This document shows positions 1 to 64,000 of a DNA stretch of 64,000 nucleotides, one piece after another. The notes beneath the pieces were generated by a model. The model was not told the origin of the DNA, did no database searches, and saw only the letters and a list, made by a program, of their open reading frames with translations. Source of the DNA: Pollutibacter soli (lineage in GTDB: Bacteria > Bacteroidota > Bacteroidia > Chitinophagales > Chitinophagaceae); assembly GCA_029269725.1 (NCBI GenBank), contig JARJHS010000002.1:682001-746000 (forward strand), written 5' to 3'. The position numbers were made by a program, and so were the translations under genes. The number at the start of each line of letters is the position of its first letter. Positions within the stretch are counted from its first letter, which is position 1.

Positions 1-281
1 CTATAATCCACCAATGGAACTGAACTTGGCTTTCCATTCGAAGAAAGTTCTTTTACTGCTTCATACTTTTCTTCTGCCAGCTGTTTAAATCCATTCAGGA
101 TGAGCCCAAACGATTTCCTGTTCTCGGCAGGAATATCTTTCATACTGCCCATCAGATTTTTAACAACACCTTTTGCCCCCAGGAACCGTATCCTGAAAGC
201 TTCGAGTTTATCCGCATTGTCCAGCTCCGCAGCACTGATTTCTTTTTTATAATCTTCTATCTGTTGCAGAATATCTTCCAT
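1..281 (-). CDS. pheS: Phenylalanyl-tRNA synthetase alpha subunit, N-terminal part (cut by window edge)
   Basis: The minus-strand frame opens with ATG at 281 and runs without a stop through the left edge, giving about 93 residues. It begins MEDILQQIEDYKKEI and contains the FRIRFLGAKG and M-kD-iPAENRKSFG pattern of the PheS N-terminal coiled coil, which binds the tRNA elbow. The catalytic class II core lies outside the window. PheS works with PheT to charge tRNA-Phe in the cytoplasm. A perfect TAnnTTTG box ends only four bases before the ATG, so the mRNA may be nearly leaderless. The assignment rests on the N-terminal domain only. Confidence 0.85.
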   Translation of the reverse strand, partial: MEDILQQIEDYKKEISAAELDNADKLEAFRIRFLGAKGVVKNLMGSMKDIPAENRKSFGLILNGFKQLAEEKYEAVKELSSNGKPSSVPLVDY

Positions 282-285
282 ACGG

Positions 286-293
286 CAAAGATA
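286..293 (-). promoter_or_regulatory. Bacteroidota -7 promoter box of pheS
   Basis: TATCTTTG on the minus strand matches TAnnTTTG perfectly and stands four bases before the pheS ATG. No good -33 TTTG is seen at 19-base spacing. Confidence 0.6.
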
Positions 294-376
294 ATGATTC
301 GCTTCTTACAGCTGTTTTTACACAGCTGGGTACAACTTTTTGGGGTTTTTATGAATTGTATTAAGACTGAATGGTT

Positions 377-384
377 TAGGTTTG
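377..384 (+). promoter_or_regulatory. -7 promoter box before the arginase-fold gene
   Basis: TAGGTTTG matches TAnnTTTG, 17 bases before the ATG at 402. An ATTG at 355-358, 18 bases upstream of the box, is a possible -33 element. Confidence 0.55.
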
Positions 385-401
385 TCTGAAAATTTCCGGA
401 T

Positions 402-1538
402 ATGAGCGACCAGTTTAATATTACAGATTTTCTTTCACCATTAAATCTGGATGAGCTTTCGCACGATGAAGGATATATGGAGGGGCAGATTGGCCGGAAC
501 ATCCGGGTTTACGACGAAGAATTCCCGGATCTTGAAGACGTCGATATTGTATTACTCGGTTGCGGAGAAGAGAGAGGAAGCAGTGCGGGCAGATTTGATA
601 ACGCAGCACCCAATGCCATCCGTCACCAGTTTTATTCTCTATACTACTGGCATCCCAATGTGAGACTCGCTGATGCAGGAAATATACGTACAGGTGCAAC
701 ACTGAATGATACCTATGCTGCATTGAAGACCGTCACTGCCGAACTGATTTCAGCAGGTAAAACTGTTTTAATACTGGGTGGATCTCATGATCTTACATTG
801 GCTCAGTACGATGCATACAGGTATCTCAACAGGATTATTGAAGTCACCGGCATTGATTCACTGATCAACCTGAAGATGGAGAGTCATCTGAAGAGCATGA
901 ACTTCCTTATGGAGATGCTTACCGGGGAACCGAATTATGTACGTCACTATAATCATATTGGTTTTCAAAGTTATTTTGTAAATCCGCAGATGCTGGAGAC
1001 CATGGACAAACTCCGCTTTGATTGTTTCAGGGTGGGAGTGGTGAAGGAAAGTATCGAAGAAATGGAACCTGTCATCCGTAGTTCGCACATGGTGAGTTTT
1101 GATATTGCAGCTTTGCAGTATGCGTCGGCGTTATCGAATTATACTTCACCCAATGGATTATCCGGCGAAGAGGTTTGTACGTTATCAAGGTATGCGGGTA
1201 TGAGTCCTCATCTCAGTACGATGGGATTTTTCGGGTATGCGGTTGAAAGTGATGTACAGCAATTGAGCGCTAAACAGATTGCACAGATGATGTGGTATTT
1301 TATTGATGGTCGTCACAAAGGAACTTCTGAATCACTATTAAGCGAAAGAGATAATTTCTTTGAATTCCATACCGCATTTGCTGAAGTTGATACTGTTTTT
1401 CTTCAAAGTAAAAAAACCGGGCGCTGGTGGATGCAGCTGCCTGATAAATCGTACATCGCCTGTTCCTACCAGGATTATATCCAGGCCAGCAGCAATGAAA
1501 TTCCTGAACGCTGGTTGCGTGCACAGGAAAGGAGCTGA
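402..1538 (+). CDS. Arginase/agmatinase-fold (ureohydrolase) protein with degenerate metal site
   Basis: This 378-residue protein has the layout of the arginase/formimidoylglutamase family: GGSHD at 126-130, the second metal motif near 155-161 and SFD at 232-234. In active members the second motif is DAHxD and the third is SFDxD. Here the second reads NLKME and the third SFDIA, so H129 and D234 remain but most manganese ligands are gone. It may be a non-catalytic relative with a binding or structural role, or may use another chemistry. The next gene, dacB, starts 30 bases downstream on the same strand, so the two may be co-transcribed. Automated annotation would probably say formimidoylglutamase; I would not assign that activity. 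Confidence 0.75.
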   Translation: MSDQFNITDFLSPLNLDELSHDEGYMEGQIGRNIRVYDEEFPDLEDVDIVLLGCGEERGSSAGRFDNAAPNAIRHQFYSLYYWHPNVRLADAGNIRTGATLNDTYAALKTVTAELISAGKTVLILGGSHDLTLAQYDAYRYLNRIIEVTGIDSLINLKMESHLKSMNFLMEMLTGEPNYVRHYNHIGFQSYFVNPQMLETMDKLRFDCFRVGVVKESIEEMEPVIRSSHMVSFDIAALQYASALSNYTSPNGLSGEEVCTLSRYAGMSPHLSTMGFFGYAVESDVQQLSAKQIAQMMWYFIDGRHKGTSESLLSERDNFFEFHTAFAEVDTVFLQSKKTGRWWMQLPDKSYIACSYQDYIQASSNEIPERWLRAQERS

Positions 1539-1568
1539 GCTGTTTTTAATAAAATCACCCTGAAAATT

Positions 1569-2930
1569 ATGCAGTCAGAAAAGTTGTTGTTGTGTATTAT
1601 ATCGGCTTTTTCTGTTTGCATTTCAGTTTCCTGTTCTACTCAAAAAAATGTCGCTTCACCGGTAATTAAGCGATTGAATGATAGTTTGCTGAAATACGCA
1701 CATACTGGTATTTATGTGTATGAGCCTGCTGCAGGGAAGGTCGTGATCGACTATCAATCCGACAAATATTTCACACCAGCGAGTAACACCAAAATCATCA
1801 CCTGTTATGCGGCCATGAAGTATTTGGGTGATTCATTGATTGGCGCTACCTGGATCGATTTGGATACTGCAATAGTTATATATCCTCAGGGAGATCCGAG
1901 TTTTTTACATCCTGATTTTTCCGGGCAAGCCATAGTTGATTTTATAAAAGAGCAGCAAAAGCCGGTATATATTTCTGATATTTTCTGGAAGACAACTGCG
2001 CTGGGTAGTGGCTGGAGCTGGGATGATTACAGTGAAGATTATATGCCGGAGAGGAGCGCCTTCCCCGTATATGGTAACGTAATAAGGTGGCACCAGGCAG
2101 TATCAAAAAAAGAGAATCCATTAAGCGTTGCCGATAGCATCGATCGTTTTATTTATTCTGATCCGGAAATAAACTGGCCGGTTGAATTTGGAAGACCGGA
2201 ACCCAAAGGAAAGTTTCAGGTAGAAAGAGATTGGCGCACAAATGCATTCACAATAAATGAGGGTGGTAATACGGAAACATATAAGGACGTCCCATTCATA
2301 ACCCATGGAATTCATACTGCGCTGGAGTTGTTACAGGATTCAGTTCATAAGCCAGTTCATGTTTTTACTAAGGAGATTATAACGATCGGGGAGAACCTAT
2401 TTCCTGTACCTATTCTTTCTGTAAAAAGAGATTCATTGCTGAAGCCGATGATGCATCGGAGCGATAATTTTTTTGCAGAGCAATTGTTGTTGATGATCTC
2501 ATTGTATAGGATTGGAAACATGAATGAATCCGTTGCAATAAGCAGCATGCTGAAAAACGATCTGAAAGATTTTCCTCAGAAGCCCACCTGGGCCGACGGC
2601 AGTGGTTTGAGCAGGTTCAATCTTTTTTCGCCGCAGGATTTTGTTTGGATTCTTTCAAAAATGAAAAATGAATTTGGCATGGAAAGAATCAGAGGATTAT
2701 TCCCAACAGCAGGAGAAGGCACCCTTCGCTATTACGATCGTGCATTAAAAAATAAATTGTTTGCTAAAACCGGCTCGCTGACCGGAGTGTTATCGCTGAG
2801 TGGATATCTCCAGACTGCATCAGGGAAAGAACTGGTGTTTTCTGTTCTGATCAATAATCACAGGCAAACGGCAGCATCGATCAGAACTACGATCAATGAA
2901 ATGCTGTTAAACCTGTATAATAGTTATTAG
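1569..2930 (+). CDS. dacB: D-alanyl-D-alanine carboxypeptidase / endopeptidase, PBP4 type (peptidase S13)
   Basis: This 453-residue penicillin-binding protein trims or cleaves peptidoglycan cross-links in the periplasm. All three active-site motifs are present: SNTK at 72-75 (nucleophile S72, K75), SDN at 298-300 and KTG beginning at K400. The N-terminus is hydrophobic and ends in SVSC, so it is probably a lipoprotein anchored at C22, or at least exported. Length and motif spacing fit DacB. The last four bases overlap the 3' end of convergent mutL. Confidence 0.9.
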   Translation: MQSEKLLLCIISAFSVCISVSCSTQKNVASPVIKRLNDSLLKYAHTGIYVYEPAAGKVVIDYQSDKYFTPASNTKIITCYAAMKYLGDSLIGATWIDLDTAIVIYPQGDPSFLHPDFSGQAIVDFIKEQQKPVYISDIFWKTTALGSGWSWDDYSEDYMPERSAFPVYGNVIRWHQAVSKKENPLSVADSIDRFIYSDPEINWPVEFGRPEPKGKFQVERDWRTNAFTINEGGNTETYKDVPFITHGIHTALELLQDSVHKPVHVFTKEIITIGENLFPVPILSVKRDSLLKPMMHRSDNFFAEQLLLMISLYRIGNMNESVAISSMLKNDLKDFPQKPTWADGSGLSRFNLFSPQDFVWILSKMKNEFGMERIRGLFPTAGEGTLRYYDRALKNKLFAKTGSLTGVLSLSGYLQTASGKELVFSVLINNHRQTAASIRTTINEMLLNLYNSY

Positions 2931-4804
2931 CGCCTTCCAAAAATCCGATCGAAGAAATCCTGCGTGTAGTCGACATAGATCTGCTGACCATTGAGTGAAG
3001 TGTTGGGAAAGTTACATTCGCTCAACATGCGGATCATTTCAACCATTTCACCAGAAGTTAAAATAGTTCCCGATTTGATACTCCGTGCATAAGCCATTGA
3101 GCGATAAAGTTTTTCTCTTTTACCGCAACGTATATCGGGATTGAAATTTTTATATTCTTCAAGTATATGTTCAATGACGCCTGATTCTTCACCAGATGGT
3201 AAATCAGATGGCGTACCATGCATAATAAAAACCATCTTCCCGAATGGTTCAATATGATAACCGAGATTCGTAAGATCGGGTAATATTTCAGAAAAAACAG
3301 CAGCATCCCCGGGCGAGAACTCTATCGTAATTGGAAAGAGTAATTTCTGCGTGGTAATTGCTGAAGAATTTGAAAAACCTGTAAATCTTTCGAATAATAT
3401 CCGCTCATGGGCGGCCTGCTGATCAACGATAATCAAGCCTGACGGTACCCGGAAAAGTATATAACTGTTGAGTACCTGCATCACCTGGGTGGCATCAGGC
3501 ACAGGTAATCCCGGTTTGCGGTTTTTTGGAAACAGGGCTGATTCGTTTTCATCAGGCTGTTGCCTGGCTGAATAGTTATTTGTTTCCACTCCTCCCAATG
3601 AAGGCTGGTATGAGGTTTCCGGCTTGGAAAAGAATTGTTTCCAATCCTGCATATTGGAAGCAGGTTCAACTTTATGTGCCTGGTATTTTTGGGTGAAAGT
3701 TCTGAACAGGTTTCCTGCGGAAGTTTCATTGAGCTTTGCTTCTGTAATCGGCTTGCTCACTGCATCCAGTTGTTGAATGGCAGGATCAAGATCGAAATCA
3801 AGTGAAGGGGCGACGCTGAACTGAGCCAATGCATGTTTTACTGCAGCGTGGACAAATGCGTAAACAATTTTTTCATCTTCAAATTTGATCTCCTGTTTGG
3901 TAGGGTGAACATTGATATCCACCTGGGAAGGATCAAGATCGATGAAGAGTACAAACATCGGAAAGCTTCCTGTAGCGATCATATCCTGGTATGCATTCAT
4001 TACTGCATGATTCAGGTATGCGCTTCGGATAAAACGATTGTTTACAAAAATGAACTGATCTCCCCGGGTTTTTTTAGCAGTATCCGGTTTGCCGACAAAT
4101 CCTGAAATGTTGAGATAGTCAGTGTTTTCGGTTACACTTACCAGCTTAGAAATATAGTTGTTGCCGAGAATCTGTTGTATACGTTGTTTGAGTGTACCTT
4201 TTTCAAGATGAAAAATCTCTTCATTGTTACTGGTTAGCGAAAAGAAAATATCAGGAAATGCCAAAGCAACCCTGACAAATTCATCAACGATATGCCGCAT
4301 TTCAGCCGCATTCGTTTTCAAAAAATTTCTTCTTGCAGGAATGTTAAAAAAGAGATTTTTCATCGAGAAGCTTGTGCCATCTGACCAGCTGCAAGGCTCC
4401 TGGATTTTCACCACGCTGTTCTCTATTTCTATATAGGTACCGAGCGTATCTTCGGCCCTTTTTGTTTTTAATTCGACCTGGGCAACTGCGGCGATGGAAG
4501 CCAGCGCTTCTCCTCTGAAGCCCATGGTCCTGATTTTAAACAAGTCATCGATACCGCTGATCTTTGAAGTGGCGTGCCTTTCAAAACACATCCTGGCATC
4601 GGTTTCACTCATGCCTTTGCCATTATCGATTACCTGGATCAGTGATTTACCGGCATCCTGTACAATCATCCTGATACGGGTCGCTCCGGCATCAACTGCA
4701 TTTTCCAAAAGTTCCTTTACAGCACTTGCCGGCCGTTGAATTACTTCTCCGGCAGCGATTTGATTAGCAATATTATCAGGGAGTAAATGTATCAGGTCTG
4801 GCAA
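2927..4804 (-). CDS. mutL: DNA mismatch repair protein MutL
   Basis: This 625-residue MutL has the N-terminal GHKL ATPase motifs: ELLENAVDAGA (motif I), DNGKGM (motif II) and GFRGEALASI (motif III). A transducer domain, a variable linker (about 330-430) and a C-terminal dimerisation domain follow. MutL couples MutS mismatch recognition to strand removal. The C-terminal endonuclease motif, normally DQHA(x2)E(x4)E, reads DQQAAHERILFE at 461-472, so the metal-binding His is Gln. The terminal zinc-site region is also weak. The gene is convergent with dacB and divergent from the GH3 fusion gene 56 bases away. Confidence 0.95.
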   Translation of the reverse strand: MPDLIHLLPDNIANQIAAGEVIQRPASAVKELLENAVDAGATRIRMIVQDAGKSLIQVIDNGKGMSETDARMCFERHATSKISGIDDLFKIRTMGFRGEALASIAAVAQVELKTKRAEDTLGTYIEIENSVVKIQEPCSWSDGTSFSMKNLFFNIPARRNFLKTNAAEMRHIVDEFVRVALAFPDIFFSLTSNNEEIFHLEKGTLKQRIQQILGNNYISKLVSVTENTDYLNISGFVGKPDTAKKTRGDQFIFVNNRFIRSAYLNHAVMNAYQDMIATGSFPMFVLFIDLDPSQVDINVHPTKQEIKFEDEKIVYAFVHAAVKHALAQFSVAPSLDFDLDPAIQQLDAVSKPITEAKLNETSAGNLFRTFTQKYQAHKVEPASNMQDWKQFFSKPETSYQPSLGGVETNNYSARQQPDENESALFPKNRKPGLPVPDATQVMQVLNSYILFRVPSGLIIVDQQAAHERILFERFTGFSNSSAITTQKLLFPITIEFSPGDAAVFSEILPDLTNLGYHIEPFGKMVFIMHGTPSDLPSGEESGVIEHILEEYKNFNPDIRCGKREKLYRSMAYARSIKSGTILTSGEMVEMIRMLSECNFPNTSLNGQQIYVDYTQDFFDRIFGRR

Positions 4805-4860
4805 TTCTTCTTATTTTTAATCAGCCTGTAAAATTACGCAGATTTATCCAAAGCCTGAAT

Positions 4861-7776
4861 ATGAAGAGCAAGATCCTTCTCCTTTTAATTTACATTTTTT
4901 CCGTTTTTCCAACCATCGCGCAAACGAATCAGGCAGGTGCAGATGCCTGGGCAGATAGTGTTTTTGCAAGTCTCTCTGACGATCAGAAGATTGCGCAGCT
5001 CATGATTGTTCGTTTATCCTCCATCAATACCCGCACACGCGAAATTACTTTTTATGATGAGCAGGTAAGAAAAGCTGTTACAGAATATAATGTCGGGGGA
5101 ATTTGTTTGTTCCAGGGAAATCCGGTGAAGCAGGCCCTCCTCATCAATGAATTTCAGAAGCTGGCAAAAACACCCATCATGATTTCTATTGATGGTGAAA
5201 ATGGCATTGGTATGCGCATGGATAGTGTGCAGGGATTACCCAGACAAATGATGATGGGAGCAGTAACTGATTCGCGGATCATTTATAATTATGGGCGTTG
5301 GGTAGGAGAGCAATGTAAGCGGATGGGCATCCAGGTGAATTATGCGCCTGTTGTTGATATTAATAATAATCCTGATAACCCGGTAATCAATGATCGATCG
5401 TTTGGCGAAGATAAAAATCGTGTTGCTGCTCATGGCATTGCATATATGCGGGGAATGCAGGATGTCGGAATTCTGGCATGCGCAAAACATTTTCCCGGTC
5501 ATGGGGATGTGTCAGTCGACTCGCATTATGATCTTCCTGTAATCAACAAATCAAAAGCAGCACTTGATTCATTGGAACTCTACCCGTTTAAGGCCCTGAT
5601 CGATGCGGGTGTAGGAAGCGCGATGATTGCTCATTTATATATTCCTGCAATTGATAATACGGAAAACAGGGCAACATCCATTTCGGAAAAAACAGTAACG
5701 GGTGTTTTGAGAAACGAATTAGGTTTCAAGGGACTTACTTTTACAGATGCCCTGGAAATGAAGGGAGTCGCCAAATATTTTCCCGATGGCCAGGCAGCTG
5801 TAGAGTCATTGATTGCAGGCAACGATATGCTTTGTCTGCCGGGTGATGTTCCCGTGGTACTCCATAAAATAAAAGAAGCGATCCGCAGGAAAAGGATCAC
5901 AATGGAAACGGTGGATCTGCATGTGAAAAAAGTACTGCGAGCAAAATACCTGATGGGGCTGAATAAGGTAACTCCGGTAGTTATTGAAGGTCTTACGCGT
6001 GATCTGAATACCAAATCAGCTTCCATACGTGAACTCATTGCTGAAAATGCAGTTACCCTTGCGCGTTATAATGATTCCGCTGCTTTCCCGATTCCGGTTT
6101 CATTGAACAATAAAATAGCATTGGTATCAATCGGTACGGAAACAGATAATGCATTTTCAAAAAGACTACGCCGTGATTATAATGCCGATGTTTTTCATTT
6201 CAGTTTTAAACAGCCGGCAGCTGATATTCCTGACCTGATGGAGAAACTGGGCGCGGGATATAAATCAATCGTGATCAGCCTCCATAAAACATCCCGTTTC
6301 CCAGCCGGAAATTTCGGATTAAGCCAGGCGGCAGTCGATCTTGTCAGGAAGATCGGAGCTGAAAAACCATCCGTACTTTTTGCATTCGGAAACCCATACA
6401 CAGTAAAATACTTCTGTGATCTGAAAGATATCATCGTTTGCTACGAGGATGAGCCCATCACGCATGATATTGCTGCTGATGTGTTGAATGGAAGACTAAG
6501 TCCGAGAGGGAAATTGCCGGTAACTGTTTGTTCGGATCTCCCTTCCGGCACCGGCCTTGGATATGCATTGCTCCCGCCAGCGGATCCATTTATTCTTGGC
6601 ATTGCTCCGAATAAACTTACCATTATTGATTCACTTGCTGAAGATGCAATTCGTCAACAGGCAACACCCGGATGCGTAGTGCTGGTTGCAAAAAACGGGA
6701 GACTTGCTTATTATAAAAACTTCGGTTATTATACCTATGATAGTACACAATCTGTTAGTCTTGAGAGTTTATATGATATGGCATCCGTAACCAAAATATG
6801 TGCGACGACTTTGTCTGTAATGAAGCTCTACGACCAGGGGAAGATTAAGCTGGATAAAAAACTCGGCGACTATTTACCCTGGGTGAGGGGCAGTGATAAA
6901 CAAAATCTTGTGATCGGCGACATCCTCCTGCACCAGGCGCGGTTAAAATCTTTTATTCCATTCTACCAGGAAACACTTGATCCTTCATCAGGGCAGGCGT
7001 TATCGAATATATATGCCAGGCGCCCAAATGATGATTACAGTGTGCATGTGGCCGATAGTTTTTACATGGCAAAGCCATGGCTGGATACCATCAGAAGAAG
7101 AATTCTGGCAAGTCCATTGGAAAAACCCGGAACATACGTGTACAGTGATAACGATTTTATCTTCCTTGGCAAAATTGTTGAAGAGATCAGCGGTTTGACC
7201 CTGGATCAGTTTGTACAAAAAGAATTTTATCGTCCACTGGGGCTTGTCACGGCGGGGTTCAATCCCAGGCAAAGATTTGATACCTCACGTATAGCCCCAA
7301 CCGAAAAGGAGAAAATATTCCGCAATCAGTTGATCAGGGGATATGTACATGATCCTGGTGCTGCTATGCTGGGCGGTGTTTCCGGTCACGCAGGTTTATT
7401 CAGTAATGCATACGACATTGCTGTTCTGATGCAGTTGTTACTCAATCATGGGAAAATGAATGGCATCCGGCTGCTTTCAGACAGCACGATTCGCAGGTTT
7501 ACTGCATACTCCAGTGATATCAGTCGTCGCGGACTCGGTTTTGATAAACCTGAAAAAGACAATGCAACGAGACCTGAACCATATCCGACATTGAGTACTT
7601 CGCCACTGACTTTCGGGCATACAGGTTTTACAGGAACCTGTGTATGGGTCGATCCAAAAACGCAACTGATCTATGTATTTCTCTCCAACAGGGTATATCC
7701 CGACGGAAGAAATAAATTATTAAAGATGAACGTAAGAAGTAATATTCACGAAGCGATTTATAAGTCGATGCAGTGA
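4861..7776 (+). CDS. Exported GH3 beta-N-acetylglucosaminidase fused to a beta-lactamase-like serine hydrolase domain
   Basis: This 971-residue two-domain protein has a signal peptide (about 1-20, ending TIAQ). Residues 30-590 are a NagZ-like GH3 enzyme with KHFPGHGDVSVDSH at 209-222, which includes the catalytic His loop, and the nucleophile Asp 296 in FTDALEM. Residues 600-971 resemble class C beta-lactamase and PBP-type hydrolases, with SVTK starting at S642, a YSDND element replacing YxN and HTG near 920. The first domain should release GlcNAc from muropeptides. The second could act on D-Ala peptides, esters or lactams. The fusion suggests coupled glycan and peptide processing of cell-wall fragments in the periplasm or at the cell surface. 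The substrate of the second domain cannot be read from sequence. Confidence 0.9.
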   Translation: MKSKILLLLIYIFSVFPTIAQTNQAGADAWADSVFASLSDDQKIAQLMIVRLSSINTRTREITFYDEQVRKAVTEYNVGGICLFQGNPVKQALLINEFQKLAKTPIMISIDGENGIGMRMDSVQGLPRQMMMGAVTDSRIIYNYGRWVGEQCKRMGIQVNYAPVVDINNNPDNPVINDRSFGEDKNRVAAHGIAYMRGMQDVGILACAKHFPGHGDVSVDSHYDLPVINKSKAALDSLELYPFKALIDAGVGSAMIAHLYIPAIDNTENRATSISEKTVTGVLRNELGFKGLTFTDALEMKGVAKYFPDGQAAVESLIAGNDMLCLPGDVPVVLHKIKEAIRRKRITMETVDLHVKKVLRAKYLMGLNKVTPVVIEGLTRDLNTKSASIRELIAENAVTLARYNDSAAFPIPVSLNNKIALVSIGTETDNAFSKRLRRDYNADVFHFSFKQPAADIPDLMEKLGAGYKSIVISLHKTSRFPAGNFGLSQAAVDLVRKIGAEKPSVLFAFGNPYTVKYFCDLKDIIVCYEDEPITHDIAADVLNGRLSPRGKLPVTVCSDLPSGTGLGYALLPPADPFILGIAPNKLTIIDSLAEDAIRQQATPGCVVLVAKNGRLAYYKNFGYYTYDSTQSVSLESLYDMASVTKICATTLSVMKLYDQGKIKLDKKLGDYLPWVRGSDKQNLVIGDILLHQARLKSFIPFYQETLDPSSGQALSNIYARRPNDDYSVHVADSFYMAKPWLDTIRRRILASPLEKPGTYVYSDNDFIFLGKIVEEISGLTLDQFVQKEFYRPLGLVTAGFNPRQRFDTSRIAPTEKEKIFRNQLIRGYVHDPGAAMLGGVSGHAGLFSNAYDIAVLMQLLLNHGKMNGIRLLSDSTIRRFTAYSSDISRRGLGFDKPEKDNATRPEPYPTLSTSPLTFGHTGFTGTCVWVDPKTQLIYVFLSNRVYPDGRNKLLKMNVRSNIHEAIYKSMQ

Positions 7777-7782
7777 TTTATT

Positions 7783-8673
7783 TTAATTTGATGCAGAAGA
7801 ATCAGCCATGCTGATCAAAGCAGCTTTCACTTCTTTTCTGTGAGTGAATGGAATAAAATGATTGGCTCCTTCAACAATCAGGGTATCGACTTTTTTTGCG
7901 TGCGTCAACTTTTTTTGTGCGTAATAAATATTTCCTAACGGCACCCATCGATCTTCTTTTCCATGAATAAGCACTACCCTGCAATCGATTTTGTCCAGTT
8001 GTTTTCCAAGAGTCACAATATCATTTTTAAAAAATAAAAGTTCTTCATTACTCGGTCTGAAAGCGCCAGGCAAAAGATATTTAAGTGGAAAAATACTCAT
8101 AGCACTTCGCCACCTTTCTTTTTCTTCCAATGCCGGATCTATTGGCGTTGATATTAGTCCGATTGCAGAAAAATAACCAGGCATGTCTGCCGCCATCTGC
8201 ATAGCAATCGGGGAACCAAGTGAATGTCCTGCGAGATATACTGGCCTGTTGTTTTTAAAATATCGCGTTGCCGATTCAAGAATTTTGGATTGATCTGCAA
8301 GATTCATTGCGCCACCTTTCCTGCTATAACCAAATCCTGGACGATCAAATGCAATCATCCTGTAGTGATAGAGCATTTCCGGATCTTCCATATAATCACT
8401 GAACGCACTCCAGGTCCCGGGAGAGCCATGAATGAAAATGAGTGTCGGAAGGCTGTCGTTACCGACCATGGTGTAATAAATTTCATGACTTCCGATTTCG
8501 AGGCTTCCTGTTTTTAAGATTAAACCTTTTTGTTTGAATTGCTTTTTCGCGTTGGCATCGGTGATCTGAAAACTTACGCAGCTTTGCGCAAACAAAAGCC
8601 ATAGTATCAAAAGCGAACCAAGAACTATTACCGTTCTTTTAGTAGTGAACCTTCGTTTTTTGAGTGTATGCAT
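7783..8673 (-). CDS. Membrane-anchored alpha/beta hydrolase
   Basis: This 296-residue hydrolase has a basic N-terminus and a hydrophobic segment (about 14-33) that should anchor it in the inner membrane or serve as a lipoprotein-like signal (C32). The catalytic set is visible: oxyanion HGSPG at 82-86, nucleophile elbow GHSLG with S151, acid D241 in GKEDRWVP and base H272 in GANHFIPF. Such proteins cleave esters, amides or epoxides, and no substrate can be deduced. It is convergent with the GH3 fusion gene, with only six bases between the two stops. Confidence 0.85.
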   Translation of the reverse strand: MHTLKKRRFTTKRTVIVLGSLLILWLLFAQSCVSFQITDANAKKQFKQKGLILKTGSLEIGSHEIYYTMVGNDSLPTLIFIHGSPGTWSAFSDYMEDPEMLYHYRMIAFDRPGFGYSRKGGAMNLADQSKILESATRYFKNNRPVYLAGHSLGSPIAMQMAADMPGYFSAIGLISTPIDPALEEKERWRSAMSIFPLKYLLPGAFRPSNEELLFFKNDIVTLGKQLDKIDCRVVLIHGKEDRWVPLGNIYYAQKKLTHAKKVDTLIVEGANHFIPFTHRKEVKAALISMADSSASN

Positions 8674-8736
8674 GGAAATGAAAATCCTGTGCAGAAAAAT
8701 TTCTTCTGCAATTATCGCTTTAAAAACACAAATCGA

Positions 8737-9999
8737 CTATTTTTTAGGTTTACGATTTGGTGGCGGAGGAGTGTTAGGTCTCGGGCGATCCTTTTGATTT
8801 TGATGCGGATCTTTTCTGGGGCCATCTTTTGGATGATGTTGTTGCTGCTGACCTTGTGGTTGCTGCCTTTCCTGTCTTTCGCGTTGCTTTCTTTTTTGCG
8901 TATTTCTTTCCAGCGTACGAAGACTGATTTGGCCGACCACATCAACAAACTGATGTTCGACGGGGCGCGCTTTACCTTGCTGCTGCATATCAGCTACTTC
9001 AAGATCGTCAACTTTTATTCCTTTGGCATTCTGGGAATAGATCTTTCTTACTGTTTCAATAGTAAGAGGGTATTGCCTGTTGCTGTCCGGTAAGGTGTAC
9101 CACATCAGGTTCTTGAAAATATCCTTTTTTACAAGTGAAGCATTGCCTTTTTGTGTTTCCAGGGTTTCTGCATTATCCGGGAAGTTCTGTAGCGCATCGA
9201 GATAGGTATCCAGCTCGTAATTCAGACAGCATTTTAATCGTCCGCACTGGCCGCTCAGTTTTGCCTGGTTGATACTCAGGTTCTGGTATCTTGCAATGGT
9301 AGTGGTTACACTTTTGAAATCAGTGAGCCAGCTGCTGCAGCAAAGTTCTCTTCCGCAGCTTCCGATTCCACCCACTTTTCCGGATTCCTGGCGGGCGCCA
9401 ATCTGTTTCATCTCCACTTTCACGCGAAACTCGGATGCATAGATTTTGATCAGTTCACGAAAATCAACACGATCATCGGCGGTATAAAAGAAAGTGGCCT
9501 TTCTTCCGTCGGCCTGAATTTCGACTTCGCATATTTTCATCTCCAGCTTCAACTGTCTGGAAATAGCGCGCGACCTGATAACAGCGGCTGCCTCACGGGA
9601 TTTATTCTCTTTCCATTTCTGTATATCCATGTCCGTCGCTCTGCGAAGAACTTTTTTCATCTCCTGTGAGTCTTCGGAAACGCGGCGCTTTTTCATCTGC
9701 AATCTCACGAGCTCGCCTGACAGGCTGACGGTACCTACATCGAATCCGCTCACACCTTCAACGGTAATGAGATCACCTTTCAGAAAAGTCTGAAGCGTAT
9801 TATTTCTGTAAAATTCTTTTCTTGATCCGTTGTTAAAACTGATTTCGATTACCCGGCAGGAACCTTCGGGGTCAGAAAAAGGCAGGTTGGCTAACCAGTC
9901 ATGCACGTTCATGCGATTACAACCGCCGGTGCTGCAGCCGCCATTACTTTTACATCCATTCGGCTTTCCATTAGCCGTCCCACAACTTGTACACCCCAT
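8737..9999 (-). CDS. ricT: PSP1-domain protein, RicT/YaaT type, with Cys-rich N-terminus and basic low-complexity tail
   Basis: The 420-residue protein opens with a Cys-rich stretch (CTSCG, CKSNGGC, GGC in the first 30 residues). The PSP1 region follows, with the conserved clusters GSCGRELCC and QCGRLKCC. In Bacillus RicT such cysteines help hold a [4Fe-4S] cluster, and the Ric complex influences RNase Y-dependent RNA maturation, competence and biofilm. The last 60 residues are rich in Gln, His, Pro and Arg, an unusual disordered tail that could bind nucleic acid. holB lies upstream on the same strand with a 235-base gap. I see no ricA or ricF homologue nearby. Confidence 0.8.
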   Translation of the reverse strand: MGCTSCGTANGKPNGCKSNGGCSTGGCNRMNVHDWLANLPFSDPEGSCRVIEISFNNGSRKEFYRNNTLQTFLKGDLITVEGVSGFDVGTVSLSGELVRLQMKKRRVSEDSQEMKKVLRRATDMDIQKWKENKSREAAAVIRSRAISRQLKLEMKICEVEIQADGRKATFFYTADDRVDFRELIKIYASEFRVKVEMKQIGARQESGKVGGIGSCGRELCCSSWLTDFKSVTTTIARYQNLSINQAKLSGQCGRLKCCLNYELDTYLDALQNFPDNAETLETQKGNASLVKKDIFKNLMWYTLPDSNRQYPLTIETVRKIYSQNAKGIKVDDLEVADMQQQGKARPVEHQFVDVVGQISLRTLERNTQKRKQRERQERQQPQGQQQQHHPKDGPRKDPHQNQKDRPRPNTPPPPNRKPKK

Positions 10000-10234
10000 A
10001 TTCCTGCTGGTTAATAATTATAACTTTCGGATAATCAATGATTCCGTTAAAAAGGGCATGTATAACTGCGGGATACGCTTCTGCTTATGCCGGTATGTAC
10101 ACCGGCTTGTGTAAAAAAATCATGTTTTTACAGACAGAAATATTCTCAAATGAGAACGTATAAAGAGAATGATGGCTATTTATTAAACTCTCTCACTATG
10201 GCAAACCACAAACTCTACTCCCACAGACACTTGC

Positions 10235-11446
10235 TCAATTTATCAAAATTAATGAATTGTATTTAATGATGTGGGAGAATTTAATGGACATCGCTACAAA
10301 AAGCAGCTTAAAATTGGCGTTGCGCTCGATATAATAGATTCCTTTCTCTAATTCACTGATGATGGCCTCCTGCTGGAAAAAGCTGGTCATGACTGAAAAC
10401 CTGTCAGTGAATTCCTGTTCTTTTTCCTGCAGATGATCCTGGTGTTTTTTCAATGCAGCGAAGCGCATACTCTGTTCAACGAGGTGGATCATATAACTGA
10501 AGAACTGTTTTTGTTTTTCTCTGCCCAGTTTATTGAGCTCATCGGCGAGCCTGACCTGTGTTACCGGTCCGTTTTTCACAACCCCATTCATCCATTCTCT
10601 TGCGTATTTCAGCCAGTCTTCCTCCGCTTCCTGGATGGAACTGATGGCTTCCCTGAGATTTCCGTCAGCGAAAGCTGCGATGGCGGTAGCTTTCTCACCA
10701 CTGATTTTGTACTTGTTTTTTAGAATGCTGACGATATCTTCATTTTCAAAAAGGGGGATCTTCACAATCTGAGTTCGTGAAAGAATGGTCGGCAGAATCT
10801 GGGATTCATCCTCAGCCACCAGGATAAACAGCGTATCAGCCGGGGGTTCTTCAATCATTTTCAGCAGTTTATTACCTTCTTTTCCCAGGTATTCCGGCGC
10901 CCACATAATCAAAATCTTATAGCCGCTTTCGAAACTTTTCAGATTGAGTTGCTGAAGGATATCTTCACATTCGCGGGCAGTTATATTCCCCTGTTTGTTT
11001 TCCGCGCTGATCGATGTCAGCCAATCGTAAGTATTGGAAAAAGGATGCTCCCTGATAAAACTTCGCCATTCCGAAAAATAATCGGCACTGATGGGAGGCG
11101 TGCCCGATTTTAGTGGAATAACAGGAAAAGAATAATGGATATCGGGGTGAGCAATATTTGTACTTTTCACACAGGCCGGGCAAACACCGCAACTATCCGT
11201 CAGAATAGTATCCTTATTTTCTGATGCGTCTTCTTCTCCGAATAGCGATGTTCCGGCCGAATTCTCGGATTGTATGCTATTCACTTTTTCGCACACCAGG
11301 TATTGAGCAAATGCAATTGCCATTGCGAGTGCTCCACTTCCGTCACGTCCTGAAAATAACAGGGCGTGACTAAGCCTGTTATTTGCCACCAGCGAAACCA
11401 ATTGTTCTTTCACCAAATGATGTCCGGGGATATCTGAGAATTGCAT
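10235..11446 (-). CDS. holB: DNA polymerase III delta' subunit (clamp loader)
   Basis: This 403-residue AAA+ clamp-loader subunit has an N-terminal domain with LVKEQL and HALLFSGRDGSG. The P-loop-like turn lacks the Lys of a true Walker A, as is usual for delta' subunits that do not hydrolyse ATP. A Zn-binding CGVCPACV motif follows, then LGKEGNKLLKMIEEPP and PTILSRTQ, where the usual SRC motif reads SRT. The role is loading of the beta clamp. It is divergent from the unrecognised gene starting at 11564. A Ser/Glu-rich stretch (about 60-80) between the P-loop turn and the Zn motif is longer than typical. Confidence 0.88.
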   Translation of the reverse strand: MQFSDIPGHHLVKEQLVSLVANNRLSHALLFSGRDGSGALAMAIAFAQYLVCEKVNSIQSENSAGTSLFGEEDASENKDTILTDSCGVCPACVKSTNIAHPDIHYSFPVIPLKSGTPPISADYFSEWRSFIREHPFSNTYDWLTSISAENKQGNITARECEDILQQLNLKSFESGYKILIMWAPEYLGKEGNKLLKMIEEPPADTLFILVAEDESQILPTILSRTQIVKIPLFENEDIVSILKNKYKISGEKATAIAAFADGNLREAISSIQEAEEDWLKYAREWMNGVVKNGPVTQVRLADELNKLGREKQKQFFSYMIHLVEQSMRFAALKKHQDHLQEKEQEFTDRFSVMTSFFQQEAIISELEKGIYYIERNANFKLLFVAMSIKFSHIIKYNSLILIN

Positions 11447-11549
11447 GGCCCGAAGTTAAGCCAGCAGATGTTGAATTCGAATAGTATCATCCAAAACAAA
11501 ACGGAAATCAAAATCATTTTAAAAATCAGAGGCAGGAGTACGACTTTAT

Positions 11550-11557
11550 TATTTTTG
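11550..11557 (+). promoter_or_regulatory. -7 promoter box of the 11564 gene
   Basis: TATTTTTG is a perfect TAnnTTTG match ending six bases before the ATG at 11564. It supports that ATG over the upstream in-frame start at 11441 and suggests a leaderless or nearly leaderless mRNA. Confidence 0.6.
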
Positions 11558-11563
11558 GAAAAT

Positions 11564-12490
11564 ATGAGCCAGTTGCTGAATAAAATCATTTCAAAGTTGT
11601 CAAAGGAAAAATTTATCGATCAGATTGCTGATGAAATTTCAGGTACTGAATTTAATTCTCTGATGCTGGAAATTTTTCGGAGACGTGCAGAATCGGTTTC
11701 TCCTGCAGCTGTTTTGAAAGCATTTGAAGAAAATCGTTTTGTAAGGCCGTCCGGAGCTGATGCCATTGAAACAAGACAAGTGGAACTGGAATGGCTGGAG
11801 TCTGCAAGAGAGAAAAGTTTTCAACCAATGGTACTGTCACCACTGACGCCACTTGGAACATGTACTGCGTTTGGTGCAGTGAGTCAGAACAAAATCATCA
11901 GCTCGCTCAGGGGAACGGAAGTTGTTTCGGATGCTACTAATGTTTTGCTTTTACATATGGCATCAGTATTTAAGAACAATAATGACAGGTGCCTTCAACT
12001 TAATTATTCGACTATACATCGGATGGTTCGGGCACAACAATTTTCAAACCCTGAATTTTCCGCACATTTTTCACTTTTCAGTCTGGTATCCGGTGGATAT
12101 GATGAAGGTGCATTTCAATTTGAGTTAGATCAATTGAATAGACATATCAGTCTATATCTGGAGATGATTAAAAGATATCTTCCAGGTAAAAAACTGCAGT
12201 TGAAATTTTTTCTGAAAACAGAAGATCAGAATTTCAACTCACTGCTTAGTTTATCAACAAATGTGTGGAGCAATATGGAGTGTTCGATAGTTCCACCAGA
12301 TGCAAATCGATATTACCAGCGTGTTCAGTTTAAAATTTATATTGAGCATAAAGGCATGCAGGTTGACATCGCCGATGGAGGATTTGTCGATTGGCTGCAA
12401 GCCACAACGGGTAACCGAAAACTAAAAGCTATGATCAGTGCAGCAGGAATTGAACTGATCCAGAAGTTTATCAGCAAGAAACAACAATAA
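11564..12490 (+). CDS. Uncharacterised cytoplasmic protein, possible class II synthetase-like fold
   Basis: I do not recognise this 309-residue protein. It has no signal peptide or membrane segment. Residues 80-130 carry the ordered pattern LSPLTPLGT, SQNKI, RGTEVVSDATN, which loosely recalls the motif-2 region of class II aminoacyl-tRNA synthetases and HisZ-like paralogues. Near the C-terminus there is DGGFVDW followed by TGNRK. The start at 11564 is chosen because the frame further upstream runs through the promoter box and overlaps divergent holB. The link to synthetases is speculative; the reading frame itself looks genuine from its length and isolation from other frames. Confidence 0.7.
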   Translation: MSQLLNKIISKLSKEKFIDQIADEISGTEFNSLMLEIFRRRAESVSPAAVLKAFEENRFVRPSGADAIETRQVELEWLESAREKSFQPMVLSPLTPLGTCTAFGAVSQNKIISSLRGTEVVSDATNVLLLHMASVFKNNNDRCLQLNYSTIHRMVRAQQFSNPEFSAHFSLFSLVSGGYDEGAFQFELDQLNRHISLYLEMIKRYLPGKKLQLKFFLKTEDQNFNSLLSLSTNVWSNMECSIVPPDANRYYQRVQFKIYIEHKGMQVDIADGGFVDWLQATTGNRKLKAMISAAGIELIQKFISKKQQ

Positions 12491-12494
12491 ATTT

Positions 12495-13013
12495 TTAGTT
12501 GAGGTATTTAGTGATTTCCTCGCTGGTGGGGTTTACTTTGCTTGGAAACACCGCGATCAGCTGACCCTTTTCATCAAGAAGGAACTTTGTAAAATTCCAT
12601 TTGATTTCTGCATCCATTACACCATTCTCGGATTTTGAAGTCAGCCATTTAAATAAAGGATGAATATCATCACCTTTTACAGATACTTTTTCTGACATTG
12701 GAAAAGTAACTCCGTAATTTTTCTTACAAAACTCTTTTATCTCGGTATTGGACCCTGGTTCCTGCCCGCCGAAATTATTAGCAGGGAAACCCACAATTAC
12801 CAGCTTTGTTTTATAAGAATCGTATAATTTCTGCAGGTCTGAATATTGTGGAGTGTAGCCACATTCAGAAGCAGTATTAACTATCAGAATTTTTTTCCCT
12901 TTAAATTTTGAAAAGTCGATGGTTGAACCATCAAGTGCGGGCACTTTAAAAGTGTAAACGGATGCCACTGAAAACAAAAGCCAGCTAATTGCTGTAATAG
13001 CAATGCGAATCAT
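12495..13013 (-). CDS. Exported glutathione peroxidase family (thiol peroxidase) protein
   Basis: This 172-residue thiol peroxidase has an N-terminal hydrophobic export segment (about 1-20). The catalytic tetrad of Cys-type GPx is complete: C51 in NTASECGYTPQ, Q84 in NNFGGQEPG, and W139 and N140 in KWNFTKFL. Such enzymes reduce hydroperoxides, usually with thioredoxin-like donors rather than glutathione in bacteria. Export implies a periplasmic role. It is convergent with the uncharacterised 11564 gene. Confidence 0.93.
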   Translation of the reverse strand: MIRIAITAISWLLFSVASVYTFKVPALDGSTIDFSKFKGKKILIVNTASECGYTPQYSDLQKLYDSYKTKLVIVGFPANNFGGQEPGSNTEIKEFCKKNYGVTFPMSEKVSVKGDDIHPLFKWLTSKSENGVMDAEIKWNFTKFLLDEKGQLIAVFPSKVNPTSEEITKYLN

Positions 13014-13107
13014 ATTGATTGTTTGTTTAAGATTGGATAAAGTGCAAGCTACAAATGTTCAGAAATACTGGAATACCACAAAGCGGGCATTATTGTTAAA
13101 TATAATG

Positions 13108-14505
13108 CTAATTGGGTTCATAGCATCCAATGCTGGGTGTTGCTCCCCGTGTTTTTCCATCGAGATCAATTAAAACTCCGGCAGGCACACCGTAGTCGAT
13201 TGCAGGTGATGGAAATTTTCCTATATGAAAATCATAATATCGTGCACTGGCATTGACGCTGTCAAATAATGGATCCAGATTTTTGAGATTATTTATCAGG
13301 AAACTATTTTCCGGATCCACATTCGCCCTGTAAAGATTGTTTTCAAATGTGACGTCGAAAGAATTGCTTCCTCTTTTACTTACAACAACTTCATTTTCCA
13401 CAATGCCATCATCACTCCAAAATATGTTGTTTGTCAGCCTTGCCAGGAGATTATAACTGTAAACGGTTCCACCTACACTGTCCCAGTTGTTAATGTATAG
13501 TACAGGATTTTTATGTGTGATGAATAAGTTCGAATAAGAGGCCGCTGTGCAATGTTTGATGTCGTAATTTCCCCCTTTAAGGATGAGAATATTGATACCT
13601 GAATTCGTTATTCTGCAGTTGATGGCTTCAAAACTGGAGTTCAATCCGGTTAATGCCGCCTCATACATATTGTCGATAACCGTCTCATGAATTCTCAGCT
13701 TAGGCTCAGCATTAGGTGAAGGCTGATCAGTTACAACACCCTGGTAGCCATTTTTCAGTATGGCATAAGTGATTTGATTATTCTTACTTGTTCCTCTGAA
13801 ATAAATTCCGGGCCATCCTGCGGGAAGATCACGATATTCTTTGTCAAGCCTGTCCCCTGCAAAAACAACACTGTCTGTTTTAGTTCCATTAATTTTTAAA
13901 GTACCATCGACAATGAAAGGTGCATCCGCATGTAAATAAACTCTTGTACCCTTTTCAATGGTAAGCATTGCGCCTGTGTCGATCTGAATTCCTCCAAGTA
14001 TAACATATGGCAGTTCGTTATTCCAGATATGAGAACCCTGCAATAAATTACTTCTCAGGAAATTCGCATTCTGGCCAAAAGCCTGTAATTGAATTTTTTC
14101 TTCTCTGCCATTGTATGCAATCAACAGGCTATCCGTCACGATAAAGGGCAATTGATCGCTGTTAGGGTCAATCGTTACTGTTACAAAAACATACAGGCTA
14201 TCACCGGATGCAATATCAAGATCGTTCACTATTATGCCTTCAGTTCCGTCAGCATTCATCATGAATGGAGATGAACTACCTCCGCCGATTCGTATTTCGT
14301 CCAGATGTAACCGGCCTTGATTTGCGTTGAAGATTTTAACCTGATGGGTAATGGAGCCTGTGCGAGTAAAAACGGTATCAAAAAATAATGTGTCAGCAGA
14401 GAAACTAATTCTTGCCCCAGCATCTGTATTGAGACTTTCTTTTTTGCAGGAAGCAAAAACCAGGTAACCACAAAAGATGATACAGAGAATAAAAAATGGT
14501 TTCAT
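13108..14505 (-). CDS. Lipoprotein with a predicted right-handed beta-helix
   Basis: The start is placed at 14505 because MKPFFILCIIFCGYLVFASC is a clear lipoprotein signal, with the lipidated Cys at 20, and a perfect -7 box lies just upstream. The longer frame from 14604 would run into comF. The 465-residue protein has an N-terminal beta-sandwich-like part (to about 150), then repeated short strands with N-rich turns (ITYAILKNGYQG, EAALTGLNSSFEAINC, GGNYDIKHC). It ends with DGKTRGATPSIGCYE, typical of choice-of-anchor/parallel beta-helix surface proteins. No polysaccharide-lyase active site can be pointed to, so ligand and function are unknown. Confidence 0.82.
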   Translation of the reverse strand: MKPFFILCIIFCGYLVFASCKKESLNTDAGARISFSADTLFFDTVFTRTGSITHQVKIFNANQGRLHLDEIRIGGGSSSPFMMNADGTEGIIVNDLDIASGDSLYVFVTVTIDPNSDQLPFIVTDSLLIAYNGREEKIQLQAFGQNANFLRSNLLQGSHIWNNELPYVILGGIQIDTGAMLTIEKGTRVYLHADAPFIVDGTLKINGTKTDSVVFAGDRLDKEYRDLPAGWPGIYFRGTSKNNQITYAILKNGYQGVVTDQPSPNAEPKLRIHETVIDNMYEAALTGLNSSFEAINCRITNSGINILILKGGNYDIKHCTAASYSNLFITHKNPVLYINNWDSVGGTVYSYNLLARLTNNIFWSDDGIVENEVVVSKRGSNSFDVTFENNLYRANVDPENSFLINNLKNLDPLFDSVNASARYYDFHIGKFPSPAIDYGVPAGVLIDLDGKTRGATPSIGCYEPN

Positions 14506-14514
14506 GTAAGATTT

Positions 14515-14522
14515 CAAAAATA
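14515..14522 (-). promoter_or_regulatory. -7 promoter box of the beta-helix lipoprotein
   Basis: TATTTTTG on the minus strand lies nine bases before the ATG at 14505 and just after the comF stop. It indicates independent transcription and supports the shorter start. Confidence 0.6.
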
Positions 14523-14533
14523 CAATATCCTGA

Positions 14534-15223
14534 CTATTGCATGGCGAATGCCAGCGAAGCAATGTACAATTCGGCGTTGCAGACTGAAAGGATACTATTG
14601 CCACATGCCTCCAGTGTTGCTCCCGTGGTAATCACATCATCGACCAGCAGAAGTTTTTTCCCTTCAGGTTTTTGAGGATCTGCAACAGCAAAAACTTCAT
14701 GTACATTTTGCCATCGCTCAAGCCGGTTTTTGTGTGTTTGTGTTGCCGTAGCCCTTGTTCTCAACACCAGGTTTCTTTCAACAGGTATCTGAAGCACTTC
14801 AGCAATGCCCTGGCAAAGTATTTCCGCCTGGTTGTATCCGCGGATTTTTTCCTTTTCAGGAAACAGTGGTAACGGTATCAGGAAATCAATATTGCTGAAC
14901 CGTCCCGAATCTTTGATGGCCAGCCCCATCAGTTTACCCATGTCGATTCCGGATTGTTTATTGCCTTTGTATTTAAGCTGGTGTATGATGGATTGAATCG
15001 CAGAAGACCTCGTGAAATAGAATTGACTATAGGCCGCCGCGAGAGGAAGTCTGCCAGCGAATATTTTTTCAATGGGGTTTTCCGGCTGAGATACAAAATT
15101 TGTATCCGGCAAAATAGCCAGGCAATTCAGGCAGATGGATTGTTTTGCAAAGTTGAGTTGCCTGCCACAGCCCGCACAGCAGTTGGGAAAAAATAATGAT
15201 TCCAGTGCTTTCAGCAAATACAT
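14534..15223 (-). CDS. comF: ComF family phosphoribosyltransferase-like protein
   Basis: This 229-residue protein has an N-terminal four-Cys zinc knuckle (C16, C19, C31, C34) and a C-terminal phosphoribosyltransferase domain with the PRPP-binding loop LLVDDVITTGAT. ComF proteins take part in DNA uptake and recombination after transformation, possibly with the PriA helicase. A comEC homologue lies at 36.5-38.6 kb, so at least part of a DNA-uptake apparatus is encoded here. The neighbouring radA also acts in natural transformation in other bacteria. Confidence 0.9.
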   Translation of the reverse strand: MYLLKALESLFFPNCCAGCGRQLNFAKQSICLNCLAILPDTNFVSQPENPIEKIFAGRLPLAAAYSQFYFTRSSAIQSIIHQLKYKGNKQSGIDMGKLMGLAIKDSGRFSNIDFLIPLPLFPEKEKIRGYNQAEILCQGIAEVLQIPVERNLVLRTRATATQTHKNRLERWQNVHEVFAVADPQKPEGKKLLLVDDVITTGATLEACGNSILSVCNAELYIASLAFAMQ

Positions 15224-15394
15224 CAGGACTATTAAAATTTTATTCAGAATCCATGCTGAGCAATGGGTTTTGTGAGCGGTTTCAATAACTCAAATGATCA
15301 CCCGAAACATTACCCATCCATGGCTGAATGCAATTTGAATTTTCCTTTTGACCCGGGGAAGGGATAAAAACGGATAACGATGATTTTTTTCTTT

Positions 15395-16768
15395 TCAGAA
15401 AAGGAGGCGATAAATTTCCTCTATCCTTCCTGCCTGTACAATTTCAATTTTGAAATTTGTTGTCGGAATTGATTTGAAGTTGTTACGGCTAACTATGATT
15501 TTTTCGAAGCCTAGTTTTTCGGCTTCGGATATTCTTTGTTCGATCCTGTTGACGGGACGGATCTCGCCGCTTAATCCAACTTCGCCAGTGAAGCATATCT
15601 TTTGAGAAAGAGGAATATCCTCAAATGAACTTAGCAGAGCACATACCATGGCCAGGTCAATTGATGGATCTTCTATTTTGATACCTCCCGCGATATTGGC
15701 AAAAACATCTTTCGTGCCAAAATGGAATCCCCCTCTTTTTTCAAGGACAGCCAGGAGTAATTGTAACCTTCTCAAATCGAAACCGCTCACTGTTCGTTGA
15801 GGAGTTCCATAGACAGAGGGTGTGACGAGTGCCTGAACTTCGATCAGCAAAGGGCGCATGCCCTCCATGCTGGTTCCGATCGCTACGCCACTGAGTACTT
15901 CGTCATGCTGATTGATCAGTATATCAGATGGATTGGAAACGGCATTCATTCCCGATCCGGTCATCTCATATATACCGAGTTCTGATGTTGATCCGAACCT
16001 GTTCTTCGTTGTTCTCAAAATCCGATAGGCATAATGCTGATCGCCTTCGAATTGCAAAACAGTATCGACAATATGCTCGAGAATTTTCGGACCGGCAATG
16101 CTTCCGTCTTTTGTAATGTGACCGATAAGAAAAACAGGAGTATGAGATTCTTTTGCAAAACGTTGAAAAATTGCTGTGCATTCCCTGATCTGCGAAACAC
16201 TGCCCGGTGCACTATCGATATATGGCGATTGTAAAGTCTGAATGGAATCAACAATTACCAGGTGAGGTTTTATTTTTTTTATTTCCTGGAATATGGTCTG
16301 GGTGGAAATTTCTGTCAGCAGAAAAAAATTATCATGCGTAATTCCGAGTCGCTTTGCGCGCATTTTGATTTGCTGCTCGCTTTCTTCTCCGCTGATATAA
16401 AGTATGGTTTGTTGCTGAAGACGTAAAGCATCCTGAAGAAGAAGAGTGGATTTTCCAATTCCGGGTTCGCCGGCAACAAGAACCAGGCTTCCTTTTACAA
16501 TACCACCACCAAGCACCCTGTTTAATTCAGGATCGGTTGTAAAAATTCTTTCTTCATCATCATGTTCCACTTCATCTAGTGCCAGACTTTTTCTGATCGG
16601 TCCGGAAATTGTTTCGTCGCGCCAGTCAATTTTATTTTTCTGATCAGGTTGATGAATAATTTCTTCGACAAAACTATTCCACTGCTGACATGAAGGACAT
16701 TTTCCAATCCACTTTGCAGATTCATAACCGCAGTTGGTACAGAAAAAAGCTTTTTTGATTTTGCTCAT
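15395..16768 (-). CDS. radA: DNA repair protein RadA (Sms), branch-migration helicase
   Basis: The 457-residue protein shows the full RadA layout: C4 zinc finger (C10, C13, C24, C27), a RecA-like ATPase with Walker A GEPGIGKST at 100-108, the diagnostic KNRFG motif at 255-259 and a C-terminal Lon-like domain. RadA drives branch migration of recombination intermediates. It has a long upstream region with a candidate promoter (16919-16948) and a terminator-like hairpin (16864-16889), so its expression may involve premature termination. Confidence 0.95.
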   Translation of the reverse strand: MSKIKKAFFCTNCGYESAKWIGKCPSCQQWNSFVEEIIHQPDQKNKIDWRDETISGPIRKSLALDEVEHDDEERIFTTDPELNRVLGGGIVKGSLVLVAGEPGIGKSTLLLQDALRLQQQTILYISGEESEQQIKMRAKRLGITHDNFFLLTEISTQTIFQEIKKIKPHLVIVDSIQTLQSPYIDSAPGSVSQIRECTAIFQRFAKESHTPVFLIGHITKDGSIAGPKILEHIVDTVLQFEGDQHYAYRILRTTKNRFGSTSELGIYEMTGSGMNAVSNPSDILINQHDEVLSGVAIGTSMEGMRPLLIEVQALVTPSVYGTPQRTVSGFDLRRLQLLLAVLEKRGGFHFGTKDVFANIAGGIKIEDPSIDLAMVCALLSSFEDIPLSQKICFTGEVGLSGEIRPVNRIEQRISEAEKLGFEKIIVSRNNFKSIPTTNFKIEIVQAGRIEEIYRLLF

Positions 16769-16863
16769 GAAAAAAAATTACTGTTGCAAGGATTCTTAAG
16801 CGCGAAAAAAAGAAATGATGAAGAAAAAATTCAGAAGAAAAGTCATGATTTTTTTTGAAAGTA

Positions 16864-16889
16864 AAAGGGCCAACTTTCGCTGGCCCTTT
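16864..16889 (-). terminator. Terminator-like hairpin upstream of radA
   Basis: AAAGGGCCA and TGGCCCTTT form a perfect 9-bp stem around an 8-base loop. On the minus strand it is followed by TTTTACTTTC, a weak U tract. No upstream gene on either strand needs terminating, so it may end a short RNA started at 16919-16926 or attenuate radA. Confidence 0.5.
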
Positions 16890-16918
16890 AATACTTACTA
16901 ACCCATTAAATTCTTGCA

Positions 16919-16948
16919 CTAAATTACAAATTGATCCCACATAACAAA
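16919..16948 (-). promoter_or_regulatory. Candidate promoter for radA or a short leader RNA
   Basis: On the minus strand, TTTG (16945-16948) is followed after 18 bases by TAATTTAG (16919-16926), one mismatch from TAnnTTTG. The hairpin at 16864-16889 lies 30-55 bases downstream. Confidence 0.4.
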
Positions 16949-17140
16949 ATAATTTTTTGGCTGTGTGAATAACTTTTGAGCCCTGAAATGACCTTTTGCC
17001 AAAAATGTTTAATCTGCCATATTTCGTTCCTAAATCATGAAAAATCAAAACAAAACACATGATTTAAAATAAATATATCTAATTGTCAATTTGACTTTTT
17101 ATACTCAGTTTTAATCTAAACGGGCTGTCAAAAAGACGAT

Positions 17141-17148
17141 TATTTTTG
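17141..17148 (+). promoter_or_regulatory. -7 promoter box of the zinc metallopeptidase, inside an inverted repeat
   Basis: TATTTTTG is a perfect match, 85 bases before the ATG at 17234. It is framed by GGCTGT (17123-17128) and ACAGCC (17157-17162), a possible operator. Confidence 0.5.
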
Positions 17149-17233
17149 AAAAATGTACAGCCTGTCATACACAACAAAAATGGTAGTTTTTTTGATGCTT
17201 AAGTTCATTACAATTTCAAAAAAAATCTGATAA

Positions 17234-17920
17234 ATGAATTCAATCTGGCTGGTGTCAATGCTCTTTGTGGGAATCAGTATGCTGGTTTCTTACCGGTTAA
17301 AAAGCAAGTTCACAACTTATAGCCGCATACCCCTTTTTTCCGGTATGAGTGGCAAACAGGTGGCTGAAAAAATGCTCCGCGACAATGGGATATATGATGT
17401 AAGTGTTGTATCTGTTGATGGCTTTCTGAGTGATCATTATAATCCATTAAACAAGACGGTTAACCTTAGTCCGGACGTGTTTAGCGGAGTCAATGTAGCT
17501 TCGGCTGCAGTGGCTGCTCATGAGTGTGGCCATGCGGTACAACATGCGACTGCATATCCCTGGCTTACAATGCGCAGTAAACTGGTACCCGTGGTACAGT
17601 TCAGTTCGGGGTTAATTCAATGGGTGCTTTTAGGAGGCATTCTGCTGATTAAAGTGTTTCCACAATTACTGCTTATTGGTATTATACTCTTCGCAGTCAC
17701 GACCCTGTTCAGCCTCATCACACTGCCGGTTGAGTTTGACGCAAGCAAAAGAGCGCTGGCCTGGCTGAATACTGCTGGTATCACAACAAGGGAAGAATAC
17801 CCAAAAGCCAAGGATGCACTCCATTGGGCCGCACTTACTTATCTCGTTGCTGCCATCGCTTCTTTAGTCACTTTAGTGCAGTATATTTTAATCTTTCTGG
17901 GCAACCGGGACAGGAATTAA
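17234..17920 (+). CDS. Zinc metallopeptidase, YugP family, membrane-bound
   Basis: This 228-residue membrane protein has a first hydrophobic segment at about 1-20, the zinc-protease signature HECGH at 96-100 in AAVAAHECGHAVQH, and two or three further hydrophobic segments (about 125-165 and 200-225). This matches the YugP/DUF classed zinc metallopeptidase family. These are uncharacterised membrane proteases whose active site lies at the membrane surface. The gene stands alone with its own promoter region, and a strong terminator lies 120 bases downstream. Confidence 0.9.
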   Translation: MNSIWLVSMLFVGISMLVSYRLKSKFTTYSRIPLFSGMSGKQVAEKMLRDNGIYDVSVVSVDGFLSDHYNPLNKTVNLSPDVFSGVNVASAAVAAHECGHAVQHATAYPWLTMRSKLVPVVQFSSGLIQWVLLGGILLIKVFPQLLLIGIILFAVTTLFSLITLPVEFDASKRALAWLNTAGITTREEYPKAKDALHWAALTYLVAAIASLVTLVQYILIFLGNRDRN

Positions 17921-18039
17921 GAAAATTTATTAATTTTATTTTAATAAAAATTTAACAGTATTTAAACAATTTTTTAATTCTAGAAATAATATTAATTGTT
18001 GATAATCAGATAGTTAATAAAAATTCTCTCTTTCAATAT

Positions 18040-18070
18040 AACCGCTCTTTATGATGAGCGGTTTTTTTTT
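18040..18070 (+). terminator. Rho-independent terminator
   Basis: AACCGCTC and GAGCGGTT pair around an 8-base loop, followed by nine T. It probably ends the metallopeptidase transcript. Confidence 0.85.
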
Positions 18071-18077
18071 AAGATTA

Positions 18078-18107
18078 TTGGTGGTTTTAAAAAATTACTT
18101 ACATTCG
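18078..18107 (+). promoter_or_regulatory. Candidate susC promoter
   Basis: TTG at 18078-18080, 19 bases, then TACATTCG at 18100-18107. This is one mismatch from TAnnTTTG with the expected -33/-7 spacing. It predicts a leader of roughly 220 bases. Confidence 0.45.
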
Positions 18108-18335
18108 GGTAGAGCTGAATTAAAACAGATTAAAAATTGGTTTCAGGATTTAAGGCTTTGACAGCTGAGTGATCACCTGAAACTACAGGACCCCGGACTG
18201 CAGCGTTCTGTTTTAGTGCATCAGAAGATTCCATATAACGACCCAATTTAAGACTGCCCACAGCCTTGCTTGTTCAGGTTTGCTTGCCTGAGTAGAGTTG
18301 TATTTTTTTACTGTTTATACCAAAAACTAACGCAC

Positions 18336-21300
18336 ATGAGAAAACTTCTATGCCTGATGGCAGGGATGGTATTGCTATTCCATGCCGCCATCTCCCAGGA
18401 ACTTCAGGTTTCCGGGAAAATCACAGATGATTACGGGAACCCGGTGGGCGGGGCCTCTATCGTCGAAAAAGCAACAAAAAATGGCACCATCGCCGGTGCA
18501 GACGGCTCCTTCACACTAAAAACAAAACAAGGAGCCATTTTGGAAATTTCCTACCTCGGATTTATTTCGCGGGATGTAAAAGTAAACGGGCCTACCCTGG
18601 CTATTTCACTGCAATCAAGCACCACGGCCCTCAACGAAGTAGTAGTTACGGGTGTGGGTGTAGCTACAAGCAGAAAAAAACTCGGTATCGCGGTTGAATC
18701 TGTAACTGCAGACAAACTTCCTAAAACAATCAACGCTTCAGTCGATCAGGCATTGGTGGGTAAAATCGCAGGCGCACAGATCAGCAGTATCAACGGGTCA
18801 CCTGGATCTCCAACAAATATTCTTCTTCGTGGTATCAATACAATCAACAGGGGAACAATGCCGATGATCCTGCTTGATGGTATTGAAGTGAGAGCTACTG
18901 ACCTGAACTCACTCGATGTGAATGCAATCGAAAGAATAGAAGTTGTACAAGGTGCCGCTTCTGCAACCATCTATGGAGCACAGGGAGCTAATGGAGTTAT
19001 CCAGTTGTTTTCCAAGAAAGGAAAAGCAGGCAGAATCAATGTTGATGTTTCATCCAGCATTTCCTCAAACACATTGCTGAACATTGGTGATGTTCACAAA
19101 TCCCATTTTCACAGCTTCGCAACAAATGCAAATGGTGAAGTGATCGGAAGTTCCGGTAATCCACTCTCGCTTGATCCGGACCTGGTATCCTACAAGGAAA
19201 ACGTTTTGGTAAACCTGATTGATCCTGCTGCGAATCAGAATAAGCCTTATGATAAAAACCTTTTGTACTACGACCATTATAAAATGTTTTTTCAGACAAG
19301 TCACACTTTTAATAATGCAATCGCAGTATCGGGCGGTCGCGACAGAGTCGATTTCAACATATCGGCATCGGATAACCGACAAAATACAAATTTTGTTGGC
19401 AACGGTGATTATTCAAGATCAAATATGATCTCCAACATCGGTGTTGAAATTGTAAAAAACCTTCGGTTCAGAAGTATCACTCAGCTGGTATATACCAAGA
19501 ATACACAGTTGGATCCGACAGGAAGAACAATCGTATACGCATTGAACAATTCCCGTCCGTTTGCTAACTATGATTATCGTGATCCGATGGGAAATTACGG
19601 AGCTTATTATGGCGATGCCGTAGGGGTGAACGGTTACAACCCACATTACCAGAATCAATATGGGAAAGTAGATGATAAGAAAATCGATATCGTTCAAAGC
19701 TTTAACCTGAATTATCGCTTTCCGAAATTTGTTGAACTCGATGTAAAGTATGGTTTGAATTACCAGACACAGGATATCAGGAATTCAATTGCCAACCAGG
19801 AAGACAATGTAAACGCGGATTATCAGCAATACTGGCTTGAATACTATGCTCCATTTACCAGCTACGGCGCACCAGGTACTGCAGATGCAACAGGTGAAAT
19901 AAACGAATGGCGCAACAGATCGACCTTTCAGAATTTTCTTTCATCAGCTACTTTTCGTTTTGATTTGAAAGATGATTTCGGGGTGAACTTTCCATTGAAA
20001 AGTATTACCCAGGTTTCTTATGATTATCGTAAAAGTCTTTTCACTCAATACATCACCTATGGTGTTGATGCTCCCTCTTATCTGCCGTACACAGCAAGCC
20101 AGATGGGCAGTTATAAAATTCAACGTGATTACCAGGAACCTTTTAATACTTATGGTTATCTCGTAAACCAGCGTTTTGAAATCGGAGATTTTGCAGGCGT
20201 GTCCGGTGGTTTCAGAAGTGACTATTCATCTGCATTCGGACGTGGCTCCAAGCCATTTACATTCCCTCGCGCAGACGTATACCTCCGCATATCTCAATTG
20301 AATTTCTGGAAAGATGCGCCAGCGATTAACAATATTATTCCTGAATTCCGTGTGAGAGCGGCATATGGTGAGGCCGGTATTCAGCCAAATGCATTTGATC
20401 GGTACATCACACTGAATACAAGGAACATGGGTACAAGTGTGGCGTTTGTATATCCTACCACGCTTTCCAATCCGGATCTTTCTGTGGAAGTTTCAAAAGA
20501 ATTTGAAGTCGGCGCTGATCTTACTTTCAATGTGCTGAAAGGTGACTGGCTTAAAACAATCAATCTCTCTGTTACCTACTGGGACAGGAAAACTGAAAAC
20601 GCAATCTATCCTGTAGATGCTGCGCCTTCAACAGGTATCGGCACGATAAAAGATAATGCATTTGGTTTAGGCGCGAAAGGTATCCAGGCAACATTAAGTG
20701 CGCAGATCCTCACCAGCAGAAATTTCACCTGGAATTACCTGATGAACTTCAGCAAACAAAGCTCAAAAATCACTTCCCTTCTCGGACCACCTATCGTTGT
20801 TATTTCCTCTGCAGGAAGTAGTAACTATATCCTGAAGCCAGGAGAAAAAATCGGACAGCTTTATGGATATCTCGGATTGCATGATGTGAATCAAACAAAT
20901 CCAAATACAGGCGAACCTTATATTCCAAAAGACCAGCAGGGAAATTATGTGCTTGCAAGTAATGGCTGGGTGGCTAACAAAGATACAAAGCAACCATACT
21001 TTACTCCGATCCAGTACAACCTCGGTGACCCTAATCCGAAATTCAATATTTCTTTCATCAATGAACTGACGTTTAAAAATTTCCTGAATTTTTCAATGCA
21101 GTGGGATTGGATTGAAGGAAGTCATATCTACAACCAGACAAAACAATGGATGTATCGTGATGGTATCCATGGTGATTATGCAAATCCAATAACCATCAAC
21201 GGTCAGACAGGTGCGTGGACTGCATTTTATCGTGGTGTATATGCACAACGCCAGGCCAACGGAACTAAAAACTATTTCTATGAAGATGCTTCGTTCATGC

Positions 21301-21533
21301 GTCTCCGTAACCTCTCTGTTGCCCTCGACTTCGCAAGATTATTCAACATTAAGGTAATGCAACGTTTGCAGCTGGTGCTGAGCGGCCGCAACCTGGTAAC
21401 CTTTACCAAATACACTGGTTATGATCCAGAAGTAAGTTCAGGTACAGCCAACTCTGCATTCGACCGTGGAGTGGATCATAATACTGTTCCGAATCTCAGA
21501 TCTTATCAGGTCGGTATTAGTCTTGGTTTTTAA
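18336..21533 (+). CDS. SusC/RagA family TonB-dependent outer-membrane transporter
   Basis: The start at 18336 gives MRKLLCLMAGMVLLFHAAISQ, a proper signal peptide; the frame further upstream lacks one. The mature 1065-residue protein begins with a carboxypeptidase-regulatory-like beta-sandwich (VSGKITDDYGNPVGGASI). The TonB-box/plug region follows (NEVVVTGVGVATSRKKLG, LLDGIEV, IERIEVVQGAASATIYGAQGANG), then a large beta-barrel ending in Phe. SusC proteins import oligosaccharides or peptides through the outer membrane with a SusD lid. susD starts 18 bases downstream. No glycosidase, sigma/anti-sigma or hybrid sensor gene adjoins, so the substrate cannot be inferred. Confidence 0.95.
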   Translation: MRKLLCLMAGMVLLFHAAISQELQVSGKITDDYGNPVGGASIVEKATKNGTIAGADGSFTLKTKQGAILEISYLGFISRDVKVNGPTLAISLQSSTTALNEVVVTGVGVATSRKKLGIAVESVTADKLPKTINASVDQALVGKIAGAQISSINGSPGSPTNILLRGINTINRGTMPMILLDGIEVRATDLNSLDVNAIERIEVVQGAASATIYGAQGANGVIQLFSKKGKAGRINVDVSSSISSNTLLNIGDVHKSHFHSFATNANGEVIGSSGNPLSLDPDLVSYKENVLVNLIDPAANQNKPYDKNLLYYDHYKMFFQTSHTFNNAIAVSGGRDRVDFNISASDNRQNTNFVGNGDYSRSNMISNIGVEIVKNLRFRSITQLVYTKNTQLDPTGRTIVYALNNSRPFANYDYRDPMGNYGAYYGDAVGVNGYNPHYQNQYGKVDDKKIDIVQSFNLNYRFPKFVELDVKYGLNYQTQDIRNSIANQEDNVNADYQQYWLEYYAPFTSYGAPGTADATGEINEWRNRSTFQNFLSSATFRFDLKDDFGVNFPLKSITQVSYDYRKSLFTQYITYGVDAPSYLPYTASQMGSYKIQRDYQEPFNTYGYLVNQRFEIGDFAGVSGGFRSDYSSAFGRGSKPFTFPRADVYLRISQLNFWKDAPAINNIIPEFRVRAAYGEAGIQPNAFDRYITLNTRNMGTSVAFVYPTTLSNPDLSVEVSKEFEVGADLTFNVLKGDWLKTINLSVTYWDRKTENAIYPVDAAPSTGIGTIKDNAFGLGAKGIQATLSAQILTSRNFTWNYLMNFSKQSSKITSLLGPPIVVISSAGSSNYILKPGEKIGQLYGYLGLHDVNQTNPNTGEPYIPKDQQGNYVLASNGWVANKDTKQPYFTPIQYNLGDPNPKFNISFINELTFKNFLNFSMQWDWIEGSHIYNQTKQWMYRDGIHGDYANPITINGQTGAWTAFYRGVYAQRQANGTKNYFYEDASFMRLRNLSVALDFARLFNIKVMQRLQLVLSGRNLVTFTKYTGYDPEVSSGTANSAFDRGVDHNTVPNLRSYQVGISLGF

Positions 21534-21551
21534 TCTTATAAATTTTAAGCA

Positions 21552-23195
21552 ATGAACAGGTTAAAAAAATATAGTCTTCTTGTGGGTGTAATGCTCGTCT
21601 TTTTTGCGTGCAAAAAAGATCTGGACATCAGGAACCCGAACCTACCCACTCCGGAAAGTGCTGCTACGGAAGATGGAATTATTTCCCTTGCACAGGGCGG
21701 TGTTTATGTTAATGGATTCCGTGATCTTAAATATGGTGATGGAATCTATGGTTTGTTCTGGTCAGGTGCCATGGGCTTTCATGAAATGTTAGCTGACGTG
21801 GTACAGGCCGAAGCAGCCAATGGTTTTATCAACCAGATCAGTACGCCCGATTATGTAATACTGGATAATGGCACCAAGATTCTGAATCCCAATGCGCCAA
21901 ATACACAGAAAGAATTGGTGCGCCAGGTGAACCTTAATGCAAACCGCGGCGCCAATTTTCTCTATTATGAGTGGGCTTATATGTACTCGATGATCAGTGC
22001 ATGTAATTCAATTTTGGAGATAGGTGAGAAAGTTGAATTTGCAAATGATGGTGACTCCAAGAAAGCAACGCTCCAGGCATGGGCGTATTTCTGGAAAGGA
22101 TATGCGTATGCACGCATCGGTTCAATTTACTATGCAGGTTTGATCACTAATTCTTCCGGAACAACAAATGGAGATTATGTCACGAAGGAACAGATCATTG
22201 CCGAATCAAATTCAATGTTGGATAAAGCAGCTTCAGCAATTTCATCTGTCTCAAATACCACTGCTTACAATGACGTTCTCGGAAGATTAATTCCCAGCTT
22301 CAACCAGGTAGGTAAGGGTGGTATCCTCACACAGGATATGTGGAAGCGCAATATCAATACTTTGAAAGCGAGAAATATTCTGGTGAATACTACCGTGACT
22401 GAAATGTCACCGGCGCAGTGGCAGTCAATCCTTACTTTGACGAATGATGGTATCAAGGCGAATGATAAGATCTTTACGGGAAGAACAAATGCAACTGGTG
22501 ATTTCCTTTCATCAAGTGGTGGAACAGTGTCACTGAAAGCTCAGGCTGCTCTTGCCGGTGGTAATACTTACAAACTCAGCGAACGTTGGGTAATGGAATT
22601 CAAGGATGGCGACAAACGGAAAGAAAATAATGTATTACAAACACAGACCTGGATCGGAAACTCTGATCGCGGGAATTCCTTCAATACAAGATTTACACTG
22701 ATCAATGGAAGCAATCATATGCCGGGTGTAATCATTTATTCAAGCTCAACAGATGGAGAATATGAATTGTATATCGCAGGCAGTTATGAAGAAAATGAAC
22801 TGATGAAAGCAGAAGCACTGATGTATACCGGATCGGTTGATCAGGGTCTTGCATCAGTTGATGCAGTCAGGGTTTTCCAGGGCGCCGGTTTGCCTGCTGT
22901 TAGTGGTACCGGATTGACACTTGCACAGGCAAAAGAGGAATTACGGAGAGAGCGTCGTGTTGCTATTGCATTTCTTGGATTATCATTCTATGATGCAAGA
23001 CGTTTAGGTATCATCAATCCATTGGCGCAGGGTGGTGGAAGAAAGGGCGTAATTGTAGTTGCTCCTACAACAGGCGTTGTCAATACCAATGCGCAGATTG
23101 AATATGGTGCATTAGACTATTGGGACGTGCCTGATAATGAATTGGCATACAATCCGCCAAGCGCCGGCAGTGCTCCTGTTAAAAATCCAAAATGA
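21552..23195 (+). CDS. SusD/RagB family nutrient-binding outer-membrane lipoprotein
   Basis: The 547-residue lipoprotein has a signal ending LVFFAC (Cys 20) followed by KKDLDIRNPN, the usual start of mature SusD proteins. The TPR-rich core includes a conserved ENELMKAEALMY helix and the C-terminal LRRERRVAIAFLGLSFYDARR signature. SusD forms the hinged lid on SusC and binds the ligand at the cell surface. It lies in an operon with susC (18-base gap), and a terminator follows 56 bases after its stop. Confidence 0.95.
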   Translation: MNRLKKYSLLVGVMLVFFACKKDLDIRNPNLPTPESAATEDGIISLAQGGVYVNGFRDLKYGDGIYGLFWSGAMGFHEMLADVVQAEAANGFINQISTPDYVILDNGTKILNPNAPNTQKELVRQVNLNANRGANFLYYEWAYMYSMISACNSILEIGEKVEFANDGDSKKATLQAWAYFWKGYAYARIGSIYYAGLITNSSGTTNGDYVTKEQIIAESNSMLDKAASAISSVSNTTAYNDVLGRLIPSFNQVGKGGILTQDMWKRNINTLKARNILVNTTVTEMSPAQWQSILTLTNDGIKANDKIFTGRTNATGDFLSSSGGTVSLKAQAALAGGNTYKLSERWVMEFKDGDKRKENNVLQTQTWIGNSDRGNSFNTRFTLINGSNHMPGVIIYSSSTDGEYELYIAGSYEENELMKAEALMYTGSVDQGLASVDAVRVFQGAGLPAVSGTGLTLAQAKEELRRERRVAIAFLGLSFYDARRLGIINPLAQGGGRKGVIVVAPTTGVVNTNAQIEYGALDYWDVPDNELAYNPPSAGSAPVKNPK

Positions 23196-23250
23196 TTCAA
23201 TGTCGCTGCCATAGTGAACATTGAAACGCAGATTCTCATGTCTGAATAGC

Positions 23251-23281
23251 AAAGGGCTCTCCTGTAATGGGAGGGCCTTTT
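23251..23281 (+). terminator. susCD terminator
   Basis: AAAGGGCTCTCC pairs with GGAGGGCCTTTT over 12 positions (two G-U pairs) around a short loop, followed by a T-rich stretch. Confidence 0.8.
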
Positions 23282-23562
23282 GAATTTTGAAGAGGTCAGA
23301 AGCAAAAGCTAAAGGCCGGAGTTCGAAGGAAGAGTAACGAAGCAGAAACAACGCGTACGATGTCTCAGAACTACATCTGATAAAAATTCGAACAAATAGT
23401 AAACACAAGCCGACGATATGGGATATTTCAGAACAAGTGGAATAATACCATGTAAGGTTACGAAAAGCCAATCAGCTGGAGTTCCGGGATTTCAAATGTA
23501 TAATTCTGCATGAACCTCAGAAATAATTTGAAGAAACGATGAAATTCTAATGTCAGGTTCCT

Positions 23563-23590
23563 GCGTGTTACGTTTAACGTTCTACGTTAA
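23563..23590. repeat. 7-base-period array, ACGTTNA type, four units
   Basis: Units GCGTGTT, ACGTTTA, ACGTTCT, ACGTTAA follow each other without gaps, 26 bases before the 3' end of rng. Confidence 0.6.
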
Positions 23591-23615
23591 AACCCCGCCA
23601 TCCGGCCTTCACAAT

Positions 23616-25175
23616 TTATAATCTGATTTCTTCTTCGTTTTTATCGAAGAAATGGAATTCTGTGAGGTGATAGTTATTATTTTCCCGGACGTGAATTTTC
23701 TGCTTGAATTTCCAGCTCCAGCGGCGACGTTTGGAGATAAAGCCTTTGGTCAGGTAGGCATACACAATAGGGTGCACCACCACTGTGAGGCTTTTATGTT
23801 TTTGCATGGCCAGGTAACTGAGATTTTTTTCAATCTCGTCTTCAAGGATCAATGCTGAAGAAATTTTACCGGTGCCCTGGCAGGAAGGACAGGTTTCCTG
23901 GGTATTGATGGTCATCTCAGGCTTCATACGCTGGCGCGTAATCTGCATGAGGCCAAATTTTGAAATCGGAAGAACAGCATGCTTTGCCCTGTCGAGGCGC
24001 ATGAAATTCTCCATTGCATCATGAAGCCGTTTCTTGTTTTCTACCAGCTTCATATCGATGAAATCCACAACGATAATACCGCCAATATCACGCAACCTCA
24101 GTTGCCTTGCTATTTCTTCCGCGGCTTCCAGGTTTGTTTGCAAAGCATTTTCTTCCTGGTTATTGCTGACGCTTTTGTAACCACTGTTTACATCAATAAC
24201 ATGAAGTGCTTCTGTATGTTCCAGGATCAGGTAAGCTCCGCTTGGAAGGTTGACCGTTTTACCGAATGCCGCTTTGACCTGCTTGGTTATTCCAAACTGA
24301 TCAAAAATAGGAGAACCGTTATGGTAGTAAGAAACGATCTCTGTTTTGTTGGGGGCTATCTTCTGAATATAATTCCTGGTGTCATTGAAAATGCCCTTGT
24401 CATTAACAATTATCCTGTTGAAATCTTCATTCAGCAGATCGCGAAGTATGCTTGTTGTTTTAGTCTGCTCGCTCAGGATCTTTGCAGGTGGTGTTGCTCC
24501 GCGCAGGTTTTGCTGTAAAGACTTCCAGCTGTTGAAGAGATTCAGAAGATCCTCGTGAAGTTCAGCTGTATTCTTTCCTTCGGCGGCTGTACGCACAATT
24601 ACGCCAAAGTTTTTTGGCTTGATGGCTTCCACAATTTTCTGCAGGCGCCTCCTTTCATCAGAGGAATGAATCTTCCTCGAAACTGCGATGATATCATTGA
24701 AGGGAGTCAGTACAACAAAGCGACCGGGCAGTGAGATTTCACAACTCAATCGCGGACCTTTTGCAGCAATAGGTTCTTTTAGAATCTGAACGAGAATGTT
24801 TGGCCTCTGGCCAAGCACTTCATTGATCTTCCCGGTCTTGACGATTTCAGGTTCAATTTCGAATCTGGAGAAATCAAATCCTTCCGGGGATTTGTCATTC
24901 ATCGCCTGCTGCGTGAATTTAATCAGCGACCGGGCGTAGGGGCTAAGATCGGTGTAGTGGAGAAACGCATCTTTTTCGAAGCCAACATCAACAAATGCTG
25001 CATTCAAGCCCGGAATAAGTTTTTTAACCTTTCCAAGATATAGGTCTCCCACGGCAAAACTGGCATCTGCTTTTTCATTGTGCAATTCAACCAGTTTCTT
25101 GTCTTCCAGGAGAGCAATCTCTACTCCCTGTGGAGCAGCATTTATAATGAGTTCTTTATTCAAGCGTAAAAACAC
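23616..25175 (-). CDS. rng: Ribonuclease G (RNase E/G family)
   Basis: This 519-residue endoribonuclease has an S1 RNA-binding domain at about 35-125 (YLGKVKKLIPGLNAAFVDVG, DAFLHYTDL). The RNase H-like catalytic core includes GGIIVVDFIDM, which carries the catalytic Asp residues, and the Zn-link is CPSCQGTGK. The length fits RNase G without the long RNase E scaffold tail. It processes rRNA and decays mRNA. Upstream on the same strand are a small basic ribosomal-type gene, a TPR gene and an HU gene, possibly one transcription unit. Confidence 0.95.
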   Translation of the reverse strand: MFLRLNKELIINAAPQGVEIALLEDKKLVELHNEKADASFAVGDLYLGKVKKLIPGLNAAFVDVGFEKDAFLHYTDLSPYARSLIKFTQQAMNDKSPEGFDFSRFEIEPEIVKTGKINEVLGQRPNILVQILKEPIAAKGPRLSCEISLPGRFVVLTPFNDIIAVSRKIHSSDERRRLQKIVEAIKPKNFGVIVRTAAEGKNTAELHEDLLNLFNSWKSLQQNLRGATPPAKILSEQTKTTSILRDLLNEDFNRIIVNDKGIFNDTRNYIQKIAPNKTEIVSYYHNGSPIFDQFGITKQVKAAFGKTVNLPSGAYLILEHTEALHVIDVNSGYKSVSNNQEENALQTNLEAAEEIARQLRLRDIGGIIVVDFIDMKLVENKKRLHDAMENFMRLDRAKHAVLPISKFGLMQITRQRMKPEMTINTQETCPSCQGTGKISSALILEDEIEKNLSYLAMQKHKSLTVVVHPIVYAYLTKGFISKRRRWSWKFKQKIHVRENNNYHLTEFHFFDKNEEEIRL

Positions 25176-25254
25176 CGTTTATCAACCGTAAACCTGGTAT
25201 ATCAACCGATCGGGAATCGGAGTCTGATTACAGGTGGGCAATAGCGATGAATTA

Positions 25255-25270
25255 GCCCGCCGGAGCGGGC
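25255..25270 (-). terminator. GC-rich hairpin between the small basic gene and rng
   Basis: GCCCGC, a CGGA loop, then GCGGGC form a 6-bp GC-only stem. There is no U tract on the minus strand, so it may be a pause site or processing stem rather than a full terminator. Confidence 0.35.
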
Positions 25271-25286
25271 CATTCACGAGAAAATT

Positions 25287-25382
25287 CTATTTACTTCTTT
25301 TCTTATGACGGTTCTTTCTAAGACGTTTCTTACGCTTATGAGTTGCTATTTTATGACGTTTTCTCTTCTTACCACAAGGCAT
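25287..25382 (-). CDS. 31-residue very basic protein of the AURKAIP1/COX24 (bS22/mS38-like) ribosomal type
   Basis: The minus-strand ATG at 25382 gives MPCGKKRKRHKIATHKRKKR and continues LRKNRHKKRSK before TAG at 25287. More than half the residues are Lys, Arg or His. The THKRKKRLRKNRHK core matches the small Bacteroidota proteins assigned to the AURKAIP1/COX24 domain, which is related to mitochondrial mS38 and mycobacterial bS22 and sits in the small ribosomal subunit. It lies 14 bases after the TPR gene stop and 111 bases before rng. Most gene callers would miss it because of its length. Confidence 0.85.
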   Translation of the reverse strand: MPCGKKRKRHKIATHKRKKRLRKNRHKKRSK

Positions 25383-25396
25383 ACCCTAATGTTTTT

Positions 25397-26248
25397 TTAT
25401 TGTAATAATTTAATTTTCTCTTCAATCGCTTTAAGAAGGTCGGGGTTGTCCACCATTTTCGCGCCTTCTGAATAGTACTTCACTGCTTTTGCCTTTTCAC
25501 CCAGGTTCTCATAGGTTTCTGCAAGAAGAAATACCGCTTCAGTATTTCCCGGTTCCTGATCAACTACCTTCTGGAATCTTTCCGCCGCTTTATCAAGCTG
25601 ACCCGAAATCATCGAACCATATCCCAACATAAACTGGGCGTACATGTTTCCCGGGTTTTTTTCTGCTACTTCACGAATCTTCATGATTCCTTCCATCGGA
25701 GGTCCATCTCCACCTGCTCCAAAAAACCAGGTACTTCCCAATCCTACTTTCGCTGAGTCATTTGCCGGGTTGATTGCCAGGGATTCGGTAAACAGATCTT
25801 TGGCCTGAACTGCCATCCATGTTTTAAGTGAATGGTCCGACACTCCTCTCAGCCTGTCAAGATAAGAATGGGCGGCAAAGTTGAGGCTTTTTTCAGACTT
25901 TTCCAATTTAGCCTTTTCTCCAGTATAATATAACCAGGGTATGGTCGATTGTACCGAATCTCTCCAATAAGCCGCTAACTGTCCGTAAACCAAAATCTTC
26001 TGGGTTTGAAGGTCTCCTCGGGAAATAGCGTTTTCGAGGGCGGTAACACGTGCTGATTGTTCTGGGGTTAATGACTCACGTGCTTTAGAAAGAATATCTG
26101 TTGCATTCAGCACCTGATGAGCTGACTCATCAGGTTTCTGTGCAACAGATTTTATGCCTTTACTTTCAGGCTTTGTTCGTCCAAAAAAAAACAGGCTGAA
26201 TAATAATATGACACCGGTCAGGGCAACAAACCATTGTTGCTTATTCAC
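25397..26248 (-). CDS. Membrane-anchored tetratricopeptide repeat protein
   Basis: The 283-residue protein has an N-terminal transmembrane anchor (about 5-24, QWFVALTGVILLFSLFFFG), an Ala/Glu-rich helical middle part and C-terminal TPR repeats (NMYAQFMLGYGSMISGQLDKAAERF, NTEAVFLLAETYENLGEKAKAV). It should face the periplasm and act as a protein-interaction scaffold. The order HU - TPR - small basic protein - rng is tight (24, 14 and 111 bases). The partner is unknown. Confidence 0.85.
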   Translation of the reverse strand: MNKQQWFVALTGVILLFSLFFFGRTKPESKGIKSVAQKPDESAHQVLNATDILSKARESLTPEQSARVTALENAISRGDLQTQKILVYGQLAAYWRDSVQSTIPWLYYTGEKAKLEKSEKSLNFAAHSYLDRLRGVSDHSLKTWMAVQAKDLFTESLAINPANDSAKVGLGSTWFFGAGGDGPPMEGIMKIREVAEKNPGNMYAQFMLGYGSMISGQLDKAAERFQKVVDQEPGNTEAVFLLAETYENLGEKAKAVKYYSEGAKMVDNPDLLKAIEEKIKLLQ

Positions 26249-26272
26249 ATTGATAAAATTTAGGAAGCAAAA

Positions 26273-26605
26273 TTAACGTGCTTCCATCATTTCTTCGGCA
26301 CCATCTTCATTAATCGTGGCATCAATCTGCAATTTCTTTACTTCCTGTACAAACTCTTTAGCTGGTTTGAAAGCGGGAATGAAATGTGCGGGTATATGAA
26401 CTGCAGTGTTCTTTTTGATATTACGACCAATTTTAGCTGCCCTTTTCTTGGTGATGAAGCTCCCAAATCCCCTGATATAAATGTTTTCGCCTTGTGCGAG
26501 CGCTTCTTTTACTTCCTTAAACATGGTCTCAAGGGCAACGAGCACATCCACTTTAGGAATTCCGGTTTTCTCGGCAATGTTGTTGATTAAGTCGGCTTTT
26601 CTCAT
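26273..26605 (-). CDS. HU/IHF family DNA-binding protein
   Basis: This 110-residue histone-like protein has the DNABII fold pattern: MRKADLINNIAEKTG, the dimer helix VLVALETMFKEVKEAL, GFGSF and the arm region RAAKIGRNIKKNTAVHIPA, where the IP at the tip intercalates into DNA. The Glu/Met-rich extension of about 15 residues at the C-terminus is longer than in minimal HU. It is divergent from mutY with a 201-base shared upstream region. Confidence 0.92.
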   Translation of the reverse strand: MRKADLINNIAEKTGIPKVDVLVALETMFKEVKEALAQGENIYIRGFGSFITKKRAAKIGRNIKKNTAVHIPAHFIPAFKPAKEFVQEVKKLQIDATINEDGAEEMMEAR

Positions 26606-26806
26606 TTTGGTCGATTTAATAGGAAAAATGGGATATTACAGGTTTAAAAATTGAATTTCTTTTTGTGTTCGGGTTATCGCCTATAAAATTAATCAAATCA
26701 ATCGATTATACGCGCCTTCCGGATATAATGAACGGGTAATTTTTACAAAAATTGTATTATTTACGATAAATATGTTAAAATTTCACAGATAAACTTCTGA
26801 ATATAA

Positions 26807-27859
26807 ATGAATTCATGGTTTAGCCGCACCCTTTTAAACTGGAACAGGCTTGAAAATCATCGCCAGATGCCCTGGAAAGGAGAAAAAGATCCCTACCGGA
26901 TCTGGCTCAGTGAGATTATTCTTCAGCAAACACGTGTTGAACAGGGGCGTGCTTATTACGAACGTTTTATAAGTTCATTTTCCACAGTGTCCCAACTTGC
27001 ATCAGCACCCCAGCAGGAGGTATTTAAGCTGTGGGAAGGACTTGGTTATTACTCACGTTGCCGGAATATGACGAAAGCTGCCCAGGCGATCGTTGAACAG
27101 TTCAATGGAAGATTTCCTGATTCCTATAAAGATGTTCTTTCCCTGCCTGGAGTCGGCCCATACACCGCGGCAGCTATCTGCTCGTTCGCCTATAATCAAC
27201 CGTTTGCAGTGGTCGACGGTAACGTATACCGTATACTCGCAAGGATTTTCGAAATCACTATACCAGTAGATTCGGACGCGGGTAAAAAACATTTTAATAC
27301 ACTGGCGACAGATTTACTGGACAAAGAAAATTCAGCAGAATACAACCAGGCAATCATGGATTTTGGTGCTACTGTATGCAAGCCTAAAAATCCACTATGT
27401 AATCAGTGTCCATTCCATGATCGATGCAATGCATACAAGCATAACACTGTTTATTCTTATCCGGTAAAAACAAAAAAGCTCCTTCGCCGCACAAGGTATT
27501 TTTATTATTTTTTTCTTGAGAAGGATGATGAGATAATGGTCCGGGAAAGAGTCACAAAAGATATCTGGCAGCATCTTTATGAGCCTGTACTTGTGGAAGC
27601 AGAGAAGGAATTATCCGAAAAGGAAATCAATCCTTTATTAAGAAAAATAGGTATACCTGCGGATTCAGTTAGTGGTCTGCGTTATTCCGTGAAACATTCG
27701 CAGCAACTAACACATCAGCAGATTTGTGGAATCTTTACACATGTATCGCTAAAAAATAAGGTGGATGCACTATCAGGATACCAATGGGTCAACAAATCTG
27801 AATTTGAGAAATTACCCTTTCCAAGGTATATCCTTTCATATTTAAAGGAAAAAAAGTAA
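26807..27859 (+). CDS. mutY: A/G-specific adenine DNA glycosylase MutY
   Basis: The 350-residue glycosylase removes adenine mispaired with 8-oxoguanine. Catalytic residues are E36 (WLSEIILQQT) and D137 (VVDGNV). The helix-hairpin-helix is LPGVGPYTAAAI, and the [4Fe-4S] cysteines are C191, C198, C201 and C207. A C-terminal NUDIX-like domain (about 225-350) reads the 8-oxoG. The order mutY-ssb-gldE-gldD recurs in Bacteroidota to my knowledge; here ssb starts 54 bases downstream. Confidence 0.95.
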   Translation: MNSWFSRTLLNWNRLENHRQMPWKGEKDPYRIWLSEIILQQTRVEQGRAYYERFISSFSTVSQLASAPQQEVFKLWEGLGYYSRCRNMTKAAQAIVEQFNGRFPDSYKDVLSLPGVGPYTAAAICSFAYNQPFAVVDGNVYRILARIFEITIPVDSDAGKKHFNTLATDLLDKENSAEYNQAIMDFGATVCKPKNPLCNQCPFHDRCNAYKHNTVYSYPVKTKKLLRRTRYFYYFFLEKDDEIMVRERVTKDIWQHLYEPVLVEAEKELSEKEINPLLRKIGIPADSVSGLRYSVKHSQQLTHQQICGIFTHVSLKNKVDALSGYQWVNKSEFEKLPFPRYILSYLKEKK

Positions 27860-27913
27860 ATTTAGATAGCTGTACAGGATAACGAAAGAAACTTAAGACT
27901 AAACCAAATTCAT

Positions 27914-28354
27914 ATGAGAGGAGTAAACAGGGTCATGCTGATTGGAAATCTGGGAAAAGATCCGGACGTTCAACACCTGGAAGGCAATATCGCTGTTGCT
28001 AAATTTCCCCTGGCAACAACCGAAACCTACAAGGACCGTACAGGAAAGTTAATCAGTCAAACAGAGTGGCATACTGTGGTGCTTTGGCGGGGACTGGCTG
28101 AGCTTGCTCAAAAATATCTCCATAAAGGGAGCCTGATATATGTAGAAGGAAGGCTGCGAACCCGAAACTGGGATGATAAAGAAGGGCATCGAAAATTTGC
28201 TACAGAAGTGGTGGGGGATAATCTTATCATGCTGGATAAACGAAACGATGGGGGGCTGCATGGACATGGTGGAATAGATTCCCCTGGTATTGACGGCCCC
28301 GGCGCTGATGATATTCCTCCGATATCAGACGCTTCTCCTGATTTACCATTCTGA
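27914..28354 (+). CDS. ssb: Single-stranded DNA-binding protein
   Basis: This 146-residue protein has an OB-fold N-terminal domain (NRVMLIGNLGKDPDV, WHTVVLWRGLAELAQKYLHKG, YVEGRLRTRNW). A short Gly/Asp/Pro-rich linker follows, and the C-terminal acidic tip SPDLPF recruits repair and replication partners. It precedes gldE and is separated from it by a short hairpin and a palindromic promoter. Confidence 0.95.
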   Translation: MRGVNRVMLIGNLGKDPDVQHLEGNIAVAKFPLATTETYKDRTGKLISQTEWHTVVLWRGLAELAQKYLHKGSLIYVEGRLRTRNWDDKEGHRKFATEVVGDNLIMLDKRNDGGLHGHGGIDSPGIDGPGADDIPPISDASPDLPF

Positions 28355-28368
28355 TTGATAATTTGATT

Positions 28369-28388
28369 TTGTTATGTTTGCATAACAA
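28369..28388 (+). promoter_or_regulatory. Palindrome containing a -7 box between ssb and gldE
   Basis: TTGTTATG, loop TTTG, then CATAACAA is a perfect 8-bp inverted repeat. It contains TATGTTTG (28373-28380), an exact TAnnTTTG match, so a protein bound to the palindrome would cover the promoter. Confidence 0.5.
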
Positions 28389-28391
28389 TCC

Positions 28392-28416
28392 AGGCAGGCC
28401 TTTATGACCTGCCTTT
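28392..28416 (+). terminator. Short hairpin after ssb
   Basis: AGGCAGG and CCTGCCT form a perfect 7-bp stem with a 9-base loop, followed by TTAT only. It lies downstream of the palindromic promoter, so it could attenuate gldE as well as end ssb. Confidence 0.4.
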
Positions 28417-28420
28417 ATGA

Positions 28421-29812
28421 TTGTGGTGCCGGAAAGCTTTTATAACCAAAAAGATACTTTTGAATCAGTGCTTATTAAACCAGTTACTTCAGTTTAATCT
28501 AAACACGACGTACCTGGCGATACTGCCTCAGACCGTCACAACCATCCTGGTATTCGCTCTGCTTTTGCTGTTATTTATTTCTTTCATTGTATCCGGAGCA
28601 GAAGTTGCTCTGTTTTCATTGTCATTCAAAGACATTAACCTGATGAAAACAAAGCCGATGCCTTCTGCCAGGAGGATCCTGAAACTTCTCGAAGAGCCGA
28701 AATTATTGTTGGGGTCGTTACTGATTTCAAATACACTAACCAATATCGGGATCATCATCATCTGCAATTTTCTGGTTAATGAGTGGATGGCAATGATGGA
28801 TAATTTCATGCTCACACTCTTTATCAAAATCTTTGTCGTTTCAACTATACTTATTCTTTTTGCAGAAGCACTTCCGAAAGTGTGGGCTGCACAGAATAAT
28901 CTCCGTTTCGCATATTACTCTTCTTACTTTGTTTTTGTAATTCATAAAATTTTCAAAGGAATCAGCGCCTGGATGGTAGGTTTTTCAGATCGTATTGAGC
29001 GCGCGCTCGGTGGCGGGAAAACAAGCGCTTACAGTATTGAACAACTCAACCAGGCCATCGATCTTACAACTCCTCCCGACGCTTCTGAAGAGGAAAAAAA
29101 TATTCTGAAGGGGGTGCTGACTTTCGGGAATGTTACTGTTCGCCACGTTATGAAAAGCAGGTTGGACGTTCATGGAATTGAAGCAGGAACAAGTTTCGAT
29201 GAATTACTCAGAAAGGTGCAGGACCTTAATTATTCACGCTTTCCGGTGTATCAGTCGAACCTTGATAATGTAACAGGAATGATTCATACTAAGGACATTG
29301 TTCCTTACCTGGACGAAGCGAAAGATTTTAACTGGCATACATTAATCAGGCCGCCCTATTTCGTGCATGAGAATAAACTTTGTGAAGATCTCCTTCGTGA
29401 ATTTCAATCAAAGCGCATACACTTTGCCGTTGTGGTTGACGAATTCGGAGGAACCGAAGGTATCGTGACGCTTGAAGATATAATGGAAGAGATCATCGGT
29501 GATATACGTGATGAATTTGATGATGAAGACAATGTGAATCCTAAAATGGATGATTTCAATTTTGTATTCGATGGTCGTAAAATGGTTTCGGACGCATGCC
29601 GTGTGATGGGGATCCCATCAGATACCTTTGATAGTATCCGCGGTGATAGTGAAACAATGGCGGGACTGGTATTGGAACTGGCAGGCGAAATTCCGCAGCT
29701 GAACCAGGAAATTGTATCCGGCGATTTCACCTTCGCGGTGCAGGAATTGCAAAAGAACAGGATACAAAAAGTAAAAGTTACTATCCGTCCGGTAAATCAA
29801 GATGAAAAGTAA
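28421..29812 (+). CDS. gldE: Gliding motility-associated protein GldE (CNNM/CBS/CorC domain membrane protein)
   Basis: This membrane protein of up to 463 residues has a CNNM-type (DUF21) transmembrane domain (about 30-190, with SGAEVALFSLSF). A CBS pair follows (TGMIHTKDIV, GGTEGIVTLEDIMEEIIGDI) and a C-terminal CorC_HlyC domain. The immediate downstream neighbour is gldD, which identifies it as GldE, required for or enhancing gliding and T9SS function in Flavobacterium. No ATG exists near the N-terminus. Candidate starts are TTG at 28421 and TTG at 28460, and the true one is unsettled. The stop overlaps the gldD ATG by one base (TAATG). Confidence 0.88.
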   Translation: MWCRKAFITKKILLNQCLLNQLLQFNLNTTYLAILPQTVTTILVFALLLLLFISFIVSGAEVALFSLSFKDINLMKTKPMPSARRILKLLEEPKLLLGSLLISNTLTNIGIIIICNFLVNEWMAMMDNFMLTLFIKIFVVSTILILFAEALPKVWAAQNNLRFAYYSSYFVFVIHKIFKGISAWMVGFSDRIERALGGGKTSAYSIEQLNQAIDLTTPPDASEEEKNILKGVLTFGNVTVRHVMKSRLDVHGIEAGTSFDELLRKVQDLNYSRFPVYQSNLDNVTGMIHTKDIVPYLDEAKDFNWHTLIRPPYFVHENKLCEDLLREFQSKRIHFAVVVDEFGGTEGIVTLEDIMEEIIGDIRDEFDDEDNVNPKMDDFNFVFDGRKMVSDACRVMGIPSDTFDSIRGDSETMAGLVLELAGEIPQLNQEIVSGDFTFAVQELQKNRIQKVKVTIRPVNQDEK

Positions 29813-30444
29813 TGAAGAACCTGCTTTCCCTGTTTTTAATTCTGACTATTCTCAGCTGTAATAGTCCCTTTACACCCAAACCACGATCTTATTTCAAAAT
29901 CAATTTTCCCGAAAGATCTTATCAGCAATTTGACAGACCCGGATTCCCCTATACTTTTGAATATCCTGTCTACTCAGAAATATCGAAGGACAGTACTTTA
30001 TTTGATGAATCCGGCGATGACGCATACTGGATCAATGTAGACTTTCCCGAATTTAAAGGGCGCGTTTATCTCAGTTACAAAACCATTGGTGGTTCAAGTG
30101 TATACAAGATCAAAACAGATAAAGGATATAAAGATTCTCTTGTAAAAAATACATTTGATGGTCTTAAAGATGAAGCGTTCAGAATGACGTTTAAGCATTC
30201 CCTCAAAGCCAGTGGAATTCAGGATTCTGCTTTCCGTACCGCTAATGGAATTTCCGGTGTTTACTTCAATGTGGAAGGCAATGCTGCCACTTCCAAACAA
30301 TTTTTTCTCACAGACAGCACTAAACATTTTCTCCGCGGAGCTCTTTATTTTGATACCGCCCCTAACTCAGACTCGCTCGCTGTTGTAAATGAATTTCTTG
30401 AAAAGGACATGACCCACCTCATCAATACGTTGAAGTGGAAATAG
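29812..30444 (+). CDS. gldD: Gliding motility lipoprotein GldD
   Basis: The 210-residue lipoprotein has the signal MKNLLSLFLILTILSC (Cys 16). The conserved GldD opening follows: TPKPRSYFKINFPERSYQQFD, then FPYTFEYP and the YWINVDFPEFKGR region. GldD is essential for gliding and for type IX secretion-linked motility in Flavobacterium johnsoniae. Its start overlaps the gldE stop, which suggests translational coupling. Another gliding/T9SS marker in the window is the CHU_C-domain protein at 59.2-61.1 kb. Confidence 0.92.
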   Translation: MKNLLSLFLILTILSCNSPFTPKPRSYFKINFPERSYQQFDRPGFPYTFEYPVYSEISKDSTLFDESGDDAYWINVDFPEFKGRVYLSYKTIGGSSVYKIKTDKGYKDSLVKNTFDGLKDEAFRMTFKHSLKASGIQDSAFRTANGISGVYFNVEGNAATSKQFFLTDSTKHFLRGALYFDTAPNSDSLAVVNEFLEKDMTHLINTLKWK

Positions 30445-30450
30445 CCATAT

Positions 30451-30471
30451 TTCCAGCCCCTCGGACTGGAA
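30451..30471 (+). repeat. Inverted repeat between gldD and the DUF3109 gene
   Basis: TTCCAG and CTGGAA are separated by 9 bases, just after the gldD stop and before the -7 box at 30481. It may be a weak terminator or an operator; there is no U tract. Confidence 0.35.
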
Positions 30472-30480
30472 TCTAAATCT

Positions 30481-30488
30481 TATTTTTG
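30481..30488 (+). promoter_or_regulatory. -7 promoter box of the DUF3109 gene
   Basis: TATTTTTG ends four bases before the ATG at 30493, which predicts a leaderless mRNA. Confidence 0.6.
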
Positions 30489-30492
30489 CAGC

Positions 30493-31092
30493 ATGATAGT
30501 TATAGATAAAGTACTCATCAGTGATGATGTTGTGGAAGAACAATTCGTCTGCGATCTGAACAAATGTAAAGGCGGTTGTTGTGAAGATGGCGATGCAGGT
30601 GCTCCTTTAACTATGGATGAACTGGATATTGTTGCAGATGTTTTTGAAACCATAAAGCCCTTGCTTACACCGGAAGGGCTCGAGGAAATTAATCGTAAAG
30701 GTTTATACAGGTACGATAAAGAGTTCGGCTGGGTAACACCGACAGTTGGAGGCAAGATCTGTGCGTATGGGTCGTATGACAAGAACGGAATAATCAGGTG
30801 TGCTTTTGAAGAGGCTAAGAACCGTGGCCTTATAGATTGGAAAAAGCCCATTTCATGTCACCTGTATCCAATCAAAACAAAAAAAAGCAGGTACAATGAT
30901 CACGAAATGGTGAACTATGAACCGCGCGAATCGTTGTGTAGTCCGGGATGTGCATTAGGAGCAAAATTAAAAGTCCCGGTATATCAGTTTTTAAAAGAAG
31001 CCATCACACGGAAATTCGGAGAAGAGTTTTACAATGTCCTCCACCAGATAGCAGAGAATTCTCACGATGTGAACAAAAAGGTACTCCCGTAA
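30493..31092 (+). CDS. DUF3109 family Cys-rich protein
   Basis: This 199-residue protein of the DUF3109 family carries many ordered cysteines: C20, C25, C29 and C30 (CDLNKCKGGCC), then GKICAYG, IIRCAFE, ISCHLYPI and ESLCSPGCALG. The pattern resembles YkgJ-type Cys clusters that hold zinc or an Fe-S cluster. It has no signal or membrane segment. The family is common in Bacteroidota, and I know of no established function. lutB follows 30 bases downstream. Confidence 0.88.
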   Translation: MIVIDKVLISDDVVEEQFVCDLNKCKGGCCEDGDAGAPLTMDELDIVADVFETIKPLLTPEGLEEINRKGLYRYDKEFGWVTPTVGGKICAYGSYDKNGIIRCAFEEAKNRGLIDWKKPISCHLYPIKTKKSRYNDHEMVNYEPRESLCSPGCALGAKLKVPVYQFLKEAITRKFGEEFYNVLHQIAENSHDVNKKVLP

Positions 31093-31122
31093 ACTAAATC
31101 TGCAGATTCAAAATATTTTTCC

Positions 31123-32508
31123 ATGTCATCAGTTTCACCTTCATCAGTTTTTAATGTTAAGAGCAATGAGAAGGCAAAGGACCTGGGTCACCGGCAGACC
31201 ATAAACTTCAACATAGGCAGGTACAATGCGGTTGTGCCCAATGGTAAAAAACAATTTTCCGATCTTACCCGGGTTCGTCAGAAAGCAAAAAACACAAAAT
31301 GGCGGGCGATCGAAACTCTTGATCAGCAGCTGGAGCTGTTTGAAAAAAACATTTCCGCCCGCGGAGTACGTGTGATCTGGGCGGAGAATGCTGACGAAGC
31401 CTGTGCAGCAGTGGGCGAGATTTGTAAAGCAAAAAAATGCAAATCGATAGTGAAAAGTAAGAGCATGGTTACTGAGGAAATTCACCTGAATGAATTTCTG
31501 GAATCCATGCATATTGAAAGTATAGAGACAGACCTTGGAGAATACATTCAGCAGCTGGATGGTGAGCCTCCTTATCATATTGTGACTCCGGCTATGCATA
31601 AGAGTAAGGAAGACGTTGCGGCTCTTTTTGCAAGAAAACTGAATACGGATCCTTCACTTACTCCGGAGCAGCTCACGCTTGTTGCCCGTGAAAAACTAAG
31701 AGAAAAATACGTTGCCGCTGAAATTGGTGTTACGGGCGCAAATTTTATTATAGCTGATACCGGTAGTATTGCTGTTACTGAAAACGAAGGCAACGGAAGA
31801 TTGAGTTCCGCATGGCCTAAAACGCATATTGTAATTACCGGTATCGAGAAGGTAATTCCTTCAATAAATGACCTCTCTTTTTTCTGGCCATTGCTTGCAA
31901 CTTATGGTACAGGACAGCAATTGACCGTCTACAATACTATTGTCAGTGGTCCTCGTAAAAGTGATGAAACCGATGGACCGGAAGAAATGATTGTTATTCT
32001 TCTCGATAATGGGAGAACAAATATTATTGCGGATGCGAAAGCAAGAGAAAGCTTGTATTGCATCCGGTGCGGGGCATGCCTGAATGCCTGCCCGGTGTAT
32101 AAAAATATTGGAGGACACAGTTACGGAACCACGTACAGCGGACCTATCGGAAGTGTTATCACTCCCAACCTGAAGGACAAAGGTGACTGGAAGCATCTCA
32201 GCTATGCTTCTTCCTTGTGTGGCAATTGTACAGAGGTATGCGCAGTGAAAATCAATCTACACGAACTACTGCTGCATAACCGGCACACGGCAGTTGAAGA
32301 GGGTTACAGTACGCTTTCCGAAAAGCTGGCATGGAAGCTTTGGAAACGTGCATCGCTGAGCCGGAAACTGATGAATACGGGAAGTGGGAGCCTGAAAAAT
32401 AAAGTAGTCAATTCAATGTTTAAGTCCTGGTCCAGAGGACGTTCTGGTCTGCGGTTTTCTGCCAAAACGTTTAATCAATTATGGAAAGAGAAAAACGGAG
32501 ATGAATAA
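31123..32508 (+). CDS. lutB: LutB-like iron-sulfur protein (lactate utilisation protein B)
   Basis: The 461-residue protein has a LUD domain (about 60-300, with SIVKSKSMVTEEI and GVTGANFIIADTGSI). Two [4Fe-4S] clusters follow in CIRCGACLNACPVYKN and CGNCTEVCAVKI. LutB is the electron-carrying subunit of the LutABC L-lactate oxidase. Neither lutA (CCG-domain protein) nor lutC is adjacent, so partners must be elsewhere or the protein serves another dehydrogenase. Confidence 0.9.
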   Translation: MSSVSPSSVFNVKSNEKAKDLGHRQTINFNIGRYNAVVPNGKKQFSDLTRVRQKAKNTKWRAIETLDQQLELFEKNISARGVRVIWAENADEACAAVGEICKAKKCKSIVKSKSMVTEEIHLNEFLESMHIESIETDLGEYIQQLDGEPPYHIVTPAMHKSKEDVAALFARKLNTDPSLTPEQLTLVAREKLREKYVAAEIGVTGANFIIADTGSIAVTENEGNGRLSSAWPKTHIVITGIEKVIPSINDLSFFWPLLATYGTGQQLTVYNTIVSGPRKSDETDGPEEMIVILLDNGRTNIIADAKARESLYCIRCGACLNACPVYKNIGGHSYGTTYSGPIGSVITPNLKDKGDWKHLSYASSLCGNCTEVCAVKINLHELLLHNRHTAVEEGYSTLSEKLAWKLWKRASLSRKLMNTGSGSLKNKVVNSMFKSWSRGRSGLRFSAKTFNQLWKEKNGDE

Positions 32509-32553
32509 ACGCATTTCCGGCTCCAGATTTGCTTATATTCCTTTTTCAATTTG

Positions 32554-33882
32554 ATGACTGAAGAGCTCCTGTTATATTCCGACGCAACGGGTGATCGTAT
32601 TCGCTATGCTGCAAACCTGGTCCTTTCAGACCTGGGCGGTTATACGTACAGGTTAACGGATAGCCGATCAGAGTTTCTTTATTTTAACGGACCCAAAATC
32701 AACTACTCCCAGCGTCGGATAACCGAAGATGAGTTTCATATAATACCCGTCCGGTTATTGTATGAATCAGATATTCGGGTACAGGTAATTGATGTTTTCG
32801 AACTGAAGGAATACCCCGCGTTTTTCCAGTCTCCCATCGAGAGCAACTGGCCATTCGATATTTTTGCCGCAGCGTTTTATCTTGTCAGTCGTTACGAAGA
32901 ATACCTTCCATTTCAGCCGGATGAATATGGTCGGTTTCCGCATCAATCGAGTGCCGCATTTGAAAAAGGATTTCTTCACAGACCAGTCGTCAATGAATGG
33001 GTACTTGGCTTAAAAAAGAAACTCCTGATCTGGTTTCCCAATCTCTGGTCGCGCGAAAACTATTTCAGGTTCATTCCGACCTATGATATCGATATCGCAT
33101 ATTCTTATCTCCACAAAGGATGGCAGGTCAATTTTGCCGGTGCTTTGAAATCAATTTCAAAAATGGATTTCAAAGCCGTGATCGATCGTATACAGGTATT
33201 GTCCGGAAACAGGAAAGATCCTTTTGATGTATATGAATGGCTTTATGCGTTGCATTTAAAATACCGGTTAAAGCCGGTTTATTTTTTCCTTGTGGCAGCT
33301 AAACGTTTTGCTTACGACCGCAATATTCTGCCTACAGAAAAAGCAATGATCGACCTGATTCTTCACCATGCCATGGGTTACCAGATCGGTATCCATCCTT
33401 CCTGGCAGAGCGGTGATGACAAAGCGCTTTTTCAATCAGAAAAAAAATCGCTTGAGGAAATTTCCGGAATAGCTATTACCAAAAGCCGGCAGCATTATAT
33501 CAGGATGACGCTTCCTGAAACATATCAGCAGCTGGAGGCAATGGGGATTAAGGATGAATATTCCATGGGTTATGGAAGCATCAATGGATTCCGGGCTTCT
33601 ATCAGTTCACCTTTCCCGTGGTATGATCTTAGTAAAAATAAGGCTACTGAAATGATGATTCATCCATGGTGTTTTATGGATGCCAATTCATTATACGAAC
33701 AAAAATATATACCTGCGCAGGCTTATGAAGAACTCAGCTATTATCACCAGGTAATTAAAAAAGTAAATGGACAGATGATCACCATCTGGCATAATAATTT
33801 TTTTGGAACCGATCCTGCATTCAAAGGCTGGAGGGAAGTCTATGAATTATTCCTGAATGAAGTAGTTTACTGGGACGTATAA
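32554..33882 (+). CDS. Polysaccharide deacetylase-like protein (DUF7033 plus NodB-like region)
   Basis: The 442-residue protein starts at the ATG at 32554, one codon after a TTG in the same frame. The N-terminal half (to about 170) matches the domain that commonly precedes deacetylases in Bacteroidota. The second half carries FIPTYDIDIAYSY, the Asp pair of a NodB motif 1, and GYQIGIHPSW, a motif 2-like His. A late MIHPWCFMD and ITIWHNNFFG follow. No signal peptide is present, so it probably acts on a cytoplasmic or lipid-linked sugar. It lies 45 bases after lutB. Confidence 0.8.
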   Translation: MTEELLLYSDATGDRIRYAANLVLSDLGGYTYRLTDSRSEFLYFNGPKINYSQRRITEDEFHIIPVRLLYESDIRVQVIDVFELKEYPAFFQSPIESNWPFDIFAAAFYLVSRYEEYLPFQPDEYGRFPHQSSAAFEKGFLHRPVVNEWVLGLKKKLLIWFPNLWSRENYFRFIPTYDIDIAYSYLHKGWQVNFAGALKSISKMDFKAVIDRIQVLSGNRKDPFDVYEWLYALHLKYRLKPVYFFLVAAKRFAYDRNILPTEKAMIDLILHHAMGYQIGIHPSWQSGDDKALFQSEKKSLEEISGIAITKSRQHYIRMTLPETYQQLEAMGIKDEYSMGYGSINGFRASISSPFPWYDLSKNKATEMMIHPWCFMDANSLYEQKYIPAQAYEELSYYHQVIKKVNGQMITIWHNNFFGTDPAFKGWREVYELFLNEVVYWDV

Positions 33883-33896
33883 CCGCGGTTTAGCCA

Positions 33897-34928
33897 TTAA
33901 ATTTTTTCCGCATCACCGTTTTCTTCCGAAGCCTCTATAGCATCTTTGGCCGCTGATTTTTTGAAGCCAGTATTAACAAGATACACACCAAGTAAAGTCA
34001 CCAACGTACCGCCCGCGATAAGTATATTCAGCTTCTCGTGATTAAGCATCGAACCGATGATCACAGCAACAACAGGATTGATATAGCTATAAACGGAAGC
34101 CTGTGCTGCAGGAAGGCGTTTCAATGCATAAATGAATGCTGCAAACGTAATGATCGATCCAAATACTACGAGGTAGCCGATCGACAACCAGCTTACCATT
34201 GGAATCTGCTTTACAGGAATGGCTAAACCGGGTGAATAGGCGATGATTGTAAGAATTACCCCGCTTAGAAACATTTGCCACCCAAGACTGTAATAGGGGT
34301 TTAAGTCTTTGGCATGTTTGACAGTAAATAAAGTACCTGCCGCCCAGGTCATCGTGGCAATTAGTCCAAGCATAATGCCTGTAGAAAAAGAAGAATTGAA
34401 GATTGCATCGAGATAATCAGAAAAAATGATCAGTATTCCTCCGAAGCCTATGATCAGGCCAAGCGCGGTAGTGAGATTAAGTTTCGTATCCTTAAAAACG
34501 AAAAGCGAAAAAATAGCGATCCAGATGGGGGAAATCGCACCTATCACTGATGCAAGACCGCTCGGAAGGTACTGTACTGACCAGGTGCTGAAGCCATTGC
34601 TCACGACAAACATAAGTACACTCATCCACGTGAAGCGGATCAACTGGCTCCAGCTGGGCCATTTATATCCTTTTAAACTAAAGAAGATGATATAAAAAAT
34701 TCCACCTGAGAGTTGACGAATGCCTGCCAGTTGAAGCGCAGGCATATATTCAACTCCTTTTTTTGATGCAAGCCACGTTGTACCCCAAAGGATACTTACA
34801 ACCCCCACAGCGAAAAGTGCCTTCGTTTTTTCGCTGTGATTCCTGGGACTTAGTGGTTTAAGAGAGGTACTGACTGTGTCGTACAAGTCATATATTAATG
34901 CCTTGGTCTTTACAAAACCAGATCTCAT
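33897..34928 (-). CDS. EamA/DMT family permease
   Basis: The 343-residue protein has ten hydrophobic segments arranged as two EamA repeats (first about 40-175, second about 185-315). Each begins with a WGTTW- or WAAGT-like signature. It has an unusual 33-residue soluble N-terminal extension and an acidic C-terminal tail (EASEENGDAE). Such transporters export or import metabolites such as amino acids or nucleosides; the substrate is unknown. It is convergent with the deacetylase gene and lies 20 bases after purH on the same strand. Confidence 0.88.
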   Translation of the reverse strand: MRSGFVKTKALIYDLYDTVSTSLKPLSPRNHSEKTKALFAVGVVSILWGTTWLASKKGVEYMPALQLAGIRQLSGGIFYIIFFSLKGYKWPSWSQLIRFTWMSVLMFVVSNGFSTWSVQYLPSGLASVIGAISPIWIAIFSLFVFKDTKLNLTTALGLIIGFGGILIIFSDYLDAIFNSSFSTGIMLGLIATMTWAAGTLFTVKHAKDLNPYYSLGWQMFLSGVILTIIAYSPGLAIPVKQIPMVSWLSIGYLVVFGSIITFAAFIYALKRLPAAQASVYSYINPVVAVIIGSMLNHEKLNILIAGGTLVTLLGVYLVNTGFKKSAAKDAIEASEENGDAEKI

Positions 34929-34948
34929 ATCCTCGCTTTTGTTCTTTC

Positions 34949-36484
34949 TTAATGCCGGAAATGCCGCATGCCGGTGATGATCATCACCAGGTTATTATCC
35001 TTGCTGAAAGCAATTGAATCTTTATCCCTGATGGACCCGCCAGGCTGGATGTATGCTTTAATTCCTGCTTCAAATCCCATGCGTACACAATCATCAAATG
35101 GGAAAAATGCATCACTCGCCATCACTGCTCCGTTCAGATCAAATCCAAATTGTTTTGCCTTATCAAGCGCATGCCGTAAGGCGTCGATTCTTGAGGTCTG
35201 ACCACAACCCTTGCCAATCAACTGATGATCTTTAACCAGTGCAATCGCATTTGATTTGAGGTGCTTGCAAATAACATTGGCGAACAACAGATTTTCTTTT
35301 TCTGATTCTGATGATTCTCTTCCGCCACTTTCTTCCCATTTTTCAACATTTCCTTCGTCAGAATCCTGCTGCAGAACTCCGTTTAATATTGATTTGAATT
35401 GTTGTTCAGGTACGAACGGCTTTTTCTGTTTCACAAGAATTCTGTTCTTTTTAGTTTGAAGAATAGCCAGTGCATCTTCTGAATAACCCGGAGCAATCAA
35501 AACTTCAAAGAAAATTTCGCTGATAGCTTCCGCTGTTGCCTTATCAATTTCGCTATTACAAACAAGTACACCACCAAACGCACTTTCCGGATCTCCAGCC
35601 AATGCTGCATCCCATGCATCTTTCACCGAATTTCTCGACGCTACTCCACAAACATTGGTGTGTTTTATCACTGCAAATACAATCCCATGAGTTGAAGCAT
35701 TTCCCGGAAAACTAAACTCGCTGATGAGCTGAATGGCAGCATCCATATCAACAAGGTTATTGTACGATAATTCCTTTCCATGAAATTTTTCAATCCATTC
35801 ATCTGTATTGCCATAGAAAACACCCTTTTGATGCGGGTTTTCTCCATAGCGCATGATTGATGGTTTACCTGCTGATATAAAGAATGCAGAAGGATTGTCT
35901 TTATTGAAATAATCGGAAATGGCGATATCGTACCTCGTGACCACTTCGAAAGCTTTCGCCGCAAATTGTTTACGTTGCCCGATCGTAGTCGTTCCGTTTT
36001 GCTTGGAAAGTAATTCTGTAATTAACGGATATTCTGCCTTTGAAGCAATCACCACCAGGTCACGGAAATTTTTTGCAGCTGCACGGATCATTGATGGCCC
36101 GCCAATATCAATTTTTTCGATGATGGCTTTTTCGTCAGAAGTCTCTTTCACCGTTTCTTCAAAAGGGTAGAGATCGACAATCACGATATCAATTTCCGGA
36201 ATAGAATAATCTTTCATTTCCTGCAGATCAGTATCTACATTTCTGCGACCGAGGATGCCCCCAAAAATCTTTGGATGCAGGGTTTTGACCCTACCTCCCA
36301 GGATCGATGGGTAATCAGTAACAGATTCCACCGGAATGCAGGGGATGTTCAGCTTTTCAATATAAGCCTGGGTACCTCCGGTGGAATAGATTTTCACACC
36401 GTTTTCGTGCAGGACTTTTACAACTTCATCAAGGCCGTCTTTATAAAAAACAGAAATTAACGCGGATTGAATTTTTTTTTCCAT
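34949..36484 (-). CDS. purH: Bifunctional AICAR transformylase / IMP cyclohydrolase
   Basis: The 511-residue enzyme catalyses the last two steps of IMP synthesis. The N-terminal MGS-like cyclohydrolase domain shows IYSTGGTQAYIE, VTDYPSILGGRVKTLHPKIFGGIL and IDIGGPSMIRAAAKN. The C-terminal transformylase domain shows RYGENPHQKGVF, ITKHTNPCG-like VIKHTNVCG and ASDAFFPFDD. Between about 365 and 400 there is an acidic, Ser/Glu-rich insertion (DSDEGNVEKWEESGGRESSE) not needed for catalysis. It is otherwise complete, with no other purine genes nearby. Confidence 0.95.
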   Translation of the reverse strand: MEKKIQSALISVFYKDGLDEVVKVLHENGVKIYSTGGTQAYIEKLNIPCIPVESVTDYPSILGGRVKTLHPKIFGGILGRRNVDTDLQEMKDYSIPEIDIVIVDLYPFEETVKETSDEKAIIEKIDIGGPSMIRAAAKNFRDLVVIASKAEYPLITELLSKQNGTTTIGQRKQFAAKAFEVVTRYDIAISDYFNKDNPSAFFISAGKPSIMRYGENPHQKGVFYGNTDEWIEKFHGKELSYNNLVDMDAAIQLISEFSFPGNASTHGIVFAVIKHTNVCGVASRNSVKDAWDAALAGDPESAFGGVLVCNSEIDKATAEAISEIFFEVLIAPGYSEDALAILQTKKNRILVKQKKPFVPEQQFKSILNGVLQQDSDEGNVEKWEESGGRESSESEKENLLFANVICKHLKSNAIALVKDHQLIGKGCGQTSRIDALRHALDKAKQFGFDLNGAVMASDAFFPFDDCVRMGFEAGIKAYIQPGGSIRDKDSIAFSKDNNLVMIITGMRHFRH

Positions 36485-36538
36485 AAATAATCAGGTTGAC
36501 CGGGCATTCTTTTTTGCCCAAAAATCAGGATCGGCGAG

Positions 36539-38617
36539 CTAATCCCTGTAAAGCAGGAATGCGCCCTGGTCAGGCACAGAATGGAAGCGCAAATTTAGTC
36601 GTTCAGCGTCTTTTTTCCATTTTTGAATTTTCCACAAAGAATTACTCGCATCGGCCACAATCGGGATATCTTTTCCAATTGTCGCCAGCCAACCAAAATT
36701 AACGTTGCAATTATTAGACAGAAGAATCACATCTGGTTTTGGGTTACTGTATGGAATTTGTGGTTTGATAATTCTTCCGGATAGCTGAAATACACAATGA
36801 GCAGATGTCGAGATGAGGCTTGCGCCTGCTTCGGGCCTCTTTTGTAACACAGGCTCACGGAGGCGATAACTGTACATGAGGGGAAGTATCCAGTTTTGTT
36901 TGCTTTTGTTGCTAAAGCTATCGGATAAAAGCAAAGCATTCCTTTTTTCAATAAATCCGATGGTGGAAATTTTATTGGTATATGGTATAATGATCAGAGA
37001 TTGATTTCCTGATTTTATGGTAAAGCGCAATCTTTCAGTAGAGAAAGCCGCAATGATAAACAGGATAGCAAATGCGGATATGCTCCTGTTTTCTTTTCTG
37101 ATGAATATTGCTGAAAGAATCAATGCATAAAGCAAAAAGGTTTGTATGGGTGAGATGAAAACATTTTCCAGGTTACTGTTCGGGATCTGATCCATCGTGA
37201 TAACATATTTGTTCATCATCCGGATCAGCCAGCCTGCGAGCTCGCCGATAAGAGATGCAAGAGGAGAAAAAAAACTTACGCTGCACAACACAAGTTCGAC
37301 AATCAGTATAATGCTGCTTAATGGTACTGCAATCAGATTTGTAAACAGAAATAATAAAGGGAAACGATGAAAGTACAGGAGCAATAACGGCGTAGTAAGA
37401 ACCTGTGCAGCAAGTGTAAGGCAAGTCGCTTCCCATAATTTTATGGCCGCGGGATTAGTAAATGGAATAGCATTACAAAGCTTCCTGTGGAGTAATAGAA
37501 TTCCTGCAACTGCAGTATAACTCAACTGAAATCCTACATCAAAAATCCAGAGAGGCTTAAAAGCCAGTAGTAAAAATGCTGAAGCTGCGAGCGTGTTGAA
37601 CGGATTTGATCTTCTGCTCAGCATATTGCCAAGCGCGAATAAACTGAACATCACTGCCGAACGTACAACAGAAGCGGATGCCCCCGAAACAAACGTAAAT
37701 ATCCAGAGAGCCAAAATCACCAGGAGAGGCTGAACATAAAATTTGCTCCTTCCACGTAAAAGTATACCCGAAAACCACGATAGCAGGAGATAGATCAGTC
37801 CCAGATGTAAACCGGAAATAGCAATCACATGAACAACTCCTGAATTCACATATGCCTGTATCAATTCTGAATCCACATCATTTCTGTACCCGGTTAACAA
37901 CGCTTCTGCAAGTCCGCAGGAAATGCTGTCTGAAATATTTGTTTTTAAAACGGAGAGCAGGTGGTCACGAATTCCGAAGATGAAATGATAAAAGCGATTT
38001 CCTCTGTTCAGTTTCGTTTCAAAAACTTTATCCGGGCTGAGGAATACCTGGTAGTCTACTCCATTATCAGCCATATATTTCCTGTAGTCGAAGGCTCCCG
38101 GATTTTTTGCTGATGTGATTTTAATGGGACTTACCTTTCCAATAAATGCATCACCATACAGAATAGCGTCAAAACTAAAGGACATTGAGAAATATACTAC
38201 CGCGATACCTGCTTCCTGCCAATGTTTACCTTCTCTCAATTCGACACCCACTATAGACTTATAAAAGGAAGACTTTTTAACTGGTGGTTCGAGTAGTGTA
38301 TACCGATATGTTGTTTCTGGATTTTTAGTGCCGTAAAGGCCCTGGGGTTTGTTTCTGAATTGAAGAGAAATCATCAGTGGTCCAAGCAGGAAGATCAGTA
38401 TCTGTACCGAGATGCCCTGTATAAATCTATACTTCCATGAAAACCACGAAGGCGCGTAAATAAAAAGAATGAGCGGAATAACGAAGATGAAGGTCGCGGT
38501 GAAAAGGATTATCGAAGACAGGTTAAGATAAGTATGAAATACAATTCCAGCGATAAAGGGTGGAAGTATCCTGAGGAAGGGACTGTCATTCCAGGGTGCA
38601 GAATACTTTTTCTTCAT
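36539..38617 (-). CDS. comEC: ComEC/Rec2 competence channel without the metallo-beta-lactamase domain
   Basis: This 692-residue membrane protein has an N-terminal DUF4131 region with hydrophobic helices and an OB-like soluble part. The competence domain follows (LTGYRNDVDSELIQAYVNSGVVHVIAISGLH, then about eight helices). ComEC carries DNA strands across the inner membrane. The C-terminal part (about 510-692) has no HxHxDH metal site, unlike full-length ComEC with its nuclease-like MBL domain. It may be a degenerate domain or a Bacteroidota variant. comF is also in the window. Confidence 0.88.
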   Translation of the reverse strand: MKKKYSAPWNDSPFLRILPPFIAGIVFHTYLNLSSIILFTATFIFVIPLILFIYAPSWFSWKYRFIQGISVQILIFLLGPLMISLQFRNKPQGLYGTKNPETTYRYTLLEPPVKKSSFYKSIVGVELREGKHWQEAGIAVVYFSMSFSFDAILYGDAFIGKVSPIKITSAKNPGAFDYRKYMADNGVDYQVFLSPDKVFETKLNRGNRFYHFIFGIRDHLLSVLKTNISDSISCGLAEALLTGYRNDVDSELIQAYVNSGVVHVIAISGLHLGLIYLLLSWFSGILLRGRSKFYVQPLLVILALWIFTFVSGASASVVRSAVMFSLFALGNMLSRRSNPFNTLAASAFLLLAFKPLWIFDVGFQLSYTAVAGILLLHRKLCNAIPFTNPAAIKLWEATCLTLAAQVLTTPLLLLYFHRFPLLFLFTNLIAVPLSSIILIVELVLCSVSFFSPLASLIGELAGWLIRMMNKYVITMDQIPNSNLENVFISPIQTFLLYALILSAIFIRKENRSISAFAILFIIAAFSTERLRFTIKSGNQSLIIIPYTNKISTIGFIEKRNALLLSDSFSNKSKQNWILPLMYSYRLREPVLQKRPEAGASLISTSAHCVFQLSGRIIKPQIPYSNPKPDVILLSNNCNVNFGWLATIGKDIPIVADASNSLWKIQKWKKDAERLNLRFHSVPDQGAFLLYRD

Positions 38618-38775
38618 GAGTAAATTTAAAACCGGGGAGCGCTGCCACGACTGGTATTAATCGTTTCTGCATGCAGAAAAATCTCTTTGAAAACCGTTTG
38701 GCGCATCAGTTAGGAAATGTGATAGCCCATGATAATTGAGATGTTTTAACTTTATAAGACCAAACCTTCTTATCG

Positions 38776-39333
38776 ATGAAAAAATTACTGTGCATCGCTT
38801 TGGTTTATTCGGTGTTGATTTCCTGTACAAGCAGTACAAAAATTTATTTTGTTAGGCATGCAGAAAAAGGAACGGGTTCCCAGGATCCCGATCTCACACC
38901 TGAAGGAAAGGAGCGAGCGCAGCAACTGGCTTCCTATCTTCGAAAGAAAAAAATAAAAGCGATATATTCTACGCAAACAAAGCGCACAGTGCAGACTGCA
39001 GAGCCAACAAGCGCAATGGAAAAAATTCCCATTCAGTATTACAGGAATGATACCGCACAGAAATTTTTGTATCACGTTTTAGAAAGAGGAAAAAACACCC
39101 TGATTGTTGGGCATAGCAATACAACGATCAATATGCTCAAAGAACTTTCACTGGATCCGACGATAAAAGAGATTCCTGATGATGATTACGACAATATATT
39201 TATTGTAACTTTGAAATCAAGAAGTGGCCCTTCGGGTTTTCATCTCAGATTGAAAGAATCAACTTATGGCGCAAAATCACCGCCGGCAAATACAGAAGGA
39301 AAAAAAACAAGTACAATGAGTTCTACGCAATAA
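38776..39333 (+). CDS. Lipoprotein histidine phosphatase (phosphoglycerate mutase/SixA-like)
   Basis: The 185-residue protein has a lipoprotein signal ending VLISC (Cys 17). The catalytic RHA motif (R27, H28) follows immediately in FVRHAEKG, and the second catalytic His lies in NTLIVGHSNTT. It is a small histidine phosphatase, probably periplasmic, with a Lys/Thr/Ser-rich C-terminal tail. The substrate is unknown. A strong bidirectional terminator follows. Confidence 0.9.
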   Translation: MKKLLCIALVYSVLISCTSSTKIYFVRHAEKGTGSQDPDLTPEGKERAQQLASYLRKKKIKAIYSTQTKRTVQTAEPTSAMEKIPIQYYRNDTAQKFLYHVLERGKNTLIVGHSNTTINMLKELSLDPTIKEIPDDDYDNIFIVTLKSRSGPSGFHLRLKESTYGAKSPPANTEGKKTSTMSSTQ

Positions 39334-39354
39334 GAACTTTAGTTTACTTCAATA

Positions 39355-39386
39355 AAAAATCCGGTGGCAATCACCGGATTTTTTTA
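39355..39386. terminator. Bidirectional terminator
   Basis: AAAATCCGGTG, a 5-base loop, then CACCGGATTTT forms a strong stem with T runs on both strands. It separates the histidine phosphatase gene (plus) from the large outer-membrane gene (minus). Confidence 0.85.
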
Positions 39387-39441
39387 TAAAATTTTTTTGC
39401 TATGTCTGTCTTAATTTCTCCTTCGCAAATCATCTTCATCC

Positions 39442-42400
39442 TCAGAAATCCAGTCCCATCGCAAAGTACCATTGTGGTTTACCCTGGAAGAATCCTCCCA
39501 TCGGCCATCCTGTATCCAGCCTTAAGAAATAACCCAGCAATGTGCTTCTGATACCAAAGCCATATCCACCAACAAATGGACCTATTCCTCCGGTCTTGAC
39601 TTTCACTTCTACTGGCGGCGTGCCGTAAACGATATTCGGTCTTTCAACTTCACTGATGGGTCCGGCCCAGGCAGTACCCAGGTCAATAAATTGTACTACC
39701 TGGAAATTTCTGATGAATGCATTATTGATAGGCCGGTTGAAGAAGGTGGTAAAAATGGGTAACCTGAATTCACTGTTTAACACAATCGCATTGTTACCAT
39801 TGGCGACGTTTTGCTTATGTCCGCGCAGGTTTAGCGCCAGTGACTGGAAAGCATAAGTTTCGGCTGAGCTTGGCCGTATGTTATGATTGAATTTAGGCGC
39901 GATCCATCCATCAACACCACCGAGGTAATAAATCATCTTTTGATCTCCCCAGGAGAAATCTGCCGCACCGCGGGCTGCCCAAACAAAATTGCGATATATC
40001 GGGTAATAGTATCTGATATCCGTACCAAAGTTGAAGGTGAGTCTGCCAGACTGTTCTTTCTGTGCAAGTCTTGAATTCACGTCCACGTAAAACTTATACC
40101 TCAGGCCATGCCATATATTCAAAGCAGGGTTAATGGTGTTGTCATATACGTACTCAATTCTCGCCAGAGCATTGTTAAGTACTGTATCAGGATATGTTAG
40201 TGCTGGCGGGAAGTTGGCATCGGTTTTCAGCACCACTTTATCATATCGGTAACCAAGCATCATTCTGACACTCCGAATCACATCAAATGGGAATGTGAAA
40301 TTGACCTGGAATAAGTTCGAATAAAGCTTATTGGAAAGCTGACCCTTGATATCATTGATATCGTAGATCGGGAAATTTTCCTGTGTTGAACGATAGTATG
40401 TAAGACCCCAGTCGATTTTTTTACGCAGGTTCTGGTATGACGCGAGATAATCATTGTCTCGCAGGTTGGTTGAAATACGCACACCTCCAATGAATTTAAC
40501 ATCCTCAAATAAATCTGAAATACCCATCCTGATGATACCATTCAAAAGATCAGTATTTGAAAGATAGATTGGCCCTGCACCGCCACCATAGGGCTGGAAC
40601 CTGTTAACCAGAACTGAGTTATTGAAGCCTGCGACAACGTAGTCAGAAGAGAACCTGAGTCGGTAATCATACAGTCTCGCACTACCAAGCACTGATTCTT
40701 TTGGCGACTCTGATATCGCTTCCACAGGTGCAGCTCTTACGCCAGAGTCTTTTTGTGCTTCAAATTCTGTCTGGAACAAATCAGATTTCGTTGAAGTATC
40801 AACAGCCGGTAATTGTTGGTTTTGAGGATAAAAAGTCGCAGCATTTTTCTGTTTTCTTTCTTCCTCCATCACCTTCTTCATATAATCAGTCGGTCTCGCA
40901 TTCACATTTCTGCGCTTTAATGCATCTTCATTAATGCGCAGTTTGTACAGGAATTTCAGATCGCCCTCACGCCTTGTTTCACTTACCTGGTTATTATCAC
41001 CGGCCCCACGTGATTCGAGTAAACTACTCTGGTAATTGGTTATAGGGAACACGTAAGAACTATCGTTCGTAATCGATAAAAATCCAATAGAGTCAGGTTC
41101 TGTTTTACTCCATGCTTTTAATGTTGAATCAAGATCGGCAGGTTCAGGATTGCGGAGGTATTCTTCACCAACTTTCACAATCGTATCAAGTCCTGCACGC
41201 TTGGTTGTAAAAAATCCTGCATACCGGTTGTTGATACCGTTTTCATCACTCACAAAGGTGAAGTGATTCACATTATACTGGAGAGGAAATCTTGCCTGTC
41301 CATATTTTAGTTTTGATAGCTGGGAAATCTGGCTGAATTCAGGGTTCGCCCAGTTATTCACCATGAAAATATTATAAGGATACCGGGAAGGCAGAACCGT
41401 ATCTCCTTTCGGAGCGTTTGCCGCAGGTCTGTTAGAAGAAAATATGATACCTGTTTTACTAGGGAAGGCTACAAATGATGCATCGAGATCATCATAAGGA
41501 TCATTCGTAATCTGGGTGACTTCCTGCTCATTTATTTTGTACATGAAGATATCAGACTGCCCGTTTTTGACTGCACTCAGGATAAGTGTATTATCATTCA
41601 GCATGAACTTGGCATCCTGGATAATCTGGAAACCATCAATCCCTTGTTTGTTTCTTTTGATTTTTGCAACAACATCGTAAACAAACATTCTGATCTTTCC
41701 TTTATCGGTATAGATCACCAATAGTCTTGACCCTTTTGAATCCCATGCCATCAATGGATAGTTGGGATTCATCTCGTTTACATTGCTTCTGACACCTGCC
41801 TTCAATAACACCTTTCTTTTTTCAGAAAAATCTTCCAGGATTACTTTGTACAATCCCTTGTCAAATTTTACATAGGCATAAGTGTTATTTCTCTGGATAG
41901 GATTTGCCTGGAACCTGTAATAATCCTGGTCGCGTTTGAGTTCTTCAACAGCAACCACATTTCCGCGTGGTTGGTTACGACGTCCTCTCAGATCGTTGAG
42001 ATACCTTTCACTTTCCTTTTCCATGAATTCACGTAACAAATCTTTGAATTTCATTTTTGTTACGCGCTGACTTGCCTGGTTTGTGCTTTTGTAGATACGT
42101 GAGAGATATAGGAAATAAGTGACGTTATCCTTGCGGTAATTGTTTGCTATAAAGTTCCAGAAAGCATGACCTGCGAGTTCCTGATTTTTAAATGCAAACT
42201 GGTAGAAGTTTTTATAATCACCGGAAAGTAGTTTTGATTTTAATTGATCATCCAGTGCCGGGCTCCAGTTTTCCGCAGCATAAGCAACATAACCATCGGT
42301 CAACCACTTCGGAAGATCGAGCAAGGCCTGGTTGCCTGCAAACTCGCCGAGATCATCACCAAATAAAAGATTGTCAACAAGAACTTTTGCTATACCCTGT

Positions 42401-42819
42401 CTTACCTGTCTGCGCAAGTCATTTAAACTCCCATTATTGTAAACAAGGATCTTATTGTTGACCAGCTTTGTTACACCACCGGTATTCTGCCAGTCAATTC
42501 CAATGCCGATATTGGATTGCTGCATGTCACTGAAATTGTTGTAGATAATTATATTGGCGCGACGCTGCATTCCGTATTCTACAAACTCTTCAAGTTGGGG
42601 AAGTTCATCTTCGGCAAGCTGTGCTACATATTTTCCAAGGGCAAGACCACCCTGGTTGAAATAAGAATTGAAATTTCTGGTCTGATAATATCTCCAGGTG
42701 AATTTTTTATGCTGAACCCTGTTCTTGCCATACTCTACTGAACTGACCTGGGCATCGGCGGCAGTAACAAAAACAAAAAGAGAAAAAAAGAATAACAGGA
42801 CACTGAATAGTTTTTGCAT
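39442..42819 (-). CDS. Large outer-membrane protein: peptidase-MA-like domain, TolB-like propeller, Omp85-like barrel
   Basis: The 1125-residue protein begins with a signal peptide (1-23, ending ADAQ). Residues 35-270 resemble a gluzincin (peptidase MA) domain with the framework LPKWLTDGYVAYAAE at 169-183. The position of HExxH reads RRQVRQ (136-141), so it should not be catalytic. Residues about 300-620 show repeated TolB-like blades (MAWDSKGSRLLVIYTD, IIFSSNRPAANAP). Residues about 720-1125 form a BamA/Omp85-like barrel (GLRYKFYVDVNSRL, LGGVDGWIAP, FIDLGTAWAG) ending in Phe. It would be surface-anchored through the barrel. The function is unknown, and automated names such as translocation protein TolB describe only one part. 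Confidence 0.85.
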   Translation of the reverse strand: MQKLFSVLLFFFSLFVFVTAADAQVSSVEYGKNRVQHKKFTWRYYQTRNFNSYFNQGGLALGKYVAQLAEDELPQLEEFVEYGMQRRANIIIYNNFSDMQQSNIGIGIDWQNTGGVTKLVNNKILVYNNGSLNDLRRQVRQGIAKVLVDNLLFGDDLGEFAGNQALLDLPKWLTDGYVAYAAENWSPALDDQLKSKLLSGDYKNFYQFAFKNQELAGHAFWNFIANNYRKDNVTYFLYLSRIYKSTNQASQRVTKMKFKDLLREFMEKESERYLNDLRGRRNQPRGNVVAVEELKRDQDYYRFQANPIQRNNTYAYVKFDKGLYKVILEDFSEKRKVLLKAGVRSNVNEMNPNYPLMAWDSKGSRLLVIYTDKGKIRMFVYDVVAKIKRNKQGIDGFQIIQDAKFMLNDNTLILSAVKNGQSDIFMYKINEQEVTQITNDPYDDLDASFVAFPSKTGIIFSSNRPAANAPKGDTVLPSRYPYNIFMVNNWANPEFSQISQLSKLKYGQARFPLQYNVNHFTFVSDENGINNRYAGFFTTKRAGLDTIVKVGEEYLRNPEPADLDSTLKAWSKTEPDSIGFLSITNDSSYVFPITNYQSSLLESRGAGDNNQVSETRREGDLKFLYKLRINEDALKRRNVNARPTDYMKKVMEEERKQKNAATFYPQNQQLPAVDTSTKSDLFQTEFEAQKDSGVRAAPVEAISESPKESVLGSARLYDYRLRFSSDYVVAGFNNSVLVNRFQPYGGGAGPIYLSNTDLLNGIIRMGISDLFEDVKFIGGVRISTNLRDNDYLASYQNLRKKIDWGLTYYRSTQENFPIYDINDIKGQLSNKLYSNLFQVNFTFPFDVIRSVRMMLGYRYDKVVLKTDANFPPALTYPDTVLNNALARIEYVYDNTINPALNIWHGLRYKFYVDVNSRLAQKEQSGRLTFNFGTDIRYYYPIYRNFVWAARGAADFSWGDQKMIYYLGGVDGWIAPKFNHNIRPSSAETYAFQSLALNLRGHKQNVANGNNAIVLNSEFRLPIFTTFFNRPINNAFIRNFQVVQFIDLGTAWAGPISEVERPNIVYGTPPVEVKVKTGGIGPFVGGYGFGIRSTLLGYFLRLDTGWPMGGFFQGKPQWYFAMGLDF

Positions 42820-42830
42820 AGACCTATGTT

Positions 42831-42838
42831 CAAAAATG
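42831..42838 (-). promoter_or_regulatory. Near-consensus -7 box of the large outer-membrane gene
   Basis: CATTTTTG on the minus strand is one mismatch from TAnnTTTG and lies 11 bases before the ATG at 42819. Confidence 0.35.
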
Positions 42839-42920
42839 TTCGTAAGCTTGCCGGATTAGTGCACGAAAAGGATATTCCGAACCAATAAAATTAATGATTT
42901 TAAGGTATAAATTAGCCTCT

Positions 42921-43562
42921 ATGCTCCACGTTAAAGTTTTCCTATTTAATCCCCTGCAAGAGAATACCTACCTGCTTTATAATGAAAAAAAGGAATGTAT
43001 AATAGTAGACCCCGGATGTTATTACGATGAGGAAAAAGAAGCAGTTGCCACATTCATAAACGAAGAACAGTTAAAACCGGTTTTGCTCATCAATACGCAT
43101 TGTCACCTGGATCATATTTTTGGTAACAAATTCATAGCGGAAACTTATCACCTGGAGCTTTATATGCATCCTTTGGAGAAGAAGATGTTTGACCTGGCTC
43201 CTTCCAGCGGGTTAATGTGGAACATCCCCTTCGACAACTACGCTGGCAAGATCAACTTCATTGACCTTCAACAACCTGTAAGGCTGGGCGAAGATGAGCT
43301 GACGGTACTTTTTGTTCCGGGACATTCACCAGGAAGCGTTGCTTTCTATTCTGAGAGTCAAAAATTTATAATTTCCGGAGATACACTTTTTCAGGGAAGT
43401 ATAGGCCGATCCGACCTGCCTGGTGGGGACGCCAGGCAGCTGGAAGCCAGTATCCGGAATGTATTGTATACTTTACCGGATGAGGTTGCGGTGCTACCTG
43501 GTCATGGACCGGCTACTACGATCGGGAAGGAGAAGAAGAGCAATATGTTTGTCAGACAGTAA
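42921..43562 (+). CDS. MBL-fold metallo-hydrolase (glyoxalase II-like)
   Basis: The start at 42921 (MLHVKVFLFNPLQENTYLLY) is preferred over 42894 because a near-consensus -7 box (TAAATTAG, 42908-42915) lies between them. The 213-residue hydrolase has the metal motif THCHLDH (H60, H62, D64, H65), then VPGHSPGSVAF, the bridging Asp in ISGDTLF and the final His in VLPGHGP. These match the small GloB-like group that hydrolyses thioesters such as S-lactoylglutathione analogues. The exact substrate is not set. Confidence 0.93.
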   Translation: MLHVKVFLFNPLQENTYLLYNEKKECIIVDPGCYYDEEKEAVATFINEEQLKPVLLINTHCHLDHIFGNKFIAETYHLELYMHPLEKKMFDLAPSSGLMWNIPFDNYAGKINFIDLQQPVRLGEDELTVLFVPGHSPGSVAFYSESQKFIISGDTLFQGSIGRSDLPGGDARQLEASIRNVLYTLPDEVAVLPGHGPATTIGKEKKSNMFVRQ

Positions 43563-43563
43563 A

Positions 43564-43598
43564 CAGGAAACGGTAGACAATACAAGGAAGGCAGGAGT
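43564..43598. repeat. Degenerate 7-base-period array after the MBL hydrolase gene
   Basis: ACAGGAA, ACGGTAG, ACAATAC, AAGGAAG, GCAGGAG follow the MBL stop directly. The period is visible, but the units are more diverged than in other arrays. Confidence 0.4.
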
Positions 43599-43722
43599 GA
43601 GCAGGAGATTTAGCGTGGAGAAATCAGTACCAGGTTTCAAGATTGCTGTGAGCCTGTCACGAGGATATTTAATTTCAGATTATAATAAGCTTAGAATTAG
43701 TTATGCTGACTGCGGCCGTTCT

Positions 43723-43764
43723 GACAACGGACAGCTGACAACCGGCAACTCCGACGCTCAACAG
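43723..43764. repeat. 7-base-period array, GACAACN type, six units
   Basis: Units GACAACG, GACAGCT, GACAACC, GGCAACT, CCGACGC, TCAACAG follow each other just before the 3' end of the flippase gene. Confidence 0.6.
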
Positions 43765-43779
43765 GCTGCCGGATAAAAA

Positions 43780-45297
43780 TTAACGCTGCCCAAGGGCAAA
43801 AAACCTTCCGATATACGGCAGTTTCTGGAATTCCTTTTTCTCAATCCTGGAGACAAAAAGAAAGAAAGCGAGGATCTCCAATGCGGCAAAACCGTGCGTC
43901 CACCAGATACCCGGGGAGAGTCTTTTGAAACCCTGGTGAACGAAAAACAGAATTAAGCAAATCACTACATAGGACAGCAATTTCCTCCATGGATAATTTA
44001 CCGGGTAATATTTCTGACCGAGTCGATAGCTGGTGAACATCATAAATCCATAACAGACAAGCGTAGCAATAGCACAAGCCGTATATCCCCAGTAGGGAAT
44101 CATGAAATAATTGATGACGAGGGTGAGTAATGCTCCCCCGATGGTAATATATGCGCCAATAAGATTATTGTTGGTGATCTTGTACCAGATGGAAAGGTTG
44201 TAATATACACCCAGGAATATTTTCGCAAGCATTAAGATGGGTACCACTTTTAAACCTTCGAGATATTCCGGATGATTCCTGATCCCCATAAAATGTTTCC
44301 AGATATCGAGATACAAAACAACGCCAAGAAAACAAAAACAACAGGCCAGTACAAAAAACTTCATCACACGCGCATAGGTCTTCTGAGCATTTTCAGCAGC
44401 AGCCTGTTTAAAGAAAAAAGGCTCTGCTCCCATTCGAAAAGCCTGGATAAACAACACAATCAACAATGCCAGTTTATAGTTTGCGCTGTAGATACCATTG
44501 GCAGATTTGGCCTCAGCAATCGATCCTGGAAATCGCTGGATGATCATGAACCTGTCAATCGTTTCATTGATCATACCACCAAATCCAACGATGATGAGCG
44601 GTGCCGTATAGATCAGCATTTCTCTCAGCAATTTTGTATTCATTGCCGGCTTAAATGCAAGCAACTCTTTGCCAAGTAAAATAATGGTGATTCCGCTGGC
44701 GATCAGGTTAGCCAGGAATACATAACCGATATTGATTTTGGGATTATAAATGATCGCCCATGCCGTATCTGCATTTCGTTCGTAATCGCCTTTGCATAGT
44801 ACGAGGAAGAACAAAACCATCCCAACATTCACCAGGATATTGGTAATCTTGATCGCCGCAAATTTTCGTGGTCGGTTTTCAAATCTCAATTTAGAAAAGG
44901 GAAGTACGGCCAGTGTATCGAGCGCAACAATCCACAAGACCCATTTTACAAATTCAGGATGATCTCCCAGTTTCATGAATGAAGCAACCGCTGGTACAGG
45001 TACCATAAGGGCAGCGGTGAAAATGATGGTTGTAAGAATTAAGGTAAAGAGACCGGTATTGTAAACCTCTTTCTCTGGAAAATTATTATTGAACCTGAAA
45101 TAAGCAGTTTCCATCCCATAGGTGAAAACAATATTTAAAAAAGAAGCATAGGCAAATAGAATGGAGATATCACCGTACTGTTCAGACGAATAAATTCCTG
45201 TCAGCAGCGGTGTAAGCAAATAATTGATAAACCGGCCGAAAATATTGCTAAAGCCATACCAGAACGTCTGACCTGCCAGTTTTTTTATACTGCTCAA
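43780..45297 (-). CDS. Polysaccharide flippase (Wzx/MATE-like, oligosaccharide exporter)
   Basis: The 505-residue membrane protein with about 14 hydrophobic segments begins LAGQTFWYGFSNIFGRFINYLL, a typical Wzx-family opening, and later shows GGMINETIDRFMI. Such flippases move lipid-linked oligosaccharides across the inner membrane. No ATG exists at the N-terminus; a TTG at 45297 starts the conserved region. The -7 box at 45318-45325 lies 20 bases upstream, which supports this start. No glycosyltransferases adjoin, so the glycan is unknown. Confidence 0.88.
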   Translation of the reverse strand: MSSIKKLAGQTFWYGFSNIFGRFINYLLTPLLTGIYSSEQYGDISILFAYASFLNIVFTYGMETAYFRFNNNFPEKEVYNTGLFTLILTTIIFTAALMVPVPAVASFMKLGDHPEFVKWVLWIVALDTLAVLPFSKLRFENRPRKFAAIKITNILVNVGMVLFFLVLCKGDYERNADTAWAIIYNPKINIGYVFLANLIASGITIILLGKELLAFKPAMNTKLLREMLIYTAPLIIVGFGGMINETIDRFMIIQRFPGSIAEAKSANGIYSANYKLALLIVLFIQAFRMGAEPFFFKQAAAENAQKTYARVMKFFVLACCFCFLGVVLYLDIWKHFMGIRNHPEYLEGLKVVPILMLAKIFLGVYYNLSIWYKITNNNLIGAYITIGGALLTLVINYFMIPYWGYTACAIATLVCYGFMMFTSYRLGQKYYPVNYPWRKLLSYVVICLILFFVHQGFKRLSPGIWWTHGFAALEILAFFLFVSRIEKKEFQKLPYIGRFFALGQR

Positions 45298-45317
45298 ACC
45301 TGAAAAAAGTTAAGGGA

Positions 45318-45325
45318 CAAAAGTA
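45318..45325 (-). promoter_or_regulatory. -7 promoter box of the flippase
   Basis: TACTTTTG on the minus strand is an exact TAnnTTTG match, 20 bases before the TTG start. Confidence 0.55.
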
Positions 45326-45390
45326 ATATGCAATCCGCATAATTCACAGCTGCTTCAAGAGCAGAAGTTGATTATTTAACGGATTCCGTG

Positions 45391-45406
45391 TTTTTACGTG
45401 TAAAAA
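45391..45406. repeat. Perfect palindrome between mbnH-like gene and flippase
   Basis: TTTTTAC, GT, GTAAAAA. The 7-bp arms with a 2-base centre resemble an operator more than an RNA hairpin. It lies 66 bases upstream of the flippase -7 box. Confidence 0.4.
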
Positions 45407-45467
45407 GAAATAATATTCGTTGCTACTGATGGTTTAATTCAAAATTTCATTACCAGTTCCGGGTAGT

Positions 45468-46517
45468 CTATTCTGATGGTTGAGAAAACCTAGTGTCTTT
45501 TATAAATGTCGAATCTGTTAGCGTTCTGAGGAATTGTTGCAATTCATATTTCTCAAGGTCGGAAATGGGTATTTTGTTCCTGACAAGCGGATCTGTACCT
45601 GGTGCATCTATTACGCCGGAACGATAATGATCAATTACACCGCTCAATGCATAAAATCTTCCATCATGACCGTAAGGATAAGTGATGAAAACATTTCGAA
45701 GACTTGGTACTAAGAATTTCAGTGAATCTTCTGCATTGTGAGTGATGCGCATTCTTCCGAAATCGTTAAGAAATGGGTTGACAGATAATCCTGTATTTCG
45801 GTAAGAAAAATCAGTAAAGAATGGTTCTTTATGACAGGTAGCACATTTATTCTGAAAAATTTCGTATCCCTTTTGTTCTGCTTCGGTGAACGTAACTTTC
45901 CCGGCTTTCATTTTGTCGTAACGCGAATCTGCAGATACCATCATCAGCATAAACTGGGCAAGCGCTTTCAGCATTTTCTGCGAATTGATTTCTTCAGTTC
46001 CAAAAGCTTTGGAAAACATCTGGCGATAATGTTCGTCCTGGTTGAGTTTATTGATGACACTATTTACGGTTTCGCCCATTTCATTTGGTGCAGTTATCGG
46101 TGCCAGCGGCTGTACTTCAATATGATTTATCCCACCATCCCAGTGCAATTCTTTTCTCCAGGCGAGATTAAAAAGGCCAGGCGCATTGCGTGTGGTAAAC
46201 TGATTATCGATGCCATGACTCAATGGATGATCGAAAGTGGCAAATGCAGCAAATTGCTGGTGACAGGATGCACATGGAAAATTGCCATCGCGGGATAATC
46301 TGCCATCATAAAATAATTTCCGGCCCAGTTCAAAACCTTCTTTTGTTATCGGATTACCACTGAAATAGTCATTTGGCGGTGGAAATCCATCGGGAGTTTT
46401 AAATACTATTGATGTTGTTCCTGAAGAATCTGCGTGATCATTTTTATTGCAGCTTCCGATGACTGAAAAAACAGCCACGAATATCAGCATACAGCAAAAA
46501 GTCAGGCCTCTCTTCAT
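45468..46517 (-). CDS. Dihaem cytochrome c peroxidase/MauG-like lipoprotein, MbnH type
   Basis: The 349-residue lipoprotein (signal ending SVIGSC, Cys 23) has two c-type haem sites: CASCH at 82-86 and CATCH at 225-229. Between them are the conserved FxHPLSHG and LFNLAWRKELHWDGG blocks of the CcpA/MauG family. Its ATG overlaps the stop of the upstream MbnP gene by one base. In known pairs MbnH oxidises a Trp of MbnP to kynurenine, which then binds copper. By context this is the partner enzyme rather than a simple peroxide scavenger. Confidence 0.88.
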   Translation of the reverse strand: MKRGLTFCCMLIFVAVFSVIGSCNKNDHADSSGTTSIVFKTPDGFPPPNDYFSGNPITKEGFELGRKLFYDGRLSRDGNFPCASCHQQFAAFATFDHPLSHGIDNQFTTRNAPGLFNLAWRKELHWDGGINHIEVQPLAPITAPNEMGETVNSVINKLNQDEHYRQMFSKAFGTEEINSQKMLKALAQFMLMMVSADSRYDKMKAGKVTFTEAEQKGYEIFQNKCATCHKEPFFTDFSYRNTGLSVNPFLNDFGRMRITHNAEDSLKFLVPSLRNVFITYPYGHDGRFYALSGVIDHYRSGVIDAPGTDPLVRNKIPISDLEKYELQQFLRTLTDSTFIKDTRFSQPSE

Positions 46518-47281
46518 TAATAACGATTGATTGAAACAGTGTTGAAAAGAGACGCATAGTTATCTGCATACTGCATGGAAACAGCCCCTGGCGTCATGAT
46601 CGCCGGGGTAGCGGCAATATATAATTGATGTACAGATGAAAACCATTTATCTATATCGATCTTTATCTCAATTTCAGTTTCAGTATTTGTATCCAGTGCC
46701 CAACTTTGCTGACCAGGCAATGGAAGTACTACTTGCCTGATGGATTGTTCACTGGACTTAAATCCTCCGATATGATAAACGATATTATTATTCACTTCAT
46801 TGGAATAGGAAGAATTTCCTTCCAGTTTTGCCATGATATATCCGGTGCTCCAGGTCCAGAACATACCATTCGCAGGATCCAGCACACCAGCTTGCGCTCC
46901 GCTTACATTATAAATGCTGTCGATGCCAATCTGAAATCCGATATGAGTAAATTTTCTTCCATTCAGACCTGTTTCTACTATGAATGAAGCAGGCTCAGCG
47001 GCATTCAATAAATAATAAGCTTCACGATTCTCAGCTACTTTAATGGTTCCATCTTCAACCAGTGAAATATGGCCGATATACATTTTGAATGCAGAAATGC
47101 TGAAATCTTCGCCAAGCGGGTTCAGGTATTGTTTGCCAAATTCCAGTGGCTCCCCGTTAGCTGTGGGTGTGAATTTTAACCTGATCATGTACTGATTTCC
47201 TTCGTTGCTCACTTCCTTCTTACAGGAAATGAACACCAGCACGAGTGCTATTACTGTTCCGGCTACACGAAGAATTTTCAT
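46517..47281 (-). CDS. MbnP family copper-binding lipoprotein
   Basis: The start is set at the ATG at 47281; a GTG two codons earlier is also in frame. This 254-residue lipoprotein has a signal ending VFISC (Cys 20). MbnP features are the FxIGIDS strand, the NGMFWTWSTGYIMAKLEG block with W142 and W144, and the HIGG element with H170. In characterised MbnP a Trp is converted to kynurenine, and with His ligands it binds copper. The partner dihaem enzyme overlaps downstream and arfB lies 12 bases upstream, so the three may form one operon. Which Trp is modified cannot be told here. Confidence 0.85.
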   Translation of the reverse strand: MKILRVAGTVIALVLVFISCKKEVSNEGNQYMIRLKFTPTANGEPLEFGKQYLNPLGEDFSISAFKMYIGHISLVEDGTIKVAENREAYYLLNAAEPASFIVETGLNGRKFTHIGFQIGIDSIYNVSGAQAGVLDPANGMFWTWSTGYIMAKLEGNSSYSNEVNNNIVYHIGGFKSSEQSIRQVVLPLPGQQSWALDTNTETEIEIKIDIDKWFSSVHQLYIAATPAIMTPGAVSMQYADNYASLFNTVSINRY

Positions 47282-47293
47282 TCGCACCAGGGT

Positions 47294-47701
47294 TTAAATT
47301 TCATGCAGGTTAAACTTTCTGCGACCTGATTTTGTTTCTGCTTTTAATTTCTTTTCCTTGATACGGTTTTCCTTGGATTTTCTGGATGGTGCTGTAGCAA
47401 TTCTGATTTTCTTTTTCGCCAGTGTCTGCATTATCAGTGCATTCATTTTATGTACAACATCCTCTTTATTACTCAGCTGTGATCTCGTTTTCTGTGACCG
47501 TATACTGATGTTCCCCGTTGCATTCAGTCTGTTCTGCAATTTCTCAAGGATCGTCTTTTTTTGATGCTCATCCAACACGGAAGATTGCACGGGATTGAAT
47601 AATCCTTCGACCATTGTTTCTACTTTGTTGACATTCTGGCCCCCCTTTCCGCCACTCCTTGCTGTCCGAAAAACAATTTCCCCCGATATATCTATCTTCA
47701 T
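47294..47701 (-). CDS. arfB: Alternative ribosome-rescue factor ArfB (YaeJ)
   Basis: The 135-residue hydrolase frees peptidyl-tRNA on stalled ribosomes. The catalytic GGQ lies at 20-22 in ARSGGKGGQNVNKVET. The C-terminal basic tail (KSKENRIKEKKLKAETKSGRRK), which enters the empty mRNA channel, is present, distinguishing it from RF1/RF2. It is divergent from dtd with 34 bases between starts. Confidence 0.93.
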   Translation of the reverse strand: MKIDISGEIVFRTARSGGKGGQNVNKVETMVEGLFNPVQSSVLDEHQKKTILEKLQNRLNATGNISIRSQKTRSQLSNKEDVVHKMNALIMQTLAKKKIRIATAPSRKSKENRIKEKKLKAETKSGRRKFNLHEI

Positions 47702-47735
47702 CGACTAAAAGTACAAATTCCTTTCTGTTCTCTAT

Positions 47736-48188
47736 ATGCGGGCACTTATACAACGTGTTAAATCTGCTTCGGTAAAAGTGGATGGAAATATTACGGGTAA
47801 GATAACTACGGGGTTGCTGGTGCTGCTGGGGATCGAAGATGCTGATATGCAGGAAGATATTGAATGGCTTAGTGCAAAAATCGTCAACCTGCGCATTTTC
47901 GGAGATGCCGGAGGGGTGATGAACCTCAGCGTACGGGATGTCGATGGAGGGATCTTGCTTGTCAGCCAGTTCACTCTTCATGCGGCAGTCAAAAAGGGTA
48001 ACAGACCTTCCTATATCAGGGCATCAAAACCTGATTTTGCCATCCCTATGTATGAGAAAATGATCACTCGGTTGGAAAGGGACCTGGGTAAAAAAGTAGA
48101 AACCGGTGTCTTCGGTGGGGATATGCAGGTAGAGCTGATTAATGATGGACCTGTTACTATTTGGATAGATACTAAAGACAGGCAATAG
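47736..48188 (+). CDS. dtd: D-aminoacyl-tRNA deacylase
   Basis: The 150-residue enzyme removes D-amino acids from mischarged tRNA. DTD motifs are present: MRALIQRVKSASVKVDG at the start, LLVSQFTLHA (SQxT) in the middle and NDGPVT with the Gly-cisPro near the end. The stop codon lies inside the first unit of a 7-base-period array (48180-48214), so the repeat reaches into the last two codons. Confidence 0.95.
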   Translation: MRALIQRVKSASVKVDGNITGKITTGLLVLLGIEDADMQEDIEWLSAKIVNLRIFGDAGGVMNLSVRDVDGGILLVSQFTLHAAVKKGNRPSYIRASKPDFAIPMYEKMITRLERDLGKKVETGVFGGDMQVELINDGPVTIWIDTKDRQ

Positions 48189-48214
48189 GCAATAGTAAGA
48201 AGGCAATAGGAAAC
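48180..48214. repeat. 7-base-period array, AGGCAAT type, five units
   Basis: Units AGGCAAT, AGGCAAT, AGTAAGA, AGGCAAT, AGGAAAC. The first unit contains the end of dtd and its stop codon. Confidence 0.65.
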
Positions 48215-48378
48215 AGCCGACCCCTGTATGTGCAAGCCTGTTTTCTGTATTCAGCGTGCTTGCCGGCAGGCAGGTATTCTGTTTCTGATTAAGGCAAAAT
48301 GCAAAATAATTTCTGGCAGTTGAAGTAGTGGAATAATTATCATGCACCTCTAAGCTATAAACCGGTTGTTCGACGGAA

Positions 48379-48406
48379 ACGAACAACGAAAAACGAACAA
48401 CGCAAA
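48379..48406. repeat. 7-base-period array, ACGAACA type, four units
   Basis: Units ACGAACA, ACGAAAA, ACGAACA, ACGCAAA end one base before the ATG of the MazG-like gene, so the array occupies its ribosome-binding region. Confidence 0.6.
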
Positions 48407-48407
48407 C

Positions 48408-48734
48408 ATGACAATTTCTGAAGCGCAACAACAGGTCGATGCCTGGATAAAAACAGTAGGTGTTCGATATTTCAGCGAACTAACCAATATGGCTATCCTC
48501 ACCGAAGAAGTAGGAGAGCTCGCACGGATAATGGCCCGCACCTATGGCGATCAGTCATTTAAAAAGTCAGACCTCAAAAAAAATCTGCCGGATGAAATGG
48601 CTGATGTATTATGGGTATTGATTTGCCTGGCAAACCAGACGGGTGTTGATCTTACTAAAGCTTTGACGAAGAATTTCGAAAAGAAAAATATCCGCGACGC
48701 AAATCGTCATCTGGATAACGATAAATTAAAATGA
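48408..48734 (+). CDS. MazG-like nucleotide pyrophosphohydrolase
   Basis: The 108-residue all-helical NTP-PPase starts at 48408 (MTISEAQQQVDAWIKTVG). The frame upstream is a repeat array. The metal motif ExxE(x)n ExxD is visible as E34-VGE37 in LTEEVGELAR and E63-MAD66 in PDEMADVLWVL. Such enzymes remove damaged or regulatory nucleotides. It overlaps the 3' end of the convergent MOSC gene by nine bases. Confidence 0.88.
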   Translation: MTISEAQQQVDAWIKTVGVRYFSELTNMAILTEEVGELARIMARTYGDQSFKKSDLKKNLPDEMADVLWVLICLANQTGVDLTKALTKNFEKKNIRDANRHLDNDKLK

Positions 48735-49547
48735 TTCTCCAACAATCGTTTGCAAAACTTCAATCTCATCACCGACCCGGATTATTCCCTCTCCTGAATG
48801 AATCAGGTTCTGACCGAAATAAACATTATTATTTCTGGCCCGGTATTTTGCAAGTGTTCTTGTAGGCTCTTTGGCCATTTGTCCGGTGTCCTGGTTGATT
48901 GTTGGGATAGCACATCTTGCACAGAGTTTTACTCCTTCGAAAAGTATTGCACCGATCCTGAACTTCCTCATGGTATCCTCTTCAAACGGCGATCCGCCGG
49001 TGAAAACGATATTCGGCCTGAATCGATTCATCGGAATGGGAATTTCCATCCGACCGTTTAAATCATCCAGAGATGCCTGCCCGATAATTAAAGACGGATA
49101 TCCATCCGAGAAAGAAGTGATCTCGCCATGAGAAGTATAATTTGTATCCACTGGCCGGATGGAATCATCGGCCATGAACACCAGTCTGCATTTTAAACCC
49201 AGTACATCAGAGAACCATTGGTCAGCTTCACTGCTGACATTACTTCCGACACAAAGATCACCCCAAACTTCATGTTCTGTTTTTTCTTCTCCGTATTGAT
49301 CCAATGGGATACTGATTTTTTTATCACGATTCAATTTATGATAAACCATAAGATAGCCCCCGGATATCCCGCATTGCAGTAAAGACATTTCCCGCGTGGT
49401 TCGTTGCGTCATGAAAATTCCATTCTCGTCGACCAGCATCCAGCGGCGATCATATTCAAGTCCGCGGCTGGTCATTTTAGCTTCCTGTACTGCAATTCCT
49501 CCCAGGGATTTGACCGGATAAATATATAATTCGGAAACACGTAACAT
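48726..49547 (-). CDS. MOSC domain protein (YcbX/mARC-like)
   Basis: The 273-residue protein has an N-terminal MOSC beta-barrel (SELYIYPVKSLGGI, YDRRWMLVDENG). The C-terminal MOSC domain has the FRPNIVFTG block and KLCARCAIPTINQDTG, whose cysteine binds the molybdenum cofactor. Relatives reduce N-hydroxylated bases and sulfoxides. Electrons usually come from a ferredoxin-type domain, which this protein lacks. The flavoprotein reductase at 52.0 kb is a conceivable donor, but that is a guess. Confidence 0.9.
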   Translation of the reverse strand: MLRVSELYIYPVKSLGGIAVQEAKMTSRGLEYDRRWMLVDENGIFMTQRTTREMSLLQCGISGGYLMVYHKLNRDKKISIPLDQYGEEKTEHEVWGDLCVGSNVSSEADQWFSDVLGLKCRLVFMADDSIRPVDTNYTSHGEITSFSDGYPSLIIGQASLDDLNGRMEIPIPMNRFRPNIVFTGGSPFEEDTMRKFRIGAILFEGVKLCARCAIPTINQDTGQMAKEPTRTLAKYRARNNNVYFGQNLIHSGEGIIRVGDEIEVLQTIVGESF

Positions 49548-49599
49548 ACCTTAAGATTATTTCAAATATATATTGAATTTTGCCACAGTTCTGGGTTCA

Positions 49600-49634
49600 A
49601 CGTTTAACGTTCAACGTAGAACGTTTAACTTTGC
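49600..49634. repeat. 7-base-period array, ACGTTNA type, five units, ending in the glyS promoter
   Basis: ACGTTTA, ACGTTCA, ACGTAGA, ACGTTTA, ACTTTGC. The last unit supplies the TAACTTTG -7 box of glyS. Confidence 0.65.
49626..49633 (+). promoter_or_regulatory. -7 promoter box of glyS
   Basis: TAACTTTG is an exact TAnnTTTG match, six bases before the ATG at 49640, and is formed by the last units of the repeat array. Confidence 0.6.
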
Positions 49635-49639
49635 GCGCT

Positions 49640-51085
49640 ATGATGATCACAGACCAACAGAAATTCCAGGCGATTATTTCGCATGCCAAAGAATACGGAT
49701 TTGTTTTTCAGTCCAGTGAAATATACGACGGGCTCAGTGCCGTATATGATTATGGTCCGTGGGGTAGCGAATTGAAAAGAAATATCCGTGATCAATGGTG
49801 GAATGAAATGACTCGTATGCATGATAATATTGTGGGCATCGATGCCGCCATTTTCATGCACCCTACTACCTGGAAAGCTTCCGGTCACGTCGACAATTTC
49901 AGCGATCCGATGATCGACAACAAAGACAGTAAAAAACGTTATCGCGTGGATCACCTGATCGAAGGCTTTGCAGAAAAACTGGTGGCCGATGGGAAAAATG
50001 ATGAAGCTGATATCCTGATTGCGGATATGGATCGCTTTCTTGCAGCCAATGATTTCAGTGGATTGAAAGGATTGATCGAAAGAAATAAAATTGTCTGTTC
50101 TGTTAGCGGAACTGGAAACTGGACGGATGTACGCCAGTTCAACCTTATGTTCTCCACACAGCTGGGTTCAGTTTCAGATGAAGCCAATGAGATCTATCTC
50201 CGTCCTGAAACTGCTCAGGGTATATTCGTGAACTTTCTAAACGTGCAGAAAACTGCGCGCATGAAAATTCCATTCGGTATTGCGCAGGTTGGTAAAGCAT
50301 TTAGAAACGAAATAGTCGCGCGCCAGTTCATTTTCCGCATGCGGGAATTTGAACAGATGGAAATGCAGTTCTTCATCCGCCCTGGCACACAGAAGGAATG
50401 GTACGCATACTGGAAAGAAGAAAGAATGAAATGGCATACAGGTCTTGGTTTACCGGCTGAAAATTATCGCTTTCACGACCACGTTAAACTGGCGCACTAT
50501 GCCGATGCGGCTGTCGATATCGAATATGCATTTCCGATAGGTTGGAAAGAAGTGGAAGGTATACACTCCAGAACTGATTTTGACCTCTCAAGTCATCAGC
50601 AATACAGCGGAAAAAAGCTTCAATACTTCGATAACGAGATCAACCAGAACTATGTTCCATATGTAATTGAAACTTCGATTGGTCTCGACCGTATGTTCCT
50701 GCTTTCTCTTTCTTATGCATATACTGAAGAGAAGTGGACAAAAGATGATGGTAAGGAAGATAGTCGTGTTGTACTAAAACTTCCGGCCAAAATTGCACCC
50801 ATTAAACTCGCTATACTTCCGCTGGTTAAAAAAGATGGTCTTCCTGAGATAGCGCGTGATATCATGCACGAATGCCGCAGCGACTTCTACTGTTTTTATG
50901 AAGAGAAAGATACGATTGGTAAACGTTATCGTCGCATGGATGCATTGGGAACTCCTTTTTGTATCACTATCGATCATCAGACAAAGGAAGATCAGACAGT
51001 CACCATCCGTTATCGGGATACCATGATGCAGGAACGAATTGCTTTGGCAAAAGTGAGAGAACTCGTGAAAGAGAAAATCAAGTAG
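49640..51085 (+). CDS. glyS: Glycyl-tRNA synthetase, eukaryote-type homodimer
   Basis: The 481-residue class II enzyme starts at 49640 (MMITDQQKFQ); the frame upstream reads through the repeat array. Class II motifs are present: motif 1 region near EIYDGLSAVYDYGPWG, motif 2 FRNEIVARQFIFRMREFEQMEM and motif 3 ETSIGLDRMFL. The C-terminal anticodon domain is PIKLAILPLVKKDGL. This dimeric form is standard in Bacteroidota in place of the GlyQ/GlyS tetramer. It charges tRNA-Gly. Confidence 0.95.
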   Translation: MMITDQQKFQAIISHAKEYGFVFQSSEIYDGLSAVYDYGPWGSELKRNIRDQWWNEMTRMHDNIVGIDAAIFMHPTTWKASGHVDNFSDPMIDNKDSKKRYRVDHLIEGFAEKLVADGKNDEADILIADMDRFLAANDFSGLKGLIERNKIVCSVSGTGNWTDVRQFNLMFSTQLGSVSDEANEIYLRPETAQGIFVNFLNVQKTARMKIPFGIAQVGKAFRNEIVARQFIFRMREFEQMEMQFFIRPGTQKEWYAYWKEERMKWHTGLGLPAENYRFHDHVKLAHYADAAVDIEYAFPIGWKEVEGIHSRTDFDLSSHQQYSGKKLQYFDNEINQNYVPYVIETSIGLDRMFLLSLSYAYTEEKWTKDDGKEDSRVVLKLPAKIAPIKLAILPLVKKDGLPEIARDIMHECRSDFYCFYEEKDTIGKRYRRMDALGTPFCITIDHQTKEDQTVTIRYRDTMMQERIALAKVRELVKEKIK

Positions 51086-51110
51086 GTCTGCTGATGAAGT
51101 AAGCGCCTGT

Positions 51111-51152
51111 TTAGTTTAAAGTGGAAGGTGTAAAGTTTAAAGTAAAACAGCC
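51111..51152. repeat. 7-base-period array, AAAGTNN type, about six units
   Basis: TTAGTTT, AAAGTGG, AAGGTGT, AAAGTTT, AAAGTAA, AACAGCC lie 25 bases after the glyS stop. Confidence 0.55.
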
Positions 51153-51257
51153 CTGCGCGGAATTGTTGAGCAGAAGACAAAGTCTGTTGTCGCCGGGAAC
51201 ATCTTCTGCCGGGCCAGTGCAAGGGCGGCGTGCATGAAGAAGCGATAAAGAGACATT

Positions 51258-52001
51258 TCAGGATTTAAGTTTACCAACAAGTTCACGTAGTATAAGTTGC
51301 CAACGTTCCAATGCATCAAATGATGGTAGCAGGCTGGCTGGGGTGAATTTTGTCTGGACTTTTTTAACCATGAATGCACAGGGATATGGTTTTACTTTCA
51401 ACCCTGCTTTTTCAAAAATCTTTGTTGCCCTTGGCATATGAAATGCTGAAGTGATCAGCAATGCGGTGTCGTGGTAATTGATGCTGTCTGTCAGTCGTTT
51501 TACAAAGCGACCGTTTTCAATCGTGTTTTTTGACTCTGATTCAATTAAGATATCACGATCAGGAACCCCTGCATCCAACAGGTTTTTTCGGATGAAATCG
51601 GCTTCCCTGAAATCATTGTTATTCAGCGAACCATTACCACCGCTGACAATGATTTTCTGAATTCTTTTCAACTGGAAAAGTCGAACAGTCTGAATAAAAC
51701 GATCTGAAGCTTCGTTGAAATAGGCTTCTCTGGTTTCCTCATCATAACTCATAAAACCCCCAAGTACTATTCCCGATTGGTATTGACGATCGGCAGGAAG
51801 TGATGCAGGTTTTGACTGGTAGCGATAGAAGATATTATCAATAATCCATGGATTGGAAAAAAAGAGTGCAACTATTAAAGTAATACCAACGATTCTTTTT
51901 CTTCTGAATTTGTTTTTTGTAAACCACGCAAGCAATAATAGTATCAGTATCCAAACGAATGGATGGAGCAGGTAACCAACAAGCTTTGCAATGAAAAACA
52001 A
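51258..52001 (-). CDS. YdcF/ElyC-like (DUF218) membrane protein
   Basis: The 247-residue protein has two N-terminal hydrophobic segments (about 1-25 and 33-52), then a DUF218 domain (GIVLGGFMSYDEE, KIIVSGGNGSL, DILIESESKNTIENGRF, LLITSAFHMPRA). The E. coli relative ElyC affects undecaprenyl-phosphate use and envelope integrity. The domain would lie in the periplasm. It is followed by a 172-base gap with a 7-base-period array before glyS on the opposite strand. Confidence 0.9.
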   Translation of the reverse strand: MFFIAKLVGYLLHPFVWILILLLLAWFTKNKFRRKRIVGITLIVALFFSNPWIIDNIFYRYQSKPASLPADRQYQSGIVLGGFMSYDEETREAYFNEASDRFIQTVRLFQLKRIQKIIVSGGNGSLNNNDFREADFIRKNLLDAGVPDRDILIESESKNTIENGRFVKRLTDSINYHDTALLITSAFHMPRATKIFEKAGLKVKPYPCAFMVKKVQTKFTPASLLPSFDALERWQLILRELVGKLKS

Positions 52002-52035
52002 TCTAAGGATTTTATATGATGATTCAGATCCCTAT

Positions 52036-52755
52036 TTAACCATACATCTCGTGGTGAATATCTTTTTGATCGTATCCTATTTCTAAGATATGTTGTTTTG
52101 CTTCTTCAATCATTTGTTTCCAACCGCAGAGATAAAAATAGGCGGGTTTTTTTGTTGAAGCCATGCGTTTGTAAATCTCGTGAACATAACCTGTTTCTCC
52201 TGCCCATTCTTCCCTGGAAAGTACAGGCATGTAGTGAAACTGGGGAAGGGTTTCAGCAAGCTTTAAAAATTCATCATGGAACAGCAGATCTTTAGTCGTT
52301 CGGGTGCCAAAAATGAGATAAATGTTTTTATGCGCTAAGTTGTTCTCGACAATATGATGAAGCATGCTTCGGAATGGCGCTATGCCTGTGCCTGTACAGA
52401 TGAAGAATATATCCTTATCCAGAACATGTGGAAGTAAAAATCTGCCCTGCGGACCACGAACCCTGATTTCGTCTCCCTCCTGGATGGTCTTAAATAAATA
52501 TTCTGAAGCAACGATATCCTGGTTATGTACAATGATCAGCTCGAAAATATTGCTGTTGTTGGGCCAGGACGCGATGGAATAGCTGCGGATACGCTTTGAT
52601 TGCTTTTCGTCTATAGGCAATTCCAGCGTAATATGCTGCCCGGGTTGGAACTGAAATGACTCCAGCTCCGGAATTTTTATCCAGAACCGTCGGGTATGAG
52701 GAGCTTCTTCTTTTATACGGACAATTTCGCCTCGTCTCCAGGGTGGAGGGTTCAT
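52036..52755 (-). CDS. Ferredoxin-NADP reductase-like flavoprotein
   Basis: The 239-residue oxidoreductase has an N-terminal FAD-binding barrel with the RSYSIAS flavin motif and an NAD(P)-binding domain with GTGIAPFRSML and FLCG-like YFYLCGWKQMIEEAK. It has no [2Fe-2S] domain, so it must pass electrons to a separate partner. No partner adjoins on the same strand, and mfd is divergent. The exact electron acceptor is unknown. Confidence 0.9.
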   Translation of the reverse strand: MNPPPWRRGEIVRIKEEAPHTRRFWIKIPELESFQFQPGQHITLELPIDEKQSKRIRSYSIASWPNNSNIFELIIVHNQDIVASEYLFKTIQEGDEIRVRGPQGRFLLPHVLDKDIFFICTGTGIAPFRSMLHHIVENNLAHKNIYLIFGTRTTKDLLFHDEFLKLAETLPQFHYMPVLSREEWAGETGYVHEIYKRMASTKKPAYFYLCGWKQMIEEAKQHILEIGYDQKDIHHEMYG

Positions 52756-52863
52756 TCAAAAGTTTCTGCGAAATTAAGGCCTAAGTTTTAATCACCTGTT
52801 CCCAAATCAGGATGAGGCGACTTGTTAAATGTTTTGGACTGGAAATATTCACGTCGCTTGCAC

Positions 52864-52871
52864 TATCTTTG
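52864..52871 (+). promoter_or_regulatory. -7 promoter box of mfd
   Basis: TATCTTTG is an exact match, 49 bases before the ATG at 52921, which shows the frame before 52921 is leader. Confidence 0.6.
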
Positions 52872-52920
52872 CAGATTCCAAAAGAAAAGCAGCCGGAACA
52901 AAATCCGGAATGATGAGCGA

Positions 52921-55900
52921 ATGAACCTGGAGACATTGCTGGAAAAATATAAAGCAGATCACCGCATAAAATCAATTGCGGCCGGAGTCCTGTTGCCTGA
53001 TCCCAAAAAGATATATTTACGGTACCTGAATGGAAGCGCTGCTGCTTTTGTATTTTCCGCGGTTTACGATCAGCCGGAACATTATCCCAACAGCCACCTT
53101 ATTATCCTGGATAGCGCAGAAGAGGCAGCTTATTTCCACAATACACTCGAAAGCCTGATCAACCCGATTGATCTGTTTTACTTCCCTTCTTCATTTAAAA
53201 AGAAAAAGGATTTCAGTGTTCTGAACAGCAGCCATATCATGCTGCGAACGGAAGCGTTGACAAGAATCGCGGGTGGATCTAACCGAAAAATCATCGTAAG
53301 CTATCCGGATGCAGTGCAGGAGAAAGTCGTGGTTCCCAAAACTTTGACGGGTCATATCATCAGTATAAAAACCAATGACACTCTCAATATCGACGAGCTG
53401 ATGGAGAGGTTTGTCGGTTATGGTTTTGAACGAACCGATTTTGTATATGAGCCTGGCCAGTTTGCGATGCGCGGCGGTATTCTTGACATCTATTCTTTTG
53501 GAAACGAAAAACCATATCGTGTTGAGTTGTTCGGAAACGAAGTTGATTCGATCAGGATTTTTGATCCGGAAACGCAGCTCAGTGAAAGGAAATTACTACA
53601 GGTCAATATCATTCCGAATATTGAATTGAATATTGATCAGTCGGATAAGATTCCGCTTCCTGAATTTCTTCCGGAGAATACAGTGGTGTGGGTCAACGAT
53701 TGGAGTGTTCTGAAGGAACGATTACTTGATCAGCAGGAGGACCTTGATTTGTTTCTACAGAGAAAAGAAAGCCGGCAGGCGGCTCCGCCTGATGAAGATG
53801 GCGTTCAGTCAGATTTTAATGAAAACGATCTTGTTGATACCGGTACTTTATTGCAGTTATTTGAAAAAAGACATTTGATAGAGTTCGGTTATGCCTCTAC
53901 TTTATCTTCTGTTGACGAACAAATAGCATTCAATACAAAATTGCAACCGGCCTTCAACAGGCAGTTTGATTTATTGATAAAAGATTTGAAAGGCTGGGAG
54001 CAAAAGAATTTTGCCACTTTCATTTTTGCGGAGAACCCAAAACAACTCGAAAGGCTGCACAGCATATTTACCGATCTGAATCAGCAGATCAATTTCACGC
54101 CAATTCCCGTTGCAATTCACGAGGGTTTTATTGATGAAGATCTGAAGGTAGTTTGCTATACAGATCACCAGGTTTTTCAACGGTATCATAAGTACAAGGT
54201 CAAGCAGGCTTACAATAAAAGTAAAGCGCTAACTATTCGTGCGTTGAAGGAGCTGCAGCCGGGTGACTATGTTGTGCATATCGATCATGGAGTTGGTGTT
54301 TACAGTGGCCTGCAGAAAATGGATATTGGTGGCAAGTACCAGGAAGCTGTTAGGATTCTGTATAAAGACAATGATATTCTGTATGTCAATATCAACAGCC
54401 TTCACAAGATCAGCAGGTATACAGGTAAGGAAGGGCATGTACCAAAGGTGAATAAGATTGGTAGTGATGCATGGCAGAAACTTAAAGAAAAAACCAAGAC
54501 AAGGGTTAAACAGATCGCTTTCGATCTGATCAAATTATACGCGCAACGAAAAGCGCAGCCGGGCTTTGCACATTCTCCGGATAATTATATGCAGACTGAA
54601 CTGGAGGCTTCCTTTATGTATGAGGATACGCCGGATCAGAGTAAGGCTTCTGCGGATGTGAAAAAAGATATGGAAAGTCCGCATCCGATGGATCGTTTGG
54701 TCTGTGGTGATGTTGGTTTTGGAAAGACAGAGATTGCTGTTCGCGCTGCATTTAAAACCTGCATTGATGGCAGGCAGGCTGCTATATTAGTACCTACAAC
54801 AATTCTTGCGTTTCAACATTTTAAAACTTTCAGTGAGAGGTTAAGAGATTTCCCGGTTAAGGTTGATTTTGTCAATCGTTTCCGTTCAGCAAAGGAAAAG
54901 AAGGAAATTCTGAAAAATCTCGAAGAAGGAAAAGTTGATATCATTATCGGTACGCATGGTTTGCTTGCGAAGGATGTAAAATTTAAAGAACTTGGATTAT
55001 TAGTAATAGATGAGGAGCAGAAGTTCGGTGTTGGTCATAAAGAGAAAATGAAAACACTAAAAACGGAAGTGGATTGTCTTACGCTTACGGCAACGCCTAT
55101 ACCAAGGACGCTTCAGTTCAGTTTGATGGGGGCCCGCGATCTCAGCATCATCAATACGCCGCCACCGAATCGTCAGCCGATCCAAACTGAAGTACAGGTT
55201 TTCAATGAAGACTTTATTCGTGACGCACTCTATTTCGAAACAGAAAGGGGAGGACAGGTGTTCTTCATTCATAACCGAATACAGGGATTAGCTGAAATGG
55301 CCGCATTGATCAGGCATTTGTGCCCGGATCTCAGCGTTGGTTTTGCGCACGGTCAGCTGGAAGGGCATGAACTCGAGGAGCGCATCATGGATTTTATTGA
55401 TAAAAAATATGATATTCTGGTATGTACAAATATTGTTGAAAGCGGAGTAGATATTCCGAACGTAAATACGATTATTGTCAACAATGCGCATCAGTTTGGT
55501 CTCAGTGATCTTCATCAGTTGAGAGGAAGGGTTGGAAGAAGCAATAAAAAAGCATTCTGTTACCTGCTTGCACCACCGGTGAGTACGCTACCGTCGGATT
55601 CAAGAAAAAGATTACAGACGTTGGAACAACACAGTGATCTGGGAAGTGGTTTCCAGATTGCCATGCGCGATCTTGATATCCGTGGGGCGGGAAATATGCT
55701 GGGTGGCGAGCAGAGTGGGTTCATGGTAGAGATCGGTTTTGAAATGTACCAGAAGATACTCGATGAGGCAATACGCGAGCTGAAGCGTACTTCGTTCAGG
55801 GAAGTGTTTAAAGAAGAGATCAGTAAGGAAGATGATTTCGTCCAGGATTGTACCATTGATACAGATCTCGAAATACTGATTCCCGATTCGTATGTAGAGA

Positions 55901-56310
55901 ACATAACGGAAAGGCTCACCCTGTACACACGCCTGGACAATGCAAAAGACGCAATAGAACTCGAAGCATTTCATAAGGAGCTTGAAGATAGATTCGGGCC
56001 GGTTCCGTCCGAAGTGGAAGATCTGTTTCTCACAGTGAAATGTCGTAAGACCGCGGTTGAACTCGGTTTCGAACGTCTTGTTCTTAAGCAGGAAACGCTG
56101 CGTTGTTACTTCGTAAATAATCCCGACAGCCCTTATTTTGAATCCTCTATTTTCCAGGGAATACTGGACTTTATTCAACATCGTATAAACACCGGAAAAC
56201 TCAAACAAGTCGGCCGGAATTTTATGCTGATCGTAGAAGATGTAAAAACAATGCAGCAGTTATTTACTCTGCTTTCCAGGATGAAGTCCTCAATCAATGC
56301 CGTTGCCTGA
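52921..56310 (+). CDS. mfd: Transcription-repair coupling factor Mfd
   Basis: The ATG at 52921 is chosen because a perfect promoter lies between it and the upstream in-frame ATG at 52822. The 1129-residue translocase has UvrB-homology domains at the N-terminus (YEPGQFAMRGGILDIYSFG) and an RNA-polymerase-interaction domain (LQPGDYVVHIDHGVGVYSGL). Helicase motifs are RLVCGDVGFGKTE (Walker A), VIDEEQKFGVGH (DEEQ) and TATPIPRTLQFSLMGARDLS, and a C-terminal TRCF domain follows. It removes stalled RNA polymerase and recruits UvrA to template lesions. Confidence 0.95.
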   Translation: MNLETLLEKYKADHRIKSIAAGVLLPDPKKIYLRYLNGSAAAFVFSAVYDQPEHYPNSHLIILDSAEEAAYFHNTLESLINPIDLFYFPSSFKKKKDFSVLNSSHIMLRTEALTRIAGGSNRKIIVSYPDAVQEKVVVPKTLTGHIISIKTNDTLNIDELMERFVGYGFERTDFVYEPGQFAMRGGILDIYSFGNEKPYRVELFGNEVDSIRIFDPETQLSERKLLQVNIIPNIELNIDQSDKIPLPEFLPENTVVWVNDWSVLKERLLDQQEDLDLFLQRKESRQAAPPDEDGVQSDFNENDLVDTGTLLQLFEKRHLIEFGYASTLSSVDEQIAFNTKLQPAFNRQFDLLIKDLKGWEQKNFATFIFAENPKQLERLHSIFTDLNQQINFTPIPVAIHEGFIDEDLKVVCYTDHQVFQRYHKYKVKQAYNKSKALTIRALKELQPGDYVVHIDHGVGVYSGLQKMDIGGKYQEAVRILYKDNDILYVNINSLHKISRYTGKEGHVPKVNKIGSDAWQKLKEKTKTRVKQIAFDLIKLYAQRKAQPGFAHSPDNYMQTELEASFMYEDTPDQSKASADVKKDMESPHPMDRLVCGDVGFGKTEIAVRAAFKTCIDGRQAAILVPTTILAFQHFKTFSERLRDFPVKVDFVNRFRSAKEKKEILKNLEEGKVDIIIGTHGLLAKDVKFKELGLLVIDEEQKFGVGHKEKMKTLKTEVDCLTLTATPIPRTLQFSLMGARDLSIINTPPPNRQPIQTEVQVFNEDFIRDALYFETERGGQVFFIHNRIQGLAEMAALIRHLCPDLSVGFAHGQLEGHELEERIMDFIDKKYDILVCTNIVESGVDIPNVNTIIVNNAHQFGLSDLHQLRGRVGRSNKKAFCYLLAPPVSTLPSDSRKRLQTLEQHSDLGSGFQIAMRDLDIRGAGNMLGGEQSGFMVEIGFEMYQKILDEAIRELKRTSFREVFKEEISKEDDFVQDCTIDTDLEILIPDSYVENITERLTLYTRLDNAKDAIELEAFHKELEDRFGPVPSEVEDLFLTVKCRKTAVELGFERLVLKQETLRCYFVNNPDSPYFESSIFQGILDFIQHRINTGKLKQVGRNFMLIVEDVKTMQQLFTLLSRMKSSINAVA

Positions 56311-56390
56311 GACCTGGTCCAGGATTAATACCAACCAGACCCTCAGTAGAATTCAAGTATTAAATCAGCTTCCAAAACTCGCATGATCTA

Positions 56391-56418
56391 ACGTTCGACT
56401 TTCTACGTTTCACGTTTT
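56391..56418. repeat. 7-base-period array, ACGTTNN type, four units
   Basis: ACGTTCG, ACTTTCT, ACGTTTC, ACGTTTT, 80 bases after the mfd stop. Confidence 0.6.
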
Positions 56419-56505
56419 TCCTGAAGTCATACATCCAAATGCCTTCCAGCAGCGACTTTATCTTATTATTCTGAATTTTTCGGCCGGAATTTCAATTTAA
56501 AAACG

Positions 56506-56515
56506 TAACGCGTTA
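56506..56515. repeat. Short perfect palindrome upstream of the DUF4870 gene
   Basis: TAACGCGTTA, 10 bp, 43 bases before the ATG at 56559, is a possible operator; it is short enough to be chance. Confidence 0.3.
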
Positions 56516-56558
56516 GCATTTAACCGGAAATTGATTATTTTAATAAAAACGAAAAACA

Positions 56559-56930
56559 ATGTCAACAAATTCAGGTAACACCGAATATTTGGGTACGGAA
56601 ACAACACCCACGTATACACCTAACGGCGACGAGCGCACGCTGGCAATACTTGTGCATGTCCTGTCCATCTTTTTCTGGCTATTTCCTGCGTTGATTATTT
56701 ATCTTATAAAAAAAGATGAATCTCCATTTGTCGCCGCTCATGCAAAAGAACAATTGAATTTCCAGATAACTATTTCGATAGTTTACATCGCTCTTTTTAT
56801 ATCCATTGTTGGAATATTCTTTCTCTGGGTGCCAGGCATCTTTGTATTGATCTTCTGTATCATTGGCGCAATAAAAGCCAGTGATTTAAAGCTGTACAGG
56901 TTCCCGATGAACTGGAGAATTATAAAATAG
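56559..56930 (+). CDS. DUF4870 domain membrane protein
   Basis: The 123-residue protein has a polar N-terminus of about 25 residues and then the DUF4870 pattern: LAILVHVLSIFFWLFPALIIYLI, KKDESPFVAAHAKEQLNFQ and a long hydrophobic hairpin. The family, distantly Tic20-like, has no settled role. It is monocistronic, with a strong terminator 17 bases after the stop. Confidence 0.9.
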   Translation: MSTNSGNTEYLGTETTPTYTPNGDERTLAILVHVLSIFFWLFPALIIYLIKKDESPFVAAHAKEQLNFQITISIVYIALFISIVGIFFLWVPGIFVLIFCIIGAIKASDLKLYRFPMNWRIIK

Positions 56931-56947
56931 TTTGTTGTTGAGTCAAT

Positions 56948-56981
56948 AAAAAAGCTGTCATCACAAGATGACAGCTTTTTT
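56948..56981 (+). terminator. Strong rho-independent terminator of the DUF4870 gene
   Basis: A perfect 15-bp stem (AAAAAAGCTGTCATC with GATGACAGCTTTTTT) has an ACAA loop and T runs on both sides, so it can serve both strands. A 7-base-period array begins at the next base. Confidence 0.9.
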
Positions 56982-57030
56982 ACGTTTTACGCCCAACGTT
57001 TAACGTTCAACGTATTACGTTCAACCTTTA
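56982..57030. repeat. 7-base-period array, ACGTTNA type, seven units
   Basis: ACGTTTT, ACGCCCA, ACGTTTA, ACGTTCA, ACGTATT, ACGTTCA, ACCTTTA without gaps. It starts directly after the terminator and its last unit contains the DUF1080 gene stop codon. Confidence 0.7.
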
Positions 57031-57765
57031 CATTGGCCTGATCCAGATATTGCGATAGGATACAGGGTTGCCGTGATCCTGCAATGAAATGGGTTCTTTA
57101 TCACCATGTTTTTTATACTCAGGAGAACCTATGTATTCTGTGCCGCCCCAGAGTTCGCGATTATTCTGTACAAGAATACCATTCTGAAAAACAGTAACTC
57201 TTGCCGGACTTTTCAGAATTCCATTTTCATAAAAACGTGGAGCTGTAAAAATCACATCGTAAGTCTGCCATTCTCCCGGAGGACGACAGGCATTCACCAA
57301 TGGTACGAGTTGTTTGTAAATACTTCCCGCCTGTCCGTTGACGTACGTTTTGTTATTGTAGTTATCGAGCACCTGTAACTCATATTTGCCCATCAGAAAA
57401 ATACCGCTGTTGCCACGACCCTGGCCGTCACCTTTTACAACTGCAGGTGTTCTCCATTCAATATGCAGCTGGCAATCACCAAAACCTTCCTTTGTAGTAA
57501 TTCCTCCTGTGCCACCTGTTACGGTCATTGCGCCATCTGCAATTGTCCATTTAATATCAGTACCTCTGTCTGCTTTCCAGCTGGAAAAATCTTTTCCGCT
57601 GAATAAAACGATTGCATCCGAAGGCGCATCTGCAGACGTTTTGCCCGGAGTAACTACCGGAGGTACGGGCTCATAATATTCTGAAAGTTTTGGATCCCCC
57701 TGGCGCTGCGCCTGAGCAGCAAGAATACACGAAAACGCTACCAACAGTCCCGCTGTTTTTTTCAT
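57028..57765 (-). CDS. Exported DUF1080 protein (3-keto-disaccharide hydrolase-like)
   Basis: The 245-residue protein has a signal peptide (1-19, ending AQAQ) and a LamG-like DUF1080 domain: IVLFSGKDFSSWKAD, GGITTKEGFGDCQLHIEWRTP, GNSGIFLMGKYELQVLDN and the C-terminal PISLQDHGNPVSYRNIWIRP. Some members hydrolyse 3-keto-disaccharides. It lies three bases after the Gfo/Idh/MocA gene on the same strand, so the two are almost certainly co-transcribed, consistent with a sugar 3-oxidation route in the periplasm. Confidence 0.92.
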   Translation of the reverse strand: MKKTAGLLVAFSCILAAQAQRQGDPKLSEYYEPVPPVVTPGKTSADAPSDAIVLFSGKDFSSWKADRGTDIKWTIADGAMTVTGGTGGITTKEGFGDCQLHIEWRTPAVVKGDGQGRGNSGIFLMGKYELQVLDNYNNKTYVNGQAGSIYKQLVPLVNACRPPGEWQTYDVIFTAPRFYENGILKSPARVTVFQNGILVQNNRELWGGTEYIGSPEYKKHGDKEPISLQDHGNPVSYRNIWIRPM

Positions 57766-57768
57766 TGT

Positions 57769-59091
57769 TTAGATTTTTGGCAATTTGTAATTGTTATGAT
57801 AACTCTCTTTGATATAGGCGTCAGCTTTCGCATCATTGAAGCCATTTTTCTGTTTGTCCCAGAATAATTTCTTTCCGGTACGATAGGCGATATTTCCCAT
57901 CTGGCAAACCTGGGCAACATTTGCTCCTGCTGTAATTGGTGCAGTCAGCTGTGTGAAATCCCTTGACTTTACAGCGGCGATGAAATTCTTGGTATGATTT
58001 CCTAAACCATCATCCGATCTTTTTACATCAGGAACTGCTTCCATTTTTCCTTTCTCAGGAATAACTACCCAGCCGCCACGATCGAGTACAAGCGTACCGT
58101 TATTTCCGATAAATGCAATACCATGATCCCTTCCGTAGTTGCCATTATTGATCGCCTGTGCATGTTCCCAGAGCAGGATGAAATCTCCATAATCATACAC
58201 GGTTGCAAGTGTGTCAGGAGTTTCTGATGCATCATCAGGGTATGCCATTTTTCCTCCGGATGCCATTACAGAAATCGGTTCCTGTGCATTCATACCGAGT
58301 AAAGCATAATCCACCAGGTGTACTCCCCAGTCAGTCATCAATCCGCCGGCATAATCCCAGAACCACCTGAAATTAAAATGAAAGCGATTTGGATTGAATG
58401 GTCTTTTTGTAGCAGGGCCTAACCACATTGTATAATCCACACCGGCAGGAACCGGGCCATCGGGTTGTACAGGAACGTTTTTCATCCATCCCTGGTAAGC
58501 CCAGGTTTTCGCCATTCTTATCTTACCGAGCTGGCCACCTTTTAGAAATTCGAGAGCTGATTTGAAGTGTGCGTTGCTTCTCTGCCATTGACCTACCTGC
58601 ACAGCGCGACCGTATTTTTTCTGTGCTTCCACCATCACTCTTGTTTCTGCAATAGAGTTTGCGATAGGTTTTTCCACATAAACATCTTTTCCGGCCTGGC
58701 AGGCTTCCACCATCTGAAGGCAATGCCAGTGATCCGGAGTACCGATGATTACAACATCTACATTTTTGTCGTCGAGCAGCTTACGGTAATCACCATAAGT
58801 TGCCGGTTTCATGCTGAAGTTTTTTTCGAGATCCCCCAACCTTTTGGTGACAACATTCGAATCCACATCGCATATCGCTGTACATACCACTTCAGGATTA
58901 TTCTTCAGCATGGAGTTCAGATCGGACCAGCCCATGCCATTGATTCCGATCGCACCAACCCTGATCTTGTCCTGGAACATTCTGGTGGGAGTGATCCCGG
59001 CCATCAGGCGGTCGGGGAAACCAGCTGACAATCCAATGCCTGCTGACAGCAATGCTGAGTTCTTAATAAATTTCCTACGTGAGTCACTCAT
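57769..59091 (-). CDS. Tat-exported Gfo/Idh/MocA family oxidoreductase
   Basis: The start at 59091 gives MSDSRRKFIKNSALLSAG, a twin-arginine signal (SRRKFIK); the longer frame would bury it. The mature protein (440 residues in all) has an N-terminal Rossmann fold (RVGAIGINGMGWSDL), the YVEKPIANS motif with the catalytic-type Lys, and a C-terminal beta domain (TDWGVHLVDYALLG). Tat export suggests it folds with its NAD(P) before crossing the membrane. With the DUF1080 partner it probably oxidises or interconverts a sugar at C3. The substrate is unknown. Confidence 0.9.
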   Translation of the reverse strand: MSDSRRKFIKNSALLSAGIGLSAGFPDRLMAGITPTRMFQDKIRVGAIGINGMGWSDLNSMLKNNPEVVCTAICDVDSNVVTKRLGDLEKNFSMKPATYGDYRKLLDDKNVDVVIIGTPDHWHCLQMVEACQAGKDVYVEKPIANSIAETRVMVEAQKKYGRAVQVGQWQRSNAHFKSALEFLKGGQLGKIRMAKTWAYQGWMKNVPVQPDGPVPAGVDYTMWLGPATKRPFNPNRFHFNFRWFWDYAGGLMTDWGVHLVDYALLGMNAQEPISVMASGGKMAYPDDASETPDTLATVYDYGDFILLWEHAQAINNGNYGRDHGIAFIGNNGTLVLDRGGWVVIPEKGKMEAVPDVKRSDDGLGNHTKNFIAAVKSRDFTQLTAPITAGANVAQVCQMGNIAYRTGKKLFWDKQKNGFNDAKADAYIKESYHNNYKLPKI

Positions 59092-59173
59092 CTTGGCAAG
59101 TTTTTGTTGATTGATTTTGAAAATGGAATTTACTACTTTTCGGTGTTTGACCACAGTCAGCAAATGCAGAAAA

Positions 59174-61129
59174 CTATCTTATAAGAGTTACGATGCCTTT
59201 TTTACTAAACAACTTGCCGTCATTCTGAATTCCCTGCGTTACCCAAATGAAGTTTCCGCTGTCAGCAAGCCTGGCATTGACACGGCCATCCCAGCCTATA
59301 TTGAAATCTGAAGTACTGAAAATCAATTTACCCCAGCGATCATAAACTTTCAAAAATTGAAATTTTAATCCAACAGGGAAAGCTTTCAGAACATCATTTT
59401 TATTGTCTCCATTTGGTGTAAACGCGGTGGGTACATATATCTCCGGTCCTTTGAATACTCTTACTCTGATGGTGTCCGAACTGGCACAACCGGCAGGAGA
59501 AGAAGCAGTCATGATCAATTGAGCATCATCGCTGAATCTGCCGACGGGATTTGCAATATTCGGATCTGATAAACCAAAAGGTGGCGACCAGCTGTAACTC
59601 ACTCCACCCGAACCCTGTAACTGAAATGGTTGATCAATTGCAACGATCGTATCACGACCTGCAAAAGCATTGGTTGCAAATACATTTACATTTTCTGTAA
59701 ACACATCAGAGTTGCATCCATTGGCCGCAATGCCTTCCAGCTTTACAGGATATGTACCTGCTGCATCAAAACTCAATTGAATATTTGCCCCACTGCTATC
59801 TGCAACACCGTTAAAATACCAGATCCATTTTGAGACAGGAACAGAAGAAGTAATATTTGTAGCGTACAGATTCAGTTCCTCGCCTGCACAGACGTTGGAG
59901 GCTGTAAAAGAAACACCAGGCACAGGATCAATCTTAAGATTTCTTGTTGCCGTATCTGATACACAACCTTCAGCCGTTTTTACCTGCAGGCTAATCGGTA
60001 TAGTCCCCACCGGCATCCCCGAAGGAAAATCGGGATGCTGACTTGTATAGGTTGTACCATTCACTTTCCATTGCCAGTTATTGATCGTACCAAATTCTAC
60101 CGTTGAAGAATCCATCAATTGAAACGGCCGTCCTTCGCAAAGTTTTTGTGGTTCGTATGCTGGTTTTGCAATCGGGTCCGATCCAACGATTACCCGTAGC
60201 CGAAAAGTATCCGATATACATCCGTTATTTCCAAGAATATTCAACCTGACATTATATATCCCTGGTGCAGAATACAAATGTGCAGGGATAGTTTGTAAAG
60301 TATCTGTTGTCCCATCACCCAAATCCCAGAACCATTTTACAATTTTTCCGAATGAAGCACTACTATCAACAAATTGAATCGGCGTTCCATAACAGGTAAC
60401 ATTATTACTTATACTCCTGATCCCCGGGTTTAATGCTGTACAAAATCTTTGCAGATTAACAGATCCTCCTGTTGATCCCGTAAACCCCCAGAACACCATC
60501 GGATCGCCCCTGAAAACTGTACTGATCAGATCGATATTTGTTGATACCCGCTCAACACCATCAACAGATGCTTTGTAAACTTTTGTTGCAGCATTCCATT
60601 CAATCCGGAATAAATGCCATTGACCATCTTCGATATTCGGGCCATTACTGATCGCTGTAACTGGTCCTGCGAGGTTGTTGGCACTATTATGGTTCAGATC
60701 CCCATCACGTTGTATGGCGATGTGATCAAAGTCAGGGTCGTTGTTGTTGGTGTTCTGCCAGGTATCGATGGTAACACCCACAGAAGGAGTTACATTTTCA
60801 AAACCAAGGCCGCCGCCAACAGATCCGATATTTGTACTTATCGGCTGCAGTACAAAAGCAATTCCATCTGCACCCTGCTGATCAATCGTACCGAGAAAAA
60901 CACTGAATTTGAAATCAAAGTTTTCGCGCAGATCAATCTTGTAAATATTCCACACAGATCCCGATTGATTCAACACAGGACTCGTCAGCGTATAACAGTT
61001 GCAATTGTCCTGTGTTGCATTGCCATTGAGAAAATAAGGATTACTTACCTGTGCCTCTGCAATAGAGGCAATCGCAAAAAATAATATCGGCAGGAAGATC
61101 CGGATGACAAGGGTATGCAGATAAAGCAT
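59174..61129 (-). CDS. Type IX secreted protein: L-type lectin, PKD-like repeats, CHU_C sorting domain
   Basis: The 651-residue protein has a signal peptide (1-26, ending AEAQ). Residues about 28-235 form an L-type (legume-like) lectin domain (FSVFLGTIDQQGADGIAFVLQP, GVTIDTWQN, HLFRIEWNAATK). About three PKD-type beta-sandwiches follow (WFWDLGDGTTDT, WQWKVNGT, WIWYFNGVAD). The last 85 residues are a gliding-motility-associated CHU_C domain (YVPTAFTPNGDNKNDV, KVYDRWGKLIFST, WDGRVNARLADSGNFIW). It should be exported by T9SS and bind surface glycans. The lipoprotein gene upstream is 19 bases away. Confidence 0.92.
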   Translation of the reverse strand: MLYLHTLVIRIFLPILFFAIASIAEAQVSNPYFLNGNATQDNCNCYTLTSPVLNQSGSVWNIYKIDLRENFDFKFSVFLGTIDQQGADGIAFVLQPISTNIGSVGGGLGFENVTPSVGVTIDTWQNTNNNDPDFDHIAIQRDGDLNHNSANNLAGPVTAISNGPNIEDGQWHLFRIEWNAATKVYKASVDGVERVSTNIDLISTVFRGDPMVFWGFTGSTGGSVNLQRFCTALNPGIRSISNNVTCYGTPIQFVDSSASFGKIVKWFWDLGDGTTDTLQTIPAHLYSAPGIYNVRLNILGNNGCISDTFRLRVIVGSDPIAKPAYEPQKLCEGRPFQLMDSSTVEFGTINNWQWKVNGTTYTSQHPDFPSGMPVGTIPISLQVKTAEGCVSDTATRNLKIDPVPGVSFTASNVCAGEELNLYATNITSSVPVSKWIWYFNGVADSSGANIQLSFDAAGTYPVKLEGIAANGCNSDVFTENVNVFATNAFAGRDTIVAIDQPFQLQGSGGVSYSWSPPFGLSDPNIANPVGRFSDDAQLIMTASSPAGCASSDTIRVRVFKGPEIYVPTAFTPNGDNKNDVLKAFPVGLKFQFLKVYDRWGKLIFSTSDFNIGWDGRVNARLADSGNFIWVTQGIQNDGKLFSKKGIVTLIR

Positions 61130-61148
61130 GAAGGCGACGGCTTACGAT

Positions 61149-61862
61149 TTATTTGTATCGGATCTTATTTTCCAGTGTCTGTCGTTTGTCCGAATCACTG
61201 AGATTGATTTCCAGTGTGATCGTCCTGCCGTCAGGTGAAAGTGTCGCATTTTTATTTGAGTAATCTGAGATCTTACCAGGCATGTGATAGATGCTTGTAT
61301 ATTTCATGTCTCCCATAAAACCTTTTAGCATATTCATGGCCATGGCAGTTGAATCATTTCCTTCTGCTCCTTCATTCAAACCTTTCATTACATCACCAAG
61401 TCCTCCGAAGCTGGTATCGTTACAGCTGAAATTTCCTTTCGAGAAAGAATAGAAATCACCACTGATCGTCGCGGGCAGAGAGTCGTTTTTCTGATTTCGT
61501 TTAGTCATTGCCGTATTGAGCGCCTTCATATCAGAAAACTTAAAAGAAACCGTAAAAATCATATCACTTTTCTTTTCTCGTTGCACATTACTGATTCCCG
61601 GCACCTTATCAATATCCTTCCACAGATTCTGAAGTGAATCAAGCGATCCCAGACCTTCGAGATCATCTTCTTTCCCTTCTTTAAGACTATCAGGCATAAA
61701 GGATTTCATCATGTTAAGCATCTCCTTCATCTGTGTCATATCGATGGTAGAGACATAGGTCCCGGATCCGTTCTTTTCAAGAAATATTTCTTCTTTGATA
61801 TCGAAGCAACCTGCAAATGCCAAACTGAGAAGAATAAGTACAGCAGAAACTGTTTTTTTCAT
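61149..61862 (-). CDS. Uncharacterised lipoprotein
   Basis: The 237-residue lipoprotein has the signal MKKTVSAVLILLSLAFAGC (Cys 19). The mature part begins FDIKEEIFLEKNGSG and is rich in Met, Lys and Asp, with a helical Met-rich segment (MTQMKEMLNMMKSFM) and beta-rich ends. No known domain is recognised; the overall shape recalls LppM-like beta-sandwich lipoproteins, but this is weak. It is the first gene of a pair with the T9SS lectin gene 19 bases downstream. Confidence 0.8.
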   Translation of the reverse strand: MKKTVSAVLILLSLAFAGCFDIKEEIFLEKNGSGTYVSTIDMTQMKEMLNMMKSFMPDSLKEGKEDDLEGLGSLDSLQNLWKDIDKVPGISNVQREKKSDMIFTVSFKFSDMKALNTAMTKRNQKNDSLPATISGDFYSFSKGNFSCNDTSFGGLGDVMKGLNEGAEGNDSTAMAMNMLKGFMGDMKYTSIYHMPGKISDYSNKNATLSPDGRTITLEINLSDSDKRQTLENKIRYK

Positions 61863-61934
61863 ATAAAGCGGTTGAAAAATTTTTAGGGGGTGAATTCCAG
61901 GCTCGTAAAGGTGGTCAAAACAACAACTTACAAA

Positions 61935-61984
61935 ATCAAAACAGGCTATCCCCGGAACATGAATGTCTCACAGGATAGCCTGTT
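61935..61984 (-). terminator. Terminator of the gyrB-68-residue gene unit
   Basis: AACAGGCTATCC and GGATAGCCTGTT form a perfect 12-bp stem with a 21-base loop. On the minus strand it is followed by TTTTGATTTTG. It lies 22 bases after the small gene stop. Confidence 0.75.
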
Positions 61985-62005
61985 CAGCTATAAAAATAAG
62001 AAGAA

Positions 62006-62212
62006 TTACCAGTTTTTCTTAGCAACCCCTGCTTCAATTGCAGCCAGGGCCTTTGCTTCGCTCAGCAGCGCTGTCAGTTTATTACCTTTTCCATCGTTAC
62101 CCTGTGCAATATAACCGCCTTTTGCCGTGCGACTTACCACAGCATCCAGGATGGGCACATTCTTTTCTTTGGTTTTAACATTATAAGCTGTAAGCATGTT
62201 TGAATTTGACAT
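62006..62212 (-). CDS. 68-residue conserved-looking protein downstream of gyrB
   Basis: The small soluble protein contains NVKTKEKNVPILDAVVSRTAKGGYIAQG, then an Ala-rich helix and the C-terminal KKNW. It starts 27 bases after the gyrB stop and ends just before a strong terminator, so it is probably the last gene of a gyrB transcript. I do not recognise a named family. The placement and intact frame argue for a real gene. Confidence 0.75.
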   Translation of the reverse strand: MSNSNMLTAYNVKTKEKNVPILDAVVSRTAKGGYIAQGNDGKGNKLTALLSEAKALAAIEAGVAKKNW

Positions 62213-62239
62213 GATGTTTGAATTTATCAGTTATTTTAT

Positions 62240-64000
<1,761 letters not shown>

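Follow-up and report, generated by a model that had tools for sequence, protein, structure and literature searches.

At positions 56982-57030 of the window, meaning the whole 64,000-nucleotide stretch of Pollutibacter soli DNA analyzed here (C12:682001-746000 of a 6.12-Mb genome in 37 contigs), a heptad array of seven units separates two convergent genes. The first gene (56559-56930, plus strand) was assigned to DUF4870 by its domain, and the second (57028-57765, minus strand) encodes a 3-keto-disaccharide hydrolase (Pfam PF06439). An intrinsic-terminator-like hairpin, read from the sequence and from folding, lies at 56948-56981 on the plus strand and consists of six A, GCTGTCATC, the loop ACAA, GATGACAGC and six T. 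The array begins with the base directly after this T-run and is gap-free; its units are, in order, ACGTTTT, ACGCCCA, ACGTTTA, ACGTTCA, ACGTATT, ACGTTCA and ACCTTTA. The last heptad contains the stop codon of the hydrolase gene (57028-57030; TAA on the minus strand, TTA as read). The initial annotation had described seven gap-free heptads that start directly after a terminator and finish in a neighboring stop codon, and this was matched base for base. Its description of the units as mostly ACGTTNA is a little strong, since the exact motif occurs in only three of the seven. The array, which belongs to the AACGTTN class described below, is absent from both relatives that were read at this locus, G031 and G028.

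Seven other places in the window had been proposed to share this architecture. Arrays of the AACGTTN class were located at 23564-23588, at 49588-49632, 5' of a gene for a class II aminoacyl-tRNA synthetase, and, in weak form, at 56391-56417. The remaining four have the units AAAGTNN (51113-51143), AGGCAAT (48180-48210), AACGAAC (48378-48402) and GACAACN (43723-43749, with a lag-7 score of 9.0, under the genome-wide thresholds). When lag 7 alone was considered, all eight loci exceeded their shuffles (p <=0.004; 1000 dinucleotide shuffles each). With any lag from 4 to 12 allowed (300 shuffles), p was 0.000 at 56982, 49600 and 48379, 0.003 at 23563 and 51111, 0.017 at 48180 and 0.023 at 43723. 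The proposed recurrence thus stands at lag 7, and the locus at 56391 becomes marginal under the broader test (p 0.053). Over the window as a whole, the lag-7 autocorrelation is weak (z 2.3, with lags 3, 6 and 21 higher, in a table made with ORF rules slightly different from those of the other scans).

Period 7 across the genome

About one fifth of the P. soli genome was read (1.264 Mb: C1:1-800000, C12:1-400000 and the window), with the longest ORFs taken as genes, without a trained gene finder. The intergenic sample comprised 730 stretches (150,619 bp), and the expected values are means of five dinucleotide shuffles. In total, 74 lag-7 arrays were detected in this sample versus 0.0 in the shuffles, and each of the other lags from 2 to 13 gave 0-2. 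The intergenic autocorrelation at lag 7 reached a z of 49.5. Harmonics were evident at lags 14, 21 and 28 (36, 17 and 13 runs), compared with 6, 4 and 3 runs at lags 16, 18 and 24. The arrays are mostly intergenic, only 9 having been found in 1.11 Mb of called ORFs versus the 74 in 0.15 Mb of intergenic DNA. TRF, which is independent of the lag scan, assigned periods of 7, 14 or 21 to 112 of 188 merged arrays. In the whole genome, the pattern ACGTTNAACGTTNAACGTT, with one mismatch allowed, yielded 444 and 470 matches on the two strands, and the reversed pattern yielded none.

The lack of a lag-7 excess over shuffled intergenic DNA had been named beforehand as the result that would speak against a family of such arrays; the excess is present in the fifth of the genome read. 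A period of seven whatever the unit, as originally claimed, was found by lag scans and TRF both in P. soli and in its relative G033. The period-7 observation is therefore confirmed, and it extends well beyond the window.

The same DNA also contains an interspersed repeat of ~150-170 bp, 91-94% identical among three intergenes (C1:627927-628359, C1:500327-500562 and C1:771011-771371), one of which contains a heptad array as well.

Anatomy of the AACGTTN arrays

A set of 143 arrays was collected (96 from P. soli and 47 from G033), chosen first by overall lag-7 score rather than by motif. These were divided into 60 arrays of AACGTTN, 14 of AACGAAC, 12 of AACTATG and 57 of other units. In the AACGTTN arrays, the identity between adjacent units was 0.81-0.96 across the hexamer (A.83, A.95, C.91, G.96, T.92 and T.81) and fell to 0.37 at base 7, for which 0.26 is expected of a random base. 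Neutral decay would lower identity at all phases alike, and the uneven phases of AACGTTN therefore count against plain decay. The earlier impression that decay of a single repeat explains the arrays poorly is borne out for this class. Uneven phases (p<0.05) were also observed in 18 of the 45 arrays of other units that were long enough to test.

Exact triples of the hexamer at 7-bp spacing (AACGTT.AACGTT.AACGTT) had identical first and second N in.37 of 19 cases in P. soli and in.23 of 52 in the G033 stretches. Among AACTAA triples, the corresponding value was 1.00 of 15. The whole-unit likeness of neighbors associated with slippage thus holds for AACTAA and others, and AACTAA arrays behave like plain slippage, but AACGTTN arrays depart from it. 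In P. soli, neighboring N were slightly more alike than chance (43/129 versus 32.9 expected), a trace of plain duplication. No palindromic hexamer other than AACGTT formed exact triples at this spacing in the P. soli or G033 DNA read.

The seventh base behaves differently in AACGTTN loci of other bacteria. It was equal in 24/24 comparisons in Prevotella, 31/32 in Verrucomicrobia (7 of 8 loci used) and 9/9 in the Geomonas-type loci, and it was mixed in two Chloroflexi genomes (2/11 and 2/12 equal) and one Methylomirabilota genome (3/7); these counts cover 33 of the 69 listed loci outside the Chitinophagales isolate bin_80, all found by the AACGTTN pattern itself. The homogeneous regime is ordinary slippage, and the mixed regime is not. 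Simple copying slips do not explain the combination of a fixed hexamer and an almost free seventh base. One new feature is a palindromic hexamer that is kept with a nearly random base 7, in a motif that some other bacteria carry as homogeneous repeats.

Location relative to genes

In P. soli, 29 of 44 AACGTTN-class arrays were located no more than 10 nt from a stop codon, i.e., at a gene 3' end (22% if placed evenly). The median distance was -1, a value that may be inaccurate wherever an ORF extends into the array, since genes were taken as the longest ORFs. Among 46 such arrays, 19 occupied convergent, 25 tandem and 2 divergent gaps, out of 137, 476 and 161 available, respectively. In G033, 15 of 20 were within the same distance of a 3' end (47% if even), although densities in this genome are biased, because its stretches were largely chosen for holding arrays. 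Arrays of other units share the preference less strongly (18/49 no more than 10 nt from a stop, 9% if even; 12/61 in divergent gaps), and it is therefore not special to AACGTTN. A second new point is that the AACGTTN arrays abut stop codons, with only 2 of 46 between divergent genes. Frequently the stop codon is part of the array, because TTAA and TTGA carry TAA and TGA. The 3'-end location may reflect a function or mere tolerance.

At the downstream array border, the word TTAGC was found in 9 of 33 cases versus 30 of 834 controls (p 5e-6 before correction for 1024 words), and no longer border motif stood out after correction. Several arrays end in ACGTTAGC, for example at the downstream borders at C1:199246, C12:229256 and C12:376255. 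In the gene sense, the seventh base is purine-biased at the gene-end arrays of P. soli (73/100; 43/56 in gaps of at least 90 bp with the first spacer skipped); the bias is absent in tandem gaps alone (17/30) and in G033 (48/103).

Replacement of terminators by arrays was also considered, and the small numbers of gaps compared gave no sign of it. As bare proportions, terminator-like signals occurred in 0.56 of 9 convergent gaps with AACGTTN-class arrays versus 0.66 of 87 without arrays, and in 0.28 of 18 versus 0.38 of 282 tandem gaps.

Distribution among genomes and turnover of sites

Among 60 genomes (37 of the same genus and 23 of the order), the AACGTTN pattern was detected only in P. soli and G033; within the genus, 35 of the 36 other genomes thus lack it. 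The exact triple was found in 4 of 198 Bacteroidota genomes, with 89 occurrences per strand in P. soli and 6, 2 and 1 in the others. In 84,980 species genomes, at least 111 stretches and at least 80 loci with the pattern were found, and the carriers among the matches listed include Chloroflexi, Methylomirabilota, Verrucomicrobia, Prevotella, Geomonas and others. Scanned in groups, 43 of the 80 listed loci, which had been found by the pattern itself, showed mostly period 7 with the seed arrays included, and a few groups also showed 6, 8 or 9. TRF analysis of 280,249 bp from other members of the genus gave multiples of 7 in 3 of 29 arrays. In G041, of the same order, TTGCAAN arrays were observed (25 matches per strand, one mismatch allowed), representing a second palindromic hexamer with one free base, mixed with TTGAAAN and TTTCAAN (e.g., L052:1501-1556).

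As the initial annotation had proposed, orthologous intergenes were compared, and the presence of arrays was found to change among species, the comparison being at species rather than strain level. Eight array intergenes were compared with G033 (43563, 48189, 49548 and 51086 of the window; C1:407127, 411723, 415307 and 418640), the window intergenes 56311 and 56931 falling outside the G033 coverage. G033 carries an array in four of the eight (43563, 48189, 49548 and C1:415307) and the identical unit in only one, 49548, which holds the array at 49588-49632. In the counterpart of the GACAACN array at 43723-43749 it has AACGTTN instead, and the counterpart of the AAAGTNN array at 51113-51143 is an intergene of ~11 bp without an array. 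Conversely, where G033 has the array of L233, the genes of P. soli are separated by just a few bases. In G031, six of the eight intergenes were read, and heptads occurred only at 49548, where the units differ from that of P. soli (a scan gave AGTNNNC and inspection by eye GTCNNNN); a weak lag-7 run is present at this intergene in G008 too (threshold 11, not 13). In a smaller orthologue table of 17 intergenes, arrays were present in both species in one case, in G033 only in two and in P. soli only in none (Fisher p 0.18).

The units, in contrast to the sites, are shared. Two arrays within P. soli have the same unit with a chance of 5.5% versus 0.17% in the null (~32 times that of random intergenic heptamers), and the chance for pairs of P. 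soli and G033 arrays is 6.1%. The unit is thus inherited, and the sites mostly are not, which is a third new point. A shared word at changing sites points to a trans-acting factor or, alternatively, to copying machinery that prefers certain sequences.

Loss of mismatch repair as a cause was set aside, as MutS1 is present in P. soli. A MutS-type ATPase (open frame of 590-606 aa) was encountered in 5 of 41 genus genomes (G000:C35:237139-237783, G033:C96, G031:C119, G015:C364 and G022:C341). At least one heptad run is present in the DNA read from four of the carriers (P. soli, G033, G031 and G015), and the fifth, G022, was read over 3 kb only. Shared ancestry may explain this co-occurrence.

Proposed explanation and its alternatives

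The explanation that we favor, with a probability of roughly 40%, has two layers. In the first, new intergenic arrays would arise by replication slippage with a 7-nt step. The strict period, the many units and a presence that differs between species are direct observations; slippage itself we infer from the literature, and the strict step and unit variety fit a published suggestion, cited in PMC4692102 and PMC4679880, that relates slippage to the footprint of the polymerase. In the second layer, the AACGTTN class would be kept by a sequence-specific trans-acting factor, most likely a DNA-binding protein that recognizes (A)ACGT(T), the palindromic core, and occupies it with a 7-bp step. Such a reading of the core would leave the hexamer conserved and the seventh base free. 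Slippage alone cannot keep six bases together with a free seventh, and for this reason slippage birth combined with AACGTT recognition is favored. AACGTTN combines a conserved hexamer, a nearly free base, a 3'-end location and turnover of sites with a shared unit, and only this class calls for the second layer; the many other units need the first alone. The putative factor, its nature and any benefit it may bring are what we infer from this combination. The turnover of sites makes it doubtful that any single locus matters much. The 35 genus genomes that lack the pattern, the 3'-end preference shared with other units and the trace of plain duplication also weigh against this explanation.

The main rival, which we consider unlikely though the strongest of the alternatives, is purely mutational and combines 7-nt slippage with fold-back template switching. 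The self-complementarity of AACGTT allows a strand that has slipped or folded back to pair with any of the hexamers. Growth would then need the hexamer and not base 7, and inverted copying would turn N into its complement. In G033, 43 exact five-hexamer matches were found at 39 places, and 37 arrays remained for the palindrome counts after two places with overlapping matches were left out (5000 shuffles). The outer N pair was complementary in 25 of 37 (9.2 expected; 0/5000 shuffles) and both pairs in 13 (2.3 expected; 0/5000), while the inner pair alone was not significant (14 of 37; 9.2 expected; 266/5000). Adjacent N were alike in only 15 of 111 cases (27.6 expected). With all 43 matches the outer and double counts were 26 and 13, and in the 25 distinct patterns they were 14 and 7. 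Similarly, palindromy was detected in the Chloroflexi (p=0.0065; 28 arrays, all 24 Chloroflexi-titled loci), also with four mostly homogeneous loci left out (p=0.006; 20 of 24). In the fetched G033 sample the palindromy was weaker (33 arrays, p=0.011), and adjacent N were not depleted (30/133 versus 33.1).

Fold-back copying would also fit the site turnover and two features read from the P. soli sequence, a perfect palindrome of 70 bp (C1:289169-289238) and the sequence CCC-A-GGG at C1:48333. Template switching that creates and mends stems has been documented (PMC8794818). However, palindromic N are absent or reversed in P. soli (34 arrays, p=0.999). Antisymmetric N, hinted at by two arrays, were dropped as a general rule, as they are strong in G033 but not significant in P. 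soli (15/48 versus 11-12 expected), and another palindrome score gave no clear excess in either genome. Palindromy is therefore a property of some carriers and not of the class, and this contrast between P. soli and its relative is also new. Moreover, fold-back copying alone cannot give base 7 four values while the hexamer stays intact. It explains G033 best and P. soli worst.

A second alternative, which appears rather improbable, is an RNA hairpin at mRNA 3' ends, acting as a terminator or 3' stabilizer, with a stem built of heptads. The 3'-end location and the palindromic N of G033 are consistent with it, and a precedent is known from the trnL intron of Nostoc, whose P6b stem consists of heptads (PMC4476775). 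Intergenes with arrays folded better than controls in tandem gaps (mean z -2.53 in 26 versus -1.67 in 60 controls) and in divergent gaps (-2.08 in 5 versus -0.64 in 60), and some G033 intergenes also fold (e.g., L258:1291-1342, L174:11709-11791 and L173:8730-8823). For 98 P. soli arrays, inverted partner arrays in the same intergene scored 9.4 versus 8.2 for arrays of other intergenes, compared with 8.1 versus 8.1 for direct partners; the inverted excess is partly explained by convergent gene pairs in which both genes end in an array. In the convergent gaps, however, which are the densest in arrays, folding was no better than in controls by the mean (-2.37 in 18 versus -2.80 in 60), although the median was lower (-3.23 versus -1.69), and better folding was thus rejected as a general property of array intergenes. 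In addition, terminator-like signals show similar frequencies beside arrays and in other gaps, and the N of P. soli lack palindromy. An Rfam search of five sources (the window and four G033 loci) found no match at the arrays, and a known RNA family was set aside on this basis. A SAM riboswitch (RF00162) was noted at L173:4625-4731 of G033.

Dispersal of the arrays as cargo of a mobile element is very unlikely. Units are shared between loci, and identical N patterns occur at different G033 sites (ACGT at five places), as such dispersal would predict. Nevertheless, the 90 flanks of 45 AACGTTN-class arrays gave only 6 similar pairs, and in three of these the flanks face each other between two neighboring arrays; 90 random flanks also gave 6. 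An element with a conserved flank is therefore rejected, and only 6 stretches with the pattern were found in viral contigs. We give still less credence to the writing of heptamers by a reverse transcriptase or telomerase-like enzyme, a process to which a strict period and a free base would be suited, as an idea only, given a 6-nt template and one untemplated base. An RVT_1 search gave no match in the P. soli genome, which makes such a writer unlikely, and the domain was found in 5 of 41 genus genomes, namely G033, which has arrays, and G005, G019, G028 and G029, which do not. A writer with a recognizable RVT_1 domain is thus largely refuted; a heptamer writer of another kind, one possibility raised in the initial annotation, may exist. 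Chance or an assembly artefact, which the shortness of single window loci and the p of 0.053 at one of them might suggest, is refuted by the 74 versus 0.0 arrays, by the 0 matches of the reversed pattern versus 444 and 470, and by the AACGTTN pattern in a separate assembly, that of G033.

Comparison with known heptad systems

An excess of heptamer repeats is already known in bacteria, some Bacteroidetes included, and as a kind it is not new. The initial annotation had named cyanobacteria as the precedent, which holds, but a precedent exists in Bacteroidota as well: TAACTGA arrays were described in five Bacteroidetes, with other heptamer repeats beside some of them (MacGregor 2015, PMC4679880). 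Heptamers have also been cited as over-represented in many bacteria, together with the polymerase-footprint idea (Rehm 2015, PMC4692102). According to these two sources, the heptameric SSRs include the cyanobacterial STRR, GGGNATC of Xanthomonas, GGGGAYT of Nostoc and TAACTGA of Beggiatoaceae, cyanobacteria and the five Bacteroidetes. The P. soli arrays resemble them in the 7-bp unit, over-represented relative to other periods, in the largely intergenic location, the many copies and the patchy distribution. Degenerate positions, as in the Xanthomonas unit, and differences between relatives are also on record there (PMC4692102, PMC4679880). Unlike these repeats, the P. soli unit consists of a self-complementary hexamer and a nearly free base, is tied to gene 3' ends and occurs beside several other units within one genome.

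In the group I intron of Nostoc trnL, the P6b stem is built of degenerate heptads (TDNGATT and NNTGAGT), and its arms gain or lose a whole unit on one side (PMC4476775). By eye, the convergent G033 intergene L173:8730-8823 is likewise a long hairpin, whose arms share a series of different heptads (GAAG+TAC, GCC, TAT/TAA and TGC/CAC), one arm having one whole extra heptad. Unlike the Nostoc stem, the arrays occupy many loci and form hairpins only in part, and no group I intron was matched by Rfam in the window and the four G033 loci.

A physical precedent for recognition with a 7-bp step may be seen in Omega/ParB of pSM19035, a ribbon-helix-helix protein that binds unspaced 7-bp repeats (WATCACW), one dimer per site, and requires at least 4 contiguous sites for full activity (PMC9499535). 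Both arrays are gap-free at 7 bp, and by analogy Omega could serve as a working model for a protein array of this step. Its unit, however, is not palindromic and differs from AACGTTN, and its sites form a plasmid centromere that overlaps promoters. The TetR-type regulator TTHA0973 of Thermus recognizes AACnAACGTTnGTT (PMC6651687), which shares with the arrays an AACGTT core with free bases beside it. That site is a single 14-bp palindrome, and its outer triplets are the opposite of those in the arrays, which read GTTnAACGTTnAAC. In Chloroflexi, the (GATAGRA)n satellites of Chloroflexus aurantiacus are heptamer-derived repeats with a different unit (PMC6749651). No paper on AACGTTN-type arrays was found in the open-access literature as judged by titles and the beginnings of abstracts, an absence that is weak evidence.

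Implications

The most novel possibility, to which we attach a low probability, is a heritable trans-acting system that writes or maintains AACGTT with a 7-bp step and any base at position seven, so that the "word" is inherited and its sites turn over. If true, a few unrelated lineages (Chitinophagales-type Bacteroidota and some Chloroflexi) would carry a genome-wide mark, in P. soli located mainly at the 3' ends of genes, and a still undescribed protein or enzyme would make or read it. With one period and many units, the P. soli genome offers a clean case on why seven is favored in bacterial repeats. AACGTTN shows two behaviors, being homogeneous in Prevotella, Verrucomicrobia and the Geomonas-type loci and having a nearly free base 7 in P. 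soli, G033 and some Chloroflexi. This contrast makes the choice between slippage alone and slippage with recognition directly testable.
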